A stretch of DNA of 64,000 bases from Microbacterium paludicola (GTDB lineage Bacteria; Actinomycetota; Actinomycetes; Actinomycetales; Microbacteriaceae). Where the stretch lies: positions 62,001 to 126,000 of the forward strand of contig NZ_JADGLL010000001.1 of assembly GCF_015235415.1 (NCBI RefSeq), in the 5' to 3' direction. Under the pieces are notes generated by a model that was given only the letters and a program-made list of their open reading frames with translations, was not told the DNA's origin and did no database searches. The translations under genes and the position numbers were made by a program. Shown piece by piece: positions 1-64,000 of this stretch; the stretch's first letter is position 1, and each line of letters starts with the position of its first letter.

Positions 1-12
1 CAGTGCACAAAC

Positions 13-1014
13 GTGCAGAATGAGGGGATGACCGATATCGCCGGCGAGCGGCGCCCTTCCCGCGGGCGACGGCGCGGCCGCTCGGGCGACGCCCTCGCCG
101 CCGCGCAGATGTACTACATGCAGGACCGGACGATGGAGGCGATCGCCAGCGAGCTCGGCGTCTCGCGGTCATCGGTGTCCCGGCTCCTCGCGTACGCCCG
201 CGACACCGGGATCGTCGACATCCGGATCACGGCCGTGGCCGGCGGCAGCGCCCTCGAGCGGCAGATCCGCGACCGCTACCTCGTCGCGGCGCACGTGGTG
301 CCGATGCCGAGCACCGTCAGCGAGGTCGACCGCCTCGAACGCGTCGCGATGACGGCGGCGCGCCTGGTGCCGCAGTTCGTCGACTCGCACATGACCGTCG
401 GGGTGGCGTGGGGATCGACGCTCAGCGCGCTCAGCCGCCACCTTCCCTCGAAGGAGCTGCACAACGTGACGGTCGTGCAGCTGAACGGCGCGGGCAACAT
501 GCAGACGACCGGCATCGAGTACGCGAGCGAGATCCTGCAGCGCTTCGGCGAGGCCTTCGGCGCGAGAGTGCAGCAGTTCCCGGTGCCGGCGTTCTTCGAC
601 GATCCGGCGACCCGCGCGGCGATGTGGCGCGAGCGCAGTATCCGGCGTGTCCTGGAGATCCAGGCGCGGATGGATCTGGCGGTCTTCGGCGTCGGCTCTC
701 CCGCCGCGGATGTGCCGAGCCGGGTGTACGCGGGCGGTTACCTCGAGCGGGAGGACTTCCGGAGCCTCGCCGAGGACAAGGCGATCGGGGACGTCGCCAC
801 CGTGTTCTATCGCGGAGACGGCACCTGGCGCGACATCCGCGTGAACGCACGGGCGACGGGCCCCGACCTCGAGCGGTTCCGCCGCGTGCCGAGGAGGGTC
901 TGCGTCGCCGCCGGGGTGCACAAGAGCGCGAGCCTGCGCAGCGCGATGCTGGCGGGCCTCGTCACCGACGTCGTCGTCGACGAGGCCCTCGCCCGGGACC
1001 TCGTCTCGGACTGA
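13..1014 (+). CDS. SorC/DeoR-type sugar-binding transcriptional regulator
   Basis: A 333-residue DNA-binding regulator. An N-terminal helix-turn-helix lies at about residues 36-62 (MEAIASELGVSRSSVSRLL), after a very basic stretch (RGRRRGRSG). The rest resembles the SorC effector domain, which binds phosphorylated sugars: GVAWGSTLSAL near residue 130 and a C-terminal AGVHKSASLRSAML segment. The family usually controls a neighbouring sugar or polyol operon; that operon must lie upstream of the window, because the next gene is convergent and unrelated. The start may be GTG at 13 or ATG at 28, five codons later; only 12 bases of upstream sequence are visible. The effector is unknown. Confidence 0.85.
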   Translation: MQNEGMTDIAGERRPSRGRRRGRSGDALAAAQMYYMQDRTMEAIASELGVSRSSVSRLLAYARDTGIVDIRITAVAGGSALERQIRDRYLVAAHVVPMPSTVSEVDRLERVAMTAARLVPQFVDSHMTVGVAWGSTLSALSRHLPSKELHNVTVVQLNGAGNMQTTGIEYASEILQRFGEAFGARVQQFPVPAFFDDPATRAAMWRERSIRRVLEIQARMDLAVFGVGSPAADVPSRVYAGGYLEREDFRSLAEDKAIGDVATVFYRGDGTWRDIRVNARATGPDLERFRRVPRRVCVAAGVHKSASLRSAMLAGLVTDVVVDEALARDLVSD

Positions 1015-1020
1015 CCCGGC

Positions 1021-2202
1021 TCAGCCCTCCGGGGGCACGTCGATCCGGCCGAGGCCGACGCGCTCCCGCAGGGTCGGGCCGTTGCGGAACTCGCGGATGA
1101 GCGAACGCGCGACCTCGCGCAGGTCGCCGTCCGCGGCCTCCGCGACCGCCACCTGTCGCTGGTAGCTGGCGCCGCGATCGAGGATCGCCCCGATCTCGGC
1201 GAGCTCGCGCGCGCACTTCAGCTCGACGGCGATCGGCTCGAGGCGCTCGATGGTCTCGCGGATGTGCTCGCGCACCGGCACCTGCGTGCCCTCGCGGTCG
1301 ACGATGACGTCGGCGTCGAGCCCGTAGCGCGCCGCGCGCCACTTGTTCTCGCGGGTGTACCAGGGCTGCAGGCTCGGCAGCTCCCGCCCCTCGTCGAGGT
1401 CGCGCGAGAACGACTCGACGAGCGTCTGCACCATCGCGGCCATGGCGGCGAGCTCCGGCAGGGTCGACATGCCGTCGCACGCGCGGATCTCGATCGTCCC
1501 CCAGTGCGCGGCGGGGCGCACATCCCAGCGCACCTCCGTGGCGTCGGCGATGACGCCGGTGCGAACGAGGTCGTCGATGTAGTTCTCGTACTGACCCCAG
1601 GTGTCGAGCTGCCAGGGCAGGCCGGTGGTCGGCAGCTGCTGGAACACAAGCGCGCGGTTCGAGGCGTATCCGGTGCGCTCGCCCGCCCAGAACGGGCTCG
1701 ACGCCGACAGCGCCTGCAGGTGGGGGATGTAGCCCGTCAGGGCGTGGATGATCGGGAAGACCTTGTCGACGTGGTCGATGCCCACGTGCACGTGGATGCC
1801 CCAGATCATCATGTTGCGGCCCCACCACTGGGTGCGCTCGATGAGCTTCTCGTAGCGCGTCTTCTCGGTGACCTTCTGGTCGAACCAGCGGGCGAAGGGG
1901 TGGCTGCCGGCGCACATCAACTCGATGCCGAGGGGATCGGTCTGCGTGCGCACCGCGTCGATCGCATCCGAGATGTCGTCCACCGCGGCCGCGACGGTGT
2001 CGCCCACGCCGCTCGTGACCTCGATCGTGTTCGTCAGCAGCTCGGCCGTCACCGTGTGCCGCTCGAGGGCCGTCGACTCCTCCAGCGCGGGCATGATCTC
2101 AGGGGCGCGGCCCACGAGGTCGCCGGTCGCCTCGTCGGCGAGCATGAGCTCCCACTCGATGCCGACGGTGGATCTGGCGGAGGTGGCGAATGCGATCGTC
2201 AT
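1021..2202 (-). CDS. Carboxylate-amine ligase, glutamate-cysteine ligase type 2 (YbdK family)
   Basis: A 393-residue ATP-dependent ligase of the GCS2/YbdK family, which joins glutamate to an amine such as cysteine. Family segments are clear: [11 protein letters not shown] near the N-terminus, [18 protein letters not shown] in the middle, [12 protein letters not shown] and [16 protein letters not shown] chose ATG at 2202, because the protein then begins [19 protein letters not shown] as is normal for the family; an upstream start at 2262 would add 20 unmatched residues. Actinobacteria use mycothiol as main thiol, so the real substrate is uncertain. It converges on the SorC gene with 6 bases between. 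Confidence 0.85.
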
Positions 2203-2264
2203 CCGCTCAGTGTGAGTGCCCGGGACCTCTGCCGGCAACCTGTACGCGACGTCCTCCGTCATCT

Positions 2265-2300
2265 GGCAGAATGGAGGGTCGGACCGGGTGCTCGACCCTC
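2265..2300 (+). promoter_or_regulatory. Probable rpsP promoter (-10) and leader hairpin
   Basis: CAGAAT at 2267-2272 is preceded by TGG, giving an extended -10 shape (TGnCAGAAT). Immediately downstream GAGGGTCG (2274-2281) and CGACCCTC (2293-2300) form a perfect 8-bp stem with an 11-base loop at the start of a roughly 120-base leader before rpsP. No convincing -35 is visible. The hairpin could be a 5' stabiliser or a regulatory leader structure. Confidence 0.45.
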
Positions 2301-2397
2301 TATCCAGCGCCCTGAGTCCTCCTCTGAGCTTCCGCCGGTGTGCACCCCACTACCTGGCGACTGGTTCGTCTCGCTTTACACACCACACAGGAGAATC

Positions 2398-2823
2398 GTG
2401 GCTGTCAAGATCCGTCTGAAGCGCCTGGGCAAGATCCGCGCGCCGTACTACCGCATCGTCGTCGCCGACTCGCGCACCAAGCGCGACGGCCGTGTGATCG
2501 AGGAGATCGGCAAGTACCACCCGACCGAGGAGCCCTCGTTCATCGAGGTCGACTCGGAGCGTGCGCAGTACTGGCTGTCCGTCGGCGCCCAGCCGACCGA
2601 GCAGGTGCGCGCCATCCTCAAGATCACGGGCGACTGGGGCACCTTCAAGGGCGACAAGGATGCGAAGAGCACCCTGAAGACCCGCGAGGAGAAGTCGGAG
2701 TACGTCGCCGACTCCTCGAAGAAGTCGGTCGTCAAGCCCAAGGTCGAGAAGAAGGCCGAGGAGCCCGCGGCTCCCGCCGAGGCCCCGGCCGATGAGGCCG
2801 CCGAGGCCGAGGCCGCCGAGTAA
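2398..2823 (+). CDS. rpsP: 30S ribosomal protein S16
   Basis: S16, a small-subunit assembly protein that binds 16S rRNA. The core (residues 1-85, beginning [21 protein letters not shown]) is canonical. The GTG start is fixed by an AGGAG six bases upstream. At 141 residues it is longer than the 80-90 of many S16 proteins: from about residue 115 it carries a low-complexity Ala/Pro/Glu tail ([21 protein letters not shown]-like) typical of high-GC actinobacteria. It is first in the operon rpsP-KH-rimM-trmD; the next start lies 2 bases after the stop. Confidence 0.98.
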
Positions 2824-2825
2824 TC

Positions 2826-3056
2826 GTGCTGGCCGCCGCGCTCGAGCACCTCGTCAAGGGGATCGTCGATCACCCGGATGATGTGCGCATCGACTCGACC
2901 ACCTCGTCTCGCGGGGATGTGCTGGAAGTGCACGTCCACGCCGACGACCGTGGCCGGGTGATCGGGCGCGGCGGCCGTACCGCGAAGGCACTGCGCACGC
3001 TCGTCGCCGCTCTGGCGGACGGCAAGCGCGTGCGCGTCGACGTCGCGGACGACTGA
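2826..3056 (+). CDS. khpA: KH-domain RNA-binding protein (KhpA type)
   Basis: A 76-residue single KH domain with the RNA-binding GxxG loop visible in RVIGRGGRTAKALR. It starts with GTG two bases after the rpsP stop. The gene sits between rpsP and rimM in most actinobacteria and Firmicutes. Homologues (YlqC/KhpA) bind RNA together with KhpB and influence cell division and envelope synthesis. Length and position match the family exactly. Confidence 0.93.
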   Translation: MLAAALEHLVKGIVDHPDDVRIDSTTSSRGDVLEVHVHADDRGRVIGRGGRTAKALRTLVAALADGKRVRVDVADD

Positions 3057-3057
3057 C

Positions 3058-3648
3058 GTGGCAGCCGCGAAGCCCGCGAAGAACCAGTTGCGTGTCGGCC
3101 GCCTCGTCAAGGCCCACGGGCTCAAGGGCGCCCTCAAGCTCGAGCTGTACACCGACGACCCCGACGGCCGTTTTGTGCCCGGGGCGTCGTTCACCCTGCA
3201 GGTGCCTGAGCACTCGCAGTGGCACGGCAAGTCCATCACGGTGCGCGAGTTCCGCTGGATGAACCAGAGCCCCGTCGTCTTCTTCGAGGGCGTGGACGAC
3301 CGCAACGCGGCCGATACCCTGGTCCGCGCGATCCTGTGGGTCGACGAGGACGAGGACGCGCCCGCCGAGCCCGATGCCTGGTACGACCACCAGCTCGTCG
3401 GCCTTGACGTCGTGCGTGACGGCGCCGTCGTGGGCAAGGTCGCCCGCGTCGAGCACTTCCCGGCCCAGGATCTTCTCGTCGTCGAGACCGGTGCGGGCGA
3501 GGTGCTCGTGCCCTTCGTCGCCGCGATCGTCCCCGAGGTCGACATCGAGGCCGGCAGGGTCGTCGTGACGCCGCCCGCCGGTCTGTTCGAGGAGCTGCCC
3601 GAGCCCGAGCCGGCCGCCGAGGCGGAGACGCCCGCTTCCGAGGACTGA
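3058..3648 (+). CDS. rimM: Ribosome maturation factor RimM
   Basis: RimM binds S19 and helps mature the 30S head domain. The N-terminal beta-barrel ([20 protein letters not shown], residues 12-31) and the C-terminal PRC-barrel ([12 protein letters not shown], about residue 107) are both present. The GTG start overlaps nothing but follows the KH stop by one base. The last 20 residues form an acidic Pro/Ala/Glu tail ([15 protein letters not shown]), similar to those on S16 and S2 in this window. The downstream start of trmD is 5 bases away. Confidence 0.97.
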
Positions 3649-3653
3649 TCCCC

Positions 3654-4367
3654 GTGCGCACTTCGGCTCGCTCCGCTCGCTCAGCACACCGGATCGACAT
3701 CGTCACGATCTTCCCGTCGTTCTTCGACGTGCTCGACGTCTCACTGATCGGCAAGGCCCGCGAGAAGGGCCTTCTCGACCTGCGGGTGCACGACCTGCGC
3801 GACTGGACGCACGACCGCCACCGCACGGTCGACGACACTCCCTACGGCGGCGGCGCCGGCATGGTGATGAAGCCCGAGCCGTGGGGCGCGGCGCTCGACG
3901 AGATCCTCGGTGACGACGCCGTGCTCGTCGTGCCGACGCCCTCGGGTGAGGTGTTCCGGCAGCCGATGGCGCGAGAACTCGCCCAGGAGCAGCAGCTGGT
4001 GTTCGCCTGCGGGCGGTACGAGGGAATCGACCAGCGCGTGATCGACCATTACGCCGCTGTCGGCCGTGTGCGGCTCGTGAGCATCGGCGACTACGTGCTC
4101 AACGGCGGCGAGGTCGCGTCGATGGCAATGATCGAGGCCGTCACGCGCCTCATCCCCGGTTTTATGGGCAACCCCGAGAGCCTCGTCGAGGAGTCGCACG
4201 AGGACGGCCTGCTCGAGTACCCGATCTACACCAAGCCCGCCGTCTGGCGCGGCCTGGAGGTGCCGCCGGTGCTGCTGAGCGGCAACCACGGCGCCGTCGC
4301 CGCCTGGCGCCGCGAGCAGAGCATCGAGCGCACGCGCGAGCGGCGCCCCGACCTTCTGTCGGATTGA
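3654..4367 (+). CDS. trmD: tRNA (guanine-N1)-methyltransferase TrmD
   Basis: A SPOUT-class methyltransferase that makes m1G37 in tRNA and prevents frameshifting; normally essential. The knotted AdoMet site is clear: [32 protein letters not shown] and [19 protein letters not shown]. The only plausible start is GTG at 3654, supported by GAGGA 10 bases upstream. The usual N-terminus [10 protein letters not shown] is interrupted: 11 extra residues ([11 protein letters not shown]) lie between R2 and I-D-I-V, encoded by a dispersed repeat (see 3660-3692). The rest is of normal length (237 aa). Confidence 0.97.
3660..3692 (+). repeat. 33-bp repeat-derived in-frame insert in trmD
   Basis: Codons 3-13 of trmD read ACT TCG GCT CGC TCC GCT CGC TCA... 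and encode [11 protein letters not shown], a segment absent from usual TrmD proteins. The reverse complement reads TGAGCGAGCGGAGCGAGCCGAAG, matching other dispersed copies in the window (29051, 47286, 11909). The length (11 codons) preserves the frame, and removing it restores M-R-I-D-I-V. Confidence 0.7.
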
Positions 4368-4368
4368 T

Positions 4369-4389
4369 AGCTCGCTTCGCTCGCGCCTC
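4369..4389 (+). repeat. Dispersed GCTCGCTTCGCTCGC-type repeat
   Basis: AGCTCGCTTCGCTCGCGCCTC directly follows the trmD stop. The same 15-base core GCTCGCTTCGCTCGC occurs at 41709 and 41877, likewise just downstream of genes. Confidence 0.6.
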
Positions 4390-4393
4390 GCCC

Positions 4394-4471
4394 GGCGCCG
4401 AGCAGGCATCCGCGCGGCGAGCGGGCATGCGCGTACATGCCTGATCGCGCGCGGGATGCCTGCTCGGCGCC
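4394..4471. terminator. Bidirectional hairpin between trmD and the nitrate reductase gene
   Basis: A perfect 18-bp inverted repeat: GGCGCCGAGCAGGCATCC at 4394-4411 and its reverse complement at 4454-4471. The 42-base interior contains nested pairing (GGCATG/CATGCC and GCGCG/CGCGC), so the whole can fold as one long cruciform. It ends right at the stop codon of the convergent nitrate reductase gene. There is no clear T tract, so a transcription-terminating or REP-like role is inferred from position. Confidence 0.65.
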
Positions 4472-6553
4472 TTACGGGACCCGGGTGGCGGTGACGACGG
4501 CGTTCTTGAACTCCGGCATCGAGGAGATCGGGTCGAGGCGGCTGCTCGTCAGGAGGTTGGCGCTGGACGCATCGGGGAAGTGGAACGGCAGGAAGACCGT
4601 GTCGGGCCGGATGTCGCCGCTGACGCCGACACGGGCCTCGATCGCGCCGCGGGCGTTCTCCAGGCGCACCCGGCCGCCCTCGACGAGACCGCGAGCCCGC
4701 GCGGTGGCGGGGTGGAGCTGGGCGACGAGCTCGGGTTGGGCGGCCTCCAGCTCGGCCACCCGGCGGGTCTGCGTTCCCGACTGGTAGTGCTCGAGAAGAC
4801 GACCAGTGATCAGGCTGAGCTCGCCGCCCCGCGGTGTCTCCGGCGCACGGGAGCGCACGGCGACGAGGCGGGCGCTCCCGTCGGCGTGGGCGAAGCGGTC
4901 GGCGAACAGCCGCGGCGTGCCGGTGCTGCCCGCCGGATACGGCCAGTGGGCGGCCGCTCCCTCGTCGAGCAGCGCGTGGCTCAGGCCCGAGTAGTCGGCG
5001 AGGCCCCCGGCGGAGGCGCGCGCGAGCTCGTCGAACACGACGGCGGGATCCAGGTCCCACACCCCGGGCGCCTCGAGCCGGCGCGCGAGTTCGGCCATGA
5101 TCCACAGCTCGCTGCGGGCGCCCGCGGGCGGCTCGAGGGCACGGCGCCGGCGCAGCACACGGCCCTCGAGGTTCGTCATCGTGCCCTCTTCCTCGGCCCA
5201 CTGCAGAACGGGGAGGACGACATCCGCGAGCCGAGCCGTCTCCGACAGGAAGAAGTCGCTGACGACAAGCAGATCGAGGCGGCCCAGAGCGTCGCGGATC
5301 GACTGGACGTCGGGGGAGGAGACGACGACGTTCGATCCGTGCACGAGCAGGGCGCGGATCCCGCCGGGGCGCCCGCTCGACTGCAGCAGCTGCACGGCGG
5401 GGATGCCGGGACCGGGGATGATCGATGGATCGACGCCCCACACCGCCGCGACGTGGGCGCGCGCATCCGGGTCGTCGATCCTGCGGTAGCCGGGAAGCTG
5501 ATCCGATTTCTGACCGTGCTCGCGCCCGCCCTGCCCGTTCCCCTGTCCCGTGAGCGTGCCGTATCCGCTGCCCGGCCGGCCCGGCAGCCCCAGCAGCAGG
5601 GCGAGGTTGATCGCCGCCGTCGCGGTGTCGGTGCCGTCGGCGTGCTGCTCGACGCCGCGCCCGGTGAGGATGTAGGTCGATGCGGATTCGGCGAGCCGGC
5701 GCGCGAGTGATCGGATGTCCGTCGCGGGCACGCCCGTGACCTGCTCGGCGCGCTCGGGCCACCACATCGAGACCGAACGGCGCAGCGCCTCGAACCCGCT
5801 CGTGCGGCGTGTGACGTAGTCGGCGTCGTGGAGCGCCTCGGCGATCACAACGTGGATGAGCCCGAGCAGCAGCGCGAGGTCGCTGCCCGGCACCGGCTGC
5901 ACATGCAGGCCCCCGCCGTCTGCGGTGAGGCGCGCGGTTGTGCTGCGCCGAGGATCGACCACGATCAGTCCGCCGCGGGCGCGGGCACCCTGGAGGTGCG
6001 AGACGAACGGCGGCATCGTGTCGCCGACGTTCGATCCGAGCATCAGGATGGTGTGCGCCGTGTCGAGGTCCTCGAGCGGGAACGGCAGCCCGCGATCGAT
6101 GCCGAAGGCGCGGTTGGCGGCGGCCGCGGCGGACGACATGCAGAACCGGCCGTTGTAGTCGATGCGCGAGGTGCGCAGCGCGATCCGGGCGAACTTGCCG
6201 AGCTGGTACGCCTTCTCGTTCGTGAGGCCGCCGCCGCCGAACACGCCGATCGCGTCGCGTCCGCTCTGGTCCTGGATCTCCCGGATCCGGTCGGCGATCA
6301 GGTCGAGAGCGGCGTCCCACGAGGCCGGGTGCAGTTCGCCGTCGGCGCCCCGGAGCAGCGGAGAGACGAGCCGGTCGGGGGCTGTCAGGAGTTCGGCGGA
6401 CGACCATCCCTTGCGGCAGAGCCCGCCGCGGTTGGTCGGGAAGTCGCGTCCCTCCACCGACACGGGGAGCCCGTCGGCGGGGGTCGGCGTGAGCGTCATG
6501 GCGCACTGCAGCGCGCAGTACGGGCAGTGCGTGTCCGCCGGGGACGCCGTCAC
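4472..6553 (-). CDS. nasA: Assimilatory nitrate reductase catalytic subunit (Mo-bis-MGD)
   Basis: A 693-residue molybdopterin oxidoreductase reducing nitrate to nitrite in the cytoplasm. A [4Fe-4S] cluster is bound by Cys10, 13, 17 (CPYCALQC) and Cys46 (GGLCRKG). Cys138 in NGRFCMSSAAAAANR is the expected Mo ligand. The molybdopterin domains follow (LMLGSNVGDTMPPF, VDPRRSTTARL), with a dinucleotide-binding domain in the last 120 residues. There is no Tat signal, as expected for an assimilatory enzyme. GTG at 6553 overlaps the stop of the upstream FAD protein (GTGA), and the fused-looking longer frame upstream is only that gene's shadow. It resembles NarB/NasA; electrons likely come from the upstream neighbour. 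Confidence 0.93.
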   Translation of the reverse strand: MTASPADTHCPYCALQCAMTLTPTPADGLPVSVEGRDFPTNRGGLCRKGWSSAELLTAPDRLVSPLLRGADGELHPASWDAALDLIADRIREIQDQSGRDAIGVFGGGGLTNEKAYQLGKFARIALRTSRIDYNGRFCMSSAAAAANRAFGIDRGLPFPLEDLDTAHTILMLGSNVGDTMPPFVSHLQGARARGGLIVVDPRRSTTARLTADGGGLHVQPVPGSDLALLLGLIHVVIAEALHDADYVTRRTSGFEALRRSVSMWWPERAEQVTGVPATDIRSLARRLAESASTYILTGRGVEQHADGTDTATAAINLALLLGLPGRPGSGYGTLTGQGNGQGGREHGQKSDQLPGYRRIDDPDARAHVAAVWGVDPSIIPGPGIPAVQLLQSSGRPGGIRALLVHGSNVVVSSPDVQSIRDALGRLDLLVVSDFFLSETARLADVVLPVLQWAEEEGTMTNLEGRVLRRRRALEPPAGARSELWIMAELARRLEAPGVWDLDPAVVFDELARASAGGLADYSGLSHALLDEGAAAHWPYPAGSTGTPRLFADRFAHADGSARLVAVRSRAPETPRGGELSLITGRLLEHYQSGTQTRRVAELEAAQPELVAQLHPATARARGLVEGGRVRLENARGAIEARVGVSGDIRPDTVFLPFHFPDASSANLLTSSRLDPISSMPEFKNAVVTATRVP

Positions 6554-8109
6554 AGGGCGGCCGCCTCTCGCGCGCCGATCATCTCGGCGATGCGGGCGCG
6601 GCAGCCGCCGCATCCGGTGCCGGCGCGGGTGCAGCGCCCGACGTCGGCGACGGTCTCGCAGCCGTCGTCGATCGCGTCCTCGACCGTCCCCTCGGTGACG
6701 CCGTTGCAGACGCAGAGCGTCGCCTCGCGGCCGGTGGTACGCGGGCCCGCATCCTCGGCCGTGTCGAGGCGCAACAGCAGGGATCGATCGGACGGCAGCT
6801 CGCCGCGCCGCGAGTACAGCACGCTGAGCTCCGCGCCCGCGCGTGGCATGCCCACGGCGACGAAGCCGGTGAGGGCCCCGTCGCGGGTGACCATCTTCAC
6901 GTACGTGCCGTGCTGGGGATCCGCCCACATCGCCACGCCGGGTGCGTCCTCGCCGGCGGGGACGGGGGCGAACGGGTCGGCGGACACGTCGCCCGCCGAC
7001 ACCAGGTCGACCTGCGCGGCCTTGAGCGCGACGACGCCGGGGATGTCCTCCGCGAAGGGCGCCGTCTCGATCCCGTCGAGCTCGTCGCGGAGCGCCCGCG
7101 CGAGCCACTCGGCCTGGCGCCACCCCGGGCCGACGAGCCCGCTCGGGCCGCCCGGCACGTGGGCGTCGTGAAGGTGCACCGGATCGCCGATGTGGGCGCA
7201 GTCGCCGATCGCGTGGATCGCGGGGTCGGTCCACGACCGCAGCCGGTCGTCGACGAGCACTCCGCGATCGACGCGGAGGCCGGCGGCCTCGGCCAGCTCG
7301 CTGCGGGCGCGCACCCCGCACGAGAGGACCAGCAGGTCGCCCTCGATGCGCCGGCCATCCGAACTCACGAGGGCGTGGAACCGTCGGACGCCGTTCTCGT
7401 CCGCCCGCGCGATGATCGCCTCGGCGCGCGTGTGCGGCACGACGTGGACGCCTGCCGTCTCGAGCGCCGCGGCGAGGACGGACGCCGAGCCCCGGTCGAG
7501 CTGGCGCGGCATGGGCATGGGGCCGAAGTGCGCGACGCTCGGCACGGCGCCGGCGTGCGCAAGCAGCAGCGCGAGCTCGATTCCCAGCACACCGGCGCCC
7601 AGCACCACGACGCGGCCGCCCGTGGCGACCACCGACCGGACACGCTCGGCGTCCTCGGGCGTGCGCAGGACGCACACGCCCTCGGTCAGCGCGTCGTCCA
7701 GGCCCGACGCATCCGGCCCGACATGCTCGAGCCCGTCGAGGGGCGGAACCGTCGCCCGGGCTCCGGTGGCGAGCACCACGCGGTCGTACGGCACCCGCCG
7801 GCCGTCGCCGAGGACGACCTCGCGTGTTTCGCGGTCGATCGCGGTGGCGCGCACTCCCGTGAGGACGTCGGCTCCCGCAGCGCGCAGCTCGGCCGGATCG
7901 GCGATGGCGAGATCGTCGCGCTCGAGCTCGCCCGTTGCGTACTCGGCGACGAGCACGCGGTTGTATGGATCGTCCGCCTCCGCTCCCAGGATCGTCAGGC
8001 GGATGCGGCCCGCGGTGATCTCGGGAAGCAGCTCCTCGGCGTAGCGCACCCCGACGGGGCCGAAGCCGATCAGGACGACGCGGAGGGGAGCGGAGGGGAC
8101 GATCCTCAT
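6550..8109 (-). CDS. FAD/NAD(P)-dependent nitrate reductase electron-transfer subunit with BFD [2Fe-2S] domain
   Basis: A 519-residue flavoprotein. The N-terminal FAD fold begins VVLIGFGPVGVRYAEEL, and a second Rossmann motif for NAD(P)H is VVVLGAGVLGIELALLLAHAG (about residue 165). A BFD-like [2Fe-2S] domain closes the protein, with Cys466-x-Cys468 and Cys500-x2-Cys503 (CVCNG, GCGGC). It resembles the N-terminal half of NirB and Bacillus NasB, without the siroheme domain. Its 4-base overlap with the nitrate reductase start implies translational coupling, so it most likely passes NAD(P)H electrons to that enzyme. It follows narK by 10 bases. Confidence 0.88.
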   Translation of the reverse strand: MRIVPSAPLRVVLIGFGPVGVRYAEELLPEITAGRIRLTILGAEADDPYNRVLVAEYATGELERDDLAIADPAELRAAGADVLTGVRATAIDRETREVVLGDGRRVPYDRVVLATGARATVPPLDGLEHVGPDASGLDDALTEGVCVLRTPEDAERVRSVVATGGRVVVLGAGVLGIELALLLAHAGAVPSVAHFGPMPMPRQLDRGSASVLAAALETAGVHVVPHTRAEAIIARADENGVRRFHALVSSDGRRIEGDLLVLSCGVRARSELAEAAGLRVDRGVLVDDRLRSWTDPAIHAIGDCAHIGDPVHLHDAHVPGGPSGLVGPGWRQAEWLARALRDELDGIETAPFAEDIPGVVALKAAQVDLVSAGDVSADPFAPVPAGEDAPGVAMWADPQHGTYVKMVTRDGALTGFVAVGMPRAGAELSVLYSRRGELPSDRSLLLRLDTAEDAGPRTTGREATLCVCNGVTEGTVEDAIDDGCETVADVGRCTRAGTGCGGCRARIAEMIGAREAAAL

Positions 8110-8119
8110 CCGGAGCGCC

Positions 8120-9538
8120 TCAGATCCGGTGGCCGGCGAGCGAGGCGCGCGGCACGAGGTAGACGAGGGCGGTGATGGCGAGCATCACGGCGTAGGCCGC
8201 GATGAAGCCCCAGAAGGCGGCCGTGTACCCACCCGTCGCCGCCTGCGAGGCACCGAGCACCTGAGGGATCACGAACCCGCCGTAGGCGCCGATCGCCGAG
8301 ATCAGCCCGAGCGCGGCGGCGCCCTTGCGCTGCGTGCTCACCGCGTGTGGGTCGCCGGCCGTCGCCGCCCCGCGGGCCGCGAAGATGCTCGGGATCATCC
8401 GGTACGTCGCGCCGTTGCCCATGCCGGTCGCGACGAACAGCACGAGGAAGCAGCCGAGGAACGTCCAGAAGCTCGCGAGCGGCAGGGTCAGGATGAGCGC
8501 GAGTGTGGCGAGGATCATCGCCGAGAACGCGACGATCGTCATCCGGGCGCCGCCGAAGCGGTCGGCGAGCCTGCCGCCGTACGGGCGCGAGAGCGAGCCC
8601 ACCAGCGCGCCGAGGAAGGCGAGTGTGAGGGAGGTGGCTCCCACCTGGAACGTCGAGAACTCGGGGAACTGGTCGGCAATCAGCTTCGGGAAGACGCCGG
8701 CGAAGCCGATGAAGGAGCCGAAGGTGCCGATGTAGAGCAGCGCCATGACCCACAGGTGCGGCTCGCGCAGCGCCGACGCGGCGCCGGCGAAGTCGGCCTT
8801 CGCCGAGGAGAGGTTGTCCATGAAGCGGAACGCGCCCCACATCGCCAGCAGGATCAGCGGGATCCACATCCAGCCGGCGAGCTGGATGTTGAACGTCCCC
8901 GCGGCCCCCAGCGTGACGACGATCGGCACCGCGAGCTGTGCCACGGCCGTTCCGATGTTGCCGCCGGCGGCGTTGAGGCCGAGGGCCCAGCCCTTCTCCC
9001 GCTGCGGGAAGAAGTACGTGATGTTCGCCATCGAGCTGGCGAAGTTGCCGCCGCCGACGCCGCCGAGGGCCGCGATCAGCAGCAGCACGCCGAAGGGCGT
9101 CTCGGGGTTCTGCACCGCGAAGCCCAGCAGGGTGGCGGGGATGAGGAGGAGGGCCGCCGAGACGATGGTCCAGTTGCGGCCGCCGAAGATCGCGACGGCG
9201 AACGTGTAGGGGAAGCGCAGCGTGGCCCCGACGAGGCTCGGCAGCGAGATGAGCCAGAACGACTCGGAGGTGGACAGCGTGAAGCCGGCACCCGGAAGCA
9301 TCACGACGACGATGCTCCACAGCTGCCAGATGATGAAGCCGAGGAACTCGGCGAAGATCGACCAGCGCAGGTTCCGCTTCGCGATGGCGCGGCCCTGGGA
9401 GGCCCAGAACGTGGTGTCCTCCGGGTTCCAGCCGTCGATCCAGCGGCCGGGGCGGAACGTCAGAGACGTCGTCGACGCGGCGGTCGTGTCGGGCGCGGAG
9501 GTGGTGCTCGTGGGGGTGGTGCTCAGGGTGGTGGCCAT
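8120..9538 (-). CDS. narK: Nitrate/nitrite transporter NarK (MFS, NNP family)
   Basis: A 472-residue major facilitator with about 12 membrane helices, importing nitrate or exchanging nitrate and nitrite. Both nitrate-signature regions are present: ALGLNAAGGNIGTAVAQ in the first half and GMGNGATYRMIPSIF in the second. FFPQREKGWALGL is also typical. ATG at 9538 has GAGGAG at a good distance; a start at 9628 would add 30 unmatched residues. An N-terminal Thr/Ser-rich stretch precedes WASQGRAIAKRNL. It is the first gene of the narK-flavoprotein-nitrate reductase operon and has a GlnR-like box upstream. Confidence 0.94.
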   Translation of the reverse strand: MATTLSTTPTSTTSAPDTTAASTTSLTFRPGRWIDGWNPEDTTFWASQGRAIAKRNLRWSIFAEFLGFIIWQLWSIVVVMLPGAGFTLSTSESFWLISLPSLVGATLRFPYTFAVAIFGGRNWTIVSAALLLIPATLLGFAVQNPETPFGVLLLIAALGGVGGGNFASSMANITYFFPQREKGWALGLNAAGGNIGTAVAQLAVPIVVTLGAAGTFNIQLAGWMWIPLILLAMWGAFRFMDNLSSAKADFAGAASALREPHLWVMALLYIGTFGSFIGFAGVFPKLIADQFPEFSTFQVGATSLTLAFLGALVGSLSRPYGGRLADRFGGARMTIVAFSAMILATLALILTLPLASFWTFLGCFLVLFVATGMGNGATYRMIPSIFAARGAATAGDPHAVSTQRKGAAALGLISAIGAYGGFVIPQVLGASQAATGGYTAAFWGFIAAYAVMLAITALVYLVPRASLAGHRI

Positions 9539-9589
9539 GGCGACTCCTCGGACGGGCAGTGATGGTGTTCTGAAAGCTATGCCGCGCGT

Positions 9590-9639
9590 GTTTCCGTGCC
9601 GGGTGCTCGGCCGTTTCCTCTCGATCACCTTTCGATCAC
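9590..9639 (-). promoter_or_regulatory. GlnR-like nitrogen-control box upstream of narK
   Basis: On the minus strand this region reads GTGAT-n6-GTGAT-n6-GAAAC, then about 18 bases to a second GAAAC (plus-strand ATCAC at 9635-9639 and 9624-9628, GTTTC at 9613-9617 and 9590-9594). GTGAT-n6-GAAAC matches the GTnAC-n6-GAAAC half-site of actinobacterial GlnR, and the 11-base repeat period also fits. It lies 52-101 bases before the narK start. This is pattern inference; GlnR itself is not in the window. Confidence 0.5.
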
Positions 9640-9723
9640 CGCGGGCGGTGCGGCCGGTTGAGTCGTTCTTTACACGCCGGAAACATGGCCGGATGCGCCT
9701 GCGCAGGCCGGGCGCGACGTCCT

Positions 9724-9735
9724 TAGACTCGGGAC
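9724..9735 (+). promoter_or_regulatory. Leaderless promoter -10 for mog
   Basis: TAGACT (9724-9729) followed by six bases and the ATG at 9736, so transcription would start at or next to the start codon. Confidence 0.6.
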
Positions 9736-10230
9736 ATGGATGAACGAGACATCCCCCTGCGCGCGGCCGTCATCACGGTGAGCGACCGATCGGCGCGAGG
9801 TGAGCGGGAGGACCTCTCGGGTCCCGAGGCCGTCGCGGCGCTGCGCGTCGCGGGCTTCGACTGCGACGACGCGGTGGTCGTGCCGGACGGCGCGGAGAGC
9901 GTCGAGCGCGCGCTGATCGCCATGATCACGGCCGGCGCCGACGTCATCGTCACCACCGGCGGCACGGGCCTCGGTCCGCGGGACGAGACGCCCGAGGGCA
10001 CGCGTGCGGTGCTCGAGCGCGAGATCCCGGGCATCGCCGAGGAGCTGCGCCGGATCGGCGCGGCCGAGAAGCCCGCGGGGCTGCTGTCGCGGGGGCTCGC
10101 CGGCGTCGCGCGCGGTGCGCTCATCGTGAACCTCCCCGGATCCCCGGCCGCGGTGCGCAGCGGCATGCCCGTTGTGCTCTCGCTTGCGAGGCACGTCTCC
10201 TCGCAGCTCGCGGGCGGTGACCACGCGTGA
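9736..10230 (+). CDS. mog: Molybdopterin adenylyltransferase (MogA/MoaB family)
   Basis: A 164-residue enzyme that adenylates molybdopterin before metal insertion by MoeA. The active-site loop TTGGTGLGPRDETPE and the later VNLPGSPAAV motif are both seen. It is apparently leaderless (TAGACT six bases before the ATG). It is divergent from narK and overlaps moaE by four bases (GTGA). Distinguishing MogA from MoaB by sequence alone is not secure; in actinobacteria either name is used for this single-domain protein. Confidence 0.92.
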   Translation: MDERDIPLRAAVITVSDRSARGEREDLSGPEAVAALRVAGFDCDDAVVVPDGAESVERALIAMITAGADVIVTTGGTGLGPRDETPEGTRAVLEREIPGIAEELRRIGAAEKPAGLLSRGLAGVARGALIVNLPGSPAAVRSGMPVVLSLARHVSSQLAGGDHA

Positions 10231-10661
10231 CCGACGGCGCTGTCCGGATCGCGCGGATCTCGTCCGATCCGATCCGCCTCGAGGATCACCTCGCGGCGAT
10301 CGACGACCCGCGGATGGGGGCGGAGACGTCGTTCGTGGGGCGCGTGCGCGATCACGATCCGGATGCGCGCGGCCCCGTGGCGGCGCTGGAGTACACCGCT
10401 CACCCCGATGCCGAGGCGGCGCTGCAGGCGCTCGCGTCCCGTGCGGCGGACGCCCACGGCGCGATCGTCGCGGTGAGCCACCGGATCGGGCGGCTCGAGG
10501 TGGGGGAGGCAGCGGTCGTCATCGCGGTCGCCGCCGCGCATCGGGGCGAGGCGTTCGCGGCGTGCCGCGACGTGATCGAGGACATCAAGCGCGAGCTGCC
10601 CGTCTGGAAGCGGCAGCTCGAGGCCGACGGCACGGCGGAGTGGAAGGGTCTCGGCGGCTAG
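10227..10661 (+). CDS. moaE: Molybdopterin synthase large subunit MoaE
   Basis: MoaE (144 aa) transfers sulfur from thiocarboxylated MoaD to cyclic pyranopterin monophosphate. Family segments visible are SFVGRVRDHD, LEYTAHPDAEAAL, SHRIGRLEVGEAAV and DIKRELPVWKRQ, the last holding the conserved active-site lysines. GTG at 10227 overlaps the mog stop. Its partner MoaD is not adjacent: it lies 1 kb away on the other strand at 11678. Confidence 0.95.
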   Translation: MTDGAVRIARISSDPIRLEDHLAAIDDPRMGAETSFVGRVRDHDPDARGPVAALEYTAHPDAEAALQALASRAADAHGAIVAVSHRIGRLEVGEAAVVIAVAAAHRGEAFAACRDVIEDIKRELPVWKRQLEADGTAEWKGLGG

Positions 10662-10810
10662 AATCGCGGGCCGCGAGCGGGCGGTTCCTTCCGGATGTGA
10701 AAGAACCCGGGATCCTCGCGCTCGAAGGTCGTTGCAAAGGGGGTCCCGGCGGCGCATTCTCGGAAGAAACCGGATCTCATCGGAGAGAGCCGGACGACGG
10801 GAGGACCATC

Positions 10811-11671
10811 ATGTCCATCGCAGTCACCGGAGCAAGCGGACGACTCGGCTCATTCGTGATCGACGCGCTCGTCGAGCGGGGCGTCTCGCCCACCGACATC
10901 GTCGCCATCACCCGGACTCCCGAGGGTGTGCGGTTCCGGGATCGGGCCGTCACGGTCCGTCAGGCCGATTACGACGACCCCGAGTCGCTGGATCTCGCGT
11001 TCCGCGGCGTCGAGCGTCTGCTGCTCGTCGCCGGCACCGAGGTCGGGCGGCGCCTCCGGCAGCACCGCAACGTCATCGCCGCCGCGAAGCGCGCCTGGGT
11101 CGGCTGCATCGTCTACACGAGCATGCTCGGCGCGGAGACCGAGGACCTCGCGATCGCGCGCGAGCATCGCGAGACGGAGCGCGAGCTCGGTCGCGCCGGG
11201 ATCCCGACGACGATCCTGCGCAACGGCCCGTACCTCGACACGTACATGGAGCGGGCAGCGGACGACGTCGCGCGCGGCGAGGTCATCGGCGGCTCGGGCC
11301 GGGTGTCGGCCGCCCACCGTCGCGACTACGCGGAGGCCGCCGCCGCCGCGATCCTGACGCCGTGGGCCGGGCGCGTGTACGAACTCGGCGGCGAGCCGTT
11401 CGGCCTCGCCGAGTACGCGCGGGAGCTGTCGCGCGTCTCGGGGCGGCAGGTCGCGTTCCGCGCGCGGGAGGGCGAGGCGCTGCGCTCGGCACTCGTGGCC
11501 GAGGGAGTCCCGGCGGACGACGCGGCTCAGGCTGTCGAGCTCGATGCCGCGATCGCGCGGGGTGCCCTCGAGACCGGGTCGTCGGCGCTGGCCGAGCTCA
11601 GCGGCCGTCGGCCGATGACGCTCGCCGAAGCGGTCGATGAGGCCCTGGTGACAAGGGTCGCCGCGGCCTGA
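10811..11671 (+). CDS. NAD(P)-binding NmrA-like oxidoreductase (QorB type)
   Basis: A 286-residue atypical short-chain dehydrogenase. It starts MSIAVTGASGRLGSFVIDAL, the GxxGxxG nucleotide-binding motif of the NmrA/QorB group, followed by a redox-like core (VRQADYDDPESLDLAFRGVERLLLVAG) and YTSMLGAE. ATG at 10811 is supported by GGGAGG eight bases upstream; the frame upstream of it is a shadow of moaE. Homologues are NAD(P)H:quinone reductases or NAD(P)-sensing proteins. It has no known role in Moco synthesis and may be a passenger. It converges on moaD. Confidence 0.82.
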   Translation: MSIAVTGASGRLGSFVIDALVERGVSPTDIVAITRTPEGVRFRDRAVTVRQADYDDPESLDLAFRGVERLLLVAGTEVGRRLRQHRNVIAAAKRAWVGCIVYTSMLGAETEDLAIAREHRETERELGRAGIPTTILRNGPYLDTYMERAADDVARGEVIGGSGRVSAAHRRDYAEAAAAAILTPWAGRVYELGGEPFGLAEYARELSRVSGRQVAFRAREGEALRSALVAEGVPADDAAQAVELDAAIARGALETGSSALAELSGRRPMTLAEAVDEALVTRVAAA

Positions 11672-11677
11672 CCTCGC

Positions 11678-11911
11678 TCAGCCGCCCGCGAAGGGCGGAA
11701 GGACGTCGACGGTCTCGGCGTCCGCAAGCGTCGCCTCGTCGTCGCGTCGTTCGCCGTCGACGAGCACTGCACAGCGGGGAAGGATTCCGCCGAGGCCGGG
11801 ATACTCGGCCGCGAGCGCGGCGCGAAGCTCGCCGAGGGTGGCCTCGGAGCGCTGCTCCTCGGCGCGGCCGGCGGCCTCCTCGGCTGCGGCGAAGTAGCGG
11901 ACGCGGGTCAT
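11678..11911 (-). CDS. moaD: Molybdopterin synthase sulfur carrier MoaD
   Basis: A 77-residue ubiquitin-fold sulfur carrier (MTRVRYFAAAEEAAGRAEE...) ending in the required Gly-Gly (PPFAGG), which is adenylated by MoeB and thiocarboxylated. ATG at 11911 overlaps the DUF6457 stop (ATGA). The start codon lies at the edge of a GAGCGAGGCGAGTCGAG-type repeat, so the repeat supplies the coupling junction. Confidence 0.92.
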   Translation of the reverse strand: MTRVRYFAAAEEAAGRAEEQRSEATLGELRAALAAEYPGLGGILPRCAVLVDGERRDDEATLADAETVDVLPPFAGG

Positions 11912-12198
11912 CTCGACTCGCCTCGCTCGCTCGATACATCGCCCCACGCCTTCGCGAGCGCCACGACCTCCGCGACGGCGCTCTCCACGTCCGCCGGCGA
12001 TCCGCCCGCGCGTCCCGCGGCGAGGCCGGCGAGGAAGGCCGTCAGCGGCGCCGCCGGGCGCGCGACGCCGTGGGCGACATCGCGTGCGAGATCGAGGATC
12101 AGCGTGACCGGCACCTCGCCCGGGTCAAGGCCCAGTCGTTCGGCCGCGGCGCGGGCCCAGTCATCCAGCGCCTCCGGCGGCAGGGTGCGGTCGGACAT
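11908..12198 (-). CDS. DUF6457-type small protein of the Moco cluster
   Basis: A 96-residue soluble, Ala-rich, probably helical protein (LPPEALDDWARAAAERLGLDPGEV...). It resembles the small actinobacterial DUF6457 family, which is usually found beside or fused to the MobA guanylyltransferase; family naming is from memory of such sequences. Here it stands alone between moaC (1 base away) and moaD (4-base overlap). The last eight codons (SSERGESR) are made of a dispersed repeat. The function is unknown; a role in Moco nucleotide attachment or chaperoning is suggested by context only. Confidence 0.7.
   Translation of the reverse strand: MSDRTLPPEALDDWARAAAERLGLDPGEVPVTLILDLARDVAHGVARPAAPLTAFLAGLAAGRAGGSPADVESAVAEVVALAKAWGDVSSERGESR
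11909..11934 (-). repeat. Dispersed GAGCGAG-type repeat at the DUF6457-moaD junction
   Basis: The minus strand reads TCGAGCGAGCGAGGCGAGTCGAG followed by ATG. It encodes the C-terminal SSERGESR of the DUF6457 protein and ends at the moaD start codon. It closely resembles the 29051-29090 copy (GAGCGAGGGAGCG...CGAGTCGAAACG). Confidence 0.55.
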
Positions 12199-12199
12199 G

Positions 12200-12670
12200 T
12201 CAGGCCTCCCGTGTCCAGGATCCGCTGCGCCCGCCCGTCTTCGCGACGATGCGGGCGCTCTCGATGAGCGCCGAACGGTCGATCCCCTTGACCATGTCGA
12301 CGATCGAGAGGGCGGCGATCGTCACCGCCGTGAGGGCCTCCATCTCGACGCCCGTGCGGTCGGCGGTGCGCACGGTCGCCTCGATCGCGACGCCGTCGTC
12401 CTCGATCGCCAGGTCGACGGTCGCGCCGTGCACGCCGATCACGTGCGCCAGCGGCAGCAGGTCGGCGCACTTCTTGGCGCCCTGGATGCCCGCGATGCGC
12501 GCGACCGCCAGCACGTCGCCCTTGGGAACCGCGCCGTCGCGCAGTGCCGCCACCGTCTCCGGTGCGACGCGGACGAAGCCGCAGGCGGTCGCCGAGCGGA
12601 CCGTCGGCTGCTTCTCGGTCACGTCGACCATGCGCGCGTGACCGCGGGAATCGAGATGGGTGAAGCTCAC
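12200..12670 (-). CDS. moaC: Cyclic pyranopterin monophosphate synthase MoaC
   Basis: MoaC (156 aa) completes conversion of GTP to cPMP after MoaA. Canonical segments are FTHLDSRGHARMVDVTEKQPT, GDVLAVARIAGIQGAKKCADLLPLAH (catalytic Lys region), TGVEMEALTAV and DMVKGIDRSA. GTG at 12670 gives the usual N-terminus and has GGGAG about ten bases upstream; a TTG at 12700 would add ten residues and has its purine run too close. It lies between moeA upstream and the DUF6457 gene downstream. Confidence 0.95.
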   Translation of the reverse strand: MSFTHLDSRGHARMVDVTEKQPTVRSATACGFVRVAPETVAALRDGAVPKGDVLAVARIAGIQGAKKCADLLPLAHVIGVHGATVDLAIEDDGVAIEATVRTADRTGVEMEALTAVTIAALSIVDMVKGIDRSALIESARIVAKTGGRSGSWTREA

Positions 12671-12737
12671 GTGGATGCGCTCCCTTCGTGGATCGGGCAA
12701 CTCCCGGCGGGACGGATCGCCATGTCAGGCGATCCCA

Positions 12738-13985
12738 TCAGATCAGCATGACATCGACGAGGTCGCCCTCCGCGACGGCCTCCGTCTCGGCGGGGACGAC
12801 AGCGTACGCCTCGGCATGAGCGAGGCCGGCGGCGAGATGCGATCCGGATCCGCCGGAGGTCGCGGGGCGCACCGTCCAGCGCGCGGGGTCGCTGCGGTCG
12901 ATCACCGCAGGCAGGTACTGGCGCCGTCCGACGGGCGTGCGCCACGCGGCCGCGGCGGGGAGGCGGATGACGGGCCGCTGCAGCTGGGCGCGGCCCTGCA
13001 TCGCCAGGAGCGCGGGACGGACGAACGCCTCGAAGGAGACCGCGACGCTCACCGGGTTCCCCGGCAGGCCGAACAGGAGCGCACCGGTCGAGAGCCGCCC
13101 GAACGCCTGCGGCTTGCCGGGCTGCATCGCGACCTTGGCGAAGACGATCTCGGCCCCGTCGTCGGAAGACCCGAGCACCTGCTTGACCACCTCGTACGCG
13201 CCGGCGCTCACCCCGCCCGAGGTGATGACGAGGTCGGCATCCGTTCCGCTCGCGAGCAGCGCGCGGAACTCATCCGGATCATCCGACACGCACGTCGCGC
13301 GCATCAGCTCGGCGCCCGTCGCCCGTACGAGGCCCGCGAGCAGCGTCGAGTTCGACTCGGGGATCTGCCCGCGCTCGAGCTGCGCGCCCGGCTCGACGAG
13401 CTCGCTGCCGGTGGAGATGACGATCACGCGCGGCGGCCGGGCCACGATCACGCGATCGACGCCCGCCGCCGCGGCGGCGGAGAGCTGCAGCGGGCCCAGC
13501 TCGGTGCCGACGGGAAGCACGACGTCGCCCGAGCGGAGGTCCTCGCCGCGGCGCCGGACGTGCGCGCCGGCCGCGCGGGGAGCGCGCCGCACCGAGACGG
13601 AGCCGAGGGAGTCCGCCAGCCCACCGGCGGTGTCCTCGAACGGGACGATCGCGTCGGCGGCCGAGGGGACGGGCGACCCGGTCATGATGCGGACGGCCTC
13701 GCCCGCGGCGATCGCCGGGTCGTCGCCCGAGCCGGCGGGAAGGTCGGCGACGACCCGCAGCTCGACCGGCGCGTCGGGCGAGGCGTGCGCGACGTCGGCG
13801 AAGCGGACCGCGAAGCCGTCCATGCCCGAGTTGTCGAACACGGGAACATCCACGCGTGCGTGAACGGGCTCGGTGAGCGTGAGGCCAGCGGCGCCGGCGA
13901 GGGACAGCGTGATCGTGCCGGTGGGCACGACCGCCGCCAGGATGCGCTCGAGGTGCTGCTCGATCGTCAGCAGGTCGTCCGTCAT
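12738..13985 (-). CDS. moeA: Molybdopterin molybdotransferase MoeA
   Basis: MoeA (415 aa) inserts molybdate into adenylated molybdopterin. Motifs in order: FDNSGMDGFAVR near residue 50, TGSPVPSAADAIVPFE, VISTGSELVEPG, VITSGGVSAGAYE and GLPGNPVSVAVSFEAFVRP. ATG at 13985 overlaps the upstream moeB-like stop by four bases (ATGA). Length is normal for the family. It lies 67 bases before moaC on the same strand, so the genes moeB-moeA-moaC-DUF6457-moaD form one unit. Confidence 0.96.
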   Translation of the reverse strand: MTDDLLTIEQHLERILAAVVPTGTITLSLAGAAGLTLTEPVHARVDVPVFDNSGMDGFAVRFADVAHASPDAPVELRVVADLPAGSGDDPAIAAGEAVRIMTGSPVPSAADAIVPFEDTAGGLADSLGSVSVRRAPRAAGAHVRRRGEDLRSGDVVLPVGTELGPLQLSAAAAAGVDRVIVARPPRVIVISTGSELVEPGAQLERGQIPESNSTLLAGLVRATGAELMRATCVSDDPDEFRALLASGTDADLVITSGGVSAGAYEVVKQVLGSSDDGAEIVFAKVAMQPGKPQAFGRLSTGALLFGLPGNPVSVAVSFEAFVRPALLAMQGRAQLQRPVIRLPAAAAWRTPVGRRQYLPAVIDRSDPARWTVRPATSGGSGSHLAAGLAHAEAYAVVPAETEAVAEGDLVDVMLI

Positions 13986-15103
13986 GCCGTCACCGGCTGC
14001 GCGAGCGGCCCCGTCCAGGCGAGCATGCCGCCGTCGACCGAGACCGCGTCGAGTCCCGCGGCGGCGAGGAGGGTGACCGCCTCGGCCGAGCGCACGCCGC
14101 CCTTGCACACCACCGCGACCCGGCGACCGCCGGCGGTATCGGCGATGCGACGGGCGACCGCATCCGGTGCCGTGCGGATCTCGCCGAGCGGCACGTGAAG
14201 CGCGCCGGCGATCATCCCCTCGCGCACCTCCTCGTCCTCGCGGACGTCGACGACGAGGGGCGCATCGCGCTCGCTGAGCGCGGCGGCGAGGTCGGAGGCG
14301 CGGAAGCGCGGGCTCGCGGTGGCAGCAGCGGCGCGCGACGCCCGCAGCGGCACCTCGCGCTGCCGCGTGTGCAGGCCGTCGATCACCAGGACGCGGCCGA
14401 GCAGGGGATCTCCGATGCCGGCGATCAGCTGGATCGCCTGGGTCGCCATGAGGGCGCCGACCTGCAGGCAGAGCGAGCCGAGCACGCCCACTTCGGCGCA
14501 CGTCGGCACGTCGCCGGCGCTGCCGGTGGGGTAGAGGTCGGCGAGCCGGACCGGGGCCGCTCCGGCGGGCGGTGCCGACCAGAACACGGTGACCTGCGCG
14601 TCGAACCCCTGCACGGTCCCCCACACCAGGGGCAGGCCGAGCCGCTCGGTCGAGGCGGCGACGGCCTCGCGCGTGTCGAAGGTGTCGCTGCCGTCGAGGA
14701 CGATGTCCGCCCCGGACAGGAGGCGCTCGGCGTTGCCGGGGGTGAGGCGCTCGCGCACGGTGTGCACGCGCGCCTCGGGGGCGAGGTCGCGGGCGGCGCG
14801 CGCGGCACTGTCGACCTTGGCGGCCCCGACATCGGCGACGCGGTGCATCAGCTGGCGCTGCAGGTTCGAGAGCTCGACGACGTCGTCGTCGATCACGGTC
14901 AGGGTCCCGACGCCGGCTGCGGCGAGTGCGAGCACCGCGGGGGAGCCGAGCCCTCCGGCGCCGACGATCGCCACGTGCGCCGCGGCGAGGCGTCGCTGAC
15001 CGAGCTCGCCGAGCGGGACGAGCACGTGGTGGCGCGCGGTGCGCGCGCGCTCGTCGGGGGTGAGCGCCGCGACCGGCTCCACGAGAGGGGGAAGGGGGGA
15101 CAT
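13982..15103 (-). CDS. moeB: ThiF/MoeB adenylyltransferase with C-terminal rhodanese domain
   Basis: A 373-residue E1-like enzyme that adenylates the MoaD C-terminus, with a rhodanese domain for sulfur donation (MoeBR/MoeZ architecture). The nucleotide site is GAGGLGSPAVLALAAAG with DDDVVELSNLQRQ; DGSDTFDTR and the TCAEVGVLG cysteine are also present. The rhodanese active loop is CKGGVRS near residue 330. The two CxxC zinc pairs usual in this family are not visible (LADLYP replaces the first pair). ATG at 15103 appears leaderless: TAGGCT lies six bases upstream on this strand. Confidence 0.92.
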   Translation of the reverse strand: MSPLPPLVEPVAALTPDERARTARHHVLVPLGELGQRRLAAAHVAIVGAGGLGSPAVLALAAAGVGTLTVIDDDVVELSNLQRQLMHRVADVGAAKVDSAARAARDLAPEARVHTVRERLTPGNAERLLSGADIVLDGSDTFDTREAVAASTERLGLPLVWGTVQGFDAQVTVFWSAPPAGAAPVRLADLYPTGSAGDVPTCAEVGVLGSLCLQVGALMATQAIQLIAGIGDPLLGRVLVIDGLHTRQREVPLRASRAAAATASPRFRASDLAAALSERDAPLVVDVREDEEVREGMIAGALHVPLGEIRTAPDAVARRIADTAGGRRVAVVCKGGVRSAEAVTLLAAAGLDAVSVDGGMLAWTGPLAQPVTA

Positions 15104-15174
15104 GCGCACAGCCTACGGGGGCCGCCCCGCCCTGGCACGGGGGTGGGGTGCCCGCGACGTGTCAGGATCGGAGG
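15104..15174. promoter_or_regulatory. Divergent moeB/modA promoter region
   Basis: Minus strand: TAGGCT (15110-15115) then six bases to the moeB ATG. Plus strand: CAGGAT (15163-15168) then CGGAGG and the modA ATG at 15175. Both fit leaderless starts; CGGAGG could instead be a ribosome site. No Moco riboswitch could fit in these 71 bases, and I saw no ModE-like palindrome. Confidence 0.5.
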
Positions 15175-15936
15175 ATGCGAGCTGCGCGCGTGACGGCGAT
15201 CCTGGCAGGTGTCGTGGCGGTGGCTCTCGGTCTCTCCGGATGCGCCCGCGATGCCGGAGAGTCGGACGGCATCGGCGGCGAGCTGACGGTCTACGCCGCG
15301 GCCTCGCTCGGGCCCGCCTTCGAGGAGCTCGCGGCCGAGTTCGAGGCGGCGCATCCCGGCGTGGACGTGCGTCCTCCGGTGCTCGACGGCTCGCAGGTGC
15401 TCGCCACGCAGATCGCCGAGGGGGCGCCCGCCGACGTCTTCGCGAGCGCCGACGAGTCGACGATGGAGCGCGTCGCGGACCTCGTGCGCGATCCCGCCGT
15501 GTTCGCCACGAACACGCTGGTGATCGCGGTGCCGCGGGGCAATCCTGCGGGGATCGGAGGGCTCGCGGATCTCGCCGATCCGTCCGTCACCGTCGTCCTG
15601 TGCGCCCGTGAGGTGCCCTGCGGCGCGGCGAGCGGCGCGCTGCTGGAGCGCGCGGGCGTCACCGTCGACCCGGCGAGCGAGGAGCAGAACGTCGGCGCCG
15701 TGCTGGCGAAGGTCGCGGCGGGCGAGGCGGACGCCGGGCTCGTCTACCGCACGGACGTCGCGCGCGCCGCGGTCGACGCGGTCCCCGCGGAAGGAGCGGA
15801 GGACGTCGTGAACCGCTACCCGGTGGCCGCGCTCCGCGACGCGCGCAATCCCGCGGCGGCCGAGGCATTCGTCGCGCTGGTCCGCGGCGAGGTGGGGCGC
15901 CGGGTCCTCGCCGAGCACGGCTTCGATGGGCCGTGA
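15175..15936 (+). CDS. modA: Molybdate ABC transporter substrate-binding lipoprotein ModA
   Basis: A 253-residue periplasmic-type binding protein anchored as a lipoprotein: hydrophobic signal and lipobox LGLSGC (Cys about residue 23). The mature N-terminus LTVYAAASLGPAFEELA is typical of ModA and binds the oxyanion; PADVFASADESTME and QNVGAVLAKVAAGEADAGLVY are other family segments. ATG at 15175 gives a proper signal peptide. It is followed by modB and modC. Confidence 0.95.
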   Translation: MRAARVTAILAGVVAVALGLSGCARDAGESDGIGGELTVYAAASLGPAFEELAAEFEAAHPGVDVRPPVLDGSQVLATQIAEGAPADVFASADESTMERVADLVRDPAVFATNTLVIAVPRGNPAGIGGLADLADPSVTVVLCAREVPCGAASGALLERAGVTVDPASEEQNVGAVLAKVAAGEADAGLVYRTDVARAAVDAVPAEGAEDVVNRYPVAALRDARNPAAAEAFVALVRGEVGRRVLAEHGFDGP

Positions 15937-16041
15937 GCGCGGACCCGATGGACACGACTCCCCGGATCCGGCCCGATGGCTGTGCACCCGGCGGCATCCG
16001 CGCCAAGATCGGAGGGTGTGCATGCGCCTGGGATTCCGTCG

Positions 16042-16860
16042 ATGACCGCACGCAGTGACGATCGCGCGCCCGCGGGGAACCTGCCCCGCATCCTGGCGCT
16101 GCCGGCGATCTTTGCCCTCGCTCTGCTCGTCGTCCCGCTCGGCGGGCTCATCGTGCGTGCCGAATGGGGAACGCTCTGGGCGGATGTCACGGCCCCCGAG
16201 TCGCTGAGCGCGCTCACCCTGTCGCTGGTGACGGGTGCCATCGCCACGGTCATCTGCCTGATCCTGGGTCTTCCGCTCGCCATCCTGATCGCGCGCGCCC
16301 GGCCGTGGCTCGCGGCCATCCTGCGCGTGCTCGTGACCGTCCCGCTCGTGCTTCCCCCGATGGTGGGCGGCGTCGCGCTGCTGTTCCTGTTCGGGCGGTC
16401 GGGCCCGGTCGGCCGCTGGCTCGAGGGGATCGGCCTCGGACTCCCCTTCACGACCGCCGCCGTGGTGGTCGCCCAGGTGTTCGTCGCGCTGCCCTTCCTG
16501 GTGCTGGCCGTCGAGGGCGCCGTGCGCGCGGTGGGCGTGGAGTACGAGCGCACGGCCGCAGCTCTCGGCGCCGGCCGCTGGGCGACGCTGCGGCGCATCA
16601 CGCTCCCGCTCGCGGCGCCCGGGCTGGTGGCGGGCCTTGTGCTCTGCTTCGCGCGCGCGATCGGCGAGTTCGGCGCGACGGCGCTGTTCGCCGGCAACAA
16701 CCCGGGCGTGACGCAGACGATGCCGCTCGCCATCTACACCGCGTTCAACGGCTCGGGCGTCGGGCAGGGGCCGGCGGTGGCGCTGTCGCTCCTGCTGCTC
16801 GTCACCGCGATCGCGGTGCTCCTTCTCGTGCGCGCGTGGCGGCCGGGGAGCGTGCGGTGA
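16042..16860 (+). CDS. modB: Molybdate ABC transporter permease ModB
   Basis: An integral membrane permease with about six helices. The binding-protein-dependent transport signature is seen in ALGAGRWATLRRITLPLAAPGLVAG and FARAIGEFGATALFAGN. I took ATG at 16042 (272 aa, MTARSDDRAPAG...); in-frame alternatives are ATG 15976 and GTG 16018, and none has a convincing ribosome site. The stop overlaps the modC GTG (GTGA). Confidence 0.9.
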   Translation: MTARSDDRAPAGNLPRILALPAIFALALLVVPLGGLIVRAEWGTLWADVTAPESLSALTLSLVTGAIATVICLILGLPLAILIARARPWLAAILRVLVTVPLVLPPMVGGVALLFLFGRSGPVGRWLEGIGLGLPFTTAAVVVAQVFVALPFLVLAVEGAVRAVGVEYERTAAALGAGRWATLRRITLPLAAPGLVAGLVLCFARAIGEFGATALFAGNNPGVTQTMPLAIYTAFNGSGVGQGPAVALSLLLLVTAIAVLLLVRAWRPGSVR

Positions 16861-18041
16861 GCGCGCCGGCGCGCCGCGTGGCGCTGAGGGGTCGCCGGCG
16901 CACGAGCGAGGGGACGGAGAGCGCTCTCGGCCCCGGCGTCGCGCTGATCGCGGACCTGGCGGTGCAGCGCGGGGACTTCCGGCTCGAGGCCGAACTGACC
17001 GTCTCGCAGGGCGAGGTGACGGCCGTGATGGGGCCGAGCGGGGCGGGGAAGTCGACGCTGCTGGCGGCCATCGCCGGCGCGGTGCGCCTGACGGAGGGAA
17101 GCATCCGGCTCGCGGACGGCACCCTCGTCACACGTCGCCGCCACCCGTCCGCCGCGACCCGCGGCGTCGTGATGCTCGGTCAGGACGCCCGGCTGTTCCC
17201 GCACCTGTCGGTGCGCGACAACGTCGCATTCGGTCTCGCGGTGCGCGGCCTTGCCAAGGACCGGGCCCGCCAGGTCGCCGACGAGTGGCTCTGGCGCGTC
17301 GGGCTCTCCGGGTCCGGCTCCCATCGCCCCCGCGAGCTCTCGGGCGGTCAGCAGCAGCGCGTCGCACTCGCGAGGGCCCTCGCCGTCTCCCCGCGGCTGC
17401 TGCTGCTCGACGAGCCGCTCACGGGCCTCGACGCCGAGACGGCCGCCGAGACCCGGGCCGTGGTGCACGATCAGCTCTCCTCGACGCGCACCACCACCCT
17501 CGTGGTCACGCACGACGCATTCGACGCGGCCGCCCTCGCGCGCCAGGTCGTGGTGATCGAAGGAGGCCGCGTGATGCAGCGCGGGCTCGTGAGCCGCGTG
17601 CTCGCCGCTCCCGCGACGCGCTTCGTCGCCGCGGCCGCCGGGCTCAACCGCGTGACCGGTGCCGCCGACGGCGGGCTCTGGCGCGCCCCCGGGATCGACG
17701 GCGACATCCGGCTCGCGTCCGCCGAACCCGCCGCGGAGCAGGACGGCGCGGCTCTCGTGGCGGTCTTCCGTCCGGCGGACGTCCGCCTCGCGCGCGCGGA
17801 GGAGAGCACCTGGACCGGGGCCGTGCGCGTCGCTCGCGACCAGCCGAGCGCGGTCGGCGAGTGGCTGGCTCGGGTGACGCGGCTCGAGCCGACCCCCGGG
17901 GGCGCGCGAGTGCACACCGCCAAGCCCGACGTCGTGGTCGACGTCCCGGCCGCCCAGCTCGCGGCGCTGGGGCTCGGGCCCGGCGATCCCGTGCGTCTTT
18001 CCGTCGATCGCTCGGATGTGCGCCTTCTCGCGGACGGGTGA
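16857..18041 (+). CDS. modC: Molybdate ABC transporter ATP-binding protein ModC
   Basis: A 394-residue ATPase. Walker A is GPSGAGKST, the signature LSGGQQQRVALARAL, Walker B LLLLDEP and the switch histidine VVTHD. A C-terminal regulatory segment after about residue 260 (FRPADVRLARAEEST...) resembles TOBE/Mop oxyanion-binding domains and may sense molybdate. GTG at 16857 is coupled to the modB stop. A basic N-terminal stretch of about 30 residues (RRVALRGRRRTSEG) is unusual. Confidence 0.93.
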   Translation: MSAPARRVALRGRRRTSEGTESALGPGVALIADLAVQRGDFRLEAELTVSQGEVTAVMGPSGAGKSTLLAAIAGAVRLTEGSIRLADGTLVTRRRHPSAATRGVVMLGQDARLFPHLSVRDNVAFGLAVRGLAKDRARQVADEWLWRVGLSGSGSHRPRELSGGQQQRVALARALAVSPRLLLLDEPLTGLDAETAAETRAVVHDQLSSTRTTTLVVTHDAFDAAALARQVVVIEGGRVMQRGLVSRVLAAPATRFVAAAAGLNRVTGAADGGLWRAPGIDGDIRLASAEPAAEQDGAALVAVFRPADVRLARAEESTWTGAVRVARDQPSAVGEWLARVTRLEPTPGGARVHTAKPDVVVDVPAAQLAALGLGPGDPVRLSVDRSDVRLLADG

Positions 18042-18078
18042 CGCGCGCCGCCGGGGCCCGGGTGGCCGCGGACGACCG

Positions 18079-18084
18079 TAGGCT
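18079..18084 (+). promoter_or_regulatory. Leaderless promoter -10 for the moaA leader ORF
   Basis: TAGGCT followed by six bases and ATG at 18091, the start of a 7-codon ORF that overlaps the moaA start. Confidence 0.55.
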
Positions 18085-18090
18085 GAGCAG

Positions 18091-18114
18091 ATGAAGAAGG
18101 GGCGCGTCTCGTGA
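18091..18114 (+). CDS. Seven-codon leader ORF coupled to moaA
   Basis: ATG AAG AAG GGG CGC GTC TCG TGA encodes MKKGRVS. It sits six bases after a TAGGCT -10, so it would be translated from a leaderless mRNA. Its stop (18112-18114) overlaps the moaA GTG at 18111. Its AAG AAG GGG codons also form the only ribosome-binding sequence for moaA, so translating ribosomes would both cover and deliver to that site. Expression is inferred from position only. Confidence 0.45.
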   Translation: MKKGRVS

Positions 18115-19175
18115 GCGCGGTGCCGGTCGCCATCGGCCTGCGCGCGCCCGTCGTCGCGCCCACAGCGGGCCAGGGTGGCCCGCTCGTCGACACGTTCGGC
18201 CGTGTTCACCGCGACCTGCGCATCTCGCTGACGGATCGCTGCTCGCTGCGGTGCACCTACTGCATGCCCGAGCAGGGGAACGAGTGGCTCGCGCGCACGA
18301 GCATCCTGTCCCTCGAGGAGATCGAGCGGATCGCACGCGTCGCCGCGGCCGCCGGGATCACGACGTTCCGCCTCACCGGCGGCGAACCTCTGCTGCGCAA
18401 CGACATCGTCGAGGTGGTGAGGCGCCTCGCGCGGATCGAGGGCCCCGCCGGACCCGTCCAGGTGGCGATGACGACCAACGGGATCCGGCTGCGCGAGTTC
18501 CTTCCCGACCTGATCGACGCGGGCCTGTCGCGCCTCAACATCTCGATCGACACGCTCCGCCGCGACCGCTTCCGCGACCTCACCCGCCGCGACCGGCTCG
18601 ACGACGTGCTCGACGGGATCGCCGCCGCGGCGGAGTCGGGTCTCACGCCCCTCAAGCTCAACGCCGTCGCCATGCGCGACGTGAACGACGACGAGCTCGT
18701 CGAGCTCGTGGAGTTCGCCGTGGCGCACGACGCGCAGCTGCGCTTCATCGAGCAGATGCCGCTGGATGCCGGGCACACCTGGTCGCGGGAGCGGATGGTC
18801 ACCCGCGAGGAGATCCTGCAGGCGCTGTCGGCGCGCTGGCGGCTCACACCGGTGGCGGGGCGCGGGGGAGCGCCGGCCGAGACCTGGATCCTCGACGACG
18901 GACCGCACAAGGTGGGCGTCATCGCGTCGGTCACCGCGCCCTTCTGCGGGGACTGCGACCGGCTGCGCCTGACCGCCGACGGGCAGCTGCGCAACTGCCT
19001 GTTCTCCACCACCGAGTTCGACCTGCTGCCGATCCTGCGCAGCGACGCGGATGATCTCGACGCGCGCCTCGACGCGATGCTGCGCGGCTGCATCCTCCGG
19101 AAGCTTCCGGGGCACGCGATCGACGATCCGTCGTTCCTGCAGCCGGCGCGCGGGATGAACGCGATCGGCGGCTGA
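18111..19175 (+). CDS. moaA: GTP 3',8-cyclase MoaA
   Basis: A radical-SAM enzyme (354 aa) that starts Moco synthesis from GTP. The N-terminal [4Fe-4S]/SAM site is DRCSLRCTYCMPEQ; FRLTGGEPLLR and LNISIDTLRRDRF are family motifs. The C-terminal cluster uses FCGDCDRLRL and a later Cys in LRNCLF. The protein ends with the Gly-Gly tail needed for activity (NAIGG). The GTG start is taken from AAGGGG spacing and from its coupling to a 7-codon leader ORF. It converges on cbiX. Confidence 0.96.
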   Translation: MSAVPVAIGLRAPVVAPTAGQGGPLVDTFGRVHRDLRISLTDRCSLRCTYCMPEQGNEWLARTSILSLEEIERIARVAAAAGITTFRLTGGEPLLRNDIVEVVRRLARIEGPAGPVQVAMTTNGIRLREFLPDLIDAGLSRLNISIDTLRRDRFRDLTRRDRLDDVLDGIAAAAESGLTPLKLNAVAMRDVNDDELVELVEFAVAHDAQLRFIEQMPLDAGHTWSRERMVTREEILQALSARWRLTPVAGRGGAPAETWILDDGPHKVGVIASVTAPFCGDCDRLRLTADGQLRNCLFSTTEFDLLPILRSDADDLDARLDAMLRGCILRKLPGHAIDDPSFLQPARGMNAIGG

Positions 19176-19210
19176 TCGGCGCTATCCGGGCCGATCTGTC
19201 GGGCGGGGCG

Positions 19211-19882
19211 TCAAAGCGCGTCGAGGCCCTCGCGGTACCGCTCGGCGATGACCTGGGCGATCCGCTCATCCGGACCGATGGGCGCGGTCACGACATCCGC
19301 GCCGGCGGCGGCGACCTCGTTCGCGAAGTACCCGGGAGCGAGCACGTAGCTCGCCGCCACGACGCGCTCCGCGCCGGCGGCGCGCGCGGATGCGACGGCC
19401 GTGGCGATGCGCGGGTCGGCCCCCGCCGCGTAGCCGACCGTGACCGGGTTCGGGATCAGCGGGGCGAGCAGGTCGCGCATCCGCTCGACGTGCACGGCCG
19501 CCTCGGGACGGGACGACCCCGCGGCAGCGAGCACAACGTGGTCTCCGGCGCGCAGTCCGGCCTCCTCCAGTCGCGCGACGAGCGTCTCGGCGAGCAGCGG
19601 ATGCGGCCCGAGCGGCGCCGCGGCAACCACGTCCTCGCGCGTGCGGGCGGCGCGGGCGATGTCGATGCCGGTGTGGAACCCCGCGGAGAGCAGCAGAGGC
19701 ACGATCACTGCCGGCCCGTCGACCGAGGCGACGACGTCGTCGATCGACGGCTCCTGCACATCCACGAAGGCCTCGGCGATCGGCGTCTCGGGGAGAAGCT
19801 GCTGCACCTGCGCGATGAGCGCGTGGATCGCGTCGCGCCCCTCCTGGAACCGGGTCCCGTGCGAGCAGGCGATGAGCGTCAT
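19211..19882 (-). CDS. Sirohydrochlorin chelatase-like protein (CbiX family)
   Basis: A 223-residue two-lobed class II chelatase. Metal-ligand histidines are expected in ACSHGTRFQEGRD (residue 7) and LLLSAGFHTGIDI (about residue 80). The family inserts Fe or Co into sirohydrochlorin; here iron for siroheme is likely, because the gene follows the HemD-like gene by a 4-base overlap and nirBD and cysG are upstream. The same gene pair lies beside nitrite reductase genes in Mycobacterium (Rv0259c/Rv0260c). CysG may provide the same activity. Confidence 0.85.
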   Translation of the reverse strand: MTLIACSHGTRFQEGRDAIHALIAQVQQLLPETPIAEAFVDVQEPSIDDVVASVDGPAVIVPLLLSAGFHTGIDIARAARTREDVVAAAPLGPHPLLAETLVARLEEAGLRAGDHVVLAAAGSSRPEAAVHVERMRDLLAPLIPNPVTVGYAAGADPRIATAVASARAAGAERVVAASYVLAPGYFANEVAAAGADVVTAPIGPDERIAQVIAERYREGLDAL

Positions 19883-21039
19883 TGATCCTCCACGTTCAGC
19901 CGGTAGCCGCGCTTCACGACGGTCTTGATCACGTCGGGGGCGCCGAGCGCCTCGCGCAGCCGCGCGACGGCCATCTCCACGGCGTGCGGGCTCTGGCCCG
20001 ATCGCGGCAGCACGCGCTGCAGATCGGCGCGGGAGACGACGCCGCCTCCCGCCTCGAACAGCGCCGCGACAACGTCGACGCCGGTCGGCGACAGCGGGAT
20101 GTAGCGACCGTCGAGCACCGCGCCGCCGCTGCGCAGCTCGAACCTGCCGGCGGGCGTCACGTGGTGGGGCGCGTGGCCGCCGCCGAAGTGCATCACGACC
20201 GCGCGCACGAGCGATCCGAGCCGCCCCCGCTCCGCGATCAGCGTCTCGATGTCCGCCTCGATCAGGGGCTCTGCGGTGATGGGGCCGACGGCGGTCATCA
20301 GCAGCCGCCGCTTCCGGGCGCGCAGCCGGATCGCGTCGAGCGCGTCGGCGCGCCGCGCCTCGGCGAGCCATTCGGCGGCGCCCGGTGCGGAGGTGAACAG
20401 CACGGCGTCGTAATCCCCGCGCGCGGCGGCGAGCACCGACCGGCGCACGACGGCCGGGTCCGGGGGAGGGCCCCAGCGGTACACCGTGAGGCTCACGACC
20501 TCGGCACCGTGTCCGGTGAACAGCTCGTCGAGCCCGTCCGCACCCGAGCCGTGATGCTGCACGGCGATCCGCTTGCCGGACACACCCTCGGCGACGAGGT
20601 ACTGGCCGAGCTCCGCGGCCGTCTCGGATTCGGCGACCCAGTCGGCCGTGAAGCCCGCCTGCTGGATCGCGCCGCGCGCCTTCGGCCCGCGGGCGACGAT
20701 CTGCGCGCCGCGGAACGCGACCTCCAGGTCTTCGGCGAGCCCTGCCTCATCCGCCGCCTCGACCCAGCCGCGGAATCCGACGCCCGTCGTCGCGACGACG
20801 ATGTCCGGCGGATCGGCGATGAGCTCCCGGGTCCGCGAGATCAGGCTCGGGTCGTCGATGTGGGATTCGATCGTGAGGGCCGCGGCCTGCTGGACCGTCG
20901 CGCCGTGCCGCTCGAGGGCCGCCGTCAGCTCGCTCGAGCGCCGATCCACGGCGATGAGCACCGAGCAACCGGCCAGGGCGGTCGAGAGCAGGCGCGGCGC
21001 CGCGCTGGAGTCGGGGATGAGGTCCGGCACGGGGGTCAC
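19879..21039 (-). CDS. HemD-like uroporphyrinogen-III synthase fused to a winged-helix DNA-binding domain
   Basis: A 386-residue fusion. Residues 1-270 have the uroporphyrinogen-III synthase fold (LAGCSVLIAVDRRSSELTAAL, VATTGVGFRGWVE, DAVLFTSAPGAAEWL). Residues about 290-386 are an OmpR/PhoB-type winged helix (YIPLSPTGVDVVAALF, AVEMAVARLREALG, VVKRGYRL). The architecture matches Mycobacterium Rv0260c, which is regarded as a regulator of nitrogen assimilation genes. Whether the enzymatic half is active is unclear. GTG 21039 has GGAAG upstream; the stop overlaps cbiX. Confidence 0.87.
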   Translation of the reverse strand: MTPVPDLIPDSSAAPRLLSTALAGCSVLIAVDRRSSELTAALERHGATVQQAAALTIESHIDDPSLISRTRELIADPPDIVVATTGVGFRGWVEAADEAGLAEDLEVAFRGAQIVARGPKARGAIQQAGFTADWVAESETAAELGQYLVAEGVSGKRIAVQHHGSGADGLDELFTGHGAEVVSLTVYRWGPPPDPAVVRRSVLAAARGDYDAVLFTSAPGAAEWLAEARRADALDAIRLRARKRRLLMTAVGPITAEPLIEADIETLIAERGRLGSLVRAVVMHFGGGHAPHHVTPAGRFELRSGGAVLDGRYIPLSPTGVDVVAALFEAGGGVVSRADLQRVLPRSGQSPHAVEMAVARLREALGAPDVIKTVVKRGYRLNVEDQ

Positions 21040-21100
21040 GTCTTCCAGGGGGAGGTCGGAGAAGGCGGGCGCGGATCGCGACGGCGGCGGGCGGACAGGA

Positions 21101-22333
21101 TCAGCCCGCGGCGGCGGCTTCGGCCGCGGGGACGGGCAGGAGCAGGTCGAGGCGGGCCACCTCGCCGATCACGATGACGGCGGGGTTGCGGATGCCGACC
21201 GACCGGGCATCGGCGACGGCCGTGGCGAGCGTCGTGTGCGTCGTCCGCTGCTGCGGCGTATGACCGCTCTCGACGATGGCGACGGGACGGGATGCGGGCG
21301 CGCCCGCGTCCAGCGCCGCGTCGACGATCCGTGCGAGGCCTGCGACGCCCATCAGCACCACGGTCGTCACCGCGTCGTCCGCGAGCGCGGCGAGCGTGGC
21401 GGGGGTGAGATCTCCCTGGCCGTTGACCATGTGCATCGCGCCGGACACGCCGCGGTGCGTGACCGGGATGCCCGCGGCCTGCGGCACGGACACGGCCGAC
21501 GTGGGGCCCGGCACGACCTCGACGGGCACGCCGGCCTCGAGGCACGCGGTGACCTCCTCGCCGCCGCGGCCGAAGACGAACGGATCGCCGCCCTTCAGCC
21601 GCACGACACGGCGGCCGGCCTGGGCATGGGCGACGATGAGCGCGTTGATCTCGTGCTGGGGCACCGGGTGGTGGCCGGGGCGCTTGCCGACGTCGACGAC
21701 CTCGACGTCGGGATCCAGCTCGGCGAGGACGTCGACCGGACCGAGCCGGTCGGCGATGACGACATCCGCCTCCGCGATCAGTCGCCGGGCCCGCACGGTC
21801 ATCAGGTCGACGGGGCCGGGGCCGCCGCCGACGAGGGCGACGCGCCCGCGGGCCGACTCCCTGACGCGGCGGACGGGGAGGGCGCCGCGATCGAGCAGGG
21901 CGGCGATGGCGTTGCGGACTCGTGCCGCGCGCCGGGGGTCGACGCCCGCGTCGGACGACACGGCGACGACGACGTCGCCCGAACGCGTCTCGGCCGTCAG
22001 TCGCGCGGAACCGTGGGCGCCGTCGGACGCGTTCACGCAGAAGGTGCGGGCGCTCTCGCACCACGCGGCGACGTCCGCGTCGATGCGCGGATCACCGGTG
22101 GCAGTGTGCACGAGCCAGGCCGCGGAGACGTCCTCCTCCCGCACCGACCGGGCGATCCAGGTGAGACCGTGCTGCTCGACGAGCTCCGTCGTCTCCGCGC
22201 CCAGAGCGGGAGCGACGATCCGGATGACGGCGCCCTCTTCGATCAGGCGCGGGATCCGGCGCGCGGCCACGGACCCGCCGCCGACGAAGAGCACATCGCG
22301 GCCGGCGAGCGAAACGCCGAGCATCGTCGTCAT
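21101..22333 (-). CDS. cysG: Siroheme synthase CysG (precorrin-2 dehydrogenase + uroporphyrinogen-III methyltransferase)
   Basis: A 410-residue bifunctional enzyme. Residues 1-150 are the NAD-dependent precorrin-2 dehydrogenase/chelatase half (LAGRDVLFVGGGSVAARRI, FCVNASDGAH). Residues 155-400 are the SAM uroporphyrinogen-III C-methyltransferase (VALVGGGPGPVDLMTVRA, RLKGGDPFVFGRGGEE, GIPVTHRGVSGA). ATG 22333 overlaps the nirD stop (ATGA) and has GGGAGGAG upstream. It supplies siroheme to NirB. It ends 61 bases before the hemD-like gene. Confidence 0.95.
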   Translation of the reverse strand: MTTMLGVSLAGRDVLFVGGGSVAARRIPRLIEEGAVIRIVAPALGAETTELVEQHGLTWIARSVREEDVSAAWLVHTATGDPRIDADVAAWCESARTFCVNASDGAHGSARLTAETRSGDVVVAVSSDAGVDPRRAARVRNAIAALLDRGALPVRRVRESARGRVALVGGGPGPVDLMTVRARRLIAEADVVIADRLGPVDVLAELDPDVEVVDVGKRPGHHPVPQHEINALIVAHAQAGRRVVRLKGGDPFVFGRGGEEVTACLEAGVPVEVVPGPTSAVSVPQAAGIPVTHRGVSGAMHMVNGQGDLTPATLAALADDAVTTVVLMGVAGLARIVDAALDAGAPASRPVAIVESGHTPQQRTTHTTLATAVADARSVGIRNPAVIVIGEVARLDLLLPVPAAEAAAAG

Positions 22334-22794
22334 CGCCTCTCCTCCCATTTGACGAGCACATCGCCGTCGCGAACCGCGACCGGCCAGACGGGGATGTCGA
22401 GCGGATCCTTGCCCTGGGTCTCCACCACCATTCCGGTGCGGAGGTCCCACGCCTGCTTGTGCAGGGGTGAGGCGATCGTGGGCACTTCCTCGCGCGACTC
22501 TTCGTTGCCAGAGTCTGACAGCGCCGTGTTTCCTGACGGCTGTGGCGTGTTACCAAGTGATTTCGTCCCGACGATGCCACGAGACAGGACGTTCGCGTGC
22601 CCGTAGGGGTCATAATTCGACACGGCGCGCACCGTGCCGTCCGCGAGCAGGAACAGCGCGATCTGCGTGTCGCGGCCCAGCAGGGCAGCGCGGCCGCGCT
22701 CCACCTCCAGGTCGGTGACGCGGCACACGCGCACCCATCCGCGCGGCGCCGCCGTGGTCTCCGCGGCGGGCGCAGTCTGCTCGGCGATGGTCAT
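22330..22794 (-). CDS. nirD: Nitrite reductase small subunit NirD (Rieske-like), with insertion
   Basis: NirD (154 aa) is the Rieske-fold small subunit of NADH-dependent assimilatory nitrite reductase. Conserved parts are GWVRVCRVTDLE, SNYDPYGHANVLSRGIVG and ASPLHKQAWDLRTG. Between the last two lies an atypical 27-residue stretch (about 77-103), Ser/Gly/Asn-rich with an 8-residue period (GNTPQPS, GNTALSDS, GNEES). Usual NirD proteins have only a few residues there. Start and stop overlap nirB and cysG by four bases each, so the gene is likely expressed and intact. Confidence 0.92.
   Translation of the reverse strand: MTIAEQTAPAAETTAAPRGWVRVCRVTDLEVERGRAALLGRDTQIALFLLADGTVRAVSNYDPYGHANVLSRGIVGTKSLGNTPQPSGNTALSDSGNEESREEVPTIASPLHKQAWDLRTGMVVETQGKDPLDIPVWPVAVRDGDVLVKWEERR
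22486..22566 (-). repeat. AT-richer in-frame insertion inside nirD
   Basis: About 81 bases coding residues 77-103 of NirD are near 57% GC by hand count, against roughly 70% around them, and use codons rare here (AAA, TCA, CTT, GGT, GGA). On the coding strand GACTCT and AGAGTC form a 6-bp stem around eight bases. GGTAACACG and GGAAACACG repeat 24 bases apart, giving the 8-residue peptide period. Confidence 0.65.
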
Positions 22795-25367
22795 CGGCGC
22801 ACCTCCAGGGTCGTTCCGGCGATCAGGACGGCGCCGCTCTCGCGCTCCTCGGGGAACGCGGGTCGCACCTGGCCGCGCTCGGCGACGTAGGCGAGCGACG
22901 GATCCGGGGTGTCGGGGGCGTTCACGAACGACGCGAAGCGCTTGAGCTTCTCCGGGTCGCGCAGCGTCGCCGCCCACTCGTCCTCGTAGTCCTCGACGTG
23001 GCGCGCCATCTGGGTGTCCAGGTCGGCGCAGATCCCGAGGCTGTCTTCGAAGATCACGCGGCGCAGCTCTTCGATGCCGCCCTCGAGCTCCTCGAACCAC
23101 GGGGCCGTGCGCTGCAGGCGGTCGGCCGTGCGGATGTAGTACATGAAGAACCGGTCGATCGCGGTGATGAGCGCGTCGTCGTCGAGCCCCTCGGCCAGCA
23201 GCTGTGCGTGGCGGGGTGTGAACCCGCCGTTGCCGCCGACGTACATGTTCCAGCCGTTCTCGGTGGCGACGACGCCGACGTCCTTGCCGCGGGCCTCGGC
23301 GCACTCGCGCGCGCAGCCCGAGACGCCGAGCTTGAACTTGTGCGGGGCGCGCAGGCCGCGGTAGCGCAGTTCGAGCTTCACGGCCATGCCGACCGAGTCG
23401 AGCACGCCGTACCGGCACCACGTCGAGCCCACGCACGACTTCACCGTGCGCAGCGACTTGCCGTACGCGTGTCCCGACTCGAAGCCGGCATCCACCAGGC
23501 GCTGCCAGATGAGCGGCAGCTGCTCGAGCCGCGCGCCGAACATGTCGACGCGCTGTCCGCCCGTGATCTTCGTGTAGAGGCCGAAGTCCTTCGCGATCTG
23601 GCCGACGGCGATCAGCCCCTCCGGCGTGACCTCGCCGCCGGGCATGCGCGGCACGACCGAGTACGAGCCGTCCTTCTGCAGGTTGGCCATGACGTGGTCG
23701 TTCGTGTCCTGCAGCGTGGCGTTCTCGCCCTCGAGCACGTGGGATCCGACCAGGCCAGACAGGATGCTCGCGATCGCCGGCTTGCAGATGTCGCAGCCGC
23801 GGCCGTGGCCGAAGCGCTCGATGATCGCGCTGAAGGTCGTGAGCTCCGACACGCGGATGGCGTCGAACAGCTGCCGGCGCGACATGTCGAAGTGCTCGCA
23901 CATCGCGTTGCTGACCGTCTGCCCGAGCTTCGTCAGCTCCTTGCCGACGATCTTCTTCACCATGGTGAAGCACGAGCCGCAGGTCGCCCCGGCCTTCGTG
24001 CACGCCTTGACCGCGGTGGCGTCGGCGCAGCCGTCCTCGTGGACCGCGCCGCGGATCCGGCCCGCCGTGACGGAGGAGCAGGAGCAGACGATCGCCTCGT
24101 CCGGCAGGTCTCCCGTGGGCGCCTCGACGCCATCGGCGGGCATCAGGTACGCGGCAGGGTCGGCGCCGAGGGCGCTTCCGACGAGCGGACGCAGCGAGCC
24201 GTAGGCGGAGGCGTCGCCGACCAGGATGCCGCCGAGCAGCGTCTTCGCGTCATCCGACAGCACGAGCTTCTTGTAGACCCCGGACACCGGATCCGCGTAG
24301 ACGACGTCGAGCGCGCCGGGCGTCGTGGCGAACGCGTCGCCGAAGCTCGCGACGTCGACGCCGGAGAGCTTCAGCTTCGTCGAGTCGTCGTACCCGGGGA
24401 ACGCGGCGGCACCGCCCACCAGACGATCGGCGGCCACCTCGGCCATCGCGTAGCCCGGCGCGACGAGACCGACCGTGCGGCCCTCGTAGGCGGCGACCTC
24501 GCCGATCGCCAGGATGTGCGGGTCGCTGGTCGCGCAGGCCGCGTCGATCTCGACGCCGCCGTACGGACCGATCGCGAGACCCGCCTCGCGGCCGATCTCG
24601 TCGCGGGGCCGCACGCCGACCGTGAACACCACGACGTCGGTGCGGGCGTACGAGCCGTCGCGGAACTCCAGCCCGGTGACGTGGCCCGACCGATCCTGAT
24701 CCAGGCGCGTCGTGCGGCTCTCGGTGCGCACGGCGATGCCCTTCGCCTCGATGAGCCGGCGCAGGGTGCTGCCTCCGGCGAGGTCGAGCTGGGCCGACAT
24801 CAGCCGGTCGGACGACTGCACGACGGTCGCGTCGACGCCGAGCCCCTGTAGCGCTCCCGCGGCCTCGAGGCCCAGCAGGCCGCCGCCGATCACGGTGCCG
24901 ACGAGCGGGCGCCCGAGCTGCGCGGAACGGGCCGACACGAACTCGCGCAGCCCGGCGACGTCATCCAGCGTGCGGTAGACGAACGTGCCGGGCAGGTCGG
25001 CGCCATCCACCCCGGGACGCGCCGCATACGACCCCGTGGCGAGCACGAGCGTGTCGTACGGGATGACGTTGCGCGAGCGCGTCGTGACAGTTCGGGCCCC
25101 GCGGTCGATCCGGATGACCGGGTCGCCCCCGACGAACGAGACGCGCTCATCCTGCAGCGGTGCCGGCTCGAGTGTGAGGTCGTCGGGGGAGGAGCCGGAG
25201 AAGAACGCGGTGAGCCCGACGCGGTCGTACGGCCGGCGGCCCTCCTCGCCGAGCACCGTGATGTCGACGTCGCCGGCCCGGCTCAGCAGGCTCTCGACGA
25301 AGCGGTGCGCCACCATGCCGGCGCCCACGACGACGATGCGACGGGGTGAATCAGTCGAGGCGGTCAT
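22791..25367 (-). CDS. nirB: NADH-dependent nitrite reductase large subunit NirB
   Basis: An 858-residue cytoplasmic enzyme reducing nitrite to ammonium. Domains in order: FAD (VVVGAGMVAHRFVESLL), NAD (VIGGGLLGLEAAGALQGLG), BFD [2Fe-2S] (CSCSSVTAG...TCGSC, about 420-460), a second Cys pair (GRGCDICKP, about 505), ferredoxin-like half (PRMPGGEVTPEGL), and the siroheme-[4Fe-4S] ligands SCVGSTWCRYG and SGCARECAEARG. ATG 25367 has CAGGAG upstream. It leads nirB-nirD-cysG with 4-base overlaps. A dyad upstream may control it. Confidence 0.97.
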   Translation of the reverse strand: MTASTDSPRRIVVVGAGMVAHRFVESLLSRAGDVDITVLGEEGRRPYDRVGLTAFFSGSSPDDLTLEPAPLQDERVSFVGGDPVIRIDRGARTVTTRSRNVIPYDTLVLATGSYAARPGVDGADLPGTFVYRTLDDVAGLREFVSARSAQLGRPLVGTVIGGGLLGLEAAGALQGLGVDATVVQSSDRLMSAQLDLAGGSTLRRLIEAKGIAVRTESRTTRLDQDRSGHVTGLEFRDGSYARTDVVVFTVGVRPRDEIGREAGLAIGPYGGVEIDAACATSDPHILAIGEVAAYEGRTVGLVAPGYAMAEVAADRLVGGAAAFPGYDDSTKLKLSGVDVASFGDAFATTPGALDVVYADPVSGVYKKLVLSDDAKTLLGGILVGDASAYGSLRPLVGSALGADPAAYLMPADGVEAPTGDLPDEAIVCSCSSVTAGRIRGAVHEDGCADATAVKACTKAGATCGSCFTMVKKIVGKELTKLGQTVSNAMCEHFDMSRRQLFDAIRVSELTTFSAIIERFGHGRGCDICKPAIASILSGLVGSHVLEGENATLQDTNDHVMANLQKDGSYSVVPRMPGGEVTPEGLIAVGQIAKDFGLYTKITGGQRVDMFGARLEQLPLIWQRLVDAGFESGHAYGKSLRTVKSCVGSTWCRYGVLDSVGMAVKLELRYRGLRAPHKFKLGVSGCARECAEARGKDVGVVATENGWNMYVGGNGGFTPRHAQLLAEGLDDDALITAIDRFFMYYIRTADRLQRTAPWFEELEGGIEELRRVIFEDSLGICADLDTQMARHVEDYEDEWAATLRDPEKLKRFASFVNAPDTPDPSLAYVAERGQVRPAFPEERESGAVLIAGTTLEVRR

Positions 25368-25445
25368 CTCGCTCCTGCCGGTGGGGGATCACGGGTGGTG
25401 ATGGATTCCCACGGTAGGAACGGCGTGTTTCGCGGCGGCGCGGCG

Positions 25446-25464
25446 TTCGATTACCCCGATCGAA
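25446..25464. promoter_or_regulatory. Dyad upstream of nirB, candidate operator
   Basis: TTCGAT-TACCCCG-ATCGAA is a perfect 6-bp inverted repeat spaced by seven bases, 79-97 bases before the nirB ATG. On the minus strand it includes GTAATCGAAC, and GAAACACGC follows nearer to nirB, as also seen upstream of narK. GlnR half-site spacing is not met well, so the binding protein is unknown. Confidence 0.4.
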
Positions 25465-25471
25465 CGATTCC

Positions 25472-25499
25472 CTCACGACCGGCACGGGGCCGGTGTGAG
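25472..25499 (-). terminator. Possible hairpin terminator downstream of map
   Basis: CTCAC-G-ACCGGC and GCCGGTGTGAG pair as an 11-bp stem with a single bulge and a five-base loop, nine bases after the map stop. There is no T tract. Confidence 0.45.
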
Positions 25500-25507
25500 G
25501 TCGTCGG

Positions 25508-26281
25508 TCAGAGGCCGGTGCGGTCGGTCAGGACGATCGGGCCGTCGGCCGTGATCGCGATGGTGTGCTCGGAGTGCGCACCGCGCGAGCCGTCGGCGCT
25601 GCGCAGCGTCCAGCCATCCGGGTCCGTGACGAGCTCGTCGGTGGTCTGCAGGAACCACGGCTCGATGGCGACCACGAGGCCCGGCTTCAGCGGGAATCCG
25701 CGCCCCGGACGCCCATTGTTGGCGATGTGCGGGTCGCCGTGCATCTCGCGGCCGACGCCGTGACCGCCGAAATCGGTGTTGATGCTGAGCCCCTCGGCGT
25801 GGGCGACCGCCGCGATGGCCGCGGAGATGTCGCCCGTGCGGTTGCCCACGGTCGCCGCCTCGATCGCCGCCGCGAGCGCGCGCTCGGTCGTGTCGATCAG
25901 CGCGAGGTCCTCGTCGCGCGGCGTGCCGACCACGAAGGACACCGCCGAGTCGGCCACCCAGCCGTTCAGGGAGACCGCGAAGTCAAGCGTCACGAGATCG
26001 CCGTCGCGCAGGTCGTAGTCGTGGGGGAGCCCATGCAGGACGGCGTCGTTCACCGAGGTGCAGATCACCTTGCCGAACGGGCTGGCGCCGAAGGACGGGT
26101 GGTAGTCGATGTAGCACGACTCGGCGCCGGCCTTGCGGATCATGTCGTGCGCGCGACGGTCGATGGCCAGCAGGTTCGTGCCGACCTTGGTGTCCTCGCG
26201 CAGCGTCGCGAGGGTCTCCGCGACGAACCGGCCGACGGGCCGCATCTGCTCGATCTCGGCCGGGGTGCGCAGTTCGATCAT
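25508..26281 (-). CDS. map: Type I methionine aminopeptidase
   Basis: A 257-residue metalloprotease that removes the initiator methionine. Metal ligands are visible in TLDFAVSLNGWVADSAVSF (Asp pair), GHGVGREMHGDPHI (His) and GLVVAIEPWF (Glu), with the final Glu in AHSEHTIAI. HPSFGASPFGKVICTSVND is the substrate-site segment. ATG 26281 has AGAGGA nine bases upstream. It starts 108 bases from the divergent membrane-protein gene and is the only housekeeping gene on the island side of rplS. Confidence 0.96.
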   Translation of the reverse strand: MIELRTPAEIEQMRPVGRFVAETLATLREDTKVGTNLLAIDRRAHDMIRKAGAESCYIDYHPSFGASPFGKVICTSVNDAVLHGLPHDYDLRDGDLVTLDFAVSLNGWVADSAVSFVVGTPRDEDLALIDTTERALAAAIEAATVGNRTGDISAAIAAVAHAEGLSINTDFGGHGVGREMHGDPHIANNGRPGRGFPLKPGLVVAIEPWFLQTTDELVTDPDGWTLRSADGSRGAHSEHTIAITADGPIVLTDRTGL

Positions 26282-26377
26282 GAGAGTCCTCTCGCTCGAG
26301 AACCATTCTCGCCGATAGGCGGCTGTGTCTTCCCTATGGGGCGACCTGCACGCAGCGGTGACGACGGGCCGGCGCCG

Positions 26378-26389
26378 TACCATCGCGGT
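26378..26389 (+). promoter_or_regulatory. Leaderless -10 for the 26390 membrane protein
   Basis: TACCAT (26378-26383) plus six bases directly before the ATG at 26390, as at the other leaderless genes. Confidence 0.5.
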
Positions 26390-26818
26390 ATGGCGCTTCG
26401 ACGCATCTTCTCCCGCTGGCTCTGGCCCGCCGCCTTCGTGCTGCCCCTGTGGGTGCTCGTCGGCTGGGGGATCTCGGGCGCCGGCGGATGGGCGTTCCTC
26501 TGGGTGCTGTTCATCGCGCTGCCCTCCGTGTTCTTCGCCCAGATCGCCCTGACGCTGCTGAACCGCGCGCGGCCGTCGGTGCGCCGCACCGGCGCGGTGT
26601 CCTGGCTCGACGTCGCGGGGTTCGGGGTGTGGCACATCCTGACGATCGCCGTCGGCCTGTTCAACCCGACGTGGTTCGGGCTGACCCTCGCCCTCGCGAT
26701 CGTCGCCGTGCTCGGCCTGCTGTGGCTCCAGCTCTGGCAGCTGCGCCGCGAGGCGGCCCTCACGCGGACCGCACCCGCGACCGGCGTGATCATCGTGAAC
26801 GAGCGCGGATCGCTCTGA
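26390..26818 (+). CDS. Small integral membrane protein of unknown function
   Basis: A 142-residue protein with about four hydrophobic helices (AAFVLPLWVLVGWGI, GWAFLWVLFIALPSVFF, GFGVWHILTIAVGLF, LTLALAIVAVLGLLWLQL) and a short soluble C-terminus. The start is chosen at the ATG behind a leaderless -10 (TACCAT); the longer frame upstream is antisense to map. No catalytic motif is visible. It lies between map (divergent) and rplS. I do not recognise a family beyond actinobacterial conserved membrane proteins. Confidence 0.75.
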   Translation: MALRRIFSRWLWPAAFVLPLWVLVGWGISGAGGWAFLWVLFIALPSVFFAQIALTLLNRARPSVRRTGAVSWLDVAGFGVWHILTIAVGLFNPTWFGLTLALAIVAVLGLLWLQLWQLRREAALTRTAPATGVIIVNERGSL

Positions 26819-26842
26819 CCCCGGGGCCCCGGGCTCACTGGT

Positions 26843-26871
26843 TTGGCCGCGGCTTCCGCGCGTGCCATAAT
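26843..26871 (+). promoter_or_regulatory. Sigma-A type promoter for rplS
   Basis: TTGGCC (26843-26848), 17-base spacer, CATAAT (26866-26871). This is the best -35/-10 pair in the window. It gives rplS its own leader of about 145 bases, consistent with its separation from trmD. Confidence 0.65.
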
Positions 26872-27024
26872 GGATCCTTGTGCCGTGACCGGTGCAGCTG
26901 TTGCTGCGCCCGTTTCGCCGCTCTGCCCCAGGGGAGCCGAGGGTCGTCAGACCTCACAGCACACGCAGACCAATCCTTGACTCAAACGCGGCCGACCTGT
27001 GGCGGCCGCAGGAAGTGATCCGAC

Positions 27025-27369
27025 ATGCACATCCTCGATGCCGTCGACGCCGCCTCGCTGCGCTCCGACATCCCCGCCTTCGCCCCCGGTGACACCGTCA
27101 AGGTGCACGTGAACATCATCGAGGGCAACCGCTCGCGTATCCAGGTGTTCCAGGGCGTCGTCATCGCCCGCCAGGGCGACGGCGTGCGCGAGACCTTCAC
27201 GGTCCGCAAGATCAGCTTCCAGGTCGGCGTGGAGCGCACCTTCCCGGTGCACTCGCCGGTCATCGACCACATCGAGGTCGTGACCCGCGGTGACGTCCGC
27301 CGCGCCAAGCTGTACTACCTGCGCAACCTGCGCGGCAAGAAGGCGAAGATCAAGGAGAAGCGCGGCTGA
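27025..27369 (+). CDS. rplS: 50S ribosomal protein L19
   Basis: L19 (114 aa) lies at the subunit interface. Recognised by [53 protein letters not shown] and [15 protein letters not shown]. The ATG has AGGAAG upstream. In the classical order it follows trmD directly; here 22 kb intervene and a strong promoter and long leader precede it. A near-ideal hairpin terminator follows. Confidence 0.98.
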
Positions 27370-27386
27370 GCCCAGCGCCTCTTCGA

Positions 27387-27422
27387 ACGAAGCCCCGCGA
27401 CCACGTGGTCGCGGGGCTTCGT
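27387..27422 (+). terminator. Strong palindromic terminator after rplS
   Basis: A perfect 36-base palindrome (ACGAAGCCCCGCGACCAC and its reverse complement) forms a long GC stem 18 bases after the rplS stop. CGTTTCC follows. Being perfectly symmetrical, it could terminate in both directions. Confidence 0.85.
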
Positions 27423-27556
27423 CGTTTCCTGGCAACGCACCTCGGGAACGCCTGCGGATCGTCCCGAACGTCGGCACGCCGTGCGCCCGTCCCGCGCGGA
27501 TATGCGACGCTGGATCGAGCGCACCGGGACCGGCGCGCGAGCTGTCGAAGGAACCC

Positions 27557-28342
27557 ATGAGCACCGATCCCACCGCGTCCGCGGCACCCCTCTACCGTCG
27601 CGACCGGCGCCAGGCCGAGCAGACGGCCGCGGAGCAGCGCAGGAGCCGCGGATGGATGGGATTCCTCCGCGACGTCGTGGTGATCGTGGTCATCGCCGTG
27701 CTCGTGTCCTTCCTCGTGAAGACCTTCGTCGTGCGGTCGTTCTTCATCCCGTCCGCCTCGATGGAGGACACGCTGATCATCGACGACCGCATCCTGGTCG
27801 ACGAGCTGACGCCGAACTGGACGGGGTACTCGCGCGGCGACGTGGTGGTCTTCCGCGATCCCGGTGGCTGGCTCGACCCCGTTCCGGAGACCGAGCGCAC
27901 GCCCATCGCCGCCGGCGTCGAATGGGTGCTGAGCCTTGTGGGCCTGTCGGCCTCGGATTCGGATGACCACCTCGTCAAGCGGATCATCGGCATGCCCGGC
28001 GACCACGTCGTGTGCTGCAACGCCCTCGGCCAGGTGTCGGTGAACGACGTGCCCGTCGACGAGCTCGGCTACCTGAAGCTGCCCGCGGGCGACCGGCAGG
28101 CCTCGAACATCGAGTTCGACGTCACCGTGCCGGAGGGCTCGCTCTGGGTGATGGGCGACAACCGCGACAGCTCGAAGGACTCGCGCTACAACCGCGAGCA
28201 GCCCGGCAACGGATTTGTGCCGCTCGACCACGTTGTCGGCAAGGTCTTCCTGCGGACGTGGCCCTTCGACCGCTTCGGCGGGATCGACGGCCACCACGAG
28301 GTGTTCTCGGGCGTCCCCCGGATCGAGGAGGGCGAGGGCTGA
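27557..28342 (+). CDS. lepB: Signal peptidase I
   Basis: A membrane-bound serine protease (261 aa) that cleaves Sec and Tat signal peptides. One membrane anchor lies at about residues 37-57 (FLRDVVVIVVIAVLVSFLV). The nucleophile is Ser in IPSASMEDTL; the general base Lys is in HLVKRIIGMPGD; the third box is MGDNRDSSKDSRYN. ATG 27557 has AAGGAA upstream. It overlaps rnhB by one base (TGATG). Confidence 0.96.
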   Translation: MSTDPTASAAPLYRRDRRQAEQTAAEQRRSRGWMGFLRDVVVIVVIAVLVSFLVKTFVVRSFFIPSASMEDTLIIDDRILVDELTPNWTGYSRGDVVVFRDPGGWLDPVPETERTPIAAGVEWVLSLVGLSASDSDDHLVKRIIGMPGDHVVCCNALGQVSVNDVPVDELGYLKLPAGDRQASNIEFDVTVPEGSLWVMGDNRDSSKDSRYNREQPGNGFVPLDHVVGKVFLRTWPFDRFGGIDGHHEVFSGVPRIEEGEG

Positions 28343-29001
28343 TGGCCGTCGCCGTCCCCACCCTCTCGCTCGAGCGCCGGCTGCTGCGCGAGACGCCGCT
28401 GGTGTTCGCGTGCGACGAGGTGGGGCGCGGCGCGCTGGCGGGTCCCGTAGCCGTCGGAGCATCGGTGGTCGACGCGGCATCCGCGCGCCGTCGCGTGCCC
28501 ATGGGCCTTCGCGACTCGAAGCTCGTTCCCGAACCCCGCCGCGCCGAGGTCGCCGAGCGCGCCGCCGGCTGGGTGCTGGCGAGCGCCGTCGGCTGGGCCG
28601 AGTCGGAGGAGATCGACGAGATCGGCATCATCCGCGCCCTCGGGCTCGCGGCGGTGCGCGCCCTCGCCGCGCTCGAGGAGCTCGGCTATGCGCCGGCGAC
28701 CGGCATCGTGCTGCTCGACGGCAACCACGACTACATCAACCCGGTCGCGGCATCCCGCCTGACGGTGAGGCCGGTCGTCAAGGCCGACCGCGACTGCGCG
28801 TCGGCCTCGGCGGCATCGGTGATCGCGAAGGTCGCGCGCGATGCGCGCATGGTGACGCTGCACGACGATCACCCGGCGTACGAGTGGCACAGCAACAAGG
28901 GCTACGCGAGCCCGACCCATCGCGCGGCGATCCGCGAGCACGGGCTCAGCGTTCACCATCGCCGCTCCTGGGCGATCGCTGACGCGCCGACCCTGTTCTA
29001 G
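28342..29001 (+). CDS. rnhB: Ribonuclease HII
   Basis: RNase HII (219 aa) nicks RNA-DNA hybrids and starts ribonucleotide excision. Catalytic carboxylates are in FACDEVGRGALAGPV (Asp-Glu), VLLDGNHDYI (Asp) and VVKADRDCASASAAS (Asp). The C-terminal segment YEWHSNKGYASPTHR is typical. ATG 28342 shares one base with the lepB stop. The lepB-rnhB order is conserved in actinobacteria. Confidence 0.96.
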   Translation: MAVAVPTLSLERRLLRETPLVFACDEVGRGALAGPVAVGASVVDAASARRRVPMGLRDSKLVPEPRRAEVAERAAGWVLASAVGWAESEEIDEIGIIRALGLAAVRALAALEELGYAPATGIVLLDGNHDYINPVAASRLTVRPVVKADRDCASASAASVIAKVARDARMVTLHDDHPAYEWHSNKGYASPTHRAAIREHGLSVHHRRSWAIADAPTLF

Positions 29002-29016
29002 CGTCGGTCGCCGAGC

Positions 29017-29163
29017 CGCGTCACTTGCCGTCGAGCGACAGCTCTCCTCCGGTCGTTGAGCGAGGGAGCGCCAGCGACCGAGTCGAAACGAGGTGACGTC
29101 CTCGCGGCGACGAGTCCCTCGAGCAGCGGCCGCCGCGCGTCACTTGCCGTCGAGCGACAGCTC
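29017..29163. repeat. 28-bp direct repeats duplicating the DUF2469 3' end, enclosing a dispersed repeat
   Basis: CGCGTCACTTGCCGTCGAGC... (28 bases) occurs at 29017-29044 and again at 29136-29163, 119 bases apart. The second copy is the true 3' end and stop of the DUF2469 gene; the first is a detached remnant. Between them, 29051-29090 is a dispersed element (GGTCGTTGAGCGAGGGAGCG...CGAGTCGAAACG). This looks like tandem duplication with or after element insertion. Confidence 0.75.
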
Positions 29164-29466
29164 GTCGGGAAGCTGGAAGTCGCGGCGCGAGAGCTCCTCG
29201 ATGTTCACGTCCTTGAACGTGAGCACGCGCACGGACTTCACGAACCGGTCGGCGCGGTAGATGTCCCACACCCAGACGTCCGTCATCGTGAGCTCGAAGT
29301 AGAAGTCGTGCTCGGTGTCGTGACGAACGACGCTGACGTCGTTGGCGAGGTAGAAGCGCCGCTCCGTCTCGATCACGTATTGGAACTGCGAGACGACGTC
29401 GCGGTACTCGCGATACAGCGCCAGCTCGAGTTCGCGGTCGTAATCGTCGAAGACCTCGTCATCCAT
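29140..29466 (-). CDS. DUF2469 family conserved protein
   Basis: A 108-residue protein conserved in actinobacteria between rnhB and yraN (Mycobacterium Rv2901c position). It is acidic and aromatic-rich (FDDYDRELELALYREYRDVV, YLANDVSVVRHD, DFYFELTMTDVWVWD) with no catalytic motif. ATG 29466 has GGAG upstream. The function is unknown. Its last nine codons are duplicated 119 bases downstream. It is transcribed against its neighbours rnhB and yraN. Confidence 0.88.
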   Translation of the reverse strand: MDDEVFDDYDRELELALYREYRDVVSQFQYVIETERRFYLANDVSVVRHDTEHDFYFELTMTDVWVWDIYRADRFVKSVRVLTFKDVNIEELSRRDFQLPDELSLDGK

Positions 29467-29525
29467 GGTGACTCCATCCTATGTCCGTCGCGGGGCCCCG
29501 CCTCTCGTCCCCAGGGACCCGGGCG

Positions 29526-29828
29526 TCAGTCACGCAGGGGCGACCCGACCACGTCGAACCGGAAGCCGCCGAAGTCTCCGGACAGCAGCGGCCGGGCGGC
29601 CGCGATGGATGCCTGCACCTCCGGAAGAGTCAGCGAGGCGCGATGGGCCTCGGCGCTCTCCCACAGCTCGACGACGAACACGGCGTCGGGCTTGTCGTCG
29701 GAGACGCCGACCTCATACAGCAGGCAGCCGGCCTCGGCGAGCCGGTCGCTGCGCCTTGTCAGGATCGCGACGAGCTCGTCACGTCGGCCGTGCGCGGTTC
29801 CCAGGTGTCCGACGTTCGCGAAGGTCAT
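29526..29828 (-). CDS. Putative quinol monooxygenase (ABM domain)
   Basis: A 100-residue dimeric ferredoxin-fold protein of the antibiotic biosynthesis monooxygenase family (FANVGHLGTAHGRRDELVAIL, GCLLYEVGVSDDKPDAVFVVELWES, HRASLTLPEVQA). Relatives such as YgiN oxidise quinols without a cofactor. The start ATG 29828 lies in an intergene divergent from yraN. It may be a recent neighbour, since it is not part of the usual actinobacterial rnhB-yraN order. Confidence 0.82.
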   Translation of the reverse strand: MTFANVGHLGTAHGRRDELVAILTRRSDRLAEAGCLLYEVGVSDDKPDAVFVVELWESAEAHRASLTLPEVQASIAAARPLLSGDFGGFRFDVVGSPLRD

Positions 29829-29957
29829 GGCCGGAGGCTAGCGCGGACCGCGGACACCGGCTCGGAGAGTCGTCCACAAGTCCGGATCGCGCGGACCTTG
29901 TTCGAGATCGGGGCCAGACAGCGCTCGCGCGGCCATCGTGGCCACGACGCTCGGTGC

Positions 29958-30320
29958 ATGGCACGCAAGGATGAGCTCGGCAGAGCCGGCGAGGACCGCG
30001 CGGCCGCGTACCTGAGCGACCGCGGCTACGAGATCCTCGCCCGCAACTGGCGCTGCGCCGACGGCGAGATCGACATCGTCGCCGCCCGCGGCGAGCGGAT
30101 CGTGGCGGTCGAGGTGAAGACGCGCAGCGGCATCGGCTACGGCCATCCGTTCAGCGCCATCGATGATCGCAAGCTGAGCAGGATGTGGCGGCTCGCGCTG
30201 GCCTGGGCCGCGTCGCACCCTGATGTCGCGCGGCGCCGGCGCATCGGCGTGGACGCCATCGCGATCCTCGGCCGCGATCCGCGCAACGGCACGCTCGAGC
30301 ACCTCGAGGGCCTGCGGTGA
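29958..30320 (+). CDS. YraN/UPF0102 family endonuclease-like protein
   Basis: A 120-residue protein with the restriction-endonuclease-like core of UPF0102: RAAAYLSDRGYEILARNWR, DGEIDIVA and VAVEVKTRSG, giving the E-x(n)-D-x(n)-ExK metal site. It has been proposed to be a Holliday-junction-related nuclease, but its role is unproven. ATG 29958 was chosen over longer antisense-type extensions. It overlaps comM by four bases (GTGA). Confidence 0.92.
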   Translation: MARKDELGRAGEDRAAAYLSDRGYEILARNWRCADGEIDIVAARGERIVAVEVKTRSGIGYGHPFSAIDDRKLSRMWRLALAWAASHPDVARRRRIGVDAIAILGRDPRNGTLEHLEGLR

Positions 30321-31837
30321 GGGTCTCGCGCACCTGGGCCGTGGCGCTGACCGGCCTGCGGGGAGAACTCGTCGAAGTCGAGGCCGACATCACCGCGCAG
30401 ACGCCCGAGTTCAAGATCATCGGCCTCGGCGACAAGGCACTGGGGGAGGCACAGCGCCGCGTGATGAACGCGTGCGAGAACAGCGACATGCGACTGCCCG
30501 ACCGCCGCGTGACCGTGAACCTCTCGCCGGCGGGGCTTCCGAAGCAGGGAACCGGTTTCGACGTCGCGATCGCCGTCGCCTCCCTCGCTATTGACGGCTT
30601 CGTGCTGCCGGAGTCGCTCGCCCGCACCGTCCACATCGGAGAGCTCGGCCTGGATGGCCGGCTGCGTCCGGTTCCCGGCGTGCTTCCCGCCGTTCACGCG
30701 GCGGCCGGTCGCGGCTTCGAGCGGTTCGTCGTGCCCCACGCGAACCTCGCCGAGGCCGAACTGGTTCCCGGCATCGAGGTGCTGGGGGCCGTCTCGCTCG
30801 CCCAGGTCGCACGCTGGCACGGCGCCGACGTCGAGGTGCCCGACCTCGAGCCGGTGCCCGGTGACGCCATCGCGGTCCGGCGTGCGGAGCCGCTCGATCT
30901 CGCGGAGATCGTCGGGCAGCCCGCGGCCGTGGAGGCGCTCATCGCCGCGGCGGCCGGCGGCCACCACCTGCTGATGTCCGGTCCGCCGGGCGCGGGCAAG
31001 ACGATGCTCGCGCGGCGCCTTCCGGGCATCCTGCCGCCGCTCGACGACGAGGCGGCGCTCGAGGTCGCCTCGCTGCGATCTCTCGCCGGCGAGCGGATCG
31101 CCGCCCTGGACCGGACGCCGCCGTTCGAGGCGCCGCACCACTCGGCATCCATCGCCGCACTGGTGGGCGGCGGATCGCGCACCGCGCGACCGGGCGCCAT
31201 CGCCAGGGCGAGCAGGGGAGTGCTCTTCGTCGACGAGGCCGCAGAGGCGCCCGCCGGCGTGCTCGATGCGCTGCGTCAACCCCTCGAGCAGGGCCGGATC
31301 GAGATCCACCGCGCGGGCTTCCGCGCCGAGTTCCCCGCGCGGTTCCAGCTGCTGCTCGCGACCAACCCCTGCCCCTGCGGCGAATACGGAGTGCGGGGCG
31401 GCACCTGCACGTGCGCCCCCAGCGTGGTGCGGCGCTACCTCGCCAAGCTGTCCGGTCCGCTGCTCGACCGCATCGACATCGACCTGCGACTGCAGCGGGT
31501 GTCATCGACGCGTCCCGACGATGCGCCGGTCGTGAGCACCGCGCAGGCGCGGACGCGCGTGAAGGCGGCGCGCGACCGCGCGGCAGCGCGGCTGCAGGGC
31601 ACACCCTGGCGCGTCAACGCCGAGGTGCCGGGTGCCTGGCTGCGGCAGGGGCCTCGGGCGATCCGGCCCGAAACACGTCGGACGTTGGAGGCCGCGCTGC
31701 AGCGGGGCGCCATCACGCTCCGCGGCTACGACCGGATCCTGCGGCTCGCCTGGACTCTTGCCGACCTCGGCGGGCGCGACGAGCCCTCGGCCGTCGACGT
31801 GGGGCAGGCCCTGTTCCTGAAGAAAGGTGTCTCCTGA
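30317..31837 (+). CDS. comM: YifB/ComM family Mg-chelatase-like AAA+ ATPase
   Basis: A 506-residue protein: N-terminal Lon-like domain (residues 1-170, KIIGLGDKALGEAQRRV, LSPAGLPKQGTGFD), then an AAA+ ATPase with Walker A SGPPGAGKTMLARR and Walker B VLFVDEAAEA, a cysteine-rich NPCPCGEYG...CTCAP insert and a C-terminal Mg-chelatase domain. ComM is a hexameric branch-migration helicase that helps DNA uptake recombination. It shares one base with dprA, another transformation protein. Confidence 0.94.
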   Translation: MRVSRTWAVALTGLRGELVEVEADITAQTPEFKIIGLGDKALGEAQRRVMNACENSDMRLPDRRVTVNLSPAGLPKQGTGFDVAIAVASLAIDGFVLPESLARTVHIGELGLDGRLRPVPGVLPAVHAAAGRGFERFVVPHANLAEAELVPGIEVLGAVSLAQVARWHGADVEVPDLEPVPGDAIAVRRAEPLDLAEIVGQPAAVEALIAAAAGGHHLLMSGPPGAGKTMLARRLPGILPPLDDEAALEVASLRSLAGERIAALDRTPPFEAPHHSASIAALVGGGSRTARPGAIARASRGVLFVDEAAEAPAGVLDALRQPLEQGRIEIHRAGFRAEFPARFQLLLATNPCPCGEYGVRGGTCTCAPSVVRRYLAKLSGPLLDRIDIDLRLQRVSSTRPDDAPVVSTAQARTRVKAARDRAAARLQGTPWRVNAEVPGAWLRQGPRAIRPETRRTLEAALQRGAITLRGYDRILRLAWTLADLGGRDEPSAVDVGQALFLKKGVS

Positions 31838-33030
31838 TGACGACTCCGATGAGCGTGATGTCGGACCCCGGTCTGCGAAGAGCCGTGGAACGCGTGGCCT
31901 CCCCGCTCGGCGACCCTGAGCTGCTGACGGCCCGCCTCGCCTGGAGTGCGCTGGCGGAGCCGGGCGACAGCGTGAGCGGTCGGCTGGTGGCCGAATGCGG
32001 TCCGGTCGCGGCGCTGCGCCTCGTCGAGGACCTCGCGACCGGAGTGCCGACCCCCGAGATCCCGGGCGTGACGCCGCAGGAACTGACCACCTCGCTGCGG
32101 CGCTGGCAACCGCGACTCGATGCGCGCATGTTCGAGTCGCTCGCCGTCGTGGCCGTGAAGGCGGGGCTCGCCGTGCTCACGCCCGAGGGCCCGCTGTGGC
32201 CGGAGCGATTCGAGGATCTCGCCGAGCACGCACCGCTGGCGCTGTGGGTGCGCGGCGAGCCTGCGGCACTCGGCGGGCTCGACCGCTCCGCCGCCCTCGT
32301 CGGTGCGCGGGCGGCCACCCCATACGGCGAGCACGTGTCCGCGACCCTGGCGGGCGAGCTGGCGGAACAGGGCGTCGGCATCGTGTCCGGCGGCGCGTAC
32401 GGTGTGGACGGCGCCGCCCACCGGGCGGCCCTGGGCGTTCAGGGCACGACGGTCGCCTTCGTGGCGGGTGGCGCAGATCGCGTGTATCCGGCGGCCCACG
32501 CGCACCTGTTCGCCCGTATCGCGGATGGCGGCGCTGTCATCGCGGAAGTGCCTCCGGGCGGCACGCCGACGAAGTGGCGCTTTCTCATGCGCAACCGCCT
32601 CATCGCCGCGGTGAGCGCCGCCACCGTCGTGGTCGAGGCCGGCTGGCGCAGCGGCTCGCTGAACACCGCGGGCCACGCGGCCGCGCTCGGGCGCCCGCTC
32701 GGCGCCGTGCCCGGCCCCGTGACGAGCGCGACATCGGAGGGATGCCATCGGCTGCTGCGCGAGTTCGACGCGACGTGCATCACGCGCGCATCGGATGTCC
32801 TCGAACTCGTCGGCGAGTGGGGCGTCGGCGACGACCGCACCGGCGCCGACCGCCCGCGCCCCGAGGCGATCCGGGTGCTGGACGCTCTCGCCGTGCGCGC
32901 GTGGCGCACGCTCGACGACATCGCCCGCCGCTCCGGCATGTCCCTCGCCGAGGTGCAGGCGGAGCTCGGTCTCCTCGAACTCGACGGCCGCATCGAATCG
33001 TCCCTCGACGGCTGGCGCCTCCATCGCTGA
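31837..33030 (+). CDS. dprA: DNA-processing protein DprA
   Basis: DprA (397 aa) loads RecA on incoming single-stranded DNA. The Rossmann-like core carries LVGARAATPYGEHVS, GIVSGGAYGVDGAAHRAAL, VAGGADRVYPAAH and PPGGTPTKWRFLMRNRLIA. A C-terminal winged-helix region (RTLDDIARRSGMSLAEVQAEL) completes it. ATG 31837 overlaps the comM stop (TGATG). With comM it suggests retained DNA-processing functions; no uptake genes are in the window. Confidence 0.95.
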   Translation: MTTPMSVMSDPGLRRAVERVASPLGDPELLTARLAWSALAEPGDSVSGRLVAECGPVAALRLVEDLATGVPTPEIPGVTPQELTTSLRRWQPRLDARMFESLAVVAVKAGLAVLTPEGPLWPERFEDLAEHAPLALWVRGEPAALGGLDRSAALVGARAATPYGEHVSATLAGELAEQGVGIVSGGAYGVDGAAHRAALGVQGTTVAFVAGGADRVYPAAHAHLFARIADGGAVIAEVPPGGTPTKWRFLMRNRLIAAVSAATVVVEAGWRSGSLNTAGHAAALGRPLGAVPGPVTSATSEGCHRLLREFDATCITRASDVLELVGEWGVGDDRTGADRPRPEAIRVLDALAVRAWRTLDDIARRSGMSLAEVQAELGLLELDGRIESSLDGWRLHR

Positions 33031-33089
33031 CGGCAGTCGGCGCGGCGGGTCGGCGCGGCCGGGTGTCCCCGACGCGGGAAGCTTGAGTC

Positions 33090-33992
33090 ATGCTGCTGAC
33101 CCGCGCGACCGAGGCGTTCGCGGCGCACCTCGAGAAGGTGCGTCGGCTCTCGTCCGCGACCGTGCGGGCATACCGGAACGACCTGCACGGCCTTGTCGAG
33201 GTGACCGGCGACATCGACGTCCGCGAAGTCGACCTCGAGCACCTGCGCGGGTGGCAATGGCAGGCGACGCGACGAGGCGATGCCCGGTCGACACTGGCGC
33301 GCCGGACCTCCGCCGCCCGGGCCTTCTTCCGCTGGGCGCACGAGGAAGGGCTCGTCGCGGTCGACCCCAGCCTGCGCCTCGTCGCACCAAAGCGCGGGCG
33401 GACCCTTCCGCACGTCGCGACGGCCGACGCGCTCCGCGGCGTGCTCGAGCGCCTGGAGCTGCAGGCGCGGGACGGCGAGCCGCTCGTGCTGCGGGATCAC
33501 GCGCTGCTCGAGCTGCTGTACGGCGCCGGCATCCGGGTCTCCGAGCTGGCCGGGCTGGACGTCGATGACGTGGATCTCGACCGTGGCACCGTCCGCGTGC
33601 TCGGCAAGGGATCGAAAGAGCGGGTCGTTCCATTCGGCGCTCCCGCCACCCGCGCGATCGCCGCCTACCTCACCCGCGCGCGTCCCGTCCTCGCGGCGCG
33701 TGCGACGGCATCCGGCCCCGCGCTGTTCCTCGGGGTGCGGGGCGGACGGGTCGGCCCCCGCGCGGTGTACGACGTCGTCACGCGCGAGGTCGGCCCCGCA
33801 CTCGGCTCGAGCGCGGTCGGTCCGCACACGCTGCGCCACTCCGCGGCGACGCACCTGCTGGACGGCGGCGCAGACCTGCGCGCGGTGCAGGAGCTGCTCG
33901 GCCACGCGAGCCTCGGCACGACGCAGATCTACACGCACGTCTCGTCCGAGCGGCTCGCCGCCGCGTACAAGCTCGCCCACCCGCGCGCCTGA
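33090..33992 (+). CDS. xerC: Tyrosine recombinase XerC
   Basis: A 300-residue recombinase that resolves chromosome dimers at dif. The N-terminal SAM-like DNA-binding domain covers residues 1-90. Catalytic residues are seen in GAGIRVSELAGLD (Arg), GKGSKERVVPF (Lys), HTLRHSAATHLLDGG (His, Arg) and LLGHASLGTTQIYTHV (His, Tyr). Position between dprA and the rpsB region is standard for actinobacteria, so it is housekeeping rather than a mobile-element integrase. Confidence 0.95.
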   Translation: MLLTRATEAFAAHLEKVRRLSSATVRAYRNDLHGLVEVTGDIDVREVDLEHLRGWQWQATRRGDARSTLARRTSAARAFFRWAHEEGLVAVDPSLRLVAPKRGRTLPHVATADALRGVLERLELQARDGEPLVLRDHALLELLYGAGIRVSELAGLDVDDVDLDRGTVRVLGKGSKERVVPFGAPATRAIAAYLTRARPVLAARATASGPALFLGVRGGRVGPRAVYDVVTREVGPALGSSAVGPHTLRHSAATHLLDGGADLRAVQELLGHASLGTTQIYTHVSSERLAAAYKLAHPRA

Positions 33993-33995
33993 GCG

Positions 33996-34517
33996 CTAGC
34001 AGCAGGGAAGCAGCACGGCCCGGGGGATGCCGCCGAGCAGCAGGAGCGGGTTGATGTACTCCCCGTCGAGACGCACGCCGAAATGAAGGGAGCCCGGCGC
34101 CGAATGGCCGCCCGTCGCCACGGTGCCGACCACGTCGCCGCGCGCGACGGTGTCGCCGGGGGAGAGGTCCGAGCTGACCGGCTCGAGCGTCGTGACGAGC
34201 CCGCCGCCGTGGTCGATCGTGAGGAGCGGACGGTCGACGACCGTGCCCGAGAACGCCACGGTCCCGGAGGCGGGCGCGAGCGCGTCCGATCCGACCGCCG
34301 CCGCGACGTCGATCCCGCGGTGACCGGGCCCGTAAGCATGGGCGGGAGCGGCATAGGGCTCGACGACGCGCACGCCGCCCGGCACGGGCCAGATCCAGAC
34401 CTCGGCCGTCTCGATGCGCGACTCCGGATCCGGCGCGGCCGCGGCCGCGGCGGGTACGGCGAGCAGGGTCACAGCCAGCGCCATCGCCGCCGCGATCCGC
34501 TTCACCTGACCGGTCAT
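33996..34517 (-). CDS. Secreted M23-type peptidase-like protein
   Basis: A 173-residue exported protein: signal peptide (about residues 1-28, AAAMALAVTLLAVPAAAAAA) and a LytM/M23 domain. HRGIDVA supplies the His and Asp zinc ligands. At the second motif, the usual HxH is replaced by SLHFGVRLDG, so the first histidine is missing. The protein ends LLPCC. ATG 34517 was chosen to give a compact signal peptide. It may bind or cut peptidoglycan; activity is doubtful. It is convergent with xerC, four bases away. Confidence 0.83.
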   Translation of the reverse strand: MTGQVKRIAAAMALAVTLLAVPAAAAAAPDPESRIETAEVWIWPVPGGVRVVEPYAAPAHAYGPGHRGIDVAAAVGSDALAPASGTVAFSGTVVDRPLLTIDHGGGLVTTLEPVSSDLSPGDTVARGDVVGTVATGGHSAPGSLHFGVRLDGEYINPLLLLGGIPRAVLLPCC

Positions 34518-34884
34518 GCCTACAGCGTCCGGCACTCGTCACTGCGGGGCCGAGGTGTCCACAGCGGGACCGGCGCGAACGGCAGGATCCGCCGCTGTGG
34601 ACGACACCGCGAACGACCGGTGAACGCGGCCGGCCACGGCGCGTCCGCGGGGTCCCGCCCTGATACACTTGAGGTCGCATCCCGTGTATCGGGATGACTC
34701 CGCGTGCCCACAGCGACAACGCATCTCCGGATGAACGTCGTGGCATCCACTCCCATCGGTCCCTCTTCGTGAGGGCGGGTGTGTGCCGGGCACCAGGCTC
34801 GCCGGTCGACCGACCGGCAGATCAAAACCGCAATCGGCATGTGCCGGACAAGGTCCGCACGCGCCCAGAATCAAGGAGAAGACC
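34518..34884 (+). promoter_or_regulatory. rpsB promoter and structured leader
   Basis: This 367-base stretch holds no gene. TGATACACT (34661-34669) is an extended -10. Just after it, CATCCCG-TGTAT-CGGGATG (34678-34696) is a perfect 7-bp hairpin. Further short stems occur (CCCTC-TTCGT-GAGGG near 34761-34775, CCGGTCGACCGACCGG near 34801). The leader of roughly 210 bases is long enough for S2 feedback control. AAGGAGAAG precedes the ATG. Confidence 0.6.
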
Positions 34885-35769
34885 ATGGCTGTGGTCACCA
34901 TCCGCCAGCTGCTCGACAGCGGCGTGCACTTCGGACACCAGACCCGTCGGTGGAACCCGAAGGTCAAGCGCTTCATCCTCACGGAGCGCAGCGGCATCCA
35001 CATCATCGACCTCCAGCAGTCGCTGACGTACATCGACAAGGCGTACGACTTCGTCAAGGAGACCGTCGCCCGTGGCGGCACCGTGCTGTTCGTCGGCACG
35101 AAGAAGCAGGCGCAGGAGGTGCTCGCCGAGCAGGCGACCCGCGTCGGCCAGCCCTACGTGAACGAGCGCTGGCTCGGTGGTCTGCTGACCAACTTCCAGA
35201 CCGTGTCGAAGCGCCTCGCGCGCATGAAGGAGCTCGAGGAGCTCGACTTCAACGACCCGGCCGGCACCGGCTTCACCAAGAAGGAGCTGCTGCTCAAGAA
35301 GCGCGAGCTGGACAAGCTCCACAAGTCGCTCGGCGGCATCCGCAACCTCACGCGCACGCCCTCGGCCCTGTGGGTCGTCGACGCCAAGCGCGAGCACCTC
35401 GCGATCGACGAGGCGAAGAAGCTGGGCATCCCGGTCATCGGCATCCTCGACACGAACGTCGACCCCGACGACCTGCAGTACCCGATCCCGGGTAACGACG
35501 ACGCCATCCGCTCGGTGGGCCTGCTGACGCGCATCATCGCCGACGCCGCCGCCGAGGGCCTGCAGCAGAAGCACAACCCCGAGGGTGACGCCGAGCCGCT
35601 GGCCGAGTGGGAGCGCGAGCTCCTCGAGACCCCGGCCGAGACCGAGGCGCCCGCCGCCGAGGCGACCAAGGCGCCCGCCGCGGAGGAGACCCCGGCCGCT
35701 GAGGCCGAGGTCGCCGAGGAGCCGGCCGCCGAGGCCGAGGCTCCCGCCGCCGAGACCACCGAGAAGTAA
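34885..35769 (+). CDS. rpsB: 30S ribosomal protein S2
   Basis: S2 (294 aa). Core segments are [48 protein letters not shown] and [14 protein letters not shown]. After about residue 245 it has a 45-residue Ala/Pro/Glu-rich tail (repeated EAPAAE units), longer than in most bacteria but known in high-GC actinobacteria. ATG 34885 follows AAGGAG. tsf follows 48 bases later in the same operon. Confidence 0.98.
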
Positions 35770-35817
35770 GTCGTCCGGATCCGACCGGATCCACCGAACC
35801 TGAGGAGCCAGCAACAA

Positions 35818-36645
35818 ATGGCCAACTTCACCATCGCCGACATCAAGGCGCTGCGCGAGCAGCTCGGCACGGGCATGGTCGACACCAAGAAGGCGCTCGA
35901 GGAGGCCGACGGCGACGTCGAGAAGGCCACCGAGATCCTCCGTCTCAAGGGTGCGAAGGGCAACGCGAAGCGTGCCGACCGCTCCACGAGCGAGGGCCTC
36001 GTCGCCGCGCGCGAGGTCGACGGCAAGGTCACGCTGATCGAGCTCGCCTGCGAGACCGACTTCGTCGCCAAGAACGACCGTTTCATCGCGCTGGCCGACA
36101 AGGTGGCCGACGCGGCCGCCGCCGTCGCCGCCGACTCGGCCGAGGCCGCGCTTGCCGCCGCCGCGGGCGACAAGACGGTCGAGCAGCTGATCTCGGACGA
36201 GGCAGCCATCATCGGCGAGAAGGTCGAGCTGCGCCGCGTGCGCACGCTGTCCGGCGACGCCTTCCAGGTCTACCTCCACAAGACCAGCAAGGACCTGCCT
36301 CCGCAGGTCGGCGTGGCGGTCGCGTACACGGGCGGCGACGCCGAGACGGCTCGCAGCATCGCGCAGCACATCTCGTTCGCGAACCCGTCGTACCTGACGC
36401 GCGACGAGGTCCCCGAGGCCGAGGTCGAGAAGGAGCGTGCGGTCGTGACCGAGCTCACGCGCCAGGAGGGCAAGCCCGAGGCTGCCCTTCCGAAGATCGT
36501 CGAGGGTCGCATCAACGCCTACTTCAAGCAGGTCGCCCTGCTCGACCAGGCGTACGCCAAGGACGACAAGCAGTCCGTGAAGCAGGTGGCCGAGGCCGCC
36601 GGCATCACGATCACCGGCTTCGTCCGCTTCAAGGTCGGCGCGTAG
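35818..36645 (+). CDS. tsf: Elongation factor Ts
   Basis: EF-Ts (275 aa) recycles EF-Tu-GDP. The N-terminal UBA-like domain (FTIADIKALREQLGTGMVDTK) and the nucleotide-exchange TDFVAKNDRF motif (TDFV at about residue 80) are canonical. ATG 35818 has GAGGAG 12 bases upstream. A strong hairpin terminator follows 11 bases after the stop, ending the rpsB-tsf unit. Confidence 0.98.
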   Translation: MANFTIADIKALREQLGTGMVDTKKALEEADGDVEKATEILRLKGAKGNAKRADRSTSEGLVAAREVDGKVTLIELACETDFVAKNDRFIALADKVADAAAAVAADSAEAALAAAAGDKTVEQLISDEAAIIGEKVELRRVRTLSGDAFQVYLHKTSKDLPPQVGVAVAYTGGDAETARSIAQHISFANPSYLTRDEVPEAEVEKERAVVTELTRQEGKPEAALPKIVEGRINAYFKQVALLDQAYAKDDKQSVKQVAEAAGITITGFVRFKVGA

Positions 36646-36656
36646 CAGCGTCTCGA

Positions 36657-36693
36657 GGGGGCTCGGATCCATCCCGGATCCGGGCCCCCTTTC
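36657..36693 (+). terminator. Rho-independent terminator after tsf
   Basis: GGGGGCTCGGATCC (36657-36670) and GGATCCGGGCCCCC (36676-36689) form a 14-bp stem with one wobble pair and a five-base loop, followed by TTTCC. Confidence 0.85.
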
Positions 36694-36778
36694 CGCGCGC
36701 GGCGGCGAACTCGCTGCGCGCTCCCTGCGGAGACCACCGCCACCGGTAGCGTAGGAACGCGACGAGAGGAACACACAC

Positions 36779-37498
36779 GTGATCGATGAGAAGACCGGGC
36801 GCCGCCGCGTCCTGCTCAAGCTCTCCGGCGAGGCCTTCGGGGGCGGGCAGCTGGGTGTGAACCCGGATGTCGTCAGCCAGATCGCCCGTGAGATCGCCGA
36901 GGCGACCGATCGCGTGGAGATCGCCATCGTCGTCGGCGGCGGCAACTTCTTCCGCGGTGCCGAGCTGAGCCAGCGCGGGATGGACCGCGGACGCGCCGAC
37001 TACATGGGAATGCTGGGCACGGTGATGAATGCGCTCGCCCTGCAGGACTTCCTCGAGCAGGCAGGGGCCGCCACCCGTGTGCAGTCGGCAATCGCCATGA
37101 CGCAGGTCGCCGAGCCGTACATCCCGCGTCGCGCGCAGCGCCACATGGAGAAGGGCCGCGTTGTGATCTTCGGCGCCGGCGCCGGGCTTCCATACTTCTC
37201 GACTGACACCGTCGCCGCTCAGCGCGCGCTGGAGATCGGCGCGGACGAGGTTCTCGTCGCGAAGAACGGCGTCGACGGCGTCTACACGGCCGACCCGCGC
37301 ACCGACCCGACGGCCACGAAGCTCGACACCGTGAGCTACGCCGACGCGCTCGTCCAGGGCCTGAAGGTCGTCGACTCGACCGCGTTCAGCCTCTGCATGG
37401 ACAACCGGATCGACATGCGCGTGTTCGGCATGGAGCCGTCGGGCAACGTCACGCAGGCCCTCCTCGGCGCCGAGATCGGCACGCTGGTCACGGCCTGA
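36779..37498 (+). CDS. pyrH: UMP kinase
   Basis: A hexameric amino-acid-kinase-fold enzyme (239 aa) phosphorylating UMP. Motifs: [42 protein letters not shown] and [18 protein letters not shown] 36779 has GAGAGGA nine bases upstream. It lies after the tsf terminator and probably has its own promoter (TAGCGT near 36747). frr follows 78 bases later. Confidence 0.97.
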
Positions 37499-37538
37499 GG
37501 CGGGCCCGCCGCTCCCAGAGCGCGCCCAGCGCGCACAC

Positions 37539-37544
37539 TAAACT
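37539..37544 (+). promoter_or_regulatory. Probable -10 for frr
   Basis: TAAACT, 32 bases before the frr GTG start; GGAG lies six bases before that start. No clear -35. Confidence 0.4.
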
Positions 37545-37576
37545 CTTCAAGTACCACCCCGACGAATGGAGTCACC

Positions 37577-38131
37577 GTGATCGCGGACGTCCTGGCCGAA
37601 GCCACTTCCCGCATGGATCGAGCCGTCGAGGCGGCGAAGGAGGACTTCTCCACTGTCCGCACCGGTCGCGCCAACCCCCAGCTGTTCCAGAAGGTCCTCG
37701 TCGACTACTACGGCACGCCCACGCCGCTGCAGCAGCTCGCGGCGCTCGCCAACCCGGAGGCGCGCACGCTGCTCGTGACGCCGTACGACAAGTCGGCGCT
37801 GAAGGCGATCGAGGACGCGATCCGCGAGATGCCGAACCTCGGGGCGAACCCGACCAACGACGGCAACCTGATCCGCATCACCATGCCCGAGCTGACCTCG
37901 GAGCGCCGCAAGGAGTTCGTGAAGCTCGTGCGCACCAAGGGCGAGGACGCGAAGGTGCGCATCCGCGGCATCCGCCGTCAGATCAAGGACGACCTCGACG
38001 CGCTGAAGGACGAGATCGGCGAGGACGACATCGCCCGCGGCGAGAAGGAGCTCGACGCCATCACGAAGGCGCACGTCGAGAAGATCGACGAGGCCCTCAA
38101 GCACAAAGAGGCAGAGCTTCTCGAGGTCTGA
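37577..38131 (+). CDS. frr: Ribosome recycling factor
   Basis: RRF (184 aa) splits post-termination ribosomes with EF-G. Clear segments: [61 protein letters not shown] and [13 protein letters not shown] 37577 with GGAG upstream. cdsA begins three bases after the stop. Confidence 0.98.
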
Positions 38132-38134
38132 TCC

Positions 38135-39247
38135 ATGAGCGACGTTCCGGAGGCAGAGGGGGCGGCGGCCGACGCATCGCGCCGTCCCGCCGCGCCGCAC
38201 GGCGCGGAGCAGCCGAGCCTCGTGACGCCGCCCGTCAGCGCGCCGCCCGAGGTGAAGCACGAGAGCCTTCCCGCGGCGTCGCGCGTGGATCACGCGGCCG
38301 AGCTGCAGGCGCGCATCCGCGCCGCCCGCAGCGAGTTCGAGATGCACGCGGCGCACGCCCGCGACCAGTTCGACGAGGCGAACGAGCGCATCAAGGCGCG
38401 CACCGGCCGCGATCTGCTCGTGGCGATCGCGATCGGCCTCGCGATCGGCGTGATCACGGTGTCGTCGCTGGTCTTCGTCAAGTGGACGTTCACGATCTTC
38501 GCGGCGGCGGCCGCCGTGCTCAGCGTCTTCGAGCTCTCCCGCGCGCTGCAGGCGGGCGGCCGTCGCATCGACCTGGTGCCGCAGCTCGCCGCCGTGGCGC
38601 TGCTGCTGGTCTCGGGCTACGCCGGTGACCTGTGGCTTCACTGGTCGATGCTGTTCGCGTCCATCGCGCTCGTGATCGTCTGGCGCCTGATGGCGCAGAT
38701 GGCCGCGCAGGACGGCCGGGTGTACGCGGATGTGCTCGCCGACGTCGCCGTCGGCGCGTTCGTGACGCTGTACGTGCCGTTCCTTGCAAGCCTCGCGCTT
38801 GTGCTGCTGCGTGAGCCCGGCGGCGAGTGGTGGGTCCTGGCGTTCATCGCGGTGGTGGTCGTCGCGGACACGGGGGCGTACGCTGCGGGTCTCGCCTTCG
38901 GCCGCACGCCGATGGCGCCTCGGATCAGCCCGAACAAGACGTGGGAGGGCTTCGCCGGCGCGGTCCTCGCCTCGCTCGTCGCGGGCGCCCTGCTCGCGCA
39001 CTTCATGCTCGGGCTGCCCTGGTGGAGCGGCCTCATCTTCGGTGCCGTCGTCATGGGCACCGCGACCGCTGGGGACCTCAGCGAGTCGATGGTCAAGCGC
39101 GATTTGGGGATCAAGGACATGAGCTCGTGGCTTCCTGGGCACGGGGGAGTGCTTGACCGTCTCGACAGCATCCTGCCGTCGGTGACGGCGGCGCTCATCC
39201 TGCACCACCTGCTGGCGCCGCTGGGCGCGTCGGGGGTCACCCCGTGA
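38135..39247 (+). CDS. cdsA: Phosphatidate cytidylyltransferase CdsA
   Basis: An integral membrane enzyme (370 aa) making CDP-diacylglycerol. The C-terminal signature SMVKRDLGIKDMSSWLPGHG, then GVLDRLDS, is intact, and about eight membrane helices begin near residue 90. The first 85 residues are unusual: a Pro/Ala-rich stretch and a charged helical segment (AELQARIRAARSEFEMHAAH) that may form a coiled coil in the cytoplasm. The stop overlaps the GTG of a DivIVA-like gene (GTGA). Confidence 0.95.
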   Translation: MSDVPEAEGAAADASRRPAAPHGAEQPSLVTPPVSAPPEVKHESLPAASRVDHAAELQARIRAARSEFEMHAAHARDQFDEANERIKARTGRDLLVAIAIGLAIGVITVSSLVFVKWTFTIFAAAAAVLSVFELSRALQAGGRRIDLVPQLAAVALLLVSGYAGDLWLHWSMLFASIALVIVWRLMAQMAAQDGRVYADVLADVAVGAFVTLYVPFLASLALVLLREPGGEWWVLAFIAVVVVADTGAYAAGLAFGRTPMAPRISPNKTWEGFAGAVLASLVAGALLAHFMLGLPWWSGLIFGAVVMGTATAGDLSESMVKRDLGIKDMSSWLPGHGGVLDRLDSILPSVTAALILHHLLAPLGASGVTP

Positions 39248-39795
39248 GCGGCGCGACGCAGCCGTTCCCGCTGGCGCAGGGTCGCGAGAAGGGGTACGAC
39301 CGCGAGGCGGTCGACGAGTTCCTGGCGAAGGCGCGCGGCACGTTCGAGCAGGGCGCATCCGCCATCGACGCGCGCGCGGTCCGCGAGGTGGCGTTCCCTC
39401 TGCGCCGCGGCGGCTACCAGATCGCCGCGGTCGACGCGGCGCTGGGCCGGATCGAGGACGCCTTCGCGGCGCGTGAGCGTGAGCGCGCGATCGCCTCGGG
39501 CGGCGCCGAGGTCTGGGTCGAGCGGGCGCGCGCGGAGGCGCAGGTCATCCTCGACCGGATGAGCCGTCCCAAGGGCCGGCGCTTCGACCGCGTGTCCTGG
39601 CTCTCGTACGGCTACGCGCCCGACGAGGTGGATCTCGTCGCGGATCGGCTGACCCGCTATTTCGAGGCGGGGGAGCCGGTGACGGTCGAGCAGGTGCGTG
39701 CGGCCGCCTTCCGGCTGGTGCGCGGCGGCTACCGGGAGGAGCAGGTCGACGCGCTGCTCGACGCGGTGGTCGACGTGATGCTCGCGGTGCGCTGA
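39244..39795 (+). CDS. DivIVA-domain-like protein
   Basis: A 183-residue soluble protein with two related halves of the DivI1A type: GREKGYDREAVDEFLAKAR and AVREVAFPLRRGGYQIAAVDAAL in the first, SWLSYGYAPDEVDLVADRL and VRAAAFRLVRGGYREEQVDALL in the second. Such motifs are seen in actinobacterial proteins related to polar growth factors (Wag31). Translational coupling to cdsA suggests a link between membrane lipid synthesis and growth sites. It lacks long coiled coils, so a scaffold role is uncertain. Confidence 0.75.
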   Translation: MSGATQPFPLAQGREKGYDREAVDEFLAKARGTFEQGASAIDARAVREVAFPLRRGGYQIAAVDAALGRIEDAFAARERERAIASGGAEVWVERARAEAQVILDRMSRPKGRRFDRVSWLSYGYAPDEVDLVADRLTRYFEAGEPVTVEQVRAAAFRLVRGGYREEQVDALLDAVVDVMLAVR

Positions 39796-39850
39796 GCGCA
39801 TTTGTCACGAACTGATCACATTCGCGGTGGATTCCCCGGAAGGCCCGGGT

Positions 39851-39865
39851 TAGACTCGGGGAACT
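39851..39865 (+). promoter_or_regulatory. Nearly leaderless promoter for the SLT-domain gene
   Basis: TAGACT (39851-39856) and nine bases to the GTG at 39866; no ribosome site is present. Confidence 0.5.
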
Positions 39866-40690
39866 GTGACTTCCGCCTACGAGACCCGAACCCGGACGGC
39901 AACCCAGATCACGCGCCGTGATGCGCGCGCGCTGACGGCCCGTACCGCCGCCCCCGCGCAGACGCGCCTCAGCCGTCGCCGCGGGGTGCTCAGCGTCTTC
40001 GCGGGTGTCGCCGCGTTCGGCTTCCTCGCCGCGTATCTTGTGCCCACGACGGCCGCGCTTGCCGAGGGCGTCGCGACGTCCAGCTACGACACGGCGCAGG
40101 CCGACGCGCAGGTCTACGTCGCCGCGGCGAATCTGACGCCCGCCGGCAGCGTGCAGTACGGCTCGTACGAGGTCGAGCTCGCGCCTCAGGCCGATGGCGC
40201 ACCGCACCCGAAGGCGCCTGTCGACGAGTGGGTCGCGTACGCCGAGAGCAAGGACATCTCGGTGCCCGAGGGCGCCACGCGCGACGAGGTCATCGCGCTC
40301 GTGGACAAGGCCGCCGAGGAGGCCGCGAAGGCCGCCGAGCAGCCCACCGTCGCCGCAGCCTCCGGCGGCGGGGCCCCCGCGGCCGCTGTCCAGGTGCCGT
40401 TCTACACGGGCGGCGGCTCGAAGGAGCAGTGGATGGCCGCTGCCGGCATCGCCCAGGGCGACTGGGGCTACGTCGACTACATCGTCTCGCGCGAGAGCGG
40501 CTGGAACCCGAATGCGACGAACGCGTCGTCGGGAGCCTGCGGTCTCGTCCAGGCGCTCCCGTGCAGCAAGGTGCCCGGCGGCGGCTACGACCCCGTCGCG
40601 AACCTGACGTGGGCCAACGGCTACGCGGTCGGCCGCTACGGCAGCTGGGCCAACGCGTACGCCTTCTGGACCTCCAACCACTGGTGGTAG
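39866..40690 (+). CDS. Secreted transglycosylase (SLT-like domain)
   Basis: A 274-residue protein with a basic N-terminus and a hydrophobic export segment (about residues 45-66, GVLSVFAGVAAFGFLAAYLV). A linker of about 110 residues contains DEWVAYAESKDISVPEG. The C-terminal 80 residues resemble the lytic transglycosylase fold, with the catalytic-type Glu in IVSRESGWNPNATNASSGACG. It probably remodels peptidoglycan. GTG 39866 follows a TAGACT -10 with no ribosome site. Confidence 0.85.
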   Translation: MTSAYETRTRTATQITRRDARALTARTAAPAQTRLSRRRGVLSVFAGVAAFGFLAAYLVPTTAALAEGVATSSYDTAQADAQVYVAAANLTPAGSVQYGSYEVELAPQADGAPHPKAPVDEWVAYAESKDISVPEGATRDEVIALVDKAAEEAAKAAEQPTVAAASGGGAPAAAVQVPFYTGGGSKEQWMAAAGIAQGDWGYVDYIVSRESGWNPNATNASSGACGLVQALPCSKVPGGGYDPVANLTWANGYAVGRYGSWANAYAFWTSNHWW

Positions 40691-40700
40691 GCCGCGCGCA

Positions 40701-40985
40701 ATGCCACGCTCGCACCGTCGTCGCCGGGATGACCGCGACGACGACTCGCTCGACCGCCTGATCGCGGGATGGCGGCGCACCGAGACCCGGCGCGGCCGCG
40801 AGTACTCGGTGCAGCCGGTCTCCGGCGCCCGCACCGAGAAGAGCTACACGTGCCCCGGGTGCAGCCGTTCCATCGAGATCGGTGTCGCGCATGTCGTCGT
40901 GTGGCGGGAAGACGGCGTCATGGGCCCGGCCGCCGATCTCGCGGCGCGGCGCCACTGGCACACCCACTGCTGGAAGACGGACTGA
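40701..40985 (+). CDS. Small actinobacterial protein with Cys/His metal-site pattern
   Basis: A 94-residue basic protein. The N-terminal third is highly charged (RSHRRRRDDRDDDS). The C-terminal part has CPGCSRSIEIG and, 35 residues later, HWHTHCWK, a plausible zinc-binding C-x2-C...H-x2-C set. Homologues in actinobacteria carry the uninformative label ATP/GTP-binding protein; no P-loop is visible. It sits 10 bases after the transglycosylase gene and 19 before a hydrolase gene. Confidence 0.7.
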   Translation: MPRSHRRRRDDRDDDSLDRLIAGWRRTETRRGREYSVQPVSGARTEKSYTCPGCSRSIEIGVAHVVVWREDGVMGPAADLAARRHWHTHCWKTD

Positions 40986-41004
40986 GGGCCGCGGAGGGAG
41001 ACAC

Positions 41005-41709
41005 ATGGAGATCCGCGGAGCCACGCTGCTGCCGGCACGGCGCGAAGACATCGAGCTTCACACAAGCGACGGCCTCAGCCTCGTCGGTGAGCTCTCGCTG
41101 CCGGCCGACAGGGAACCCGTCGCGACGCTCGTCACGCTGCATCCGCTGCCGACGCACGGCGGCTTCATGGACTCGCACATCATCCGCAAGGCCGCCGCGC
41201 GCCTGCCCGCCCTTGCGGACCTCGCCGTGCTGCGGTTCAACACGCGCGGCACGACGTCGCCACGCGGCACGAGCGACGGACAGTTCGGCGAGGGCGTCGC
41301 GGAGGAGGCCGATGTCGCCGCCGCCATGGCGTTCGTCGCGGAGCGCGGTCTGCCCGACCCCTGGCTCCTCGGCTGGTCGTTCGGCACCGAGCTGGCCCTG
41401 AAGTACGGGCGGCAGCACAACGTCCGAGGGACGATCCTGCTGTCGCCTCCGCTTCACCGCACGACGGATGATGAGCTCCGCGCGTGGGAGGGGGATCCGC
41501 GACCGCTCGTCGCGCTGATCCCGGATTTCGACGACTACCTGCGCCCCGCCGAGGCCGCCGAGCGCTTCTCGCTCATCCCGCACATCCGGCTGATCGATGT
41601 CGCCGAGGGCAAGCACCTCTGGGTCGGCGAGAAGCAGACGTATCGCGTGCTCAGCGAGATCGTGGGCGCGGTCAATCCCGACGCGCTGCCGCTGCCGATG
41701 TCCTATTAG
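41005..41709 (+). CDS. Alpha/beta hydrolase
   Basis: A 234-residue hydrolase. The nucleophile elbow is LGWSFGTELAL, the oxyanion region TLHPLPTHGG, and the late His in EGKHLWVGE. RFNTRGTTSPRGTSDGQFGEG is typical of the bacterial CIB/YeiG-like group. ATG 41005 has GGAGGGAG upstream. The substrate is unknown. Dispersed repeats and a hairpin follow. Confidence 0.85.
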   Translation: MEIRGATLLPARREDIELHTSDGLSLVGELSLPADREPVATLVTLHPLPTHGGFMDSHIIRKAAARLPALADLAVLRFNTRGTTSPRGTSDGQFGEGVAEEADVAAAMAFVAERGLPDPWLLGWSFGTELALKYGRQHNVRGTILLSPPLHRTTDDELRAWEGDPRPLVALIPDFDDYLRPAEAAERFSLIPHIRLIDVAEGKHLWVGEKQTYRVLSEIVGAVNPDALPLPMSY

Positions 41710-41729
41710 CTCGCTTCGCTCGCGCGTCC
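41708..41729 (+). repeat. Dispersed GCTCGCTTCGCTCGC repeat, copy 1
   Basis: AGCTCGCTTCGCTCGCGCGTCC begins within the stop codon of the hydrolase gene and matches 4369-4389 over 17 bases. Confidence 0.6.
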
Positions 41730-41854
41730 CACGCACTCGGGGACCCGCTTCGCGGATTCTTGATTGCTCACGCCCCTCGGCCGCTTCGAGCACGGCTCCG
41801 CCGCGCCCTCGCGTCCTCGCACTGTCGCTGACGCTCCATTGGAGGCGTGAGGTG

Positions 41855-41874
41855 GCGGGCGTACGAACGCCCGC
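41855..41874. terminator. Hairpin between hydrolase and AI-2E permease genes
   Basis: GCGGGCGT-ACGA-ACGCCCGC, a perfect 8-bp stem in a 210-base convergent intergene that otherwise contains only the two dispersed repeats. Confidence 0.6.
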
Positions 41875-41898
41875 ACGCTCGCTTCGCTCGCACGCCGG
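41872..41898 (+). repeat. Dispersed GCTCGCTTCGCTCGC repeat, copy 2
   Basis: CGCACGCTCGCTTCGCTCGCACG shares the 15-base core with the copies at 4369 and 41708. Confidence 0.6.
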
Positions 41899-41919
41899 GA
41901 CGGGCGTGAGGAGGTACTG

Positions 41920-42969
41920 CTAGCGCTCGTTCATGCGCGGGATGACCACCTGGCGGTAGATGATCAGGATGCTCGCCGCGACGGGGATCGCGATGAGCGC
42001 GCCCAGCAGGCCGAGCAGCGCGCCACCCGCGAGGGCGGAGACCACGACCACTCCGCCTGGCACCGACACGGCGCGGCTCATGATGCGCGGCGACAGCACG
42101 TACGCCTCGATCTGCATGTACACGAGGTAGTAGATGGCGGCGATGATCGCCGTGGTGGGGGAGCCGAGCCCCGGGATCAGGCACGTGAGCGCGATGATCG
42201 TCGAACCCGTGAGCGTTCCGACGAGCGGGATCATCGACCCGAGGAACGCGACGACCGCCAGGACCGCGGGGAACGGCGCGCGGATGATGTTCAGGAAGAT
42301 CAGGCTCAGGACGCCGTTGATGAGCGCGAGGCTCACCTGCCCCATGACGTAGTAGCCGACCGAATCGGTGATCTGGTCGCCGAGCGAGACGAACGTCGGG
42401 CGCTTCGACGCGGGCGCGAGCTGATAGATCGAGCGCTTCAGCGACGGCGTCGACGCCGTGAAGTAGATCGTCAGGATCAGGATGATGAAGGCGCCGAACA
42501 GGCCGTTGACCACGCCGAACGTGACGCCGACGAGGCTCTCGCTGATGGTGTCGATGTTGCCGACGAGCCAGTCCTGGACCGTGGTGAACACCTGCGTGAT
42601 GACGTCCTCCTGGAAGTACAGGAGCAGCCACGCTTGGAGGTCCTGCTGCCAGGTGCCGCGCTGGATGATCGCACTCACCGCGTTGATCAGCTCGCCGATC
42701 TGGCCCGCGAGCACGGGCAGGATGATGAGCACGATGCCTGCGAAGAGCCCCAGCACGGCGATGAGCGTGATCAGCACGGCGGCCCAGCGAGGCAGCCGAC
42801 GACGCTCGAGCCACGAGACGACCGGGTCGAGGCCCAGCGCGATGAACAGCGCCGTTCCGACGTAGAGGAGGATCGTCGAGAGGGTCTGCAGGCTCTGCAG
42901 CAGCATGATGCCGAGACCGACGCCGAGGGTTGCCACCAATGCGACCCGGAACGGGTTGTGGATCTTCAC
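41920..42969 (-). CDS. AI-2E family transporter (PerM/YdiK type)
   Basis: A 349-residue membrane protein with about seven to eight helices. The family pattern is seen in TALFIALGLDPVVSWLERRRLPRW, VVAFLGSMIPLVGTLTG and ALAGGALLGLLGALIAIPVAA. Despite the family name, substrates are mostly unknown; TqsA exports AI-2 and others exchange ions. GTG 42969 has GGAGGAG upstream. It is divergent from the 43148 gene. Confidence 0.88.
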   Translation of the reverse strand: MKIHNPFRVALVATLGVGLGIMLLQSLQTLSTILLYVGTALFIALGLDPVVSWLERRRLPRWAAVLITLIAVLGLFAGIVLIILPVLAGQIGELINAVSAIIQRGTWQQDLQAWLLLYFQEDVITQVFTTVQDWLVGNIDTISESLVGVTFGVVNGLFGAFIILILTIYFTASTPSLKRSIYQLAPASKRPTFVSLGDQITDSVGYYVMGQVSLALINGVLSLIFLNIIRAPFPAVLAVVAFLGSMIPLVGTLTGSTIIALTCLIPGLGSPTTAIIAAIYYLVYMQIEAYVLSPRIMSRAVSVPGGVVVVSALAGGALLGLLGALIAIPVAASILIIYRQVVIPRMNER

Positions 42970-43147
42970 GCAGTCTCCTCCGGGATCGTCCTCTGCGGAC
43001 AGTGTCGTGAGGTCAGGATATGGGGCTCGGGCGACCGGTTCCGCGCGCGACCTGCTCCTGGGCGGTTTTCAGGACGCTTCGCTAGTCTGGAAAGTCGAGT
43101 GCCGAGATCCGCCGTACCGATGAGCGGGTCTGTTAGGAGTCGGATTC
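42970..43147. promoter_or_regulatory. Divergent promoter region of the AI-2E and 43148 genes
   Basis: On the plus strand TAGTCT (43083-43088) is a possible -10, and AGGAG (43135-43139) serves the GTG at 43148. No distinct operator is visible. Confidence 0.35.
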
Positions 43148-45076
43148 GTGCGTTTCGTCTGGGCGGTCATCGCCTTCGTGCTCGCGGCCGCGCTGATCGG
43201 CGCCGGAATCGCCCAGCGCACCGTGTTTCTGGGGCCGGACACGGCCACGATGCAGGTCGATGTCCAGGAGGATCAGCCGTACACGCTGATCGATGCGGAG
43301 GTGTTCCGCGCCCACTCCGGCACGCAGACGCTCAAGGTCGAGGGCTCCGAGCAGATCTACCTCGCGTACAGCCGCACCGCCGACCTGGAGGCCTGGCTGT
43401 CCGACGCGCCGTACACGCACGTGACGCTGGATGACGACGGCGAGGCCGTCGCCGAGTCGGTGCCCGCCGCGGAGCCCTCGTGGGAGGGCGACGTGTATCC
43501 GGGCCGCAACCCCGCGGGATCGGATCTGTGGCTCGAGGAGCGCACCGCCGAGGGGTCGCTCAGCACGCCGCTTCAGCTTCCCGAGGACGTCAGCGTCCTC
43601 CTCGCCTCCGACGGCCACGCACCGGCGCCGACAGACATCTCGATCGTCTGGCCGATCTCCAACGCGACGCCATGGGCCGGCCCGCTGATCGTCGCCGGCG
43701 CGCTGATCCTGCTGCTCGGGGTCATCCTGTGGGTCCTCGGGATCCGTCACGTCCGTCGCTCGCGCGGACCCCGCCGCAAGGGCAGCGTCCAGGCCGAGCC
43801 GCGGCGCCGCGCGCTCGGGGCGGGTCGCCGGCGCGGCGCGGTCGCGGCCGCGGAGCCGCGCAAGGAGCTGACCGCCGGGCCCGACGCCGCATCGAGCGAC
43901 GAGGCCGCGGAGGGGGCCGACGCCGCCGACAACCCCGACGCGTCGTCGGATGCGCCGGAGAAGAACGGCGAAGACGAGGCGCCCGGTGGCAGCAGTCGCC
44001 GTGGCGGTCGGCGCGCCCTGCTCGCTGTACCCGTGTTCGGGCTGACGGCGGCGCTTCTCACCGGCTGCTCGCCCGACGCGTGGCCGCAGTTCGGCTCCAC
44101 GCCCACGCCGACGCCCACCGAGACGGTCGTCGCACCGGAGAACCAGCAGGCTCCCGCGCTGACCGACGCGCAGGCGGTGCGGATCGCCGAGGACATCGCC
44201 GCGACCGTGGAGAAGGCGGATGCCGACCGCGATCTCGACCTCGCGAAGACCCGCCTCGACGGCATCGCCCTGACGATGCGCGAGGTCAACTACCGCATCC
44301 GCGGCGACGTCGAGGACTATCCCGCGCCGCTGCCGATCCCCGGCGACAGCGTGCGGATCATCCTGCCCCAGGCATTCGACGAGTGGCCCCGCTCGGCGAT
44401 GCTCGTCGTCGAGGGCGAGGCGACGGCCGAGGGTGAGCAGGCCCCCCCGACGATCATGAACATCACGCAGGCGGACCCGTGGGCGAAGTACAAGGTGACG
44501 ACCGTGGCGAGCCTCGAAGCGGCCGCGGAGCTCCCGAAGCTCGCGCCCTGGTGGCTCGGCGCGGCGCTGGTTCCGCCGGACTCGTCGTTCCTGGCGATCG
44601 CACCGGCCGAGCTTCCCGCCGCCTACGCGGACGTCCTGGCCCACGGCGAGAAGAGCAAGTTCGCACCGTTGTTCGACCTCGAGAGCGACAGCTTCCGGGT
44701 CGCGCTCGAGGACGCGCGCGCGGAGACGCTGTCGAAGTTCCGGGAGACCGGCGCGGAGACGGGCGAGATGACGTTCGAGCAGGGTGTGGGCCCGTCGGAT
44801 CCGACGGCCCTCGCGACGCTCGAGAGCGGGGCCATCGTCGCGGTGACGGTGGACACGCGCATCGTGACGGCCCCGACAGATGAGGGCGTCGTCGTCAAGT
44901 TCCCTGGCAACAAGGGCGTGGTCGCGCTCGTCGGCGAGGAGACCTCATCCACCCCCGTCGTCGAGACCGCGACCAACCAGCTGTTCTTCGCGGTGCCGGC
45001 CCAGGGCTCGCCCGAGCAGATCCGACTGCTCGGCTACTCCTCGGGGCTGCGCACCGCGGAGATCCGCGAGGAATGA
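43148..45076 (+). CDS. Large membrane protein with internal lipobox, unknown function
   Basis: A 642-residue protein. Residues 5-25 are a signal anchor; 26-172 are extracytoplasmic (DVQEDQPYTLIDAEVFRAH); 177-197 form a second helix (GPLIVAGALILLLGVILWVLG). Residues 198-285 are charged and low in complexity (RGPRRKG..., DAADNPDASSD). At 290-307 a third hydrophobic segment ends in a lipobox-like LLTGC (Cys307), followed by a Thr/Pro linker and a 300-residue domain. It looks like an exported protein fused in front of a lipoprotein. GTG 43148 has AGGAG upstream. I do not recognise a function; glycosyltransferase labels on relatives are not supported by visible motifs. Confidence 0.8.
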   Translation: MRFVWAVIAFVLAAALIGAGIAQRTVFLGPDTATMQVDVQEDQPYTLIDAEVFRAHSGTQTLKVEGSEQIYLAYSRTADLEAWLSDAPYTHVTLDDDGEAVAESVPAAEPSWEGDVYPGRNPAGSDLWLEERTAEGSLSTPLQLPEDVSVLLASDGHAPAPTDISIVWPISNATPWAGPLIVAGALILLLGVILWVLGIRHVRRSRGPRRKGSVQAEPRRRALGAGRRRGAVAAAEPRKELTAGPDAASSDEAAEGADAADNPDASSDAPEKNGEDEAPGGSSRRGGRRALLAVPVFGLTAALLTGCSPDAWPQFGSTPTPTPTETVVAPENQQAPALTDAQAVRIAEDIAATVEKADADRDLDLAKTRLDGIALTMREVNYRIRGDVEDYPAPLPIPGDSVRIILPQAFDEWPRSAMLVVEGEATAEGEQAPPTIMNITQADPWAKYKVTTVASLEAAAELPKLAPWWLGAALVPPDSSFLAIAPAELPAAYADVLAHGEKSKFAPLFDLESDSFRVALEDARAETLSKFRETGAETGEMTFEQGVGPSDPTALATLESGAIVAVTVDTRIVTAPTDEGVVVKFPGNKGVVALVGEETSSTPVVETATNQLFFAVPAQGSPEQIRLLGYSSGLRTAEIREE

Positions 45077-45126
45077 TCCGAGACCGGTTGATCGTTGCAT
45101 CGAACGGATCCGTCGAAAGGTGACCG

Positions 45127-46095
45127 ATGGCTGACGCCTCCTCCACGCTGAACGCCGCTGCCCTGCGCGGGGCGGTGGACCTGTCCTCGCTGCGCAACCG
45201 GCCCGCGCCCGCGCAGCCGGCCGCCGGCGGCTCCGCTCCCGCCCAGCCGGGCGCCGCGGGCGCCGCGCCGCAGGGTGCGCTGCCGCTCGTGTTCGACGTC
45301 ACCGACGCCACGTTCGGCGAGGTGCTCGAGCTCTCCCGGCAGGTGCCGGTGGTCGTCGACCTCTGGGCCGAGTGGTGCGGGCCGTGCAAGCAGCTGAGCC
45401 CCGTGCTCGAGAAGGTCGTCACCGAGCTCGCGGGGCGCCTTGTGCTCGCGAAGGTCGACGTCGACGCGAACCCGCAGCTGCAGCAGGCGTTCCGCGCCCA
45501 GTCGATCCCGATGGTCGTCGCGCTCGTGGCCGGCCAGCCGGTTCCGCTGTTCACCGGTGCCGTGCCCGAGGAGCAGGTGCGTCAGGTCTTCGACCAGCTG
45601 CTGCAGCTCGCCGCGCAGAACGGCGTGACCGGGACGGTGCCCGTGGAGGGCGCACCCGCAGAGGCGCCGGCCGAACCGCCGATGCCGCCGCTGCACGCCG
45701 AGGCGTTCGCGGCGATCGAGGCGGGCGACTACCCCCGCGCGATCACGGCATACGAGCAGGCGCTGAAGGAGAACCCGCGCGACGAGGACGCCAAGGCGGG
45801 TCTCGCGCAGGTGAGCCTGCTCGCCCGCGTGCAGGGTGTCGATCTGCAGGCCGCCCGTCAGGCGGCCGCCGACGCGCCGCGGGACGTGGATGCGCAGCTC
45901 GTCGTCGCCGATCTCGACATCGCGGGTGGCCACGTGGACGACGCGTTCGACCGTCTGCTCGAGCTGTTCGCCTCGCTGCCGTCGGAGGAGCGCGCGCCCG
46001 TGCGGGAGCGGCTCGTGGAGCTGTTCGGCCTCGTCGGCGCCGCCGACCCGCGCGTCGTCCGCGCCCGCGGGCAGCTGACCTCGCTGCTCTTCTGA
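45127..46095 (+). CDS. Thioredoxin-domain TPR co-chaperone (YbbN/CnoX-like)
   Basis: A 322-residue protein. Residues about 55-155 are a thioredoxin fold with the active site AEWCGPCKQLSPV. The C-terminal part (about 190-320) is TPR-like (AFAAIEAGDYPRAITAYEQAL, NPRDEDAKAGLAQ, LVVADLDIAGGHVDDAFDRLLEL), the YbbN/CnoX architecture of a redox chaperone. The first 50 residues are a Pro/Ala-rich linker. It begins 50 bases after the 43148 gene and precedes a cysteine desulfurase. Confidence 0.9.
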   Translation: MADASSTLNAAALRGAVDLSSLRNRPAPAQPAAGGSAPAQPGAAGAAPQGALPLVFDVTDATFGEVLELSRQVPVVVDLWAEWCGPCKQLSPVLEKVVTELAGRLVLAKVDVDANPQLQQAFRAQSIPMVVALVAGQPVPLFTGAVPEEQVRQVFDQLLQLAAQNGVTGTVPVEGAPAEAPAEPPMPPLHAEAFAAIEAGDYPRAITAYEQALKENPRDEDAKAGLAQVSLLARVQGVDLQAARQAAADAPRDVDAQLVVADLDIAGGHVDDAFDRLLELFASLPSEERAPVRERLVELFGLVGAADPRVVRARGQLTSLLF

Positions 46096-46114
46096 TCGCC
46101 GCCGGGTCTCGGCC

Positions 46115-47278
46115 GTGACCATCTACCTCGACCACGCCGCGACCGCGCCCCTGCGCACCGAGGCGCGCGACGCGTGGCTCGAGGCGTCGCAGGTCGTCGG
46201 CAACGCCTCGTCCATCCACGGGGCGGGGCAGACCGCGCGGCGCCTGCTGGAGGACGCCCGCGAGCGCCTCGCGGGCGTGCTCGACTGCCAGCCGATCGAG
46301 GTCGTCTTCACCTCGGGCGGCACCGAGGCGGTCAACCTCGCGCTCAAGGGGCTGTGGTGGGCGCGGCCGTCGGGGACGGACGCGATCGTGCTGCCCGACG
46401 GGGAGCATCACGCCACGCTCGACGCCGTCGAGTGGCTGAGCGCTCACGAGGCCGCGCGGGTCGTTCCCGTCCCGCTCGGGGCGACCGCGCGCATCCTGCC
46501 CGATCGCTTCGCGGAGGCCCTGGACGAGGGCACCGCGCTGGCGACGGCGCTCGCGGCGAACAACGAGGCGGGGACGGTCAACGATGTCGCGACGCTGGCG
46601 GCCATCGCGGCTCAGCGCGGAGTGCCGCTGCACGTGGACGCGGTCGCCGCGTTCGGGCACGTGCCGGTGACCTTCCGTCGCTGGCGGGGCGGGGCATCCG
46701 GATCCGTCGGGCTCGTCGCGCTCAGCGTGTCGGGGCACAAGATCGGCGCACCCGTCGGCACGGGGGCGCTCGTCGTCTCCCGCGACGCCGCGCCGACCGC
46801 ACTGCTCCACGGCGGCGGGCAGCAGCGGACGCTGCGGGCGGGTACACAGGATGTCCCGGGCGCGGTGGCGCTGGCGGTCGCGGCCGAGCTGGCGGAACGG
46901 GAACGCGCGGCGGAGACGAGGCGGCTGTCCGGCCTGCGCGACCGCCTCATCGCGGGCGTCCGCGCCGGCGTGCCGGAGGCCATCCTGCTCGGAGATCCTG
47001 TCGACCGGCTGCCCGGCAACGTCCACCTGCATCTGCCGGGTGCGCCGGGTGAGTCGCTGCTCTACCTGCTCGATCGGGCGGGGATCGCGGTGTCCACCGG
47101 GTCCGCGTGCCAGGCCGGGGTTCCGGAACCGTCGCACGTTGTGATGGCGATGGGATACGACGAGCGCGCGGCGCGACAGGTGCTGCGGATCACGCTCGGA
47201 CGCACGACGACCGAGGGGCACGTCGACGCGCTGCTCGCCGCCCTGCCGGACGCATATCGCCAGGCCGCGCACCGCTGA
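46115..47278 (+). CDS. Cysteine desulfurase (NifS/IscS-like)
   Basis: A PLP enzyme (387 aa) giving alanine and persulfide sulfur. Segments: IYLDHAATAPLRTEA, TSGGTEAVNLALKG, ALAANNEAGTVNDVA, the PLP lysine in SVSGHKIGAPVGTGA, and the active cysteine in STGSACQAGVPEPSHV. GTG 46115. Its neighbour mnmA needs persulfide sulfur, so this is probably the dedicated donor for tRNA 2-thiolation, as in many actinobacteria. Confidence 0.93.
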   Translation: MTIYLDHAATAPLRTEARDAWLEASQVVGNASSIHGAGQTARRLLEDARERLAGVLDCQPIEVVFTSGGTEAVNLALKGLWWARPSGTDAIVLPDGEHHATLDAVEWLSAHEAARVVPVPLGATARILPDRFAEALDEGTALATALAANNEAGTVNDVATLAAIAAQRGVPLHVDAVAAFGHVPVTFRRWRGGASGSVGLVALSVSGHKIGAPVGTGALVVSRDAAPTALLHGGGQQRTLRAGTQDVPGAVALAVAAELAERERAAETRRLSGLRDRLIAGVRAGVPEAILLGDPVDRLPGNVHLHLPGAPGESLLYLLDRAGIAVSTGSACQAGVPEPSHVVMAMGYDERAARQVLRITLGRTTTEGHVDALLAALPDAYRQAAHR

Positions 47279-47285
47279 TCCGCAC

Positions 47286-47316
47286 GGTTGCTGAGCGGCC
47301 GGAGCGAGCCGAGGCG
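47286..47316 (+). repeat. Dispersed TTGCTGAGCG-type repeat
   Basis: GGTTGCTGAGCGGCCGGAGC then GAGCCGAGGCG lies between the desulfurase and mnmA. It resembles 29051-29090 (GGTCGTTGAGCGAGGGAGCG) and the complement of the trmD insert. Confidence 0.55.
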
Positions 47317-47347
47317 ATCATCCGGCCCTCGTCCAGCGGTGCCTTCG

Positions 47348-47359
47348 TAGACTGGGACG
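47348..47359 (+). promoter_or_regulatory. Leaderless -10 of mnmA
   Basis: CCTTCG-TAGACT (47348-47353), six bases, ATG. The same CCTTCGTAGACT string precedes ligA. Confidence 0.65.
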
Positions 47360-48463
47360 ATGCGGATCCTGGCGGCGATGAGCGGTGGAGTCGACTCCGC
47401 CGTGGCCGCGGCGCGCGCGGTCGACGCGGGGCACGAGGTTGTGGGCGTTCACCTCGCGCTGTCCCGCGCGGGCGGCACGCTGCGCACCGGCAGCCGCGGC
47501 TGCTGCACGATCGAGGACGCGATGGATGCCCGCCGCGTCGCCGACAAGCTGGGCATCCCGTTCTACGTGTGGGACTTCTCCGAGCGGTTCCGCGACGACG
47601 TGATCGACGACTTCGTCGCCGAGTACCAGGCGGGTCGCACGCCCAACCCCTGCATGCGCTGCAACGAGAAGATCAAGTTCGCCGCGCTCCTCGAGCGGGC
47701 ACTCGAGCTCGGCTTCGACGCCGTCTGCACCGGTCACTACGCGATCCTGCGCGACGGCGAGCGCGGGCTCGAGCTTCACCGCTCCAGCGAGGAGGCCAAG
47801 GATCAGTCGTACGTGCTCGGCGTGCTGACGGCCGAGCAGCTCGCGCACACGTACTTCCCGCTCGGTGAGACGCCGTCCAAGGCGCTCGTGCGCGCCGAGG
47901 CCGAGGCGCGCGGCTTCACGGTGGCGAAGAAGCCCGACAGCTACGACATCTGCTTCATCCCGGACGGCGACACGCGCGGGTGGCTCGCCGACAAGGTCGG
48001 CACCGCGCCGGGCGAGATCCTCGACCGGGAGGGCGCGGTTGTGGGCTCCCATGACGGCGCGCACGCGTTCACGGTGGGACAGCGCAAGGGGCTGCGTCTT
48101 GGCGTTCCGGCGCCGGATGGGAAGCCGCGCTTCGTGCTGGAGGTGCGGCCCGTGACGAACACCGTGGTGGTCGGGCCGAAGGAGGCCCTCGCGATCGGCG
48201 AGCTCGCCGGCGGCCGCTTCACGTGGGCCGGTGCCGCGCCGCTCGACGCGACCACCCCCTTCCGGTGCGACGTCCAGGTGCGGGCGCACGCGGATCCGGT
48301 TCCCGCCGTGGCCGTGGTGCGCGACGGCGAGCTGGTCGTGACGCCGGATGACCCGCTGCACGGCGTCGCGCCCGGCCAGACGGCCGTCATCTACGACCAC
48401 ACGCGCGTGATCGGCCAGTGCACGATCGACCGCACGGTGTCGGCCGTTCCCGCGGGCGTCTAG
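47360..48463 (+). CDS. mnmA: tRNA-specific 2-thiouridylase MnmA
   Basis: MnmA (367 aa) makes s2U34 in tRNA. The PP-loop is [12 protein letters not shown]; catalytic cysteines lie in [12 protein letters not shown] and [12 protein letters not shown]; the ATP site includes CTGHYAIL and [10 protein letters not shown]. The ATG at 47360 follows TAGACT by six bases with no ribosome site, so it is probably leaderless. It acts with the upstream cysteine desulfurase. Confidence 0.96.
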
Positions 48464-48513
48464 CCCGTCCGGTCTGTGGTCGGCAAGCCCCGGGGGATGT
48501 CCCACCCCCTTCG

Positions 48514-50877
<2,364 letters not shown>

Positions 50878-50880
50878 CGC

Positions 50881-51213
50881 TCACAGCCCATCGAGCTCGT
50901 CGAGCAGCTCCACGGCGGCGCGCGCGTACTCGCCGATCCACCGGTCATGGATGCGCTTGATCGGCAGGGGAGCGAGCGTCAGACGCCGCTCGCGGCCGAC
51001 GCGGTGGCCGATCACGAGCTCGGCGCGCTCGAGCACCCTCAGATGCTGCAGTGCCGTCGTCCGGTCGAGCTCCGGGAATCTGCCGCACAGCTCGCCCGTC
51101 GAGCACGGCCCCTCCCGGAGCACGTCGAGCATGCGCCGCCGCGTCGACGATGCCAGGGCCTTGAACACCCGCTCGTCATCGGCGTCATCGCTCTTGCGTG
51201 GCGCATCAGACAT
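50881..51213 (-). CDS. ArsR-family transcriptional regulator
   Basis: A 110-residue winged-helix repressor (VFKALASSTRRRMLDVLREG, STGELCGRFPELDRTTALQHLRVLERAELV, VGRERRLTLAPLPIKRI). No metal-binding ELCVCDL-type cysteine pair is visible, so it is probably not a metal sensor. It is divergent from an SRPBCC gene across only 16 bases, a common pairing in which the regulator controls both. Confidence 0.9.
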   Translation of the reverse strand: MSDAPRKSDDADDERVFKALASSTRRRMLDVLREGPCSTGELCGRFPELDRTTALQHLRVLERAELVIGHRVGRERRLTLAPLPIKRIHDRWIGEYARAAVELLDELDGL

Positions 51214-51232
51214 GTTGTAAAAATATCACATG
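51211..51232. promoter_or_regulatory. Overlapping divergent leaderless promoters / ArsR operator
   Basis: CATGTTGTAAAAATATCACA then TG: the two start codons form the ends of a CATGT...ACATG inverted repeat. Minus strand: TATTTT, six bases, ATG. Plus strand: TAAAAA, six bases, ATG. The core is very AT-rich for this genome. Confidence 0.6.
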
Positions 51233-51706
51233 AACGACACCGAGCCCCTGTCCGAGCTGCGCTTCACCGTCTCGGGTCGCGTGTCGCGCCCCGTCGCCGA
51301 CGTGTACGAGGCGGTCGCCGATCCCGGCCAGCTCTCCCGCTACTTCACGACCGGAGGGGCGCGCGGGCGGCTCGAGGCCGGCGCGGATGTCACGTGGGAC
51401 TTCGCCGACTTCCCCGGCGCGTTTCCGGTCACGGTGGTCGAGGCACAAGCCCCGAACCGGATCGTCATCGAATGGGATGGCGCAGAGACGGCCGGGGGCC
51501 GCGGCACAACGCGCACGACCTTCGAGTTCGCGTCGATCGATGACGGCACGCGCACCCTCGTCACGATCACGGAGGAGGCCTGGGCGGCGACGGCGGCCGG
51601 CGCGAAGAGCGCGTTCGGCAACTGCGAGGGCTGGACCGGGATGCTCGCCGCGCTGAAGGCCTGGGTCGAGCACGGCATCAACCTGCGCGAGGGGTTCTAC
51701 CGCTGA
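51230..51706 (+). CDS. SRPBCC/AHSA1-domain protein
   Basis: A 158-residue START-like hydrophobic-pocket protein (FTVSGRVSRPVADVYEAVAD, YFTTGGARGRLEAGADVTWDF, LVTITEEAWAAT, GNCEGWTGMLAALKAWVEHG). Members bind lipids or small ligands, and many are paired with ArsR regulators as here. No ribosome-binding site precedes its ATG, in line with a leaderless transcript. Confidence 0.88.
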   Translation: MNDTEPLSELRFTVSGRVSRPVADVYEAVADPGQLSRYFTTGGARGRLEAGADVTWDFADFPGAFPVTVVEAQAPNRIVIEWDGAETAGGRGTTRTTFEFASIDDGTRTLVTITEEAWAATAAGAKSAFGNCEGWTGMLAALKAWVEHGINLREGFYR

Positions 51707-51732
51707 GCGGCGCGCCGGCGCGGGTGGCCGAA

Positions 51733-51745
51733 TAGGCTCGGAGAC
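51733..51745 (+). promoter_or_regulatory. Leaderless -10 of the aldo/keto reductase gene
   Basis: TAGGCT (51733-51738) and seven bases before the ATG at 51746. Confidence 0.5.
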
Positions 51746-52735
51746 ATGGAACCGCGCACCCTCGGCCGCACCGGCCGCGACGTCTCGACGATCGGCCTCG
51801 GAACCTGGCAGCTCGGCGCGGATTGGGGCGATGTCGCGCAGAGCGACGCGTTCGCCGTGCTCGACGCCGCCCACTCGTCCGGCGTCACGATCTTCGACAC
51901 CGCGGATGTCTACGGCGACGGCCGCAGCGAGCAGACGATCGGGGAGTGGCTGCGCGCCAACCCCGACTCCGGTGTGTTCGTCGCGACCAAGATGATCCGC
52001 CGGGCGGACGCCCCGGATCTGGCGCACGCGACGCTCGAGAACTTCCGCGCCTGGACCGACCGCTCCCGCCGGAACCTGGGCGTCGACACGCTCGACCTCG
52101 TGCAGCTTCACTGCCCCACGAGCGACGTGTACGAGACCGACCGCGTATTCGACGACCTCGACACCCTGGTGGCGGACGGCGCCATCGCGAACTACGGCGT
52201 GAGCGTCGAGACCGTCGCCGAGGCCCTGCGCGCCATCGAGCGCCCCGGCGTGGCGAGCGTGCAGATCATCCTGAACGCGTTCCGTCGCAAGCCGCTCGAG
52301 GAGGTGCTTCCGGCGGCGATCGCCGCGGGCGTCGGCATCATCGCGCGCGTGCCGCTCGCGAGCGGGCTGCTGAGCGGCCGCTACACGCGGGAGACGACGT
52401 TCGCGGAGAACGACCACCGCAACTACAACCGCGACGGGTCGGCATTCGACGTGGGCGAGACGTTCTCGGGCGTCGACTACGAGACGGGCGTCGACGCGGC
52501 GCAGCGCTTCTCCGCGCTCGCGCGCGAGGCGGGCCTCGAGCCGGCCACCGCGGCCCTCGCGTGGGTCGCGCAGCAGCCCGGAGTGACCACGGTCATCCCC
52601 GGCGCGCGGAACCCGGAGCAGGCTCGCGCGAATGCCGCGGCCGGTGAGGTCGGGCCGCTGCCGCAGGACTTCCTCGACGCGGTGCGCGACCTGTACGACG
52701 AGGCCATCCGCCCGCTGGTGCACGACCGCTGGTAA
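51746..52735 (+). CDS. Aldo/keto reductase
   Basis: A 329-residue NADPH-dependent TIM-barrel oxidoreductase. Catalytic Asp/Tyr in FDTADVYGDGRSE, Lys in VATKMI, His in VQLHCPTS, and the cofactor region VIPGARNPEQARANAAA. It resembles the YdhF/IolS-like group. Physiological substrate unknown. It is followed by a long inverted repeat that separates it from a convergent helicase gene. Confidence 0.92.
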   Translation: MEPRTLGRTGRDVSTIGLGTWQLGADWGDVAQSDAFAVLDAAHSSGVTIFDTADVYGDGRSEQTIGEWLRANPDSGVFVATKMIRRADAPDLAHATLENFRAWTDRSRRNLGVDTLDLVQLHCPTSDVYETDRVFDDLDTLVADGAIANYGVSVETVAEALRAIERPGVASVQIILNAFRRKPLEEVLPAAIAAGVGIIARVPLASGLLSGRYTRETTFAENDHRNYNRDGSAFDVGETFSGVDYETGVDAAQRFSALAREAGLEPATAALAWVAQQPGVTTVIPGARNPEQARANAAAGEVGPLPQDFLDAVRDLYDEAIRPLVHDRW

Positions 52736-52743
52736 GCCCGAAA

Positions 52744-52808
52744 CGAGGAGATCCGCGCTCCTGAGGAGGATTCAGTCCGAAACCTCCTCAGGAACGCGGA
52801 TCTCCTCG
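52744..52808. terminator. 26-bp inverted repeat between convergent genes
   Basis: Left arm 52744-52769 (CGAGGAGATCCGCG-CT-CCTGAGGAGG as 14+2+10) and right arm 52783-52808 match as reverse complements with one mismatch. The loop has 13 bases (ATTCAGTCCGAAA). It lies between the stops of the aldo/keto reductase and DEAD-box genes and could terminate both. Its unusually long arms suggest a repeat family. Confidence 0.8.
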
Positions 52809-52823
52809 CGAGGCGAGGCGCCG

Positions 52824-54608
52824 TCAGTCCTTACGGTGGCGGGGCTTGCGGGGCCCGCGGTCGTCGCGGTCCTGACCGCGCGCGTCGCCGTCGCGCGAGG
52901 GGCGCCGCCCGCGGGGGCCGCGATCCGGGGCGATCTCGATGAGCTTGCCCGAGATGCGGGTGTCGCGCAGCTTCTCGAGCACCCGGCGGTCGAGGTTCGC
53001 GGGCAGCTCGACGATCGAGAAGTCGGGGCGGATCTGGATGGCCCCGAAGTCGTCGCGGCCGAGGCCGCCCTCGTTCGCCAGCGCGCCGACGATCTGACGG
53101 GGCTCGACGCGGTGACGACGCCCGACCTCGATGCGGTACGGCTCGTAGTCGCCGCGTCCGCGGCGCGGGGGCCGGTCCTCCCGGGCGCCGCGATCCGATC
53201 CGGTGCGCTCGCGCGGGGGCCTGTTGTCGGCGGCGACCGCGGCGGCGAGCTGGTCGTTCTCGGCCTCGATGAGCAGCGGCTTGTCGCCCTGGGCGACGAT
53301 CGCCAGCGCGGCGGCGACGTCCACCTCGGGCACGTCGTGGTTGCGCACGTAGTGGGCGATCACGTCGCGGTACGCGTCGAGCCGGCCGGTGTCCTGCAGC
53401 GCCTCGGTGATCGCGTCGTCGAACCGGGCGAGGCGCGTGCTGTTGACGTCCTCGGCCGTGGGCAGCTGCATCTGGGTGGGCTGCTGACGCGTCGCCTTCT
53501 CGATGTGGCCGAGGAGGTAGCGCTCACGCGGGGTGATGAAGCTGATCGCGTCGCCCGTGCGGCCCGCGCGGCCGGTGCGGCCGATGCGGTGCACGTACGA
53601 CTCGGTGTCGGTCGGGATGTCGAAGTTGACGACGTGGCTGATGCGCTCGACGTCGAGGCCGCGGGCGGCGACGTCAGTGGCGACGAGGATGTCGAGCTTC
53701 GCCTCCTTGAGCTGGTTCACCGTGCGCTCGCGCAGGTTCTGGGGGATGTCGCCGTTGATCGCCGCGGCGGAATAGCCGCGGGCGCGCAGCTTCTCGGCCA
53801 GCGTCTCGGTCTCGTTCTTCGTGCGGACGAAGACGATCATCCCGTCGAAGTTCTCGACCTCGAGGATGCGCGTGAGGGCATCCACCTTCTGCGAGTACGA
53901 CACGACGAGGTAGCGCTGGGTGATGTTGGCGTTCGTCGCGGTCTTCGACTTGACCGAGATCTCCTGCGGGTCGCGCAGGTACTGCTGCGCGATCCGGCGG
54001 ATCTGCGCCGGCATGGTCGCCGAGAACAGCGCGACCTGCTTCTCCTCGGGCGTCTGCGACAGGATCTGCTCGACGTCCTCGGCGAAGCCCATCTTCAGCA
54101 TCTCGTCCGCCTCGTCGAGCACGAGGTAGTCGAGCTCCGACAGGTCGAGCGTGCCCTTGGCGAGGTGGTCCATCACGCGGCCGGGGGTGCCCACGACGAT
54201 CTGGACGCCGCGGCGCAGCGCGGACAGCTGCACGCCGTAGCCCTGGCCGCCGTAGACGGGAAGCAGGCGCACGTCGGGCATCTGCGCCGCGTACGACTCG
54301 AAGGCCTCGGCCACCTGCAGCGCGAGCTCGCGGGTGGGGGCCAGGACGAGGGCCTGCGGCACCTTGCGGTTGACGTCGAGTCGCTGCAGGATCGGCAGCG
54401 CGAACGCCGCGGTCTTGCCCGTGCCGGTCTGCGCCATGCCCACCACGTCGCGCCCGCTCAGCAGCGTCGGGATCGTCGCCTGCTGGATCGGGGAGGGGGT
54501 CTCGTAACCGAGGTCGCGGATCGCGGACAGGACGGATCCGGTGATCCCGAGCTCCTCGAAGCCGGGGGTGGCAGCGGTCTCGGTCAGAGTGTCATCTTCA
54601 ATAGGCAC
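52824..54608 (-). CDS. deaD: DEAD-box RNA helicase (DeaD/CsdA-like)
   Basis: A 594-residue helicase. Q motif GYETPSPIQQATIP, I AQTGTGKTAAF, II VLDEADEML, III SATMP, VI HRIGRTGRAGRTG. After the helicase core, about residues 485-560 form a DbpA-type RNA-binding domain (ALANEGGLGRDDFGAIQI), and the end is Arg/Gly/Asp-rich (RGPRGRRPSRDGDARG). Likely roles are ribosome assembly and RNA decay, often cold-induced. GTG start at 54608. Confidence 0.94.
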   Translation of the reverse strand: MPIEDDTLTETAATPGFEELGITGSVLSAIRDLGYETPSPIQQATIPTLLSGRDVVGMAQTGTGKTAAFALPILQRLDVNRKVPQALVLAPTRELALQVAEAFESYAAQMPDVRLLPVYGGQGYGVQLSALRRGVQIVVGTPGRVMDHLAKGTLDLSELDYLVLDEADEMLKMGFAEDVEQILSQTPEEKQVALFSATMPAQIRRIAQQYLRDPQEISVKSKTATNANITQRYLVVSYSQKVDALTRILEVENFDGMIVFVRTKNETETLAEKLRARGYSAAAINGDIPQNLRERTVNQLKEAKLDILVATDVAARGLDVERISHVVNFDIPTDTESYVHRIGRTGRAGRTGDAISFITPRERYLLGHIEKATRQQPTQMQLPTAEDVNSTRLARFDDAITEALQDTGRLDAYRDVIAHYVRNHDVPEVDVAAALAIVAQGDKPLLIEAENDQLAAAVAADNRPPRERTGSDRGAREDRPPRRGRGDYEPYRIEVGRRHRVEPRQIVGALANEGGLGRDDFGAIQIRPDFSIVELPANLDRRVLEKLRDTRISGKLIEIAPDRGPRGRRPSRDGDARGQDRDDRGPRKPRHRKD

Positions 54609-54669
54609 GTGGCCACGGTAGCCCCTGCCCCTGTCAGTACGCCTGACTCGCCGACCGGGCGCCCGCTGA

Positions 54670-56373
54670 TCAGGACGCGCCGGCGGTGAGCTGGAGGATC
54701 TGCTCCTTCACCTGCCGGCGCAGCACCTTGCCGATCATCGACTTGGGAAGCTCGTCGACGATGAAGATGCGGCGGGGGACCTTGTACGGGGTGAGGGTGT
54801 CGCGCACGTGCGTGCGCACCGCCTCCACGTCGATCTCGGCGCTCCCGTCGGTGACGATCGCGGCGACGACCTCCTCGCCACTGCGCGCGTTCGGCAGGCC
54901 GACGACCGCGGCGTCGGCGATGCCGGGGTACTGCCGCAGGGCGGTCTCGACCTCGGTGGGCGCGACGTTGAAGCCGCCCGTGATGATGAGCTCCTTGATC
55001 CGGTCCACGATCCGGACGAACCCGGCGTCGTCGATCGTGACGATGTCGCCGGTGCGGAACCAGCCGTCGACGAACACCTCCTCGGTCTCCTCGCGCTTGC
55101 CGTAGTAGCCGCCGAACACCTGCGGGCCCCGCACGATGAGCTCACCCGGCTGACCCTGCTCCACGTCGCGCGTCGGCTCATCCGGGTCGACCACGCGGCA
55201 CTCGGTGCCCGGCAGCGGCAGGCCCACCGATCCGGCGACACGGTGGGAGGCGACCGGGTTCGCCATCAGCACGGGCGAGCACTCGCTGAGGCCGTAGCCC
55301 TCGACGAGGAAGCCGCCCGACTCGGCCTCGAAGGGCTCGACGAGGTCGGCGGACAGCGCCATGGCACCGGAGATCGCGATCTCGGTGCCCGCCAGCGACA
55401 CTCCGCGCTCCTTCGCCCGCTTGAGCAGGCGCTCGGCGATGGGAGGAACGAGCGGCAGGAACGTCGCCGGGTGCTTCTTCACGACGTCGAGCACCATGTC
55501 GGGGTCGAACTTCGGGAACAGCACGAGCCGCGCGCCCATCGACATCGCGAAGGTGAGGCACAGCGTCAGGCCGTACGCGTGGAACATGGGCAGCACGGCG
55601 TACACGTTCGTGCCGCGGCCGCGCGTGATGGTCGGCACCCAGGCGCGGGCCTGCGCGGCGTTCGCGAGCAGGTTCCGGTGCGTGAGCGCCGCCCCCTTCG
55701 GCGTGCCGGTGGTGCCCGACGTGTACTGGATGATCGCCAGGTCGTCGGTCGCCGGGCCGGGATGCGAGGCAGGCAGGGGAGCGGCCCGCAGCAGCTCCTC
55801 CCACTGCGGCACGCCGTGGACCCGCTCGGTCAGCTGCGCCCGCGACTCGCGGGCCTTGGGGATCGGCAGGCGCAGCGCTGCGCGCATGGGCAGCGGCATC
55901 GCGCGGGTCACGTCCACAGAGATCAGGTTCTTCACGGCGAGGTCGGCCGGGAACTGCTGCACGGTCCCGACGACCTTGCTCCACACGATCGCGTGCTTCG
56001 CGCCGTGGTCCTCGAACTGCTTGCGCAGCTCGCGCGGCGTGTAGAGCGGGTTGTGCTCGACCACGACGGCACCGAGGCGCAGGATCGCGTAGAACGCGAT
56101 GATGTGCTGCGGGCAGTTGGGAAGGATGATCGCGACCGGATCGCCTTTGCGCACGCCCCGCGCGTGGAGGCCGGCAGCAGCGCGATCGATCGCCGCGTTC
56201 AGATCGGCGTAGCTCGTTGTGCGGCCGAAGAACTGCAGCGCCGGCGCGTCGGCGAACTCGCGCCCGGAGGCGGCGACGAGGTCGGGAAGCGACCCGCTGA
56301 TCTCGTCGAGGTCGGTGGGGACTCCAGCGGCATAGCTGCTCACCCAGGGGCGCGGCGGATCGAAGGTCGTCAC
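54670..56373 (-). CDS. Long-chain fatty acid-CoA ligase
   Basis: A 567-residue AMP-forming ligase. ATP loop YTSGTTGTPKGAALTH, A5 GYGLSECSPV, hinge TGDIVTIDDAGF with RIVDRIKELIITGGFNV, and the catalytic Lys in PKSMIGKVLRRQ. Full length and motifs match FadD. GTG 56373. It has 60 bases to gatC, which is divergent. Chain-length preference cannot be read from the sequence. Confidence 0.92.
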   Translation of the reverse strand: MTTFDPPRPWVSSYAAGVPTDLDEISGSLPDLVAASGREFADAPALQFFGRTTSYADLNAAIDRAAAGLHARGVRKGDPVAIILPNCPQHIIAFYAILRLGAVVVEHNPLYTPRELRKQFEDHGAKHAIVWSKVVGTVQQFPADLAVKNLISVDVTRAMPLPMRAALRLPIPKARESRAQLTERVHGVPQWEELLRAAPLPASHPGPATDDLAIIQYTSGTTGTPKGAALTHRNLLANAAQARAWVPTITRGRGTNVYAVLPMFHAYGLTLCLTFAMSMGARLVLFPKFDPDMVLDVVKKHPATFLPLVPPIAERLLKRAKERGVSLAGTEIAISGAMALSADLVEPFEAESGGFLVEGYGLSECSPVLMANPVASHRVAGSVGLPLPGTECRVVDPDEPTRDVEQGQPGELIVRGPQVFGGYYGKREETEEVFVDGWFRTGDIVTIDDAGFVRIVDRIKELIITGGFNVAPTEVETALRQYPGIADAAVVGLPNARSGEEVVAAIVTDGSAEIDVEAVRTHVRDTLTPYKVPRRIFIVDELPKSMIGKVLRRQVKEQILQLTAGAS

Positions 56374-56420
56374 GCGACCAGCCTAGGCGTGACGGCTCGG
56401 GACGGCAGAGCGTCACCACG

Positions 56421-56432
56421 TAGACTCTGGGG
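56421..56432 (+). promoter_or_regulatory. Leaderless -10 of gatC
   Basis: TAGACT (56421-56426), CTGGGG, then GTG at 56433. Confidence 0.65.
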
Positions 56433-56732
56433 GTGTCTGAAATCACCCCTGATCTCGTGCGCCATCTCGGTGTGCTCGCCCGGATCCAGCTGAGCGACGA
56501 GGAGGTGACCAGCTTGACCTCCGAGCTCGACGCGATCGTCGACAACATCGCCAAGGTCGCGCAGGTCGCCACCCCCGACGTCCCCGCCACGAGCCACCCC
56601 ATCCCGATGCAGAACGTCTTCCGCCCCGACGAGGTGGCGGAGACGCTCACCACCGCGCAGGCACTGCAGAATGCGCCCGATGCCGACGGCTCGCGCTTCC
56701 GCGTGACCGCGATCCTCGGCGAAGAAGAGTAA
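56433..56732 (+). CDS. gatC: Asp-tRNA(Asn)/Glu-tRNA(Gln) amidotransferase subunit C
   Basis: GatC (99 aa) stabilises the GatA-GatB complex. [17 protein letters not shown] and [22 protein letters not shown] are typical. The leaderless GTG start is supported by TAGACT six bases upstream. It leads the gatC-gatA-gatB operon. Confidence 0.96.
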
Positions 56733-56746
56733 GGACGCGACGAGCT

Positions 56747-58261
56747 GTGACAGACATCACCCGCCTGAGCGCGGCCGATCTGGCCGCCAAGCTCGCCTCG
56801 CGCGAGATCTCCAGCGTCGAGGCCACGCAGGCCCACCTCGACCGCATCGCCGCCGTCGACGGCGACGTCCACGCCTTCCTCCACGTCTCGGACCACGCTC
56901 TCGACGTCGCGGCCGACGTGGACCGCCGCCGCGCGGGCGGCGAGCAGCTCGGCCCGGTCGCGGGCGTGCCGCTCGCGATCAAGGACGTGCTTGTCACGAC
57001 CGACATGCCCTCGACCTCCGGGTCGAAGATCCTCGAGGGGTACATGTCGCCCTTCGACGCCACGGTCGTCGCGCGCTCGCGCGCGGCGGATCTGGTGCCG
57101 CTCGGCAAGACCAACATGGACGAGTTCGCGATGGGCTCGTCCACCGAGCACTCCGCGTACGGTCCCACGCGCAACCCGTGGGACCTCGACCGGATCCCCG
57201 GCGGCTCGGGCGGCGGCTCGGCCGCGGCCGTCGCCGCGTTCGAGGCGCCTCTCGCCCTCGGCTCGGACACGGGCGGCTCGATCCGCCAGCCCGCGCACGT
57301 CACCGGCACGGTCGGCGTCAAGCCCACCTACGGCGGCGTCAGCCGCTACGGTGCGATCGCGCTGGCGTCGAGCCTCGACCAGGTCGGCCCCGTGACCCGC
57401 ACGGTGCTCGACGCGGGCCTGCTGCACGACGTGGTCGCCGGACACGACATCCACGACGCGACCTCGATCGCCGACCCGTGGCCCTCGTTCGCCGAGGCGG
57501 CCCGAGAGGGCGCGCGCGGCGATGTGCTGAAGGGCCTCAAGGTCGGCGTCGTCAAGGAGCTTCCCGACAGCGGGTTCCAGGCCGGTGTCGCCTCGTCGTT
57601 CCGCGACGCGCTGGCGAAGCTTGAGGCGCAGGGCGCCGAGATCGTGGAGATCAGCGCGCCGCACTTCGAGTACGCCGTGGCGGCGTACTACCTGATCCTC
57701 CCCGCGGAGGCGTCGAGCAACCTCGCGAAGTTCGACTCGGTGCGCTTCGGCCTTCGCGTCGACGTGCCGGGCGGCACGGTCGAGGACGTCATGTCGGCCA
57801 CGCGCGACGCGGGCTTCGGTCCCGAGGTGAAGCGCCGCATCATCCTCGGCACCTACGCGCTGTCGGCGGGCTACTACGACGCGTACTACGGCAGCGCGCA
57901 GAAGGTGCGCACGCTCATCCAGCGCGACTTCGACCAGGCCTTCGCGTCGGTGGACGTCATCGCGACGCCGTCCGCGCCGACGACGGCGTTCAAGATCGGC
58001 GAGAAGATCGACGACCCGCTGTCGATGTACCTCAACGACCTCACGACGATCCCGGCGAACCTCGCCGGCGTGCCCGGCATCTCGGTGCCGTCCGGTCTCG
58101 CCGAGGAGGACGGTCTGCCCGTGGGCATCCAGTTCCTGGCCCCCGCCCGCGAGGACGCGCGCCTGTACCGCGTGGGCGCCGCGCTCGAGGCGCTGCTCGT
58201 CGACGACTGGGGCGGCCTGCTGCTTGACCGCGCCCCCGCACTGCTGGGAGGGACCCGCTGA
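56747..58261 (+). CDS. gatA: Glutamyl-tRNA(Gln) amidotransferase subunit A
   Basis: GatA (504 aa) is the amidase releasing ammonia from glutamine. The Ser-cisSer-Lys triad lies in [12 protein letters not shown] (Lys), [14 protein letters not shown] and [16 protein letters not shown] 56747 follows gatC by 14 bases; the stop shares a base with the gatB ATG. Confidence 0.98.
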
Positions 58262-59778
58262 TGGCGACCGCGAAGCTGATGGACTTCGACAAGGCGCTGG
58301 AGCTGTTCGAGCCGGTCATCGGTCTCGAGGTTCACGTCGAGCTGAACACCCGGACGAAGATGTTCTCGCCGGCGGCAAACCCCGCCCACGCGGACAACCA
58401 CGACGCTGCGCCGAACACGCTCGTCGCCCCGGTCGACATGGGCCTTCCCGGCTCGATGCCGACCGTGAACGCGGAGGCGATCCGCTCGTCGATCAGCCTC
58501 GGCCTCGCGCTCGGCTGCTCGATCGCGCCCTCGAGCCGCTTCGCACGGAAGAACTACTTCTACCCGGACCTCGGCAAGAACTACCAGATCAGCCAGTACG
58601 ACGAGCCGATCGCCTTCGAGGGATCGGTCGAGGTCGAGCTGTCGGACGGCACCATCGTGACCGTGCCGATCGAGCGCGCGCACATGGAGGAGGACGCCGG
58701 AAAGCTCACGCACGTCGGCGGCGCCACCGGGCGCATCCAGGGCGCCGAGTACTCGCTCGTCGACTACAACCGCGCCGGCGTGCCGCTTGTCGAGATCGTC
58801 ACGAAGCCCATCCTCGGCGCCGAGCACCGCGCCCCGGAGCTCGCCAAGGCGTACCTCGCGACGATCCGCGACATCGCGATCGGGCTGGGCATCTCGGAGG
58901 CGCGCATGGAGCGCGGCAACATCCGGTGCGACGCGAACGTGTCGCTCCGCCCGCGAGGCGCCGAGAAGCTCGGCACCCGCACCGAGACGAAGAACGTCAA
59001 CTCGATGCGCTCGGTCGAGCGCGCGGTCCGCTACGAGATCCAGCGCCAGGCGGCGATCCTCGCCGACGGCGGCACGATCATCCAGGAGACCCGCCACTGG
59101 CACGAGGACACCGGCACCACGTCGCCCGGTCGCCCGAAGTCGGATGCCGACGACTACCGGTACTTCCCGGAGCCCGACCTGCTTCCCGTCGAGCCCAGCA
59201 TCGAGCTCATCGAGGAGCTTCGCGCCGCGCTGCCCGAGCCGCCGGCCGTCCGGCGCCGCCGCCTGAAGGGCGACTGGGGCTTCACCGACCTCGAGTTCCA
59301 GGATGTCGCCAACGGCGGCCTGCTGGCCGAGGTCGAGGCGACCGTCGCCGCCGGCGCGAGCCCCGCCGCCGCCCGCAAGTGGTGGACGGGCGAGATCACG
59401 CGCGTCGCGAACGCCGAGGGTCGCGAGCCCGCGGCACTCGTGTCGCCCGAGAACGTCGCCGCCCTGCAGAAGCTGATCGACGCGGGCACCCTGACCGACA
59501 AGCTCGCGCGTCAGGTGCTGGAGGGAGTCATCGCCGGCGAGGGAACCCCGCAGGAGGTCGTGGATGCCCGCGGTCTCGCGGTCGTCTCCGACGACGGGGC
59601 GCTCATCGCGGCGATCGACGAGGCCCTCGCCTCGCAGCCCGACGTGCTGGCGAAGATCCGCGACGGCAAGGTGCAGGCAGCCGGCGCCGTCATCGGCGCC
59701 GTGATGAAGGCGATGAAGGGCCAGGCGGACGCCGCCCGCGTCCGCGAACTCGTCCTGGAGCGCGCCGCGCAGGCGTGA
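58261..59778 (+). CDS. gatB: Aspartyl/glutamyl-tRNA amidotransferase subunit B
   Basis: GatB (505 aa) is the kinase/transamidase subunit that binds mischarged t[35 protein letters not shown] and [16 protein letters not shown] are canonical, with the YqeY-like tail ([20 protein letters not shown]). Its stop shares one base with the next ATG (TGATG). Confidence 0.98.
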
Positions 59779-60980
59779 TGCTCCGCCGTGACCGTGGCCG
59801 GTCAGCGTGGCTCGCAGCCGCGCTGACCGGCTCTGTCCTGTGTGGGGCGCCGGCGGGCGCCGCGCCGGTGTCCGCTCCGGCGGCTACGCCCGTGGCTGCG
59901 GAGGCCCCGGCCGCCTCGCGGCAGGAGGTGGCCTCGGCCATCGCCGGGGCGATCGTCGACGACATGACGACGGCCGAGCGGGCGTCGGCCGTCGTCATGG
60001 GGCACGTCGGCGGCACGGATCCGGATGCGCTCGGCGCGTACGTCCGCGAGGGCCGGCTGGGCGGCTTCATCCTGATGGGCTCGAACGTGCCGAAGACCCC
60101 GGACGAGCTCCGCCGGATCACTGACGCGCTCGATGGACCGACGGGGACGCTGCCGCCGCTGGTCGCGGTTGACGAGGAAGGCGGCGTCGTGACCCGTCTG
60201 CCCTGGGACGACGGGCCTGCGGGCACGCAGCTGCAGCGCCAGGACCCCGACGCCTCCCGCGCCGCGTTCGACGCGCGGGGAGGGCTTCTGGAGGACGTCG
60301 GCATCAGCGTGAACTTCGGGATCGTGGCAGACGTCGGCACCCGCACGAGCGGCTTCATCCGGCCGCGGACGCTGGGAGGCGACGCGACGGCAGCGGCCGA
60401 GCGCGTCGCCGCGGCCGTCGCGGGGGAGAGGCCGCACGCGTTCTCGACGCTCAAGCACTTCCCCGGCCATGGCGCTGCGGCCGGCGACTCGCACAGCGCG
60501 ATCCCCGAGACCGCGATGCCCGTCGAGGAGTGGCGCGCCGACCACGCGCCGCCCTTCGAGTCGGGCATCGAGGCGGGCGCCGAACTGGTGATGACCGGGC
60601 ACCTCCGCTTCACCGCGGTGGACGACGCTCCGGCCTCGCTCTCGCCCGAGTGGTACGCCATCCTGCGCGACGACCTCCACTTCGAGGGGGTCGCGATCAC
60701 GGACGACCTCGGCATGCTGCTGTCCTCAGGCGAGGGTCGCTACGCGGATCCCGTCCGCAACGCGGTGGATGCGATCACGGCGGGCGCGGACATGGCCCTG
60801 ATGGTCGCCGGATCGAACGCGGGAACGGCGGGCGAGCTCGCCGACGGGATCGCGGCGGCGGCGGAGGCGGGTGACCTTCCGCCGGAGCGTCTCGAGGCGG
60901 CCGCGACGCGGGTCGTCACCCTGCGGGTGCTCGCCTCGGGCCTTCTCGACGGCGACGCCTTCGAACCGCCGAGGGGATGA
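59778..60980 (+). CDS. Exported glycoside hydrolase family 3 protein (NagZ-like)
   Basis: A 400-residue protein: signal peptide (about residues 1-28, SAWLAAALTGSVLCGAPAGAA) and a GH3 N-terminal barrel. VAVDEEGGVVTRLP, STLKHFPGHGAA and GVAITDDLGM (catalytic Asp) match beta-N-acetylglucosaminidases that act on peptidoglycan. No second GH3 domain is present, as in NagZ. The one-base overlap with gatB links cell-wall turnover and translation genes in one transcript, without obvious functional reason. Confidence 0.9.
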   Translation: MLRRDRGRSAWLAAALTGSVLCGAPAGAAPVSAPAATPVAAEAPAASRQEVASAIAGAIVDDMTTAERASAVVMGHVGGTDPDALGAYVREGRLGGFILMGSNVPKTPDELRRITDALDGPTGTLPPLVAVDEEGGVVTRLPWDDGPAGTQLQRQDPDASRAAFDARGGLLEDVGISVNFGIVADVGTRTSGFIRPRTLGGDATAAAERVAAAVAGERPHAFSTLKHFPGHGAAAGDSHSAIPETAMPVEEWRADHAPPFESGIEAGAELVMTGHLRFTAVDDAPASLSPEWYAILRDDLHFEGVAITDDLGMLLSSGEGRYADPVRNAVDAITAGADMALMVAGSNAGTAGELADGIAAAAEAGDLPPERLEAAATRVVTLRVLASGLLDGDAFEPPRG

Positions 60981-61019
60981 GCCCCGAGCCCGAGACGTGT
61001 CCGTGTCGGTGCCTCGGGC

Positions 61020-61031
61020 GACAATGGAGTC
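61020..61031 (+). promoter_or_regulatory. Leaderless -10 of dinB
   Basis: GACAAT (61020-61025), six bases (GGAGTC), ATG at 61032. No LexA box (GAACn7GTTC type) was noticed. Confidence 0.45.
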
Positions 61032-62282
61032 ATGGGACGAGCGGACGGGTCGGGGCGCATCGTGTCGCCCATCGACGCCGACGACTCGGGAACCGGCATC
61101 CTGCACGTCGACATGGACGCGTTCTACGCGGCCGTCGAGGTTCTCGACGACCCGTCGTTGAAGGGCAAGCCGATCGTGATCGGGGCACCCGAGGGTCGTT
61201 CGGTCGTCTCGAGCGCGTCCTACGAGGCGCGGCGCTTCGGGGTGCGCTCGGCGATGCCGATGGGGCAGGCGCTTCGGCTGTGCCCGCAGGCCATCGTCGT
61301 GCTTCCGCACTTCGGCCGGTACCAGGCCGTCTCGGCGCAGGTCATGGACGTGTTCCGCAGCTTCACGCCCCTCGTCGAGCCCCTGTCGATCGACGAGGCG
61401 TTCCTCGACGTGCGGGGAGCGCGCCGCCTGTGGGGAAGCCCCGGGACGATCGCGCAGCTCATCCGCACGCGGATCGCCGAGGAGGTCGGCATCACCGCGA
61501 GCGTCGGAGTCGCCGCCACGAAGCATGTCGCGAAGATGGCGTCGACGATGTCGAAGCCGGATGGCCTGCTGATCGTCCCGGCCGATCGCACGCAGGAGTT
61601 CCTCGACCCGAAGCCCGTGCGCGCGATCTGGGGGGTCGGGCCCAAGGCCGCCGAGGCCCTCGAATCGCGGGCGATCCGCACGATCGGCGATGTGCGCCAG
61701 ACGCCGCCGCAGGTGCTCGAGCGCATCGTCGGTCCCGCCGGGGCGCAGCGGCTCGCGGAGCTCGCCCGTGGCATCGATCCGCGCGGGGTCGAGACCACCC
61801 GGGTCGAGAAGAGCATCGGGCACGAGGAGACGTTCGAGACCGACATCCCCGATGTCGGGGTGCTGCGCGCCGAACTGCTCCGGCTCTCCGATCGTGTCGC
61901 CGTGCGCCTTCGTCGCGCCGGGTTCGAGGCGGCGGGCGTCGCGATCAAGGTCAGGTTCTCCGACTTCTCCACGATCACCCGCTCCGCCACGCTGCCCGAG
62001 CCGTCCGCCGTGGGACAGCGCATCGCCGAGGCATCGCGGGAGCTCCTCGCGGGGGTCGACCTGCGCCTGCCGGTGCGGCTCATCGGGGTCCGCGCCGAGC
62101 GCCTGCAGGCGGCCGGATCCGGCGGCGTCGCGCTGTGGGACGACGACGCCGACTGGAAGCGCCTGGAGGGGACGCTCGACGACGCCCTCGCGCGCTTCGG
62201 GAAGGGCGCCGTGACGCGGGCGACGTTCCTCGGCCGGGACGAGCAGCGGCACCTGCCCTCGCATCCGCGGCCGGAGTCCTGA
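61032..62282 (+). CDS. dinB: DNA polymerase IV (DinB)
   Basis: A Y-family translesion polymerase (416 aa). Metal-site Asp in HVDMDAFYAAVE and Asp/Glu in LSIDEAFLDV; the steric-gate region follows. HhH IWGVGPKAAEAL and the little-finger domain (KSIGHEETFETDI) are intact. It lacks an evident C-terminal beta-clamp motif of QLxLF type; EQRHLPSHP ends the protein. The start fits a leaderless pattern. Confidence 0.94.
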   Translation: MGRADGSGRIVSPIDADDSGTGILHVDMDAFYAAVEVLDDPSLKGKPIVIGAPEGRSVVSSASYEARRFGVRSAMPMGQALRLCPQAIVVLPHFGRYQAVSAQVMDVFRSFTPLVEPLSIDEAFLDVRGARRLWGSPGTIAQLIRTRIAEEVGITASVGVAATKHVAKMASTMSKPDGLLIVPADRTQEFLDPKPVRAIWGVGPKAAEALESRAIRTIGDVRQTPPQVLERIVGPAGAQRLAELARGIDPRGVETTRVEKSIGHEETFETDIPDVGVLRAELLRLSDRVAVRLRRAGFEAAGVAIKVRFSDFSTITRSATLPEPSAVGQRIAEASRELLAGVDLRLPVRLIGVRAERLQAAGSGGVALWDDDADWKRLEGTLDDALARFGKGAVTRATFLGRDEQRHLPSHPRPES

Positions 62283-62355
62283 TCCCGTCGCGGCGGCGTC
62301 GCACGTCGATCGGCGCCGGCTCGGAAGAGAACTGACGCGGATCGACGAACCTCGG

Positions 62356-62367
62356 TACGGTGGTGAC
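62356..62367 (+). promoter_or_regulatory. Leaderless -10 of the GerW-like gene
   Basis: TACGGT (62356-62361), GGTGAC, ATG at 62368. Confidence 0.5.
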
Positions 62368-62688
62368 ATGCCCAACATCGCACTCGAGCTCGGCAAGATG
62401 TCCGCCAACATCGGCGTGACCAGCAGCTACGGCGAGCAGCAGGACGTCGACGGCGTGCGGATCGTGCCCGTCGCCGCCACGTGGAGCGGCTTCGGCGGCG
62501 GCTCGGACGAGTCGGGCAACGGCGGCGGTGGGGGTGGCGGCTTCTCCGCCCCGATCGGCGCGTACATCCGCCGCGGCGACACGCTCACCTTCGAGCCGAA
62601 CCTCGTCTCGCTGCTGGCCGTGGCGATCCCCTTCGTGTGGGTCGCCGGCAGGGCGCTGTCGCGCATCATCCGTGCGCTCAAGAAGTAG
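62368..62688 (+). CDS. GerW/YtfJ-like small protein with membrane anchor
   Basis: A 106-residue protein with the GerW-type core: SYGEQQDVDGVRIVPVAATW, a Gly-rich loop (GFGGGSDESGN, then seven Gly) and APIGAYIRRGDTLTFEP. A C-terminal hydrophobic segment (LVSLLAVAIPFVWVAG) can anchor it in the membrane. GerW is named for spore germination in Bacillus, but this lineage does not sporulate, so another role is needed. Its 3' end overlaps the next gene. Confidence 0.7.
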   Translation: MPNIALELGKMSANIGVTSSYGEQQDVDGVRIVPVAATWSGFGGGSDESGNGGGGGGGFSAPIGAYIRRGDTLTFEPNLVSLLAVAIPFVWVAGRALSRIIRALKK

Positions 62689-63262
62689 CGCACCGGATCC
62701 GTTCGTCGCCGCGCACGACGACGCCTTCGCGGTCGTCGCCGACGCAGTCGCGCGCCTCGACTCGACAGCTCCTGTCGTCCTGATCGACGGCCGCAGCGGC
62801 GGAGGCAAGACGACGCTGGCTCGACGGCTCGCCGACGAGTGGCCCCCCGCGGGGGAGCGGCCGCAGCTGGTGGCGCTCGACTCCTTCTATCCCGGCTGGG
62901 ACGGATTGGCCGAGGCGACGCGGCTGACGCGCGAGTGGCTGCTCGTGCCGCACGCGGAGCACCGCGAGGCGCGGTGGCGCCGATTCGACTGGGACGTGCA
63001 GGCGTTCGCCGAGGAGCACGCCGTGGACGCTGAGCGCCCGCTCATCATCGAGGGATCCGGTTCGCTGACGGCGCAGGCGAAGCCGCTCGCGGATCTCACC
63101 GTCTGGGTGGACGCCCCGGAGTCGTCGCGCCGCATCCGCGCGCTCGATCGCGACGGCGACGCGTATGCGCCCCACTGGGAGCGGTGGGCCGCGCAGGAGG
63201 TCGAGCACATGGCGCGCCATTCCCCGCGGGCACTGGCGGACCTGGTGTTCGACCTGCCGTAG
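62672..63262 (+). CDS. P-loop nucleoside/uridine kinase-like protein
   Basis: A 196-residue protein with Walker A IDGRSGGGKTTLARRL, a substrate-type LDSFYPGWDGL, and a LIIEGSGSL strand, as in the uridine kinase/phosphoribulokinase superfamily. The start is uncertain: GTG 62672 overlaps the GerW-like gene by 17 bases and is the last start before the conserved region. No ribosome site is obvious, so it is probably coupled. Substrate unknown. Confidence 0.75.
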   Translation: MRSRSSAPDPFVAAHDDAFAVVADAVARLDSTAPVVLIDGRSGGGKTTLARRLADEWPPAGERPQLVALDSFYPGWDGLAEATRLTREWLLVPHAEHREARWRRFDWDVQAFAEEHAVDAERPLIIEGSGSLTAQAKPLADLTVWVDAPESSRRIRALDRDGDAYAPHWERWAAQEVEHMARHSPRALADLVFDLP

Positions 63263-63271
63263 GATCGTCGC

Positions 63272-63742
63272 TCAGAAGCCCTGCTCGGCCGTCTGCACGA
63301 GCAGTTCGAGACGGTACCCGAGCCAGTCGTAGACGCCATAGCGCGGGTCGTCGGGATCGCGGTCCTCATCGTCGTCGACGATGCCCAGCCGGTCGGCGAT
63401 CACGAGGCGCACCGCGGCGAGGGTGCGCATCCACGCGCGCAGCTGCGCGGCATCGACGGACACCTCGACCGGGGCGAGCTCATCCTCGTGCTCGATCGCG
63501 GCGAGACCGTCCAGCACGACGCGGGCGTCCTCGGCGCGACGACGCAGCAGGTCCGAGCGTGTCAGCGAGCGGAACTCGCGGGAGGCCTCGGCGTCCTCCG
63601 GATAGACATCCGGTGTGAGGCGCTCGAGCGCCGGATCCGGGATGGCCGGGCTGCTGCCGACGAGCTCGGCGAACTGTCCGAGCAGCTCGGCGAGATGCGT
63701 TGCCTCGATGCGCGTGAGCGTCAGGACGACGTGCTCGCTCAT
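63272..63742 (-). CDS. DUF2017 family protein
   Basis: A 156-residue acidic, helical protein (LTRIEATHLAELLGQFAELV, SLTRSDLLRRRAEDARVVLDGL, LRAWMRTLAAVRLVIADRLGI). Its place directly after clpS, with ATGA overlap, matches the DUF2017 family found beside clpS across actinobacteria. The function is unknown; a link with Clp proteolysis is inferred from this linkage. ATG 63742. Confidence 0.85.
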   Translation of the reverse strand: MSEHVVLTLTRIEATHLAELLGQFAELVGSSPAIPDPALERLTPDVYPEDAEASREFRSLTRSDLLRRRAEDARVVLDGLAAIEHEDELAPVEVSVDAAQLRAWMRTLAAVRLVIADRLGIVDDDEDRDPDDPRYGVYDWLGYRLELLVQTAEQGF

Positions 63743-64000
63743 CCGACCGGTGCCTTCCGGACGGTGGCCCAGAGCCCGTAGTCGTGCATCGCCTGGGCGT
63801 GCAGCTCCATCTGCTCGCGCGCTCCCTCCGCGACCACCGCGTGGCCGTCGTGATGAACGGCGAGCATCAGCTGCGTCGCGCGGTCGATGCTGTACCCGAA
63901 GTACTCGCGGAACACGTGGACGACGTAGCTCATCAGGTTGACCGGGTCGTTCCACACGACGGTCTGCCAGGGGACATCCGGGCGGTGCAGCTCGTCGAGC
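63739..64000 (-). CDS. clpS: ATP-dependent Clp protease adaptor ClpS (5' truncated by window end)
   Basis: ClpS delivers N-degron substrates to ClpC/ClpA. The visible 86 residues include VVWNDPVNLMSYVVHVFREYF and MLAVHHDGHAVVAEGAREQ, the substrate-pocket and ClpA-contact regions. The frame stays open to base 64000 (upstream codons read LDELHRPDVPWQTV), so the start lies outside; GTG at 63957 is internal. Its stop overlaps the DUF2017 start. Confidence 0.94.
   Translation of the reverse strand, partial: LDELHRPDVPWQTVVWNDPVNLMSYVVHVFREYFGYSIDRATQLMLAVHHDGHAVVAEGAREQMELHAQAMHDYGLWATVRKAPVG

Follow-up and report, generated by a model that had tools for sequence, protein, structure and literature searches.

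A 33-nt repeat unit at the start of trmD in Microbacterium and the occurrence of its subfamily at gene starts

The trmD locus and its product

The window, that is the whole 64-kb stretch of Microbacterium paludicola DNA analysed here, carries on its forward strand, at positions 3654..4367, the gene trmD for tRNA (guanosine(37)-N1)-methyltransferase, a protein of 237 amino acids which starts at a GTG codon and bears an 11-residue N-terminal insert. The TrmD equivalog profiles match across the catalytic region (NF000648, 319.5 bits with a cut-off of 220; TIGR00088, 264.8 bits with a cut-off of 195), and the alignment to the NCBIfam TrmD models, which is above cut-off, begins at residue 13. The preceding gene on the same strand (3058..3648 in the list of open reading frames), which we take from gene order and sequence to be rimM, ends with a TGA stop codon 5 nt before the trmD start, and a candidate ribosome-binding site, GAGGA, is found in the sequence at 3640..3644 (+), 9 nt before the GTG. 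The earlier note on this DNA had claimed that trmD has no later start; indeed, from the GTG at 3654 to the conserved trmD core the sequence has no further in-frame ATG, GTG or TTG.

In this genome, as in M. marinilacus, trmD directly follows rimM, unlike in many Microbacterium (loci L003-L030), where the region upstream of trmD holds a GTCACAC..CGGAAACA motif and, 6-8 nt ahead of the ATG, a TAGACT box, an arrangement that looks like a leaderless promoter. An open reading frame antisense to rimM (window 2854-3687, minus strand), which begins MLSERSEPK, is produced by the repeat and is likely a false gene call.

The extra bases of trmD span positions 3660..3692 and, as seen from the empty sites of relatives, measure exactly 33 nt and form codons 3-13 in frame, which bears out the claim of the earlier note that 11 codons had been added after codon 2. 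They represent one unit of the repeat subfamily F, inserted on the minus strand, i.e., inverted relative to trmD, between codons 2 and 3, and are probably translated as an N-terminal tail. The unit contains at 3667..3683 (-) the repeat core TGAGCGAGCGGAGCGAG, identified through the genome-wide core count and consisting of a GC-GGA-GC mini-hairpin with flanking GA/GA steps. The inverted strand of the F unit is free of stop codons in all frames, and the copy at trpA, when turned round and read in the trmD frame, likewise yields an 11-residue peptide.

Within the window, the 18-mer GCTCGCTCCGCTCGCTCA has one exact match, the trmD insert itself. With up to 3 mismatches it is found at 5 window sites against 1.01 expected, a number reached in none of 100 shuffles. 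One of these imperfect core copies lies just 3′ of the trmD stop codon (4370..4387, minus strand; 3 mismatches to the 18-mer and 1 to the 16-nt core), and further ones are located at 41709-41726 and 41877-41894. The copies at 4370-4387 and 41709-41726 sit at or directly after apparent stop codons (TGATAGCTCGCTTCGCTCGC and TATTAGCTCGCTTCGCTCGC, respectively); such imperfect copies at stop codons may constitute another class, tied to gene ends.

As for the protein, a structure model built from 13 sequences, of moderate confidence (mean pLDDT 75, pTM 0.66), places the beginning of the first strand at residue 12 and gives residues 1-7 a pLDDT <50. Several solved TrmD chains align with the present TrmD only from chain residue 17-26 onward, and their unaligned starts are read as N-terminal tags. 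Because the modelled fold starts at residue 12 and the solved chains appear to be N-terminally tagged, the tail is probably tolerated by TrmD. Judged from the sequence, this tail would be translated, and it is basic and probably floppy.

The repeat family and its association with gene starts

The earlier note had also described the 33 bases as a repeat seen at other sites. Genome-wide this is the case: the reverse-complement core TGAGCGAGCGNAGCGAG has 102 exact copies in the 3.29-Mb genome and its reversed control has none. The other sites of the window, however, are imperfect, the good copies lying elsewhere in the genome. We read the 99 distinct contexts of the core copies and set classes by the bases flanking the core: class A, with CGT on the 5′ side and mostly ACG on the 3′ side; class B, with TTGC..GCGA; class C, with GGT..ACC; class D, with GGC..GCC; class E, with CAC..GTG; and class F, with GTRC..GTG plus one GCAT..ATG copy, which includes the trmD copy. 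Four core copies fit no class. The copies frequently occur in arrays and opposed pairs, and several are located at contig ends. Overall, 68 of the 99 have no overlying coding-like segment; such a segment covers all 7 F copies, and 24 of the 92 others. The subfamily F unit reads CGNYGYRCTGAGCGAGCGNAGCGAGNCGAAGTG and is about 33 nt long.

In relatives the core was counted 5 times in M. marinilacus, 35 in M. barkeri, 40 in M. fluvii, 5 in genome G089 and not at all in two others. Across the class, in a sample of 394 genomes, a longer pattern is present in 7 of the 12 genomes of the genus (this one included), in none of the 9 from other genera of the family and, as a single copy, in 1 of the remaining 373.

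An alignment of 79 copies indicates a conserved outer stem, 99.2% of whose cells pair and which covaries, with 53 two-sided changes versus 16.1 in shuffled data and at most 22 when the partners are slid. The inner part reads GA-GC-GA-GC-GNA-GC-GA-GNC-GA and thus contains GC-GNA-GC, described in passages of one study as an extraordinarily stable DNA mini-hairpin whose GNA loop accepts any N (PMC4686876); the d(GCGNAGC) molecules of those passages are synthetic oligonucleotides, and no genomic repeat figures in them. The GA steps of the repeat presumably pair as well. When the purine strand was folded as RNA, classes A, B, D, and E gave the expected hairpin, and when it was folded as DNA, class B did; the hairpin is absent from the minimum-energy folds of class C and of two direct F copies, and for the trmD copy the outer stem alone was obtained. 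Shuffled sequences give DNA folds no worse than those of the trmD copy and class B. Standard folding parameters are known to handle tandem G.A steps poorly.

For each copy of the genome we then tested whether a coding-like open reading frame begins, on the element's own strand, at its 3′ end. This is the case for 6 of the 7 F copies (which occupy 6 loci), while the seventh is the trmD copy, whose orientation is opposite to that of the others: its gene runs on the other strand and starts immediately ahead of the element. Among the other classes the same-strand test is positive for 0/43 copies in A, 0/19 in B, 0/7 in C, 0/5 in D, and 1/6 in E, i.e., 1/80; two other-strand tests add one match in B and one in D, so that at most 3/80 copies compare with 7/7 in F. 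Classes A-D lack a 3′ start codon by definition, and the fair controls are therefore class E (1/6) and the extended type described below (0/12). Twelve of the 99 copies stand outside these counts, 10 being near a contig or locus edge and 2 unclassed.

A 27-nt F pattern which includes the GTG is present in 31 of 247 genomes, and we read 29 loci with 30 copies in genomes other than this one. A gene starts at 17 of the 18 short F copies, and at none of the 12 copies of an extended type, in which the same 27-nt motif continues GTGACGAAAC. The 17 copies correspond to 9 junctions: hom (five copies), hisI (three), trpB and a UvrD-like helicase (two each), and five occurring once. According to NCBIfam/Pfam, the genes downstream of the F copies in our genome are trpA, ispE, rsgA, and those of an ABC-transporter ATPase and a bPH-domain protein; elsewhere they are hom, hisI, aroB, trpB, and genes for the UvrD-like helicase, a CoA transferase, an acyl-CoA dehydrogenase, another ABC ATPase, and a branched-chain permease (at L222 and L226 the downstream genes are named by likeness alone). 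The upstream genes are presumably trpB, aroA, ksgA, pyrC, and lysA, judging from their sequences.

Direct F copies often lie right behind the old start codon and provide a new GTG together with a stop/start overlap (trpA, ispE, lysA-hom, hisI). In 8 of the 17 gene-start copies of other species, an ATG, GTG or TTG precedes the new start by exactly 33 nt; in the 5 hom copies the distance is 32 nt, and the remaining 4 show neither spacing. The lysA-hom junction illustrates this arrangement: the site is ...ATG|ACCGAC in empty relatives and ATG|CCCGTACTGAGCGAGCGAAGCGAGTCGAAGTG|ACCGAC in filled ones. In the filled state the old ATG begins a leader of 11 codons (MPVLSERSESK or a diverged version), and the TGA of this leader overlaps the GTG that hom has newly acquired. 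Nine of the 29 Microbacterium sequences at this junction (L246-L275) are filled, in a patchy distribution which takes at least 7 changes on the tree of this site. At trpA of the present genome the unit lies behind an ATG, the upstream frame being extended by CDVLSERSESK and the stop/start overlap restored; the core was found in 0 of the 12 trpA loci fetched from relatives, two of which (G038 and G150) are one genome. At ispE, F units occur in tandem with a 33-nt period.

Five such tandem units, every one ending in GTG, precede ispE at L151 (contig C50 of this genome, about 94727-94887), and three of them are a diverged variant with GACGCCGG in the core. At L165, L164, and L033 the upstream reading frames continue into the repeat, where they end in ...LSERSESK and a stop codon, which constitutes a trap for annotation. 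Finally, degenerate copies resembling gene starts, e.g. MRRTERPKGVEV-TEP behind AAGGAG, were seen at L330 (contig C61:13473 of this genome) and L326-L329, suggesting drifted old insertions.

The trmD insert, with similar ones at exactly this spot in at least five other species of the genus (see below), suggests that a tiny repeat keeps landing at gene starts, or is tolerated only there. Alternatively, the F copies could be kept as a domesticated module for translation coupling or initiation, made of the hairpin, the new GTG and the RTGA overlap, the tail of TrmD then being an incidental or functional by-product. Their position at gene starts, the regenerated stop/start overlaps, the lysA-hom leader MPVLSERSESK with its stop overlapping the hom GTG, and the covarying outer stem are all consistent with such a role. 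On the other hand, the patchy presence at trmD, hom, and trpA across relatives speaks against a needed function, the covariation may stem from the needs of mobility, and the trmD element is inverted and creates no coupling; we regard this explanation as rather doubtful.

Empty sites and recurrence at trmD

Comparison with the trmD starts of sister species yields the empty site. In M. marinilacus the junction reads rimM-TGA-TCCGC-GTGCGC|ATCCAC, and in G303 (the nearest sequence, 91% identical) and G259 it reads ATGCGC|ATCGAC; the site is also empty in G089, and in G096 (L400), which is sister to the filled G240 and has the same flanks as the latter (caacgcATGCGC|ATAGAC). In the filled/empty pairs of trmD and lysA-hom the placement of the insert is ambiguous by about 1-2 nt (1 nt in trmD), and no target duplication stands out clearly; the outer stem is short.

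The 33-nt insert also occurs at this nucleotide and in this orientation in G334, G240, G216, and G299, while G208 has a 24-nt version at this site, also in this orientation, reading MRTPSRSAHR. The inserts stand behind RTGCGC, or TTGCGC in the case of G334; all six have a length which is a multiple of 3 and are stop-free, and those of our genome (G000) and G240 differ at 1 of 33 positions. The in-frame entry of a dispersed repeat into trmD, which the earlier note had proposed, is thus supported by the empty sites, the genome-wide repeat and the lack of a later start, and what we find is not the same N-terminus in relatives without a genome-wide repeat. The case is made stronger by the similar N-terminus present in five scattered species. 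Five of the 11 changes inside the trmD insert fall at third positions, all synonymous, a weak bias with too few changes to support coding-type selection on the tail.

Among the trmD starts parsed, 6 of 175 have the insert and the other 169 consist of the start, one residue and the core; this fraction is not a prevalence, as the sample is non-random and includes the best rows of a protein search. The parsed starts come from 180 loci, of which L092, L099, L139, L140, and L386 were unparsed and excluded, the first four showing an ordinary trmD start by eye; some loci across the two collections belong to one genome (e.g. G038 and G150). The protein search, performed with the first 40 residues of TrmD, matched 363 of 366 genus genomes, and among the matches listed at least five (G000, G334, G240, G216, and G299) aligned from residue 1; further insert-bearing genomes may exist beyond these. 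A strict DNA pattern, which demanded ATCGAY after the insert, matched in 1 of 366 genomes and pointed to an insert private to our genome. This idea was rejected because a looser pattern (with some element match anywhere in 75 of 361 genomes), which led to G240, and the protein search together gave G240 and four more species.

A quick tree built from 165 different trmD sequences with the insert removed requires at least 6 changes to explain the distribution; 71 of its 162 inner branches are weakly supported. A tree constrained to group the six carriers in one clade is rejected (p-AU 6.58e-42), and explaining the pattern by one gain would take 21 losses on the sampled tree. From this we infer that the six trmD insertions are separate events.

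The six inserts share orientation and position and have nearly the same ends, and those of G000 and G240 are almost identical. A single insertion in trmD, followed by many losses or by spread between species through recombination of the trmD 5′ end, would account for these likenesses. At lysA-hom, moreover, close pairs (e.g. L247/L248) differ in their filled state, which points to frequent gain, loss or exchange at that junction. Besides the rejected clade and the losses required, this scenario is opposed by the sequence directly after the insert, which matches that of each carrier's own kin where a close relative is at hand: G240 and the empty G096 both have ATAGACGTCGTC, and G000 and G303 both have ATCGACATCGTC. 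Any transferred tract would therefore have been tiny, and we consider a single origin unlikely in comparison with separate insertions.

Relation to known repeats and proposed origin

The repeat is read as a variant of REP/RPE-like repeats. Like REP/REPIN sequences it is a short imperfect hairpin of high copy number, found mostly outside coding-like segments, and passages of one study report that some REPs lie inside genes, also at the N-termini of open reading frames (PMC3733652). It is unlike them in its GA/GA steps, its GNA loop and in having one subfamily bound to gene starts. A classical REP/REPIN origin with mobilization by a RAYT (Y1) transposase, which the hairpin, the copy number, the arrays and opposed pairs, and the many copies without a coding-like segment could suggest, is very unlikely. 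Indeed, Y1_Tnp (PF01797) was detected in 0 of 23 genus genomes, our own included, and in 1 of 38 genomes overall, against 5 of 14 known genomes in the control; in addition, neither the GTAG nor the CGTC tag given for REP families in the same passages (PMC3733652) is found at the hairpin foot in the consensus of the 79 copies.

Most descriptions of short palindromic repeats place them between genes. Their in-frame entry into genes is already known from Rickettsia, whose palindromic elements (RPEs) are inserted in frame into genes; passages of the sources further state that an RPE-bearing guanylate kinase stayed active with a changed substrate affinity (PMC10969869, PMC2229807). The present repeat resembles them in being inserted in frame into a conserved protein gene (trmD, in 6 species) and differs, as far as the descriptions in these passages can be compared, in its length and placement, RPEs being about 150 bp long and our unit 33 nt, at start codons in Microbacterium. 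MITEs such as Correia, ERIC, and BOX resemble our repeat in being small and non-autonomous and in having reading frames that are fused to genes, and differ in being generally much longer (107-155 bp versus 33 nt) (PMC2229807). Our repeat may further differ from MITEs in its target site, at which no clear duplication was seen.

Neither this repeat nor repeats bound to start codons were found in the literature searched, from which most subscription journals are absent. Two core 16-mers, one reverse complement, and the peptide LSERSESK gave no match there; the shorter LSERSE gave three matches, in papers on influenza vaccines, stem-cell donor search, and tuberculosis.

The idea that the repeat is untranslated, TrmD starting at a non-standard ATC or ATA (the old third codon) behind a leader, can practically be set aside, as the native RTG (TTG in G334) is kept, here together with GAGGA, the six inserts, the 24-nt version of G208 included, are stop-free multiples of 3, and ATC and ATA are rare as start codons.

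The explanation that we favour and consider probable is the following. A short non-autonomous, hairpin-forming Microbacterium repeat of subfamily F would have entered trmD in inverted orientation between codons 2 and 3. With a length of 33 nt and an inverted strand free of stop codons in every frame, the unit leaves the gene open; the native GTG and the GAGGA site are kept, and TrmD would be made with an 11-residue N-terminal tail. As no PF01797 gene was found in the 23 genus genomes and the unit lacks a GTAG/CGTC tag, we think of a non-autonomous hairpin element moved by some enzyme. It would survive mainly where both neighbouring genes keep working; a unit which ends in GTG and regenerates an RTGA overlap would be among the few insertions that an operon junction survives. 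The bias towards start codons would reflect a preference of the insertion process combined with selection. Given the recurrence at the same nucleotide in trmD, the insertion process itself may prefer start codons; the inverted trmD copies do not share the direct orientation that is the rule at other F sites. As a whole, the picture of a 33-nt mobile unit aimed at translation starts, whose own replacement GTG and stop/start overlap let both neighbours survive, and which re-enters the same trmD nucleotide in separate lineages without a RAYT-type enzyme, is possible and is put forward tentatively.

The repeated insertion at one trmD nucleotide is a natural experiment which may separate targeting from selection, and the recurrence offers a simple test of how protein tails and stop/start overlaps arise. 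For annotators, odd ...LSERSESK C-termini and N-termini like the tail of TrmD are derived from the repeat and are not gene-calling errors. For the bacteria themselves, subfamily F has altered the termini of several metabolic enzymes as well as those of an essential tRNA methyltransferase.
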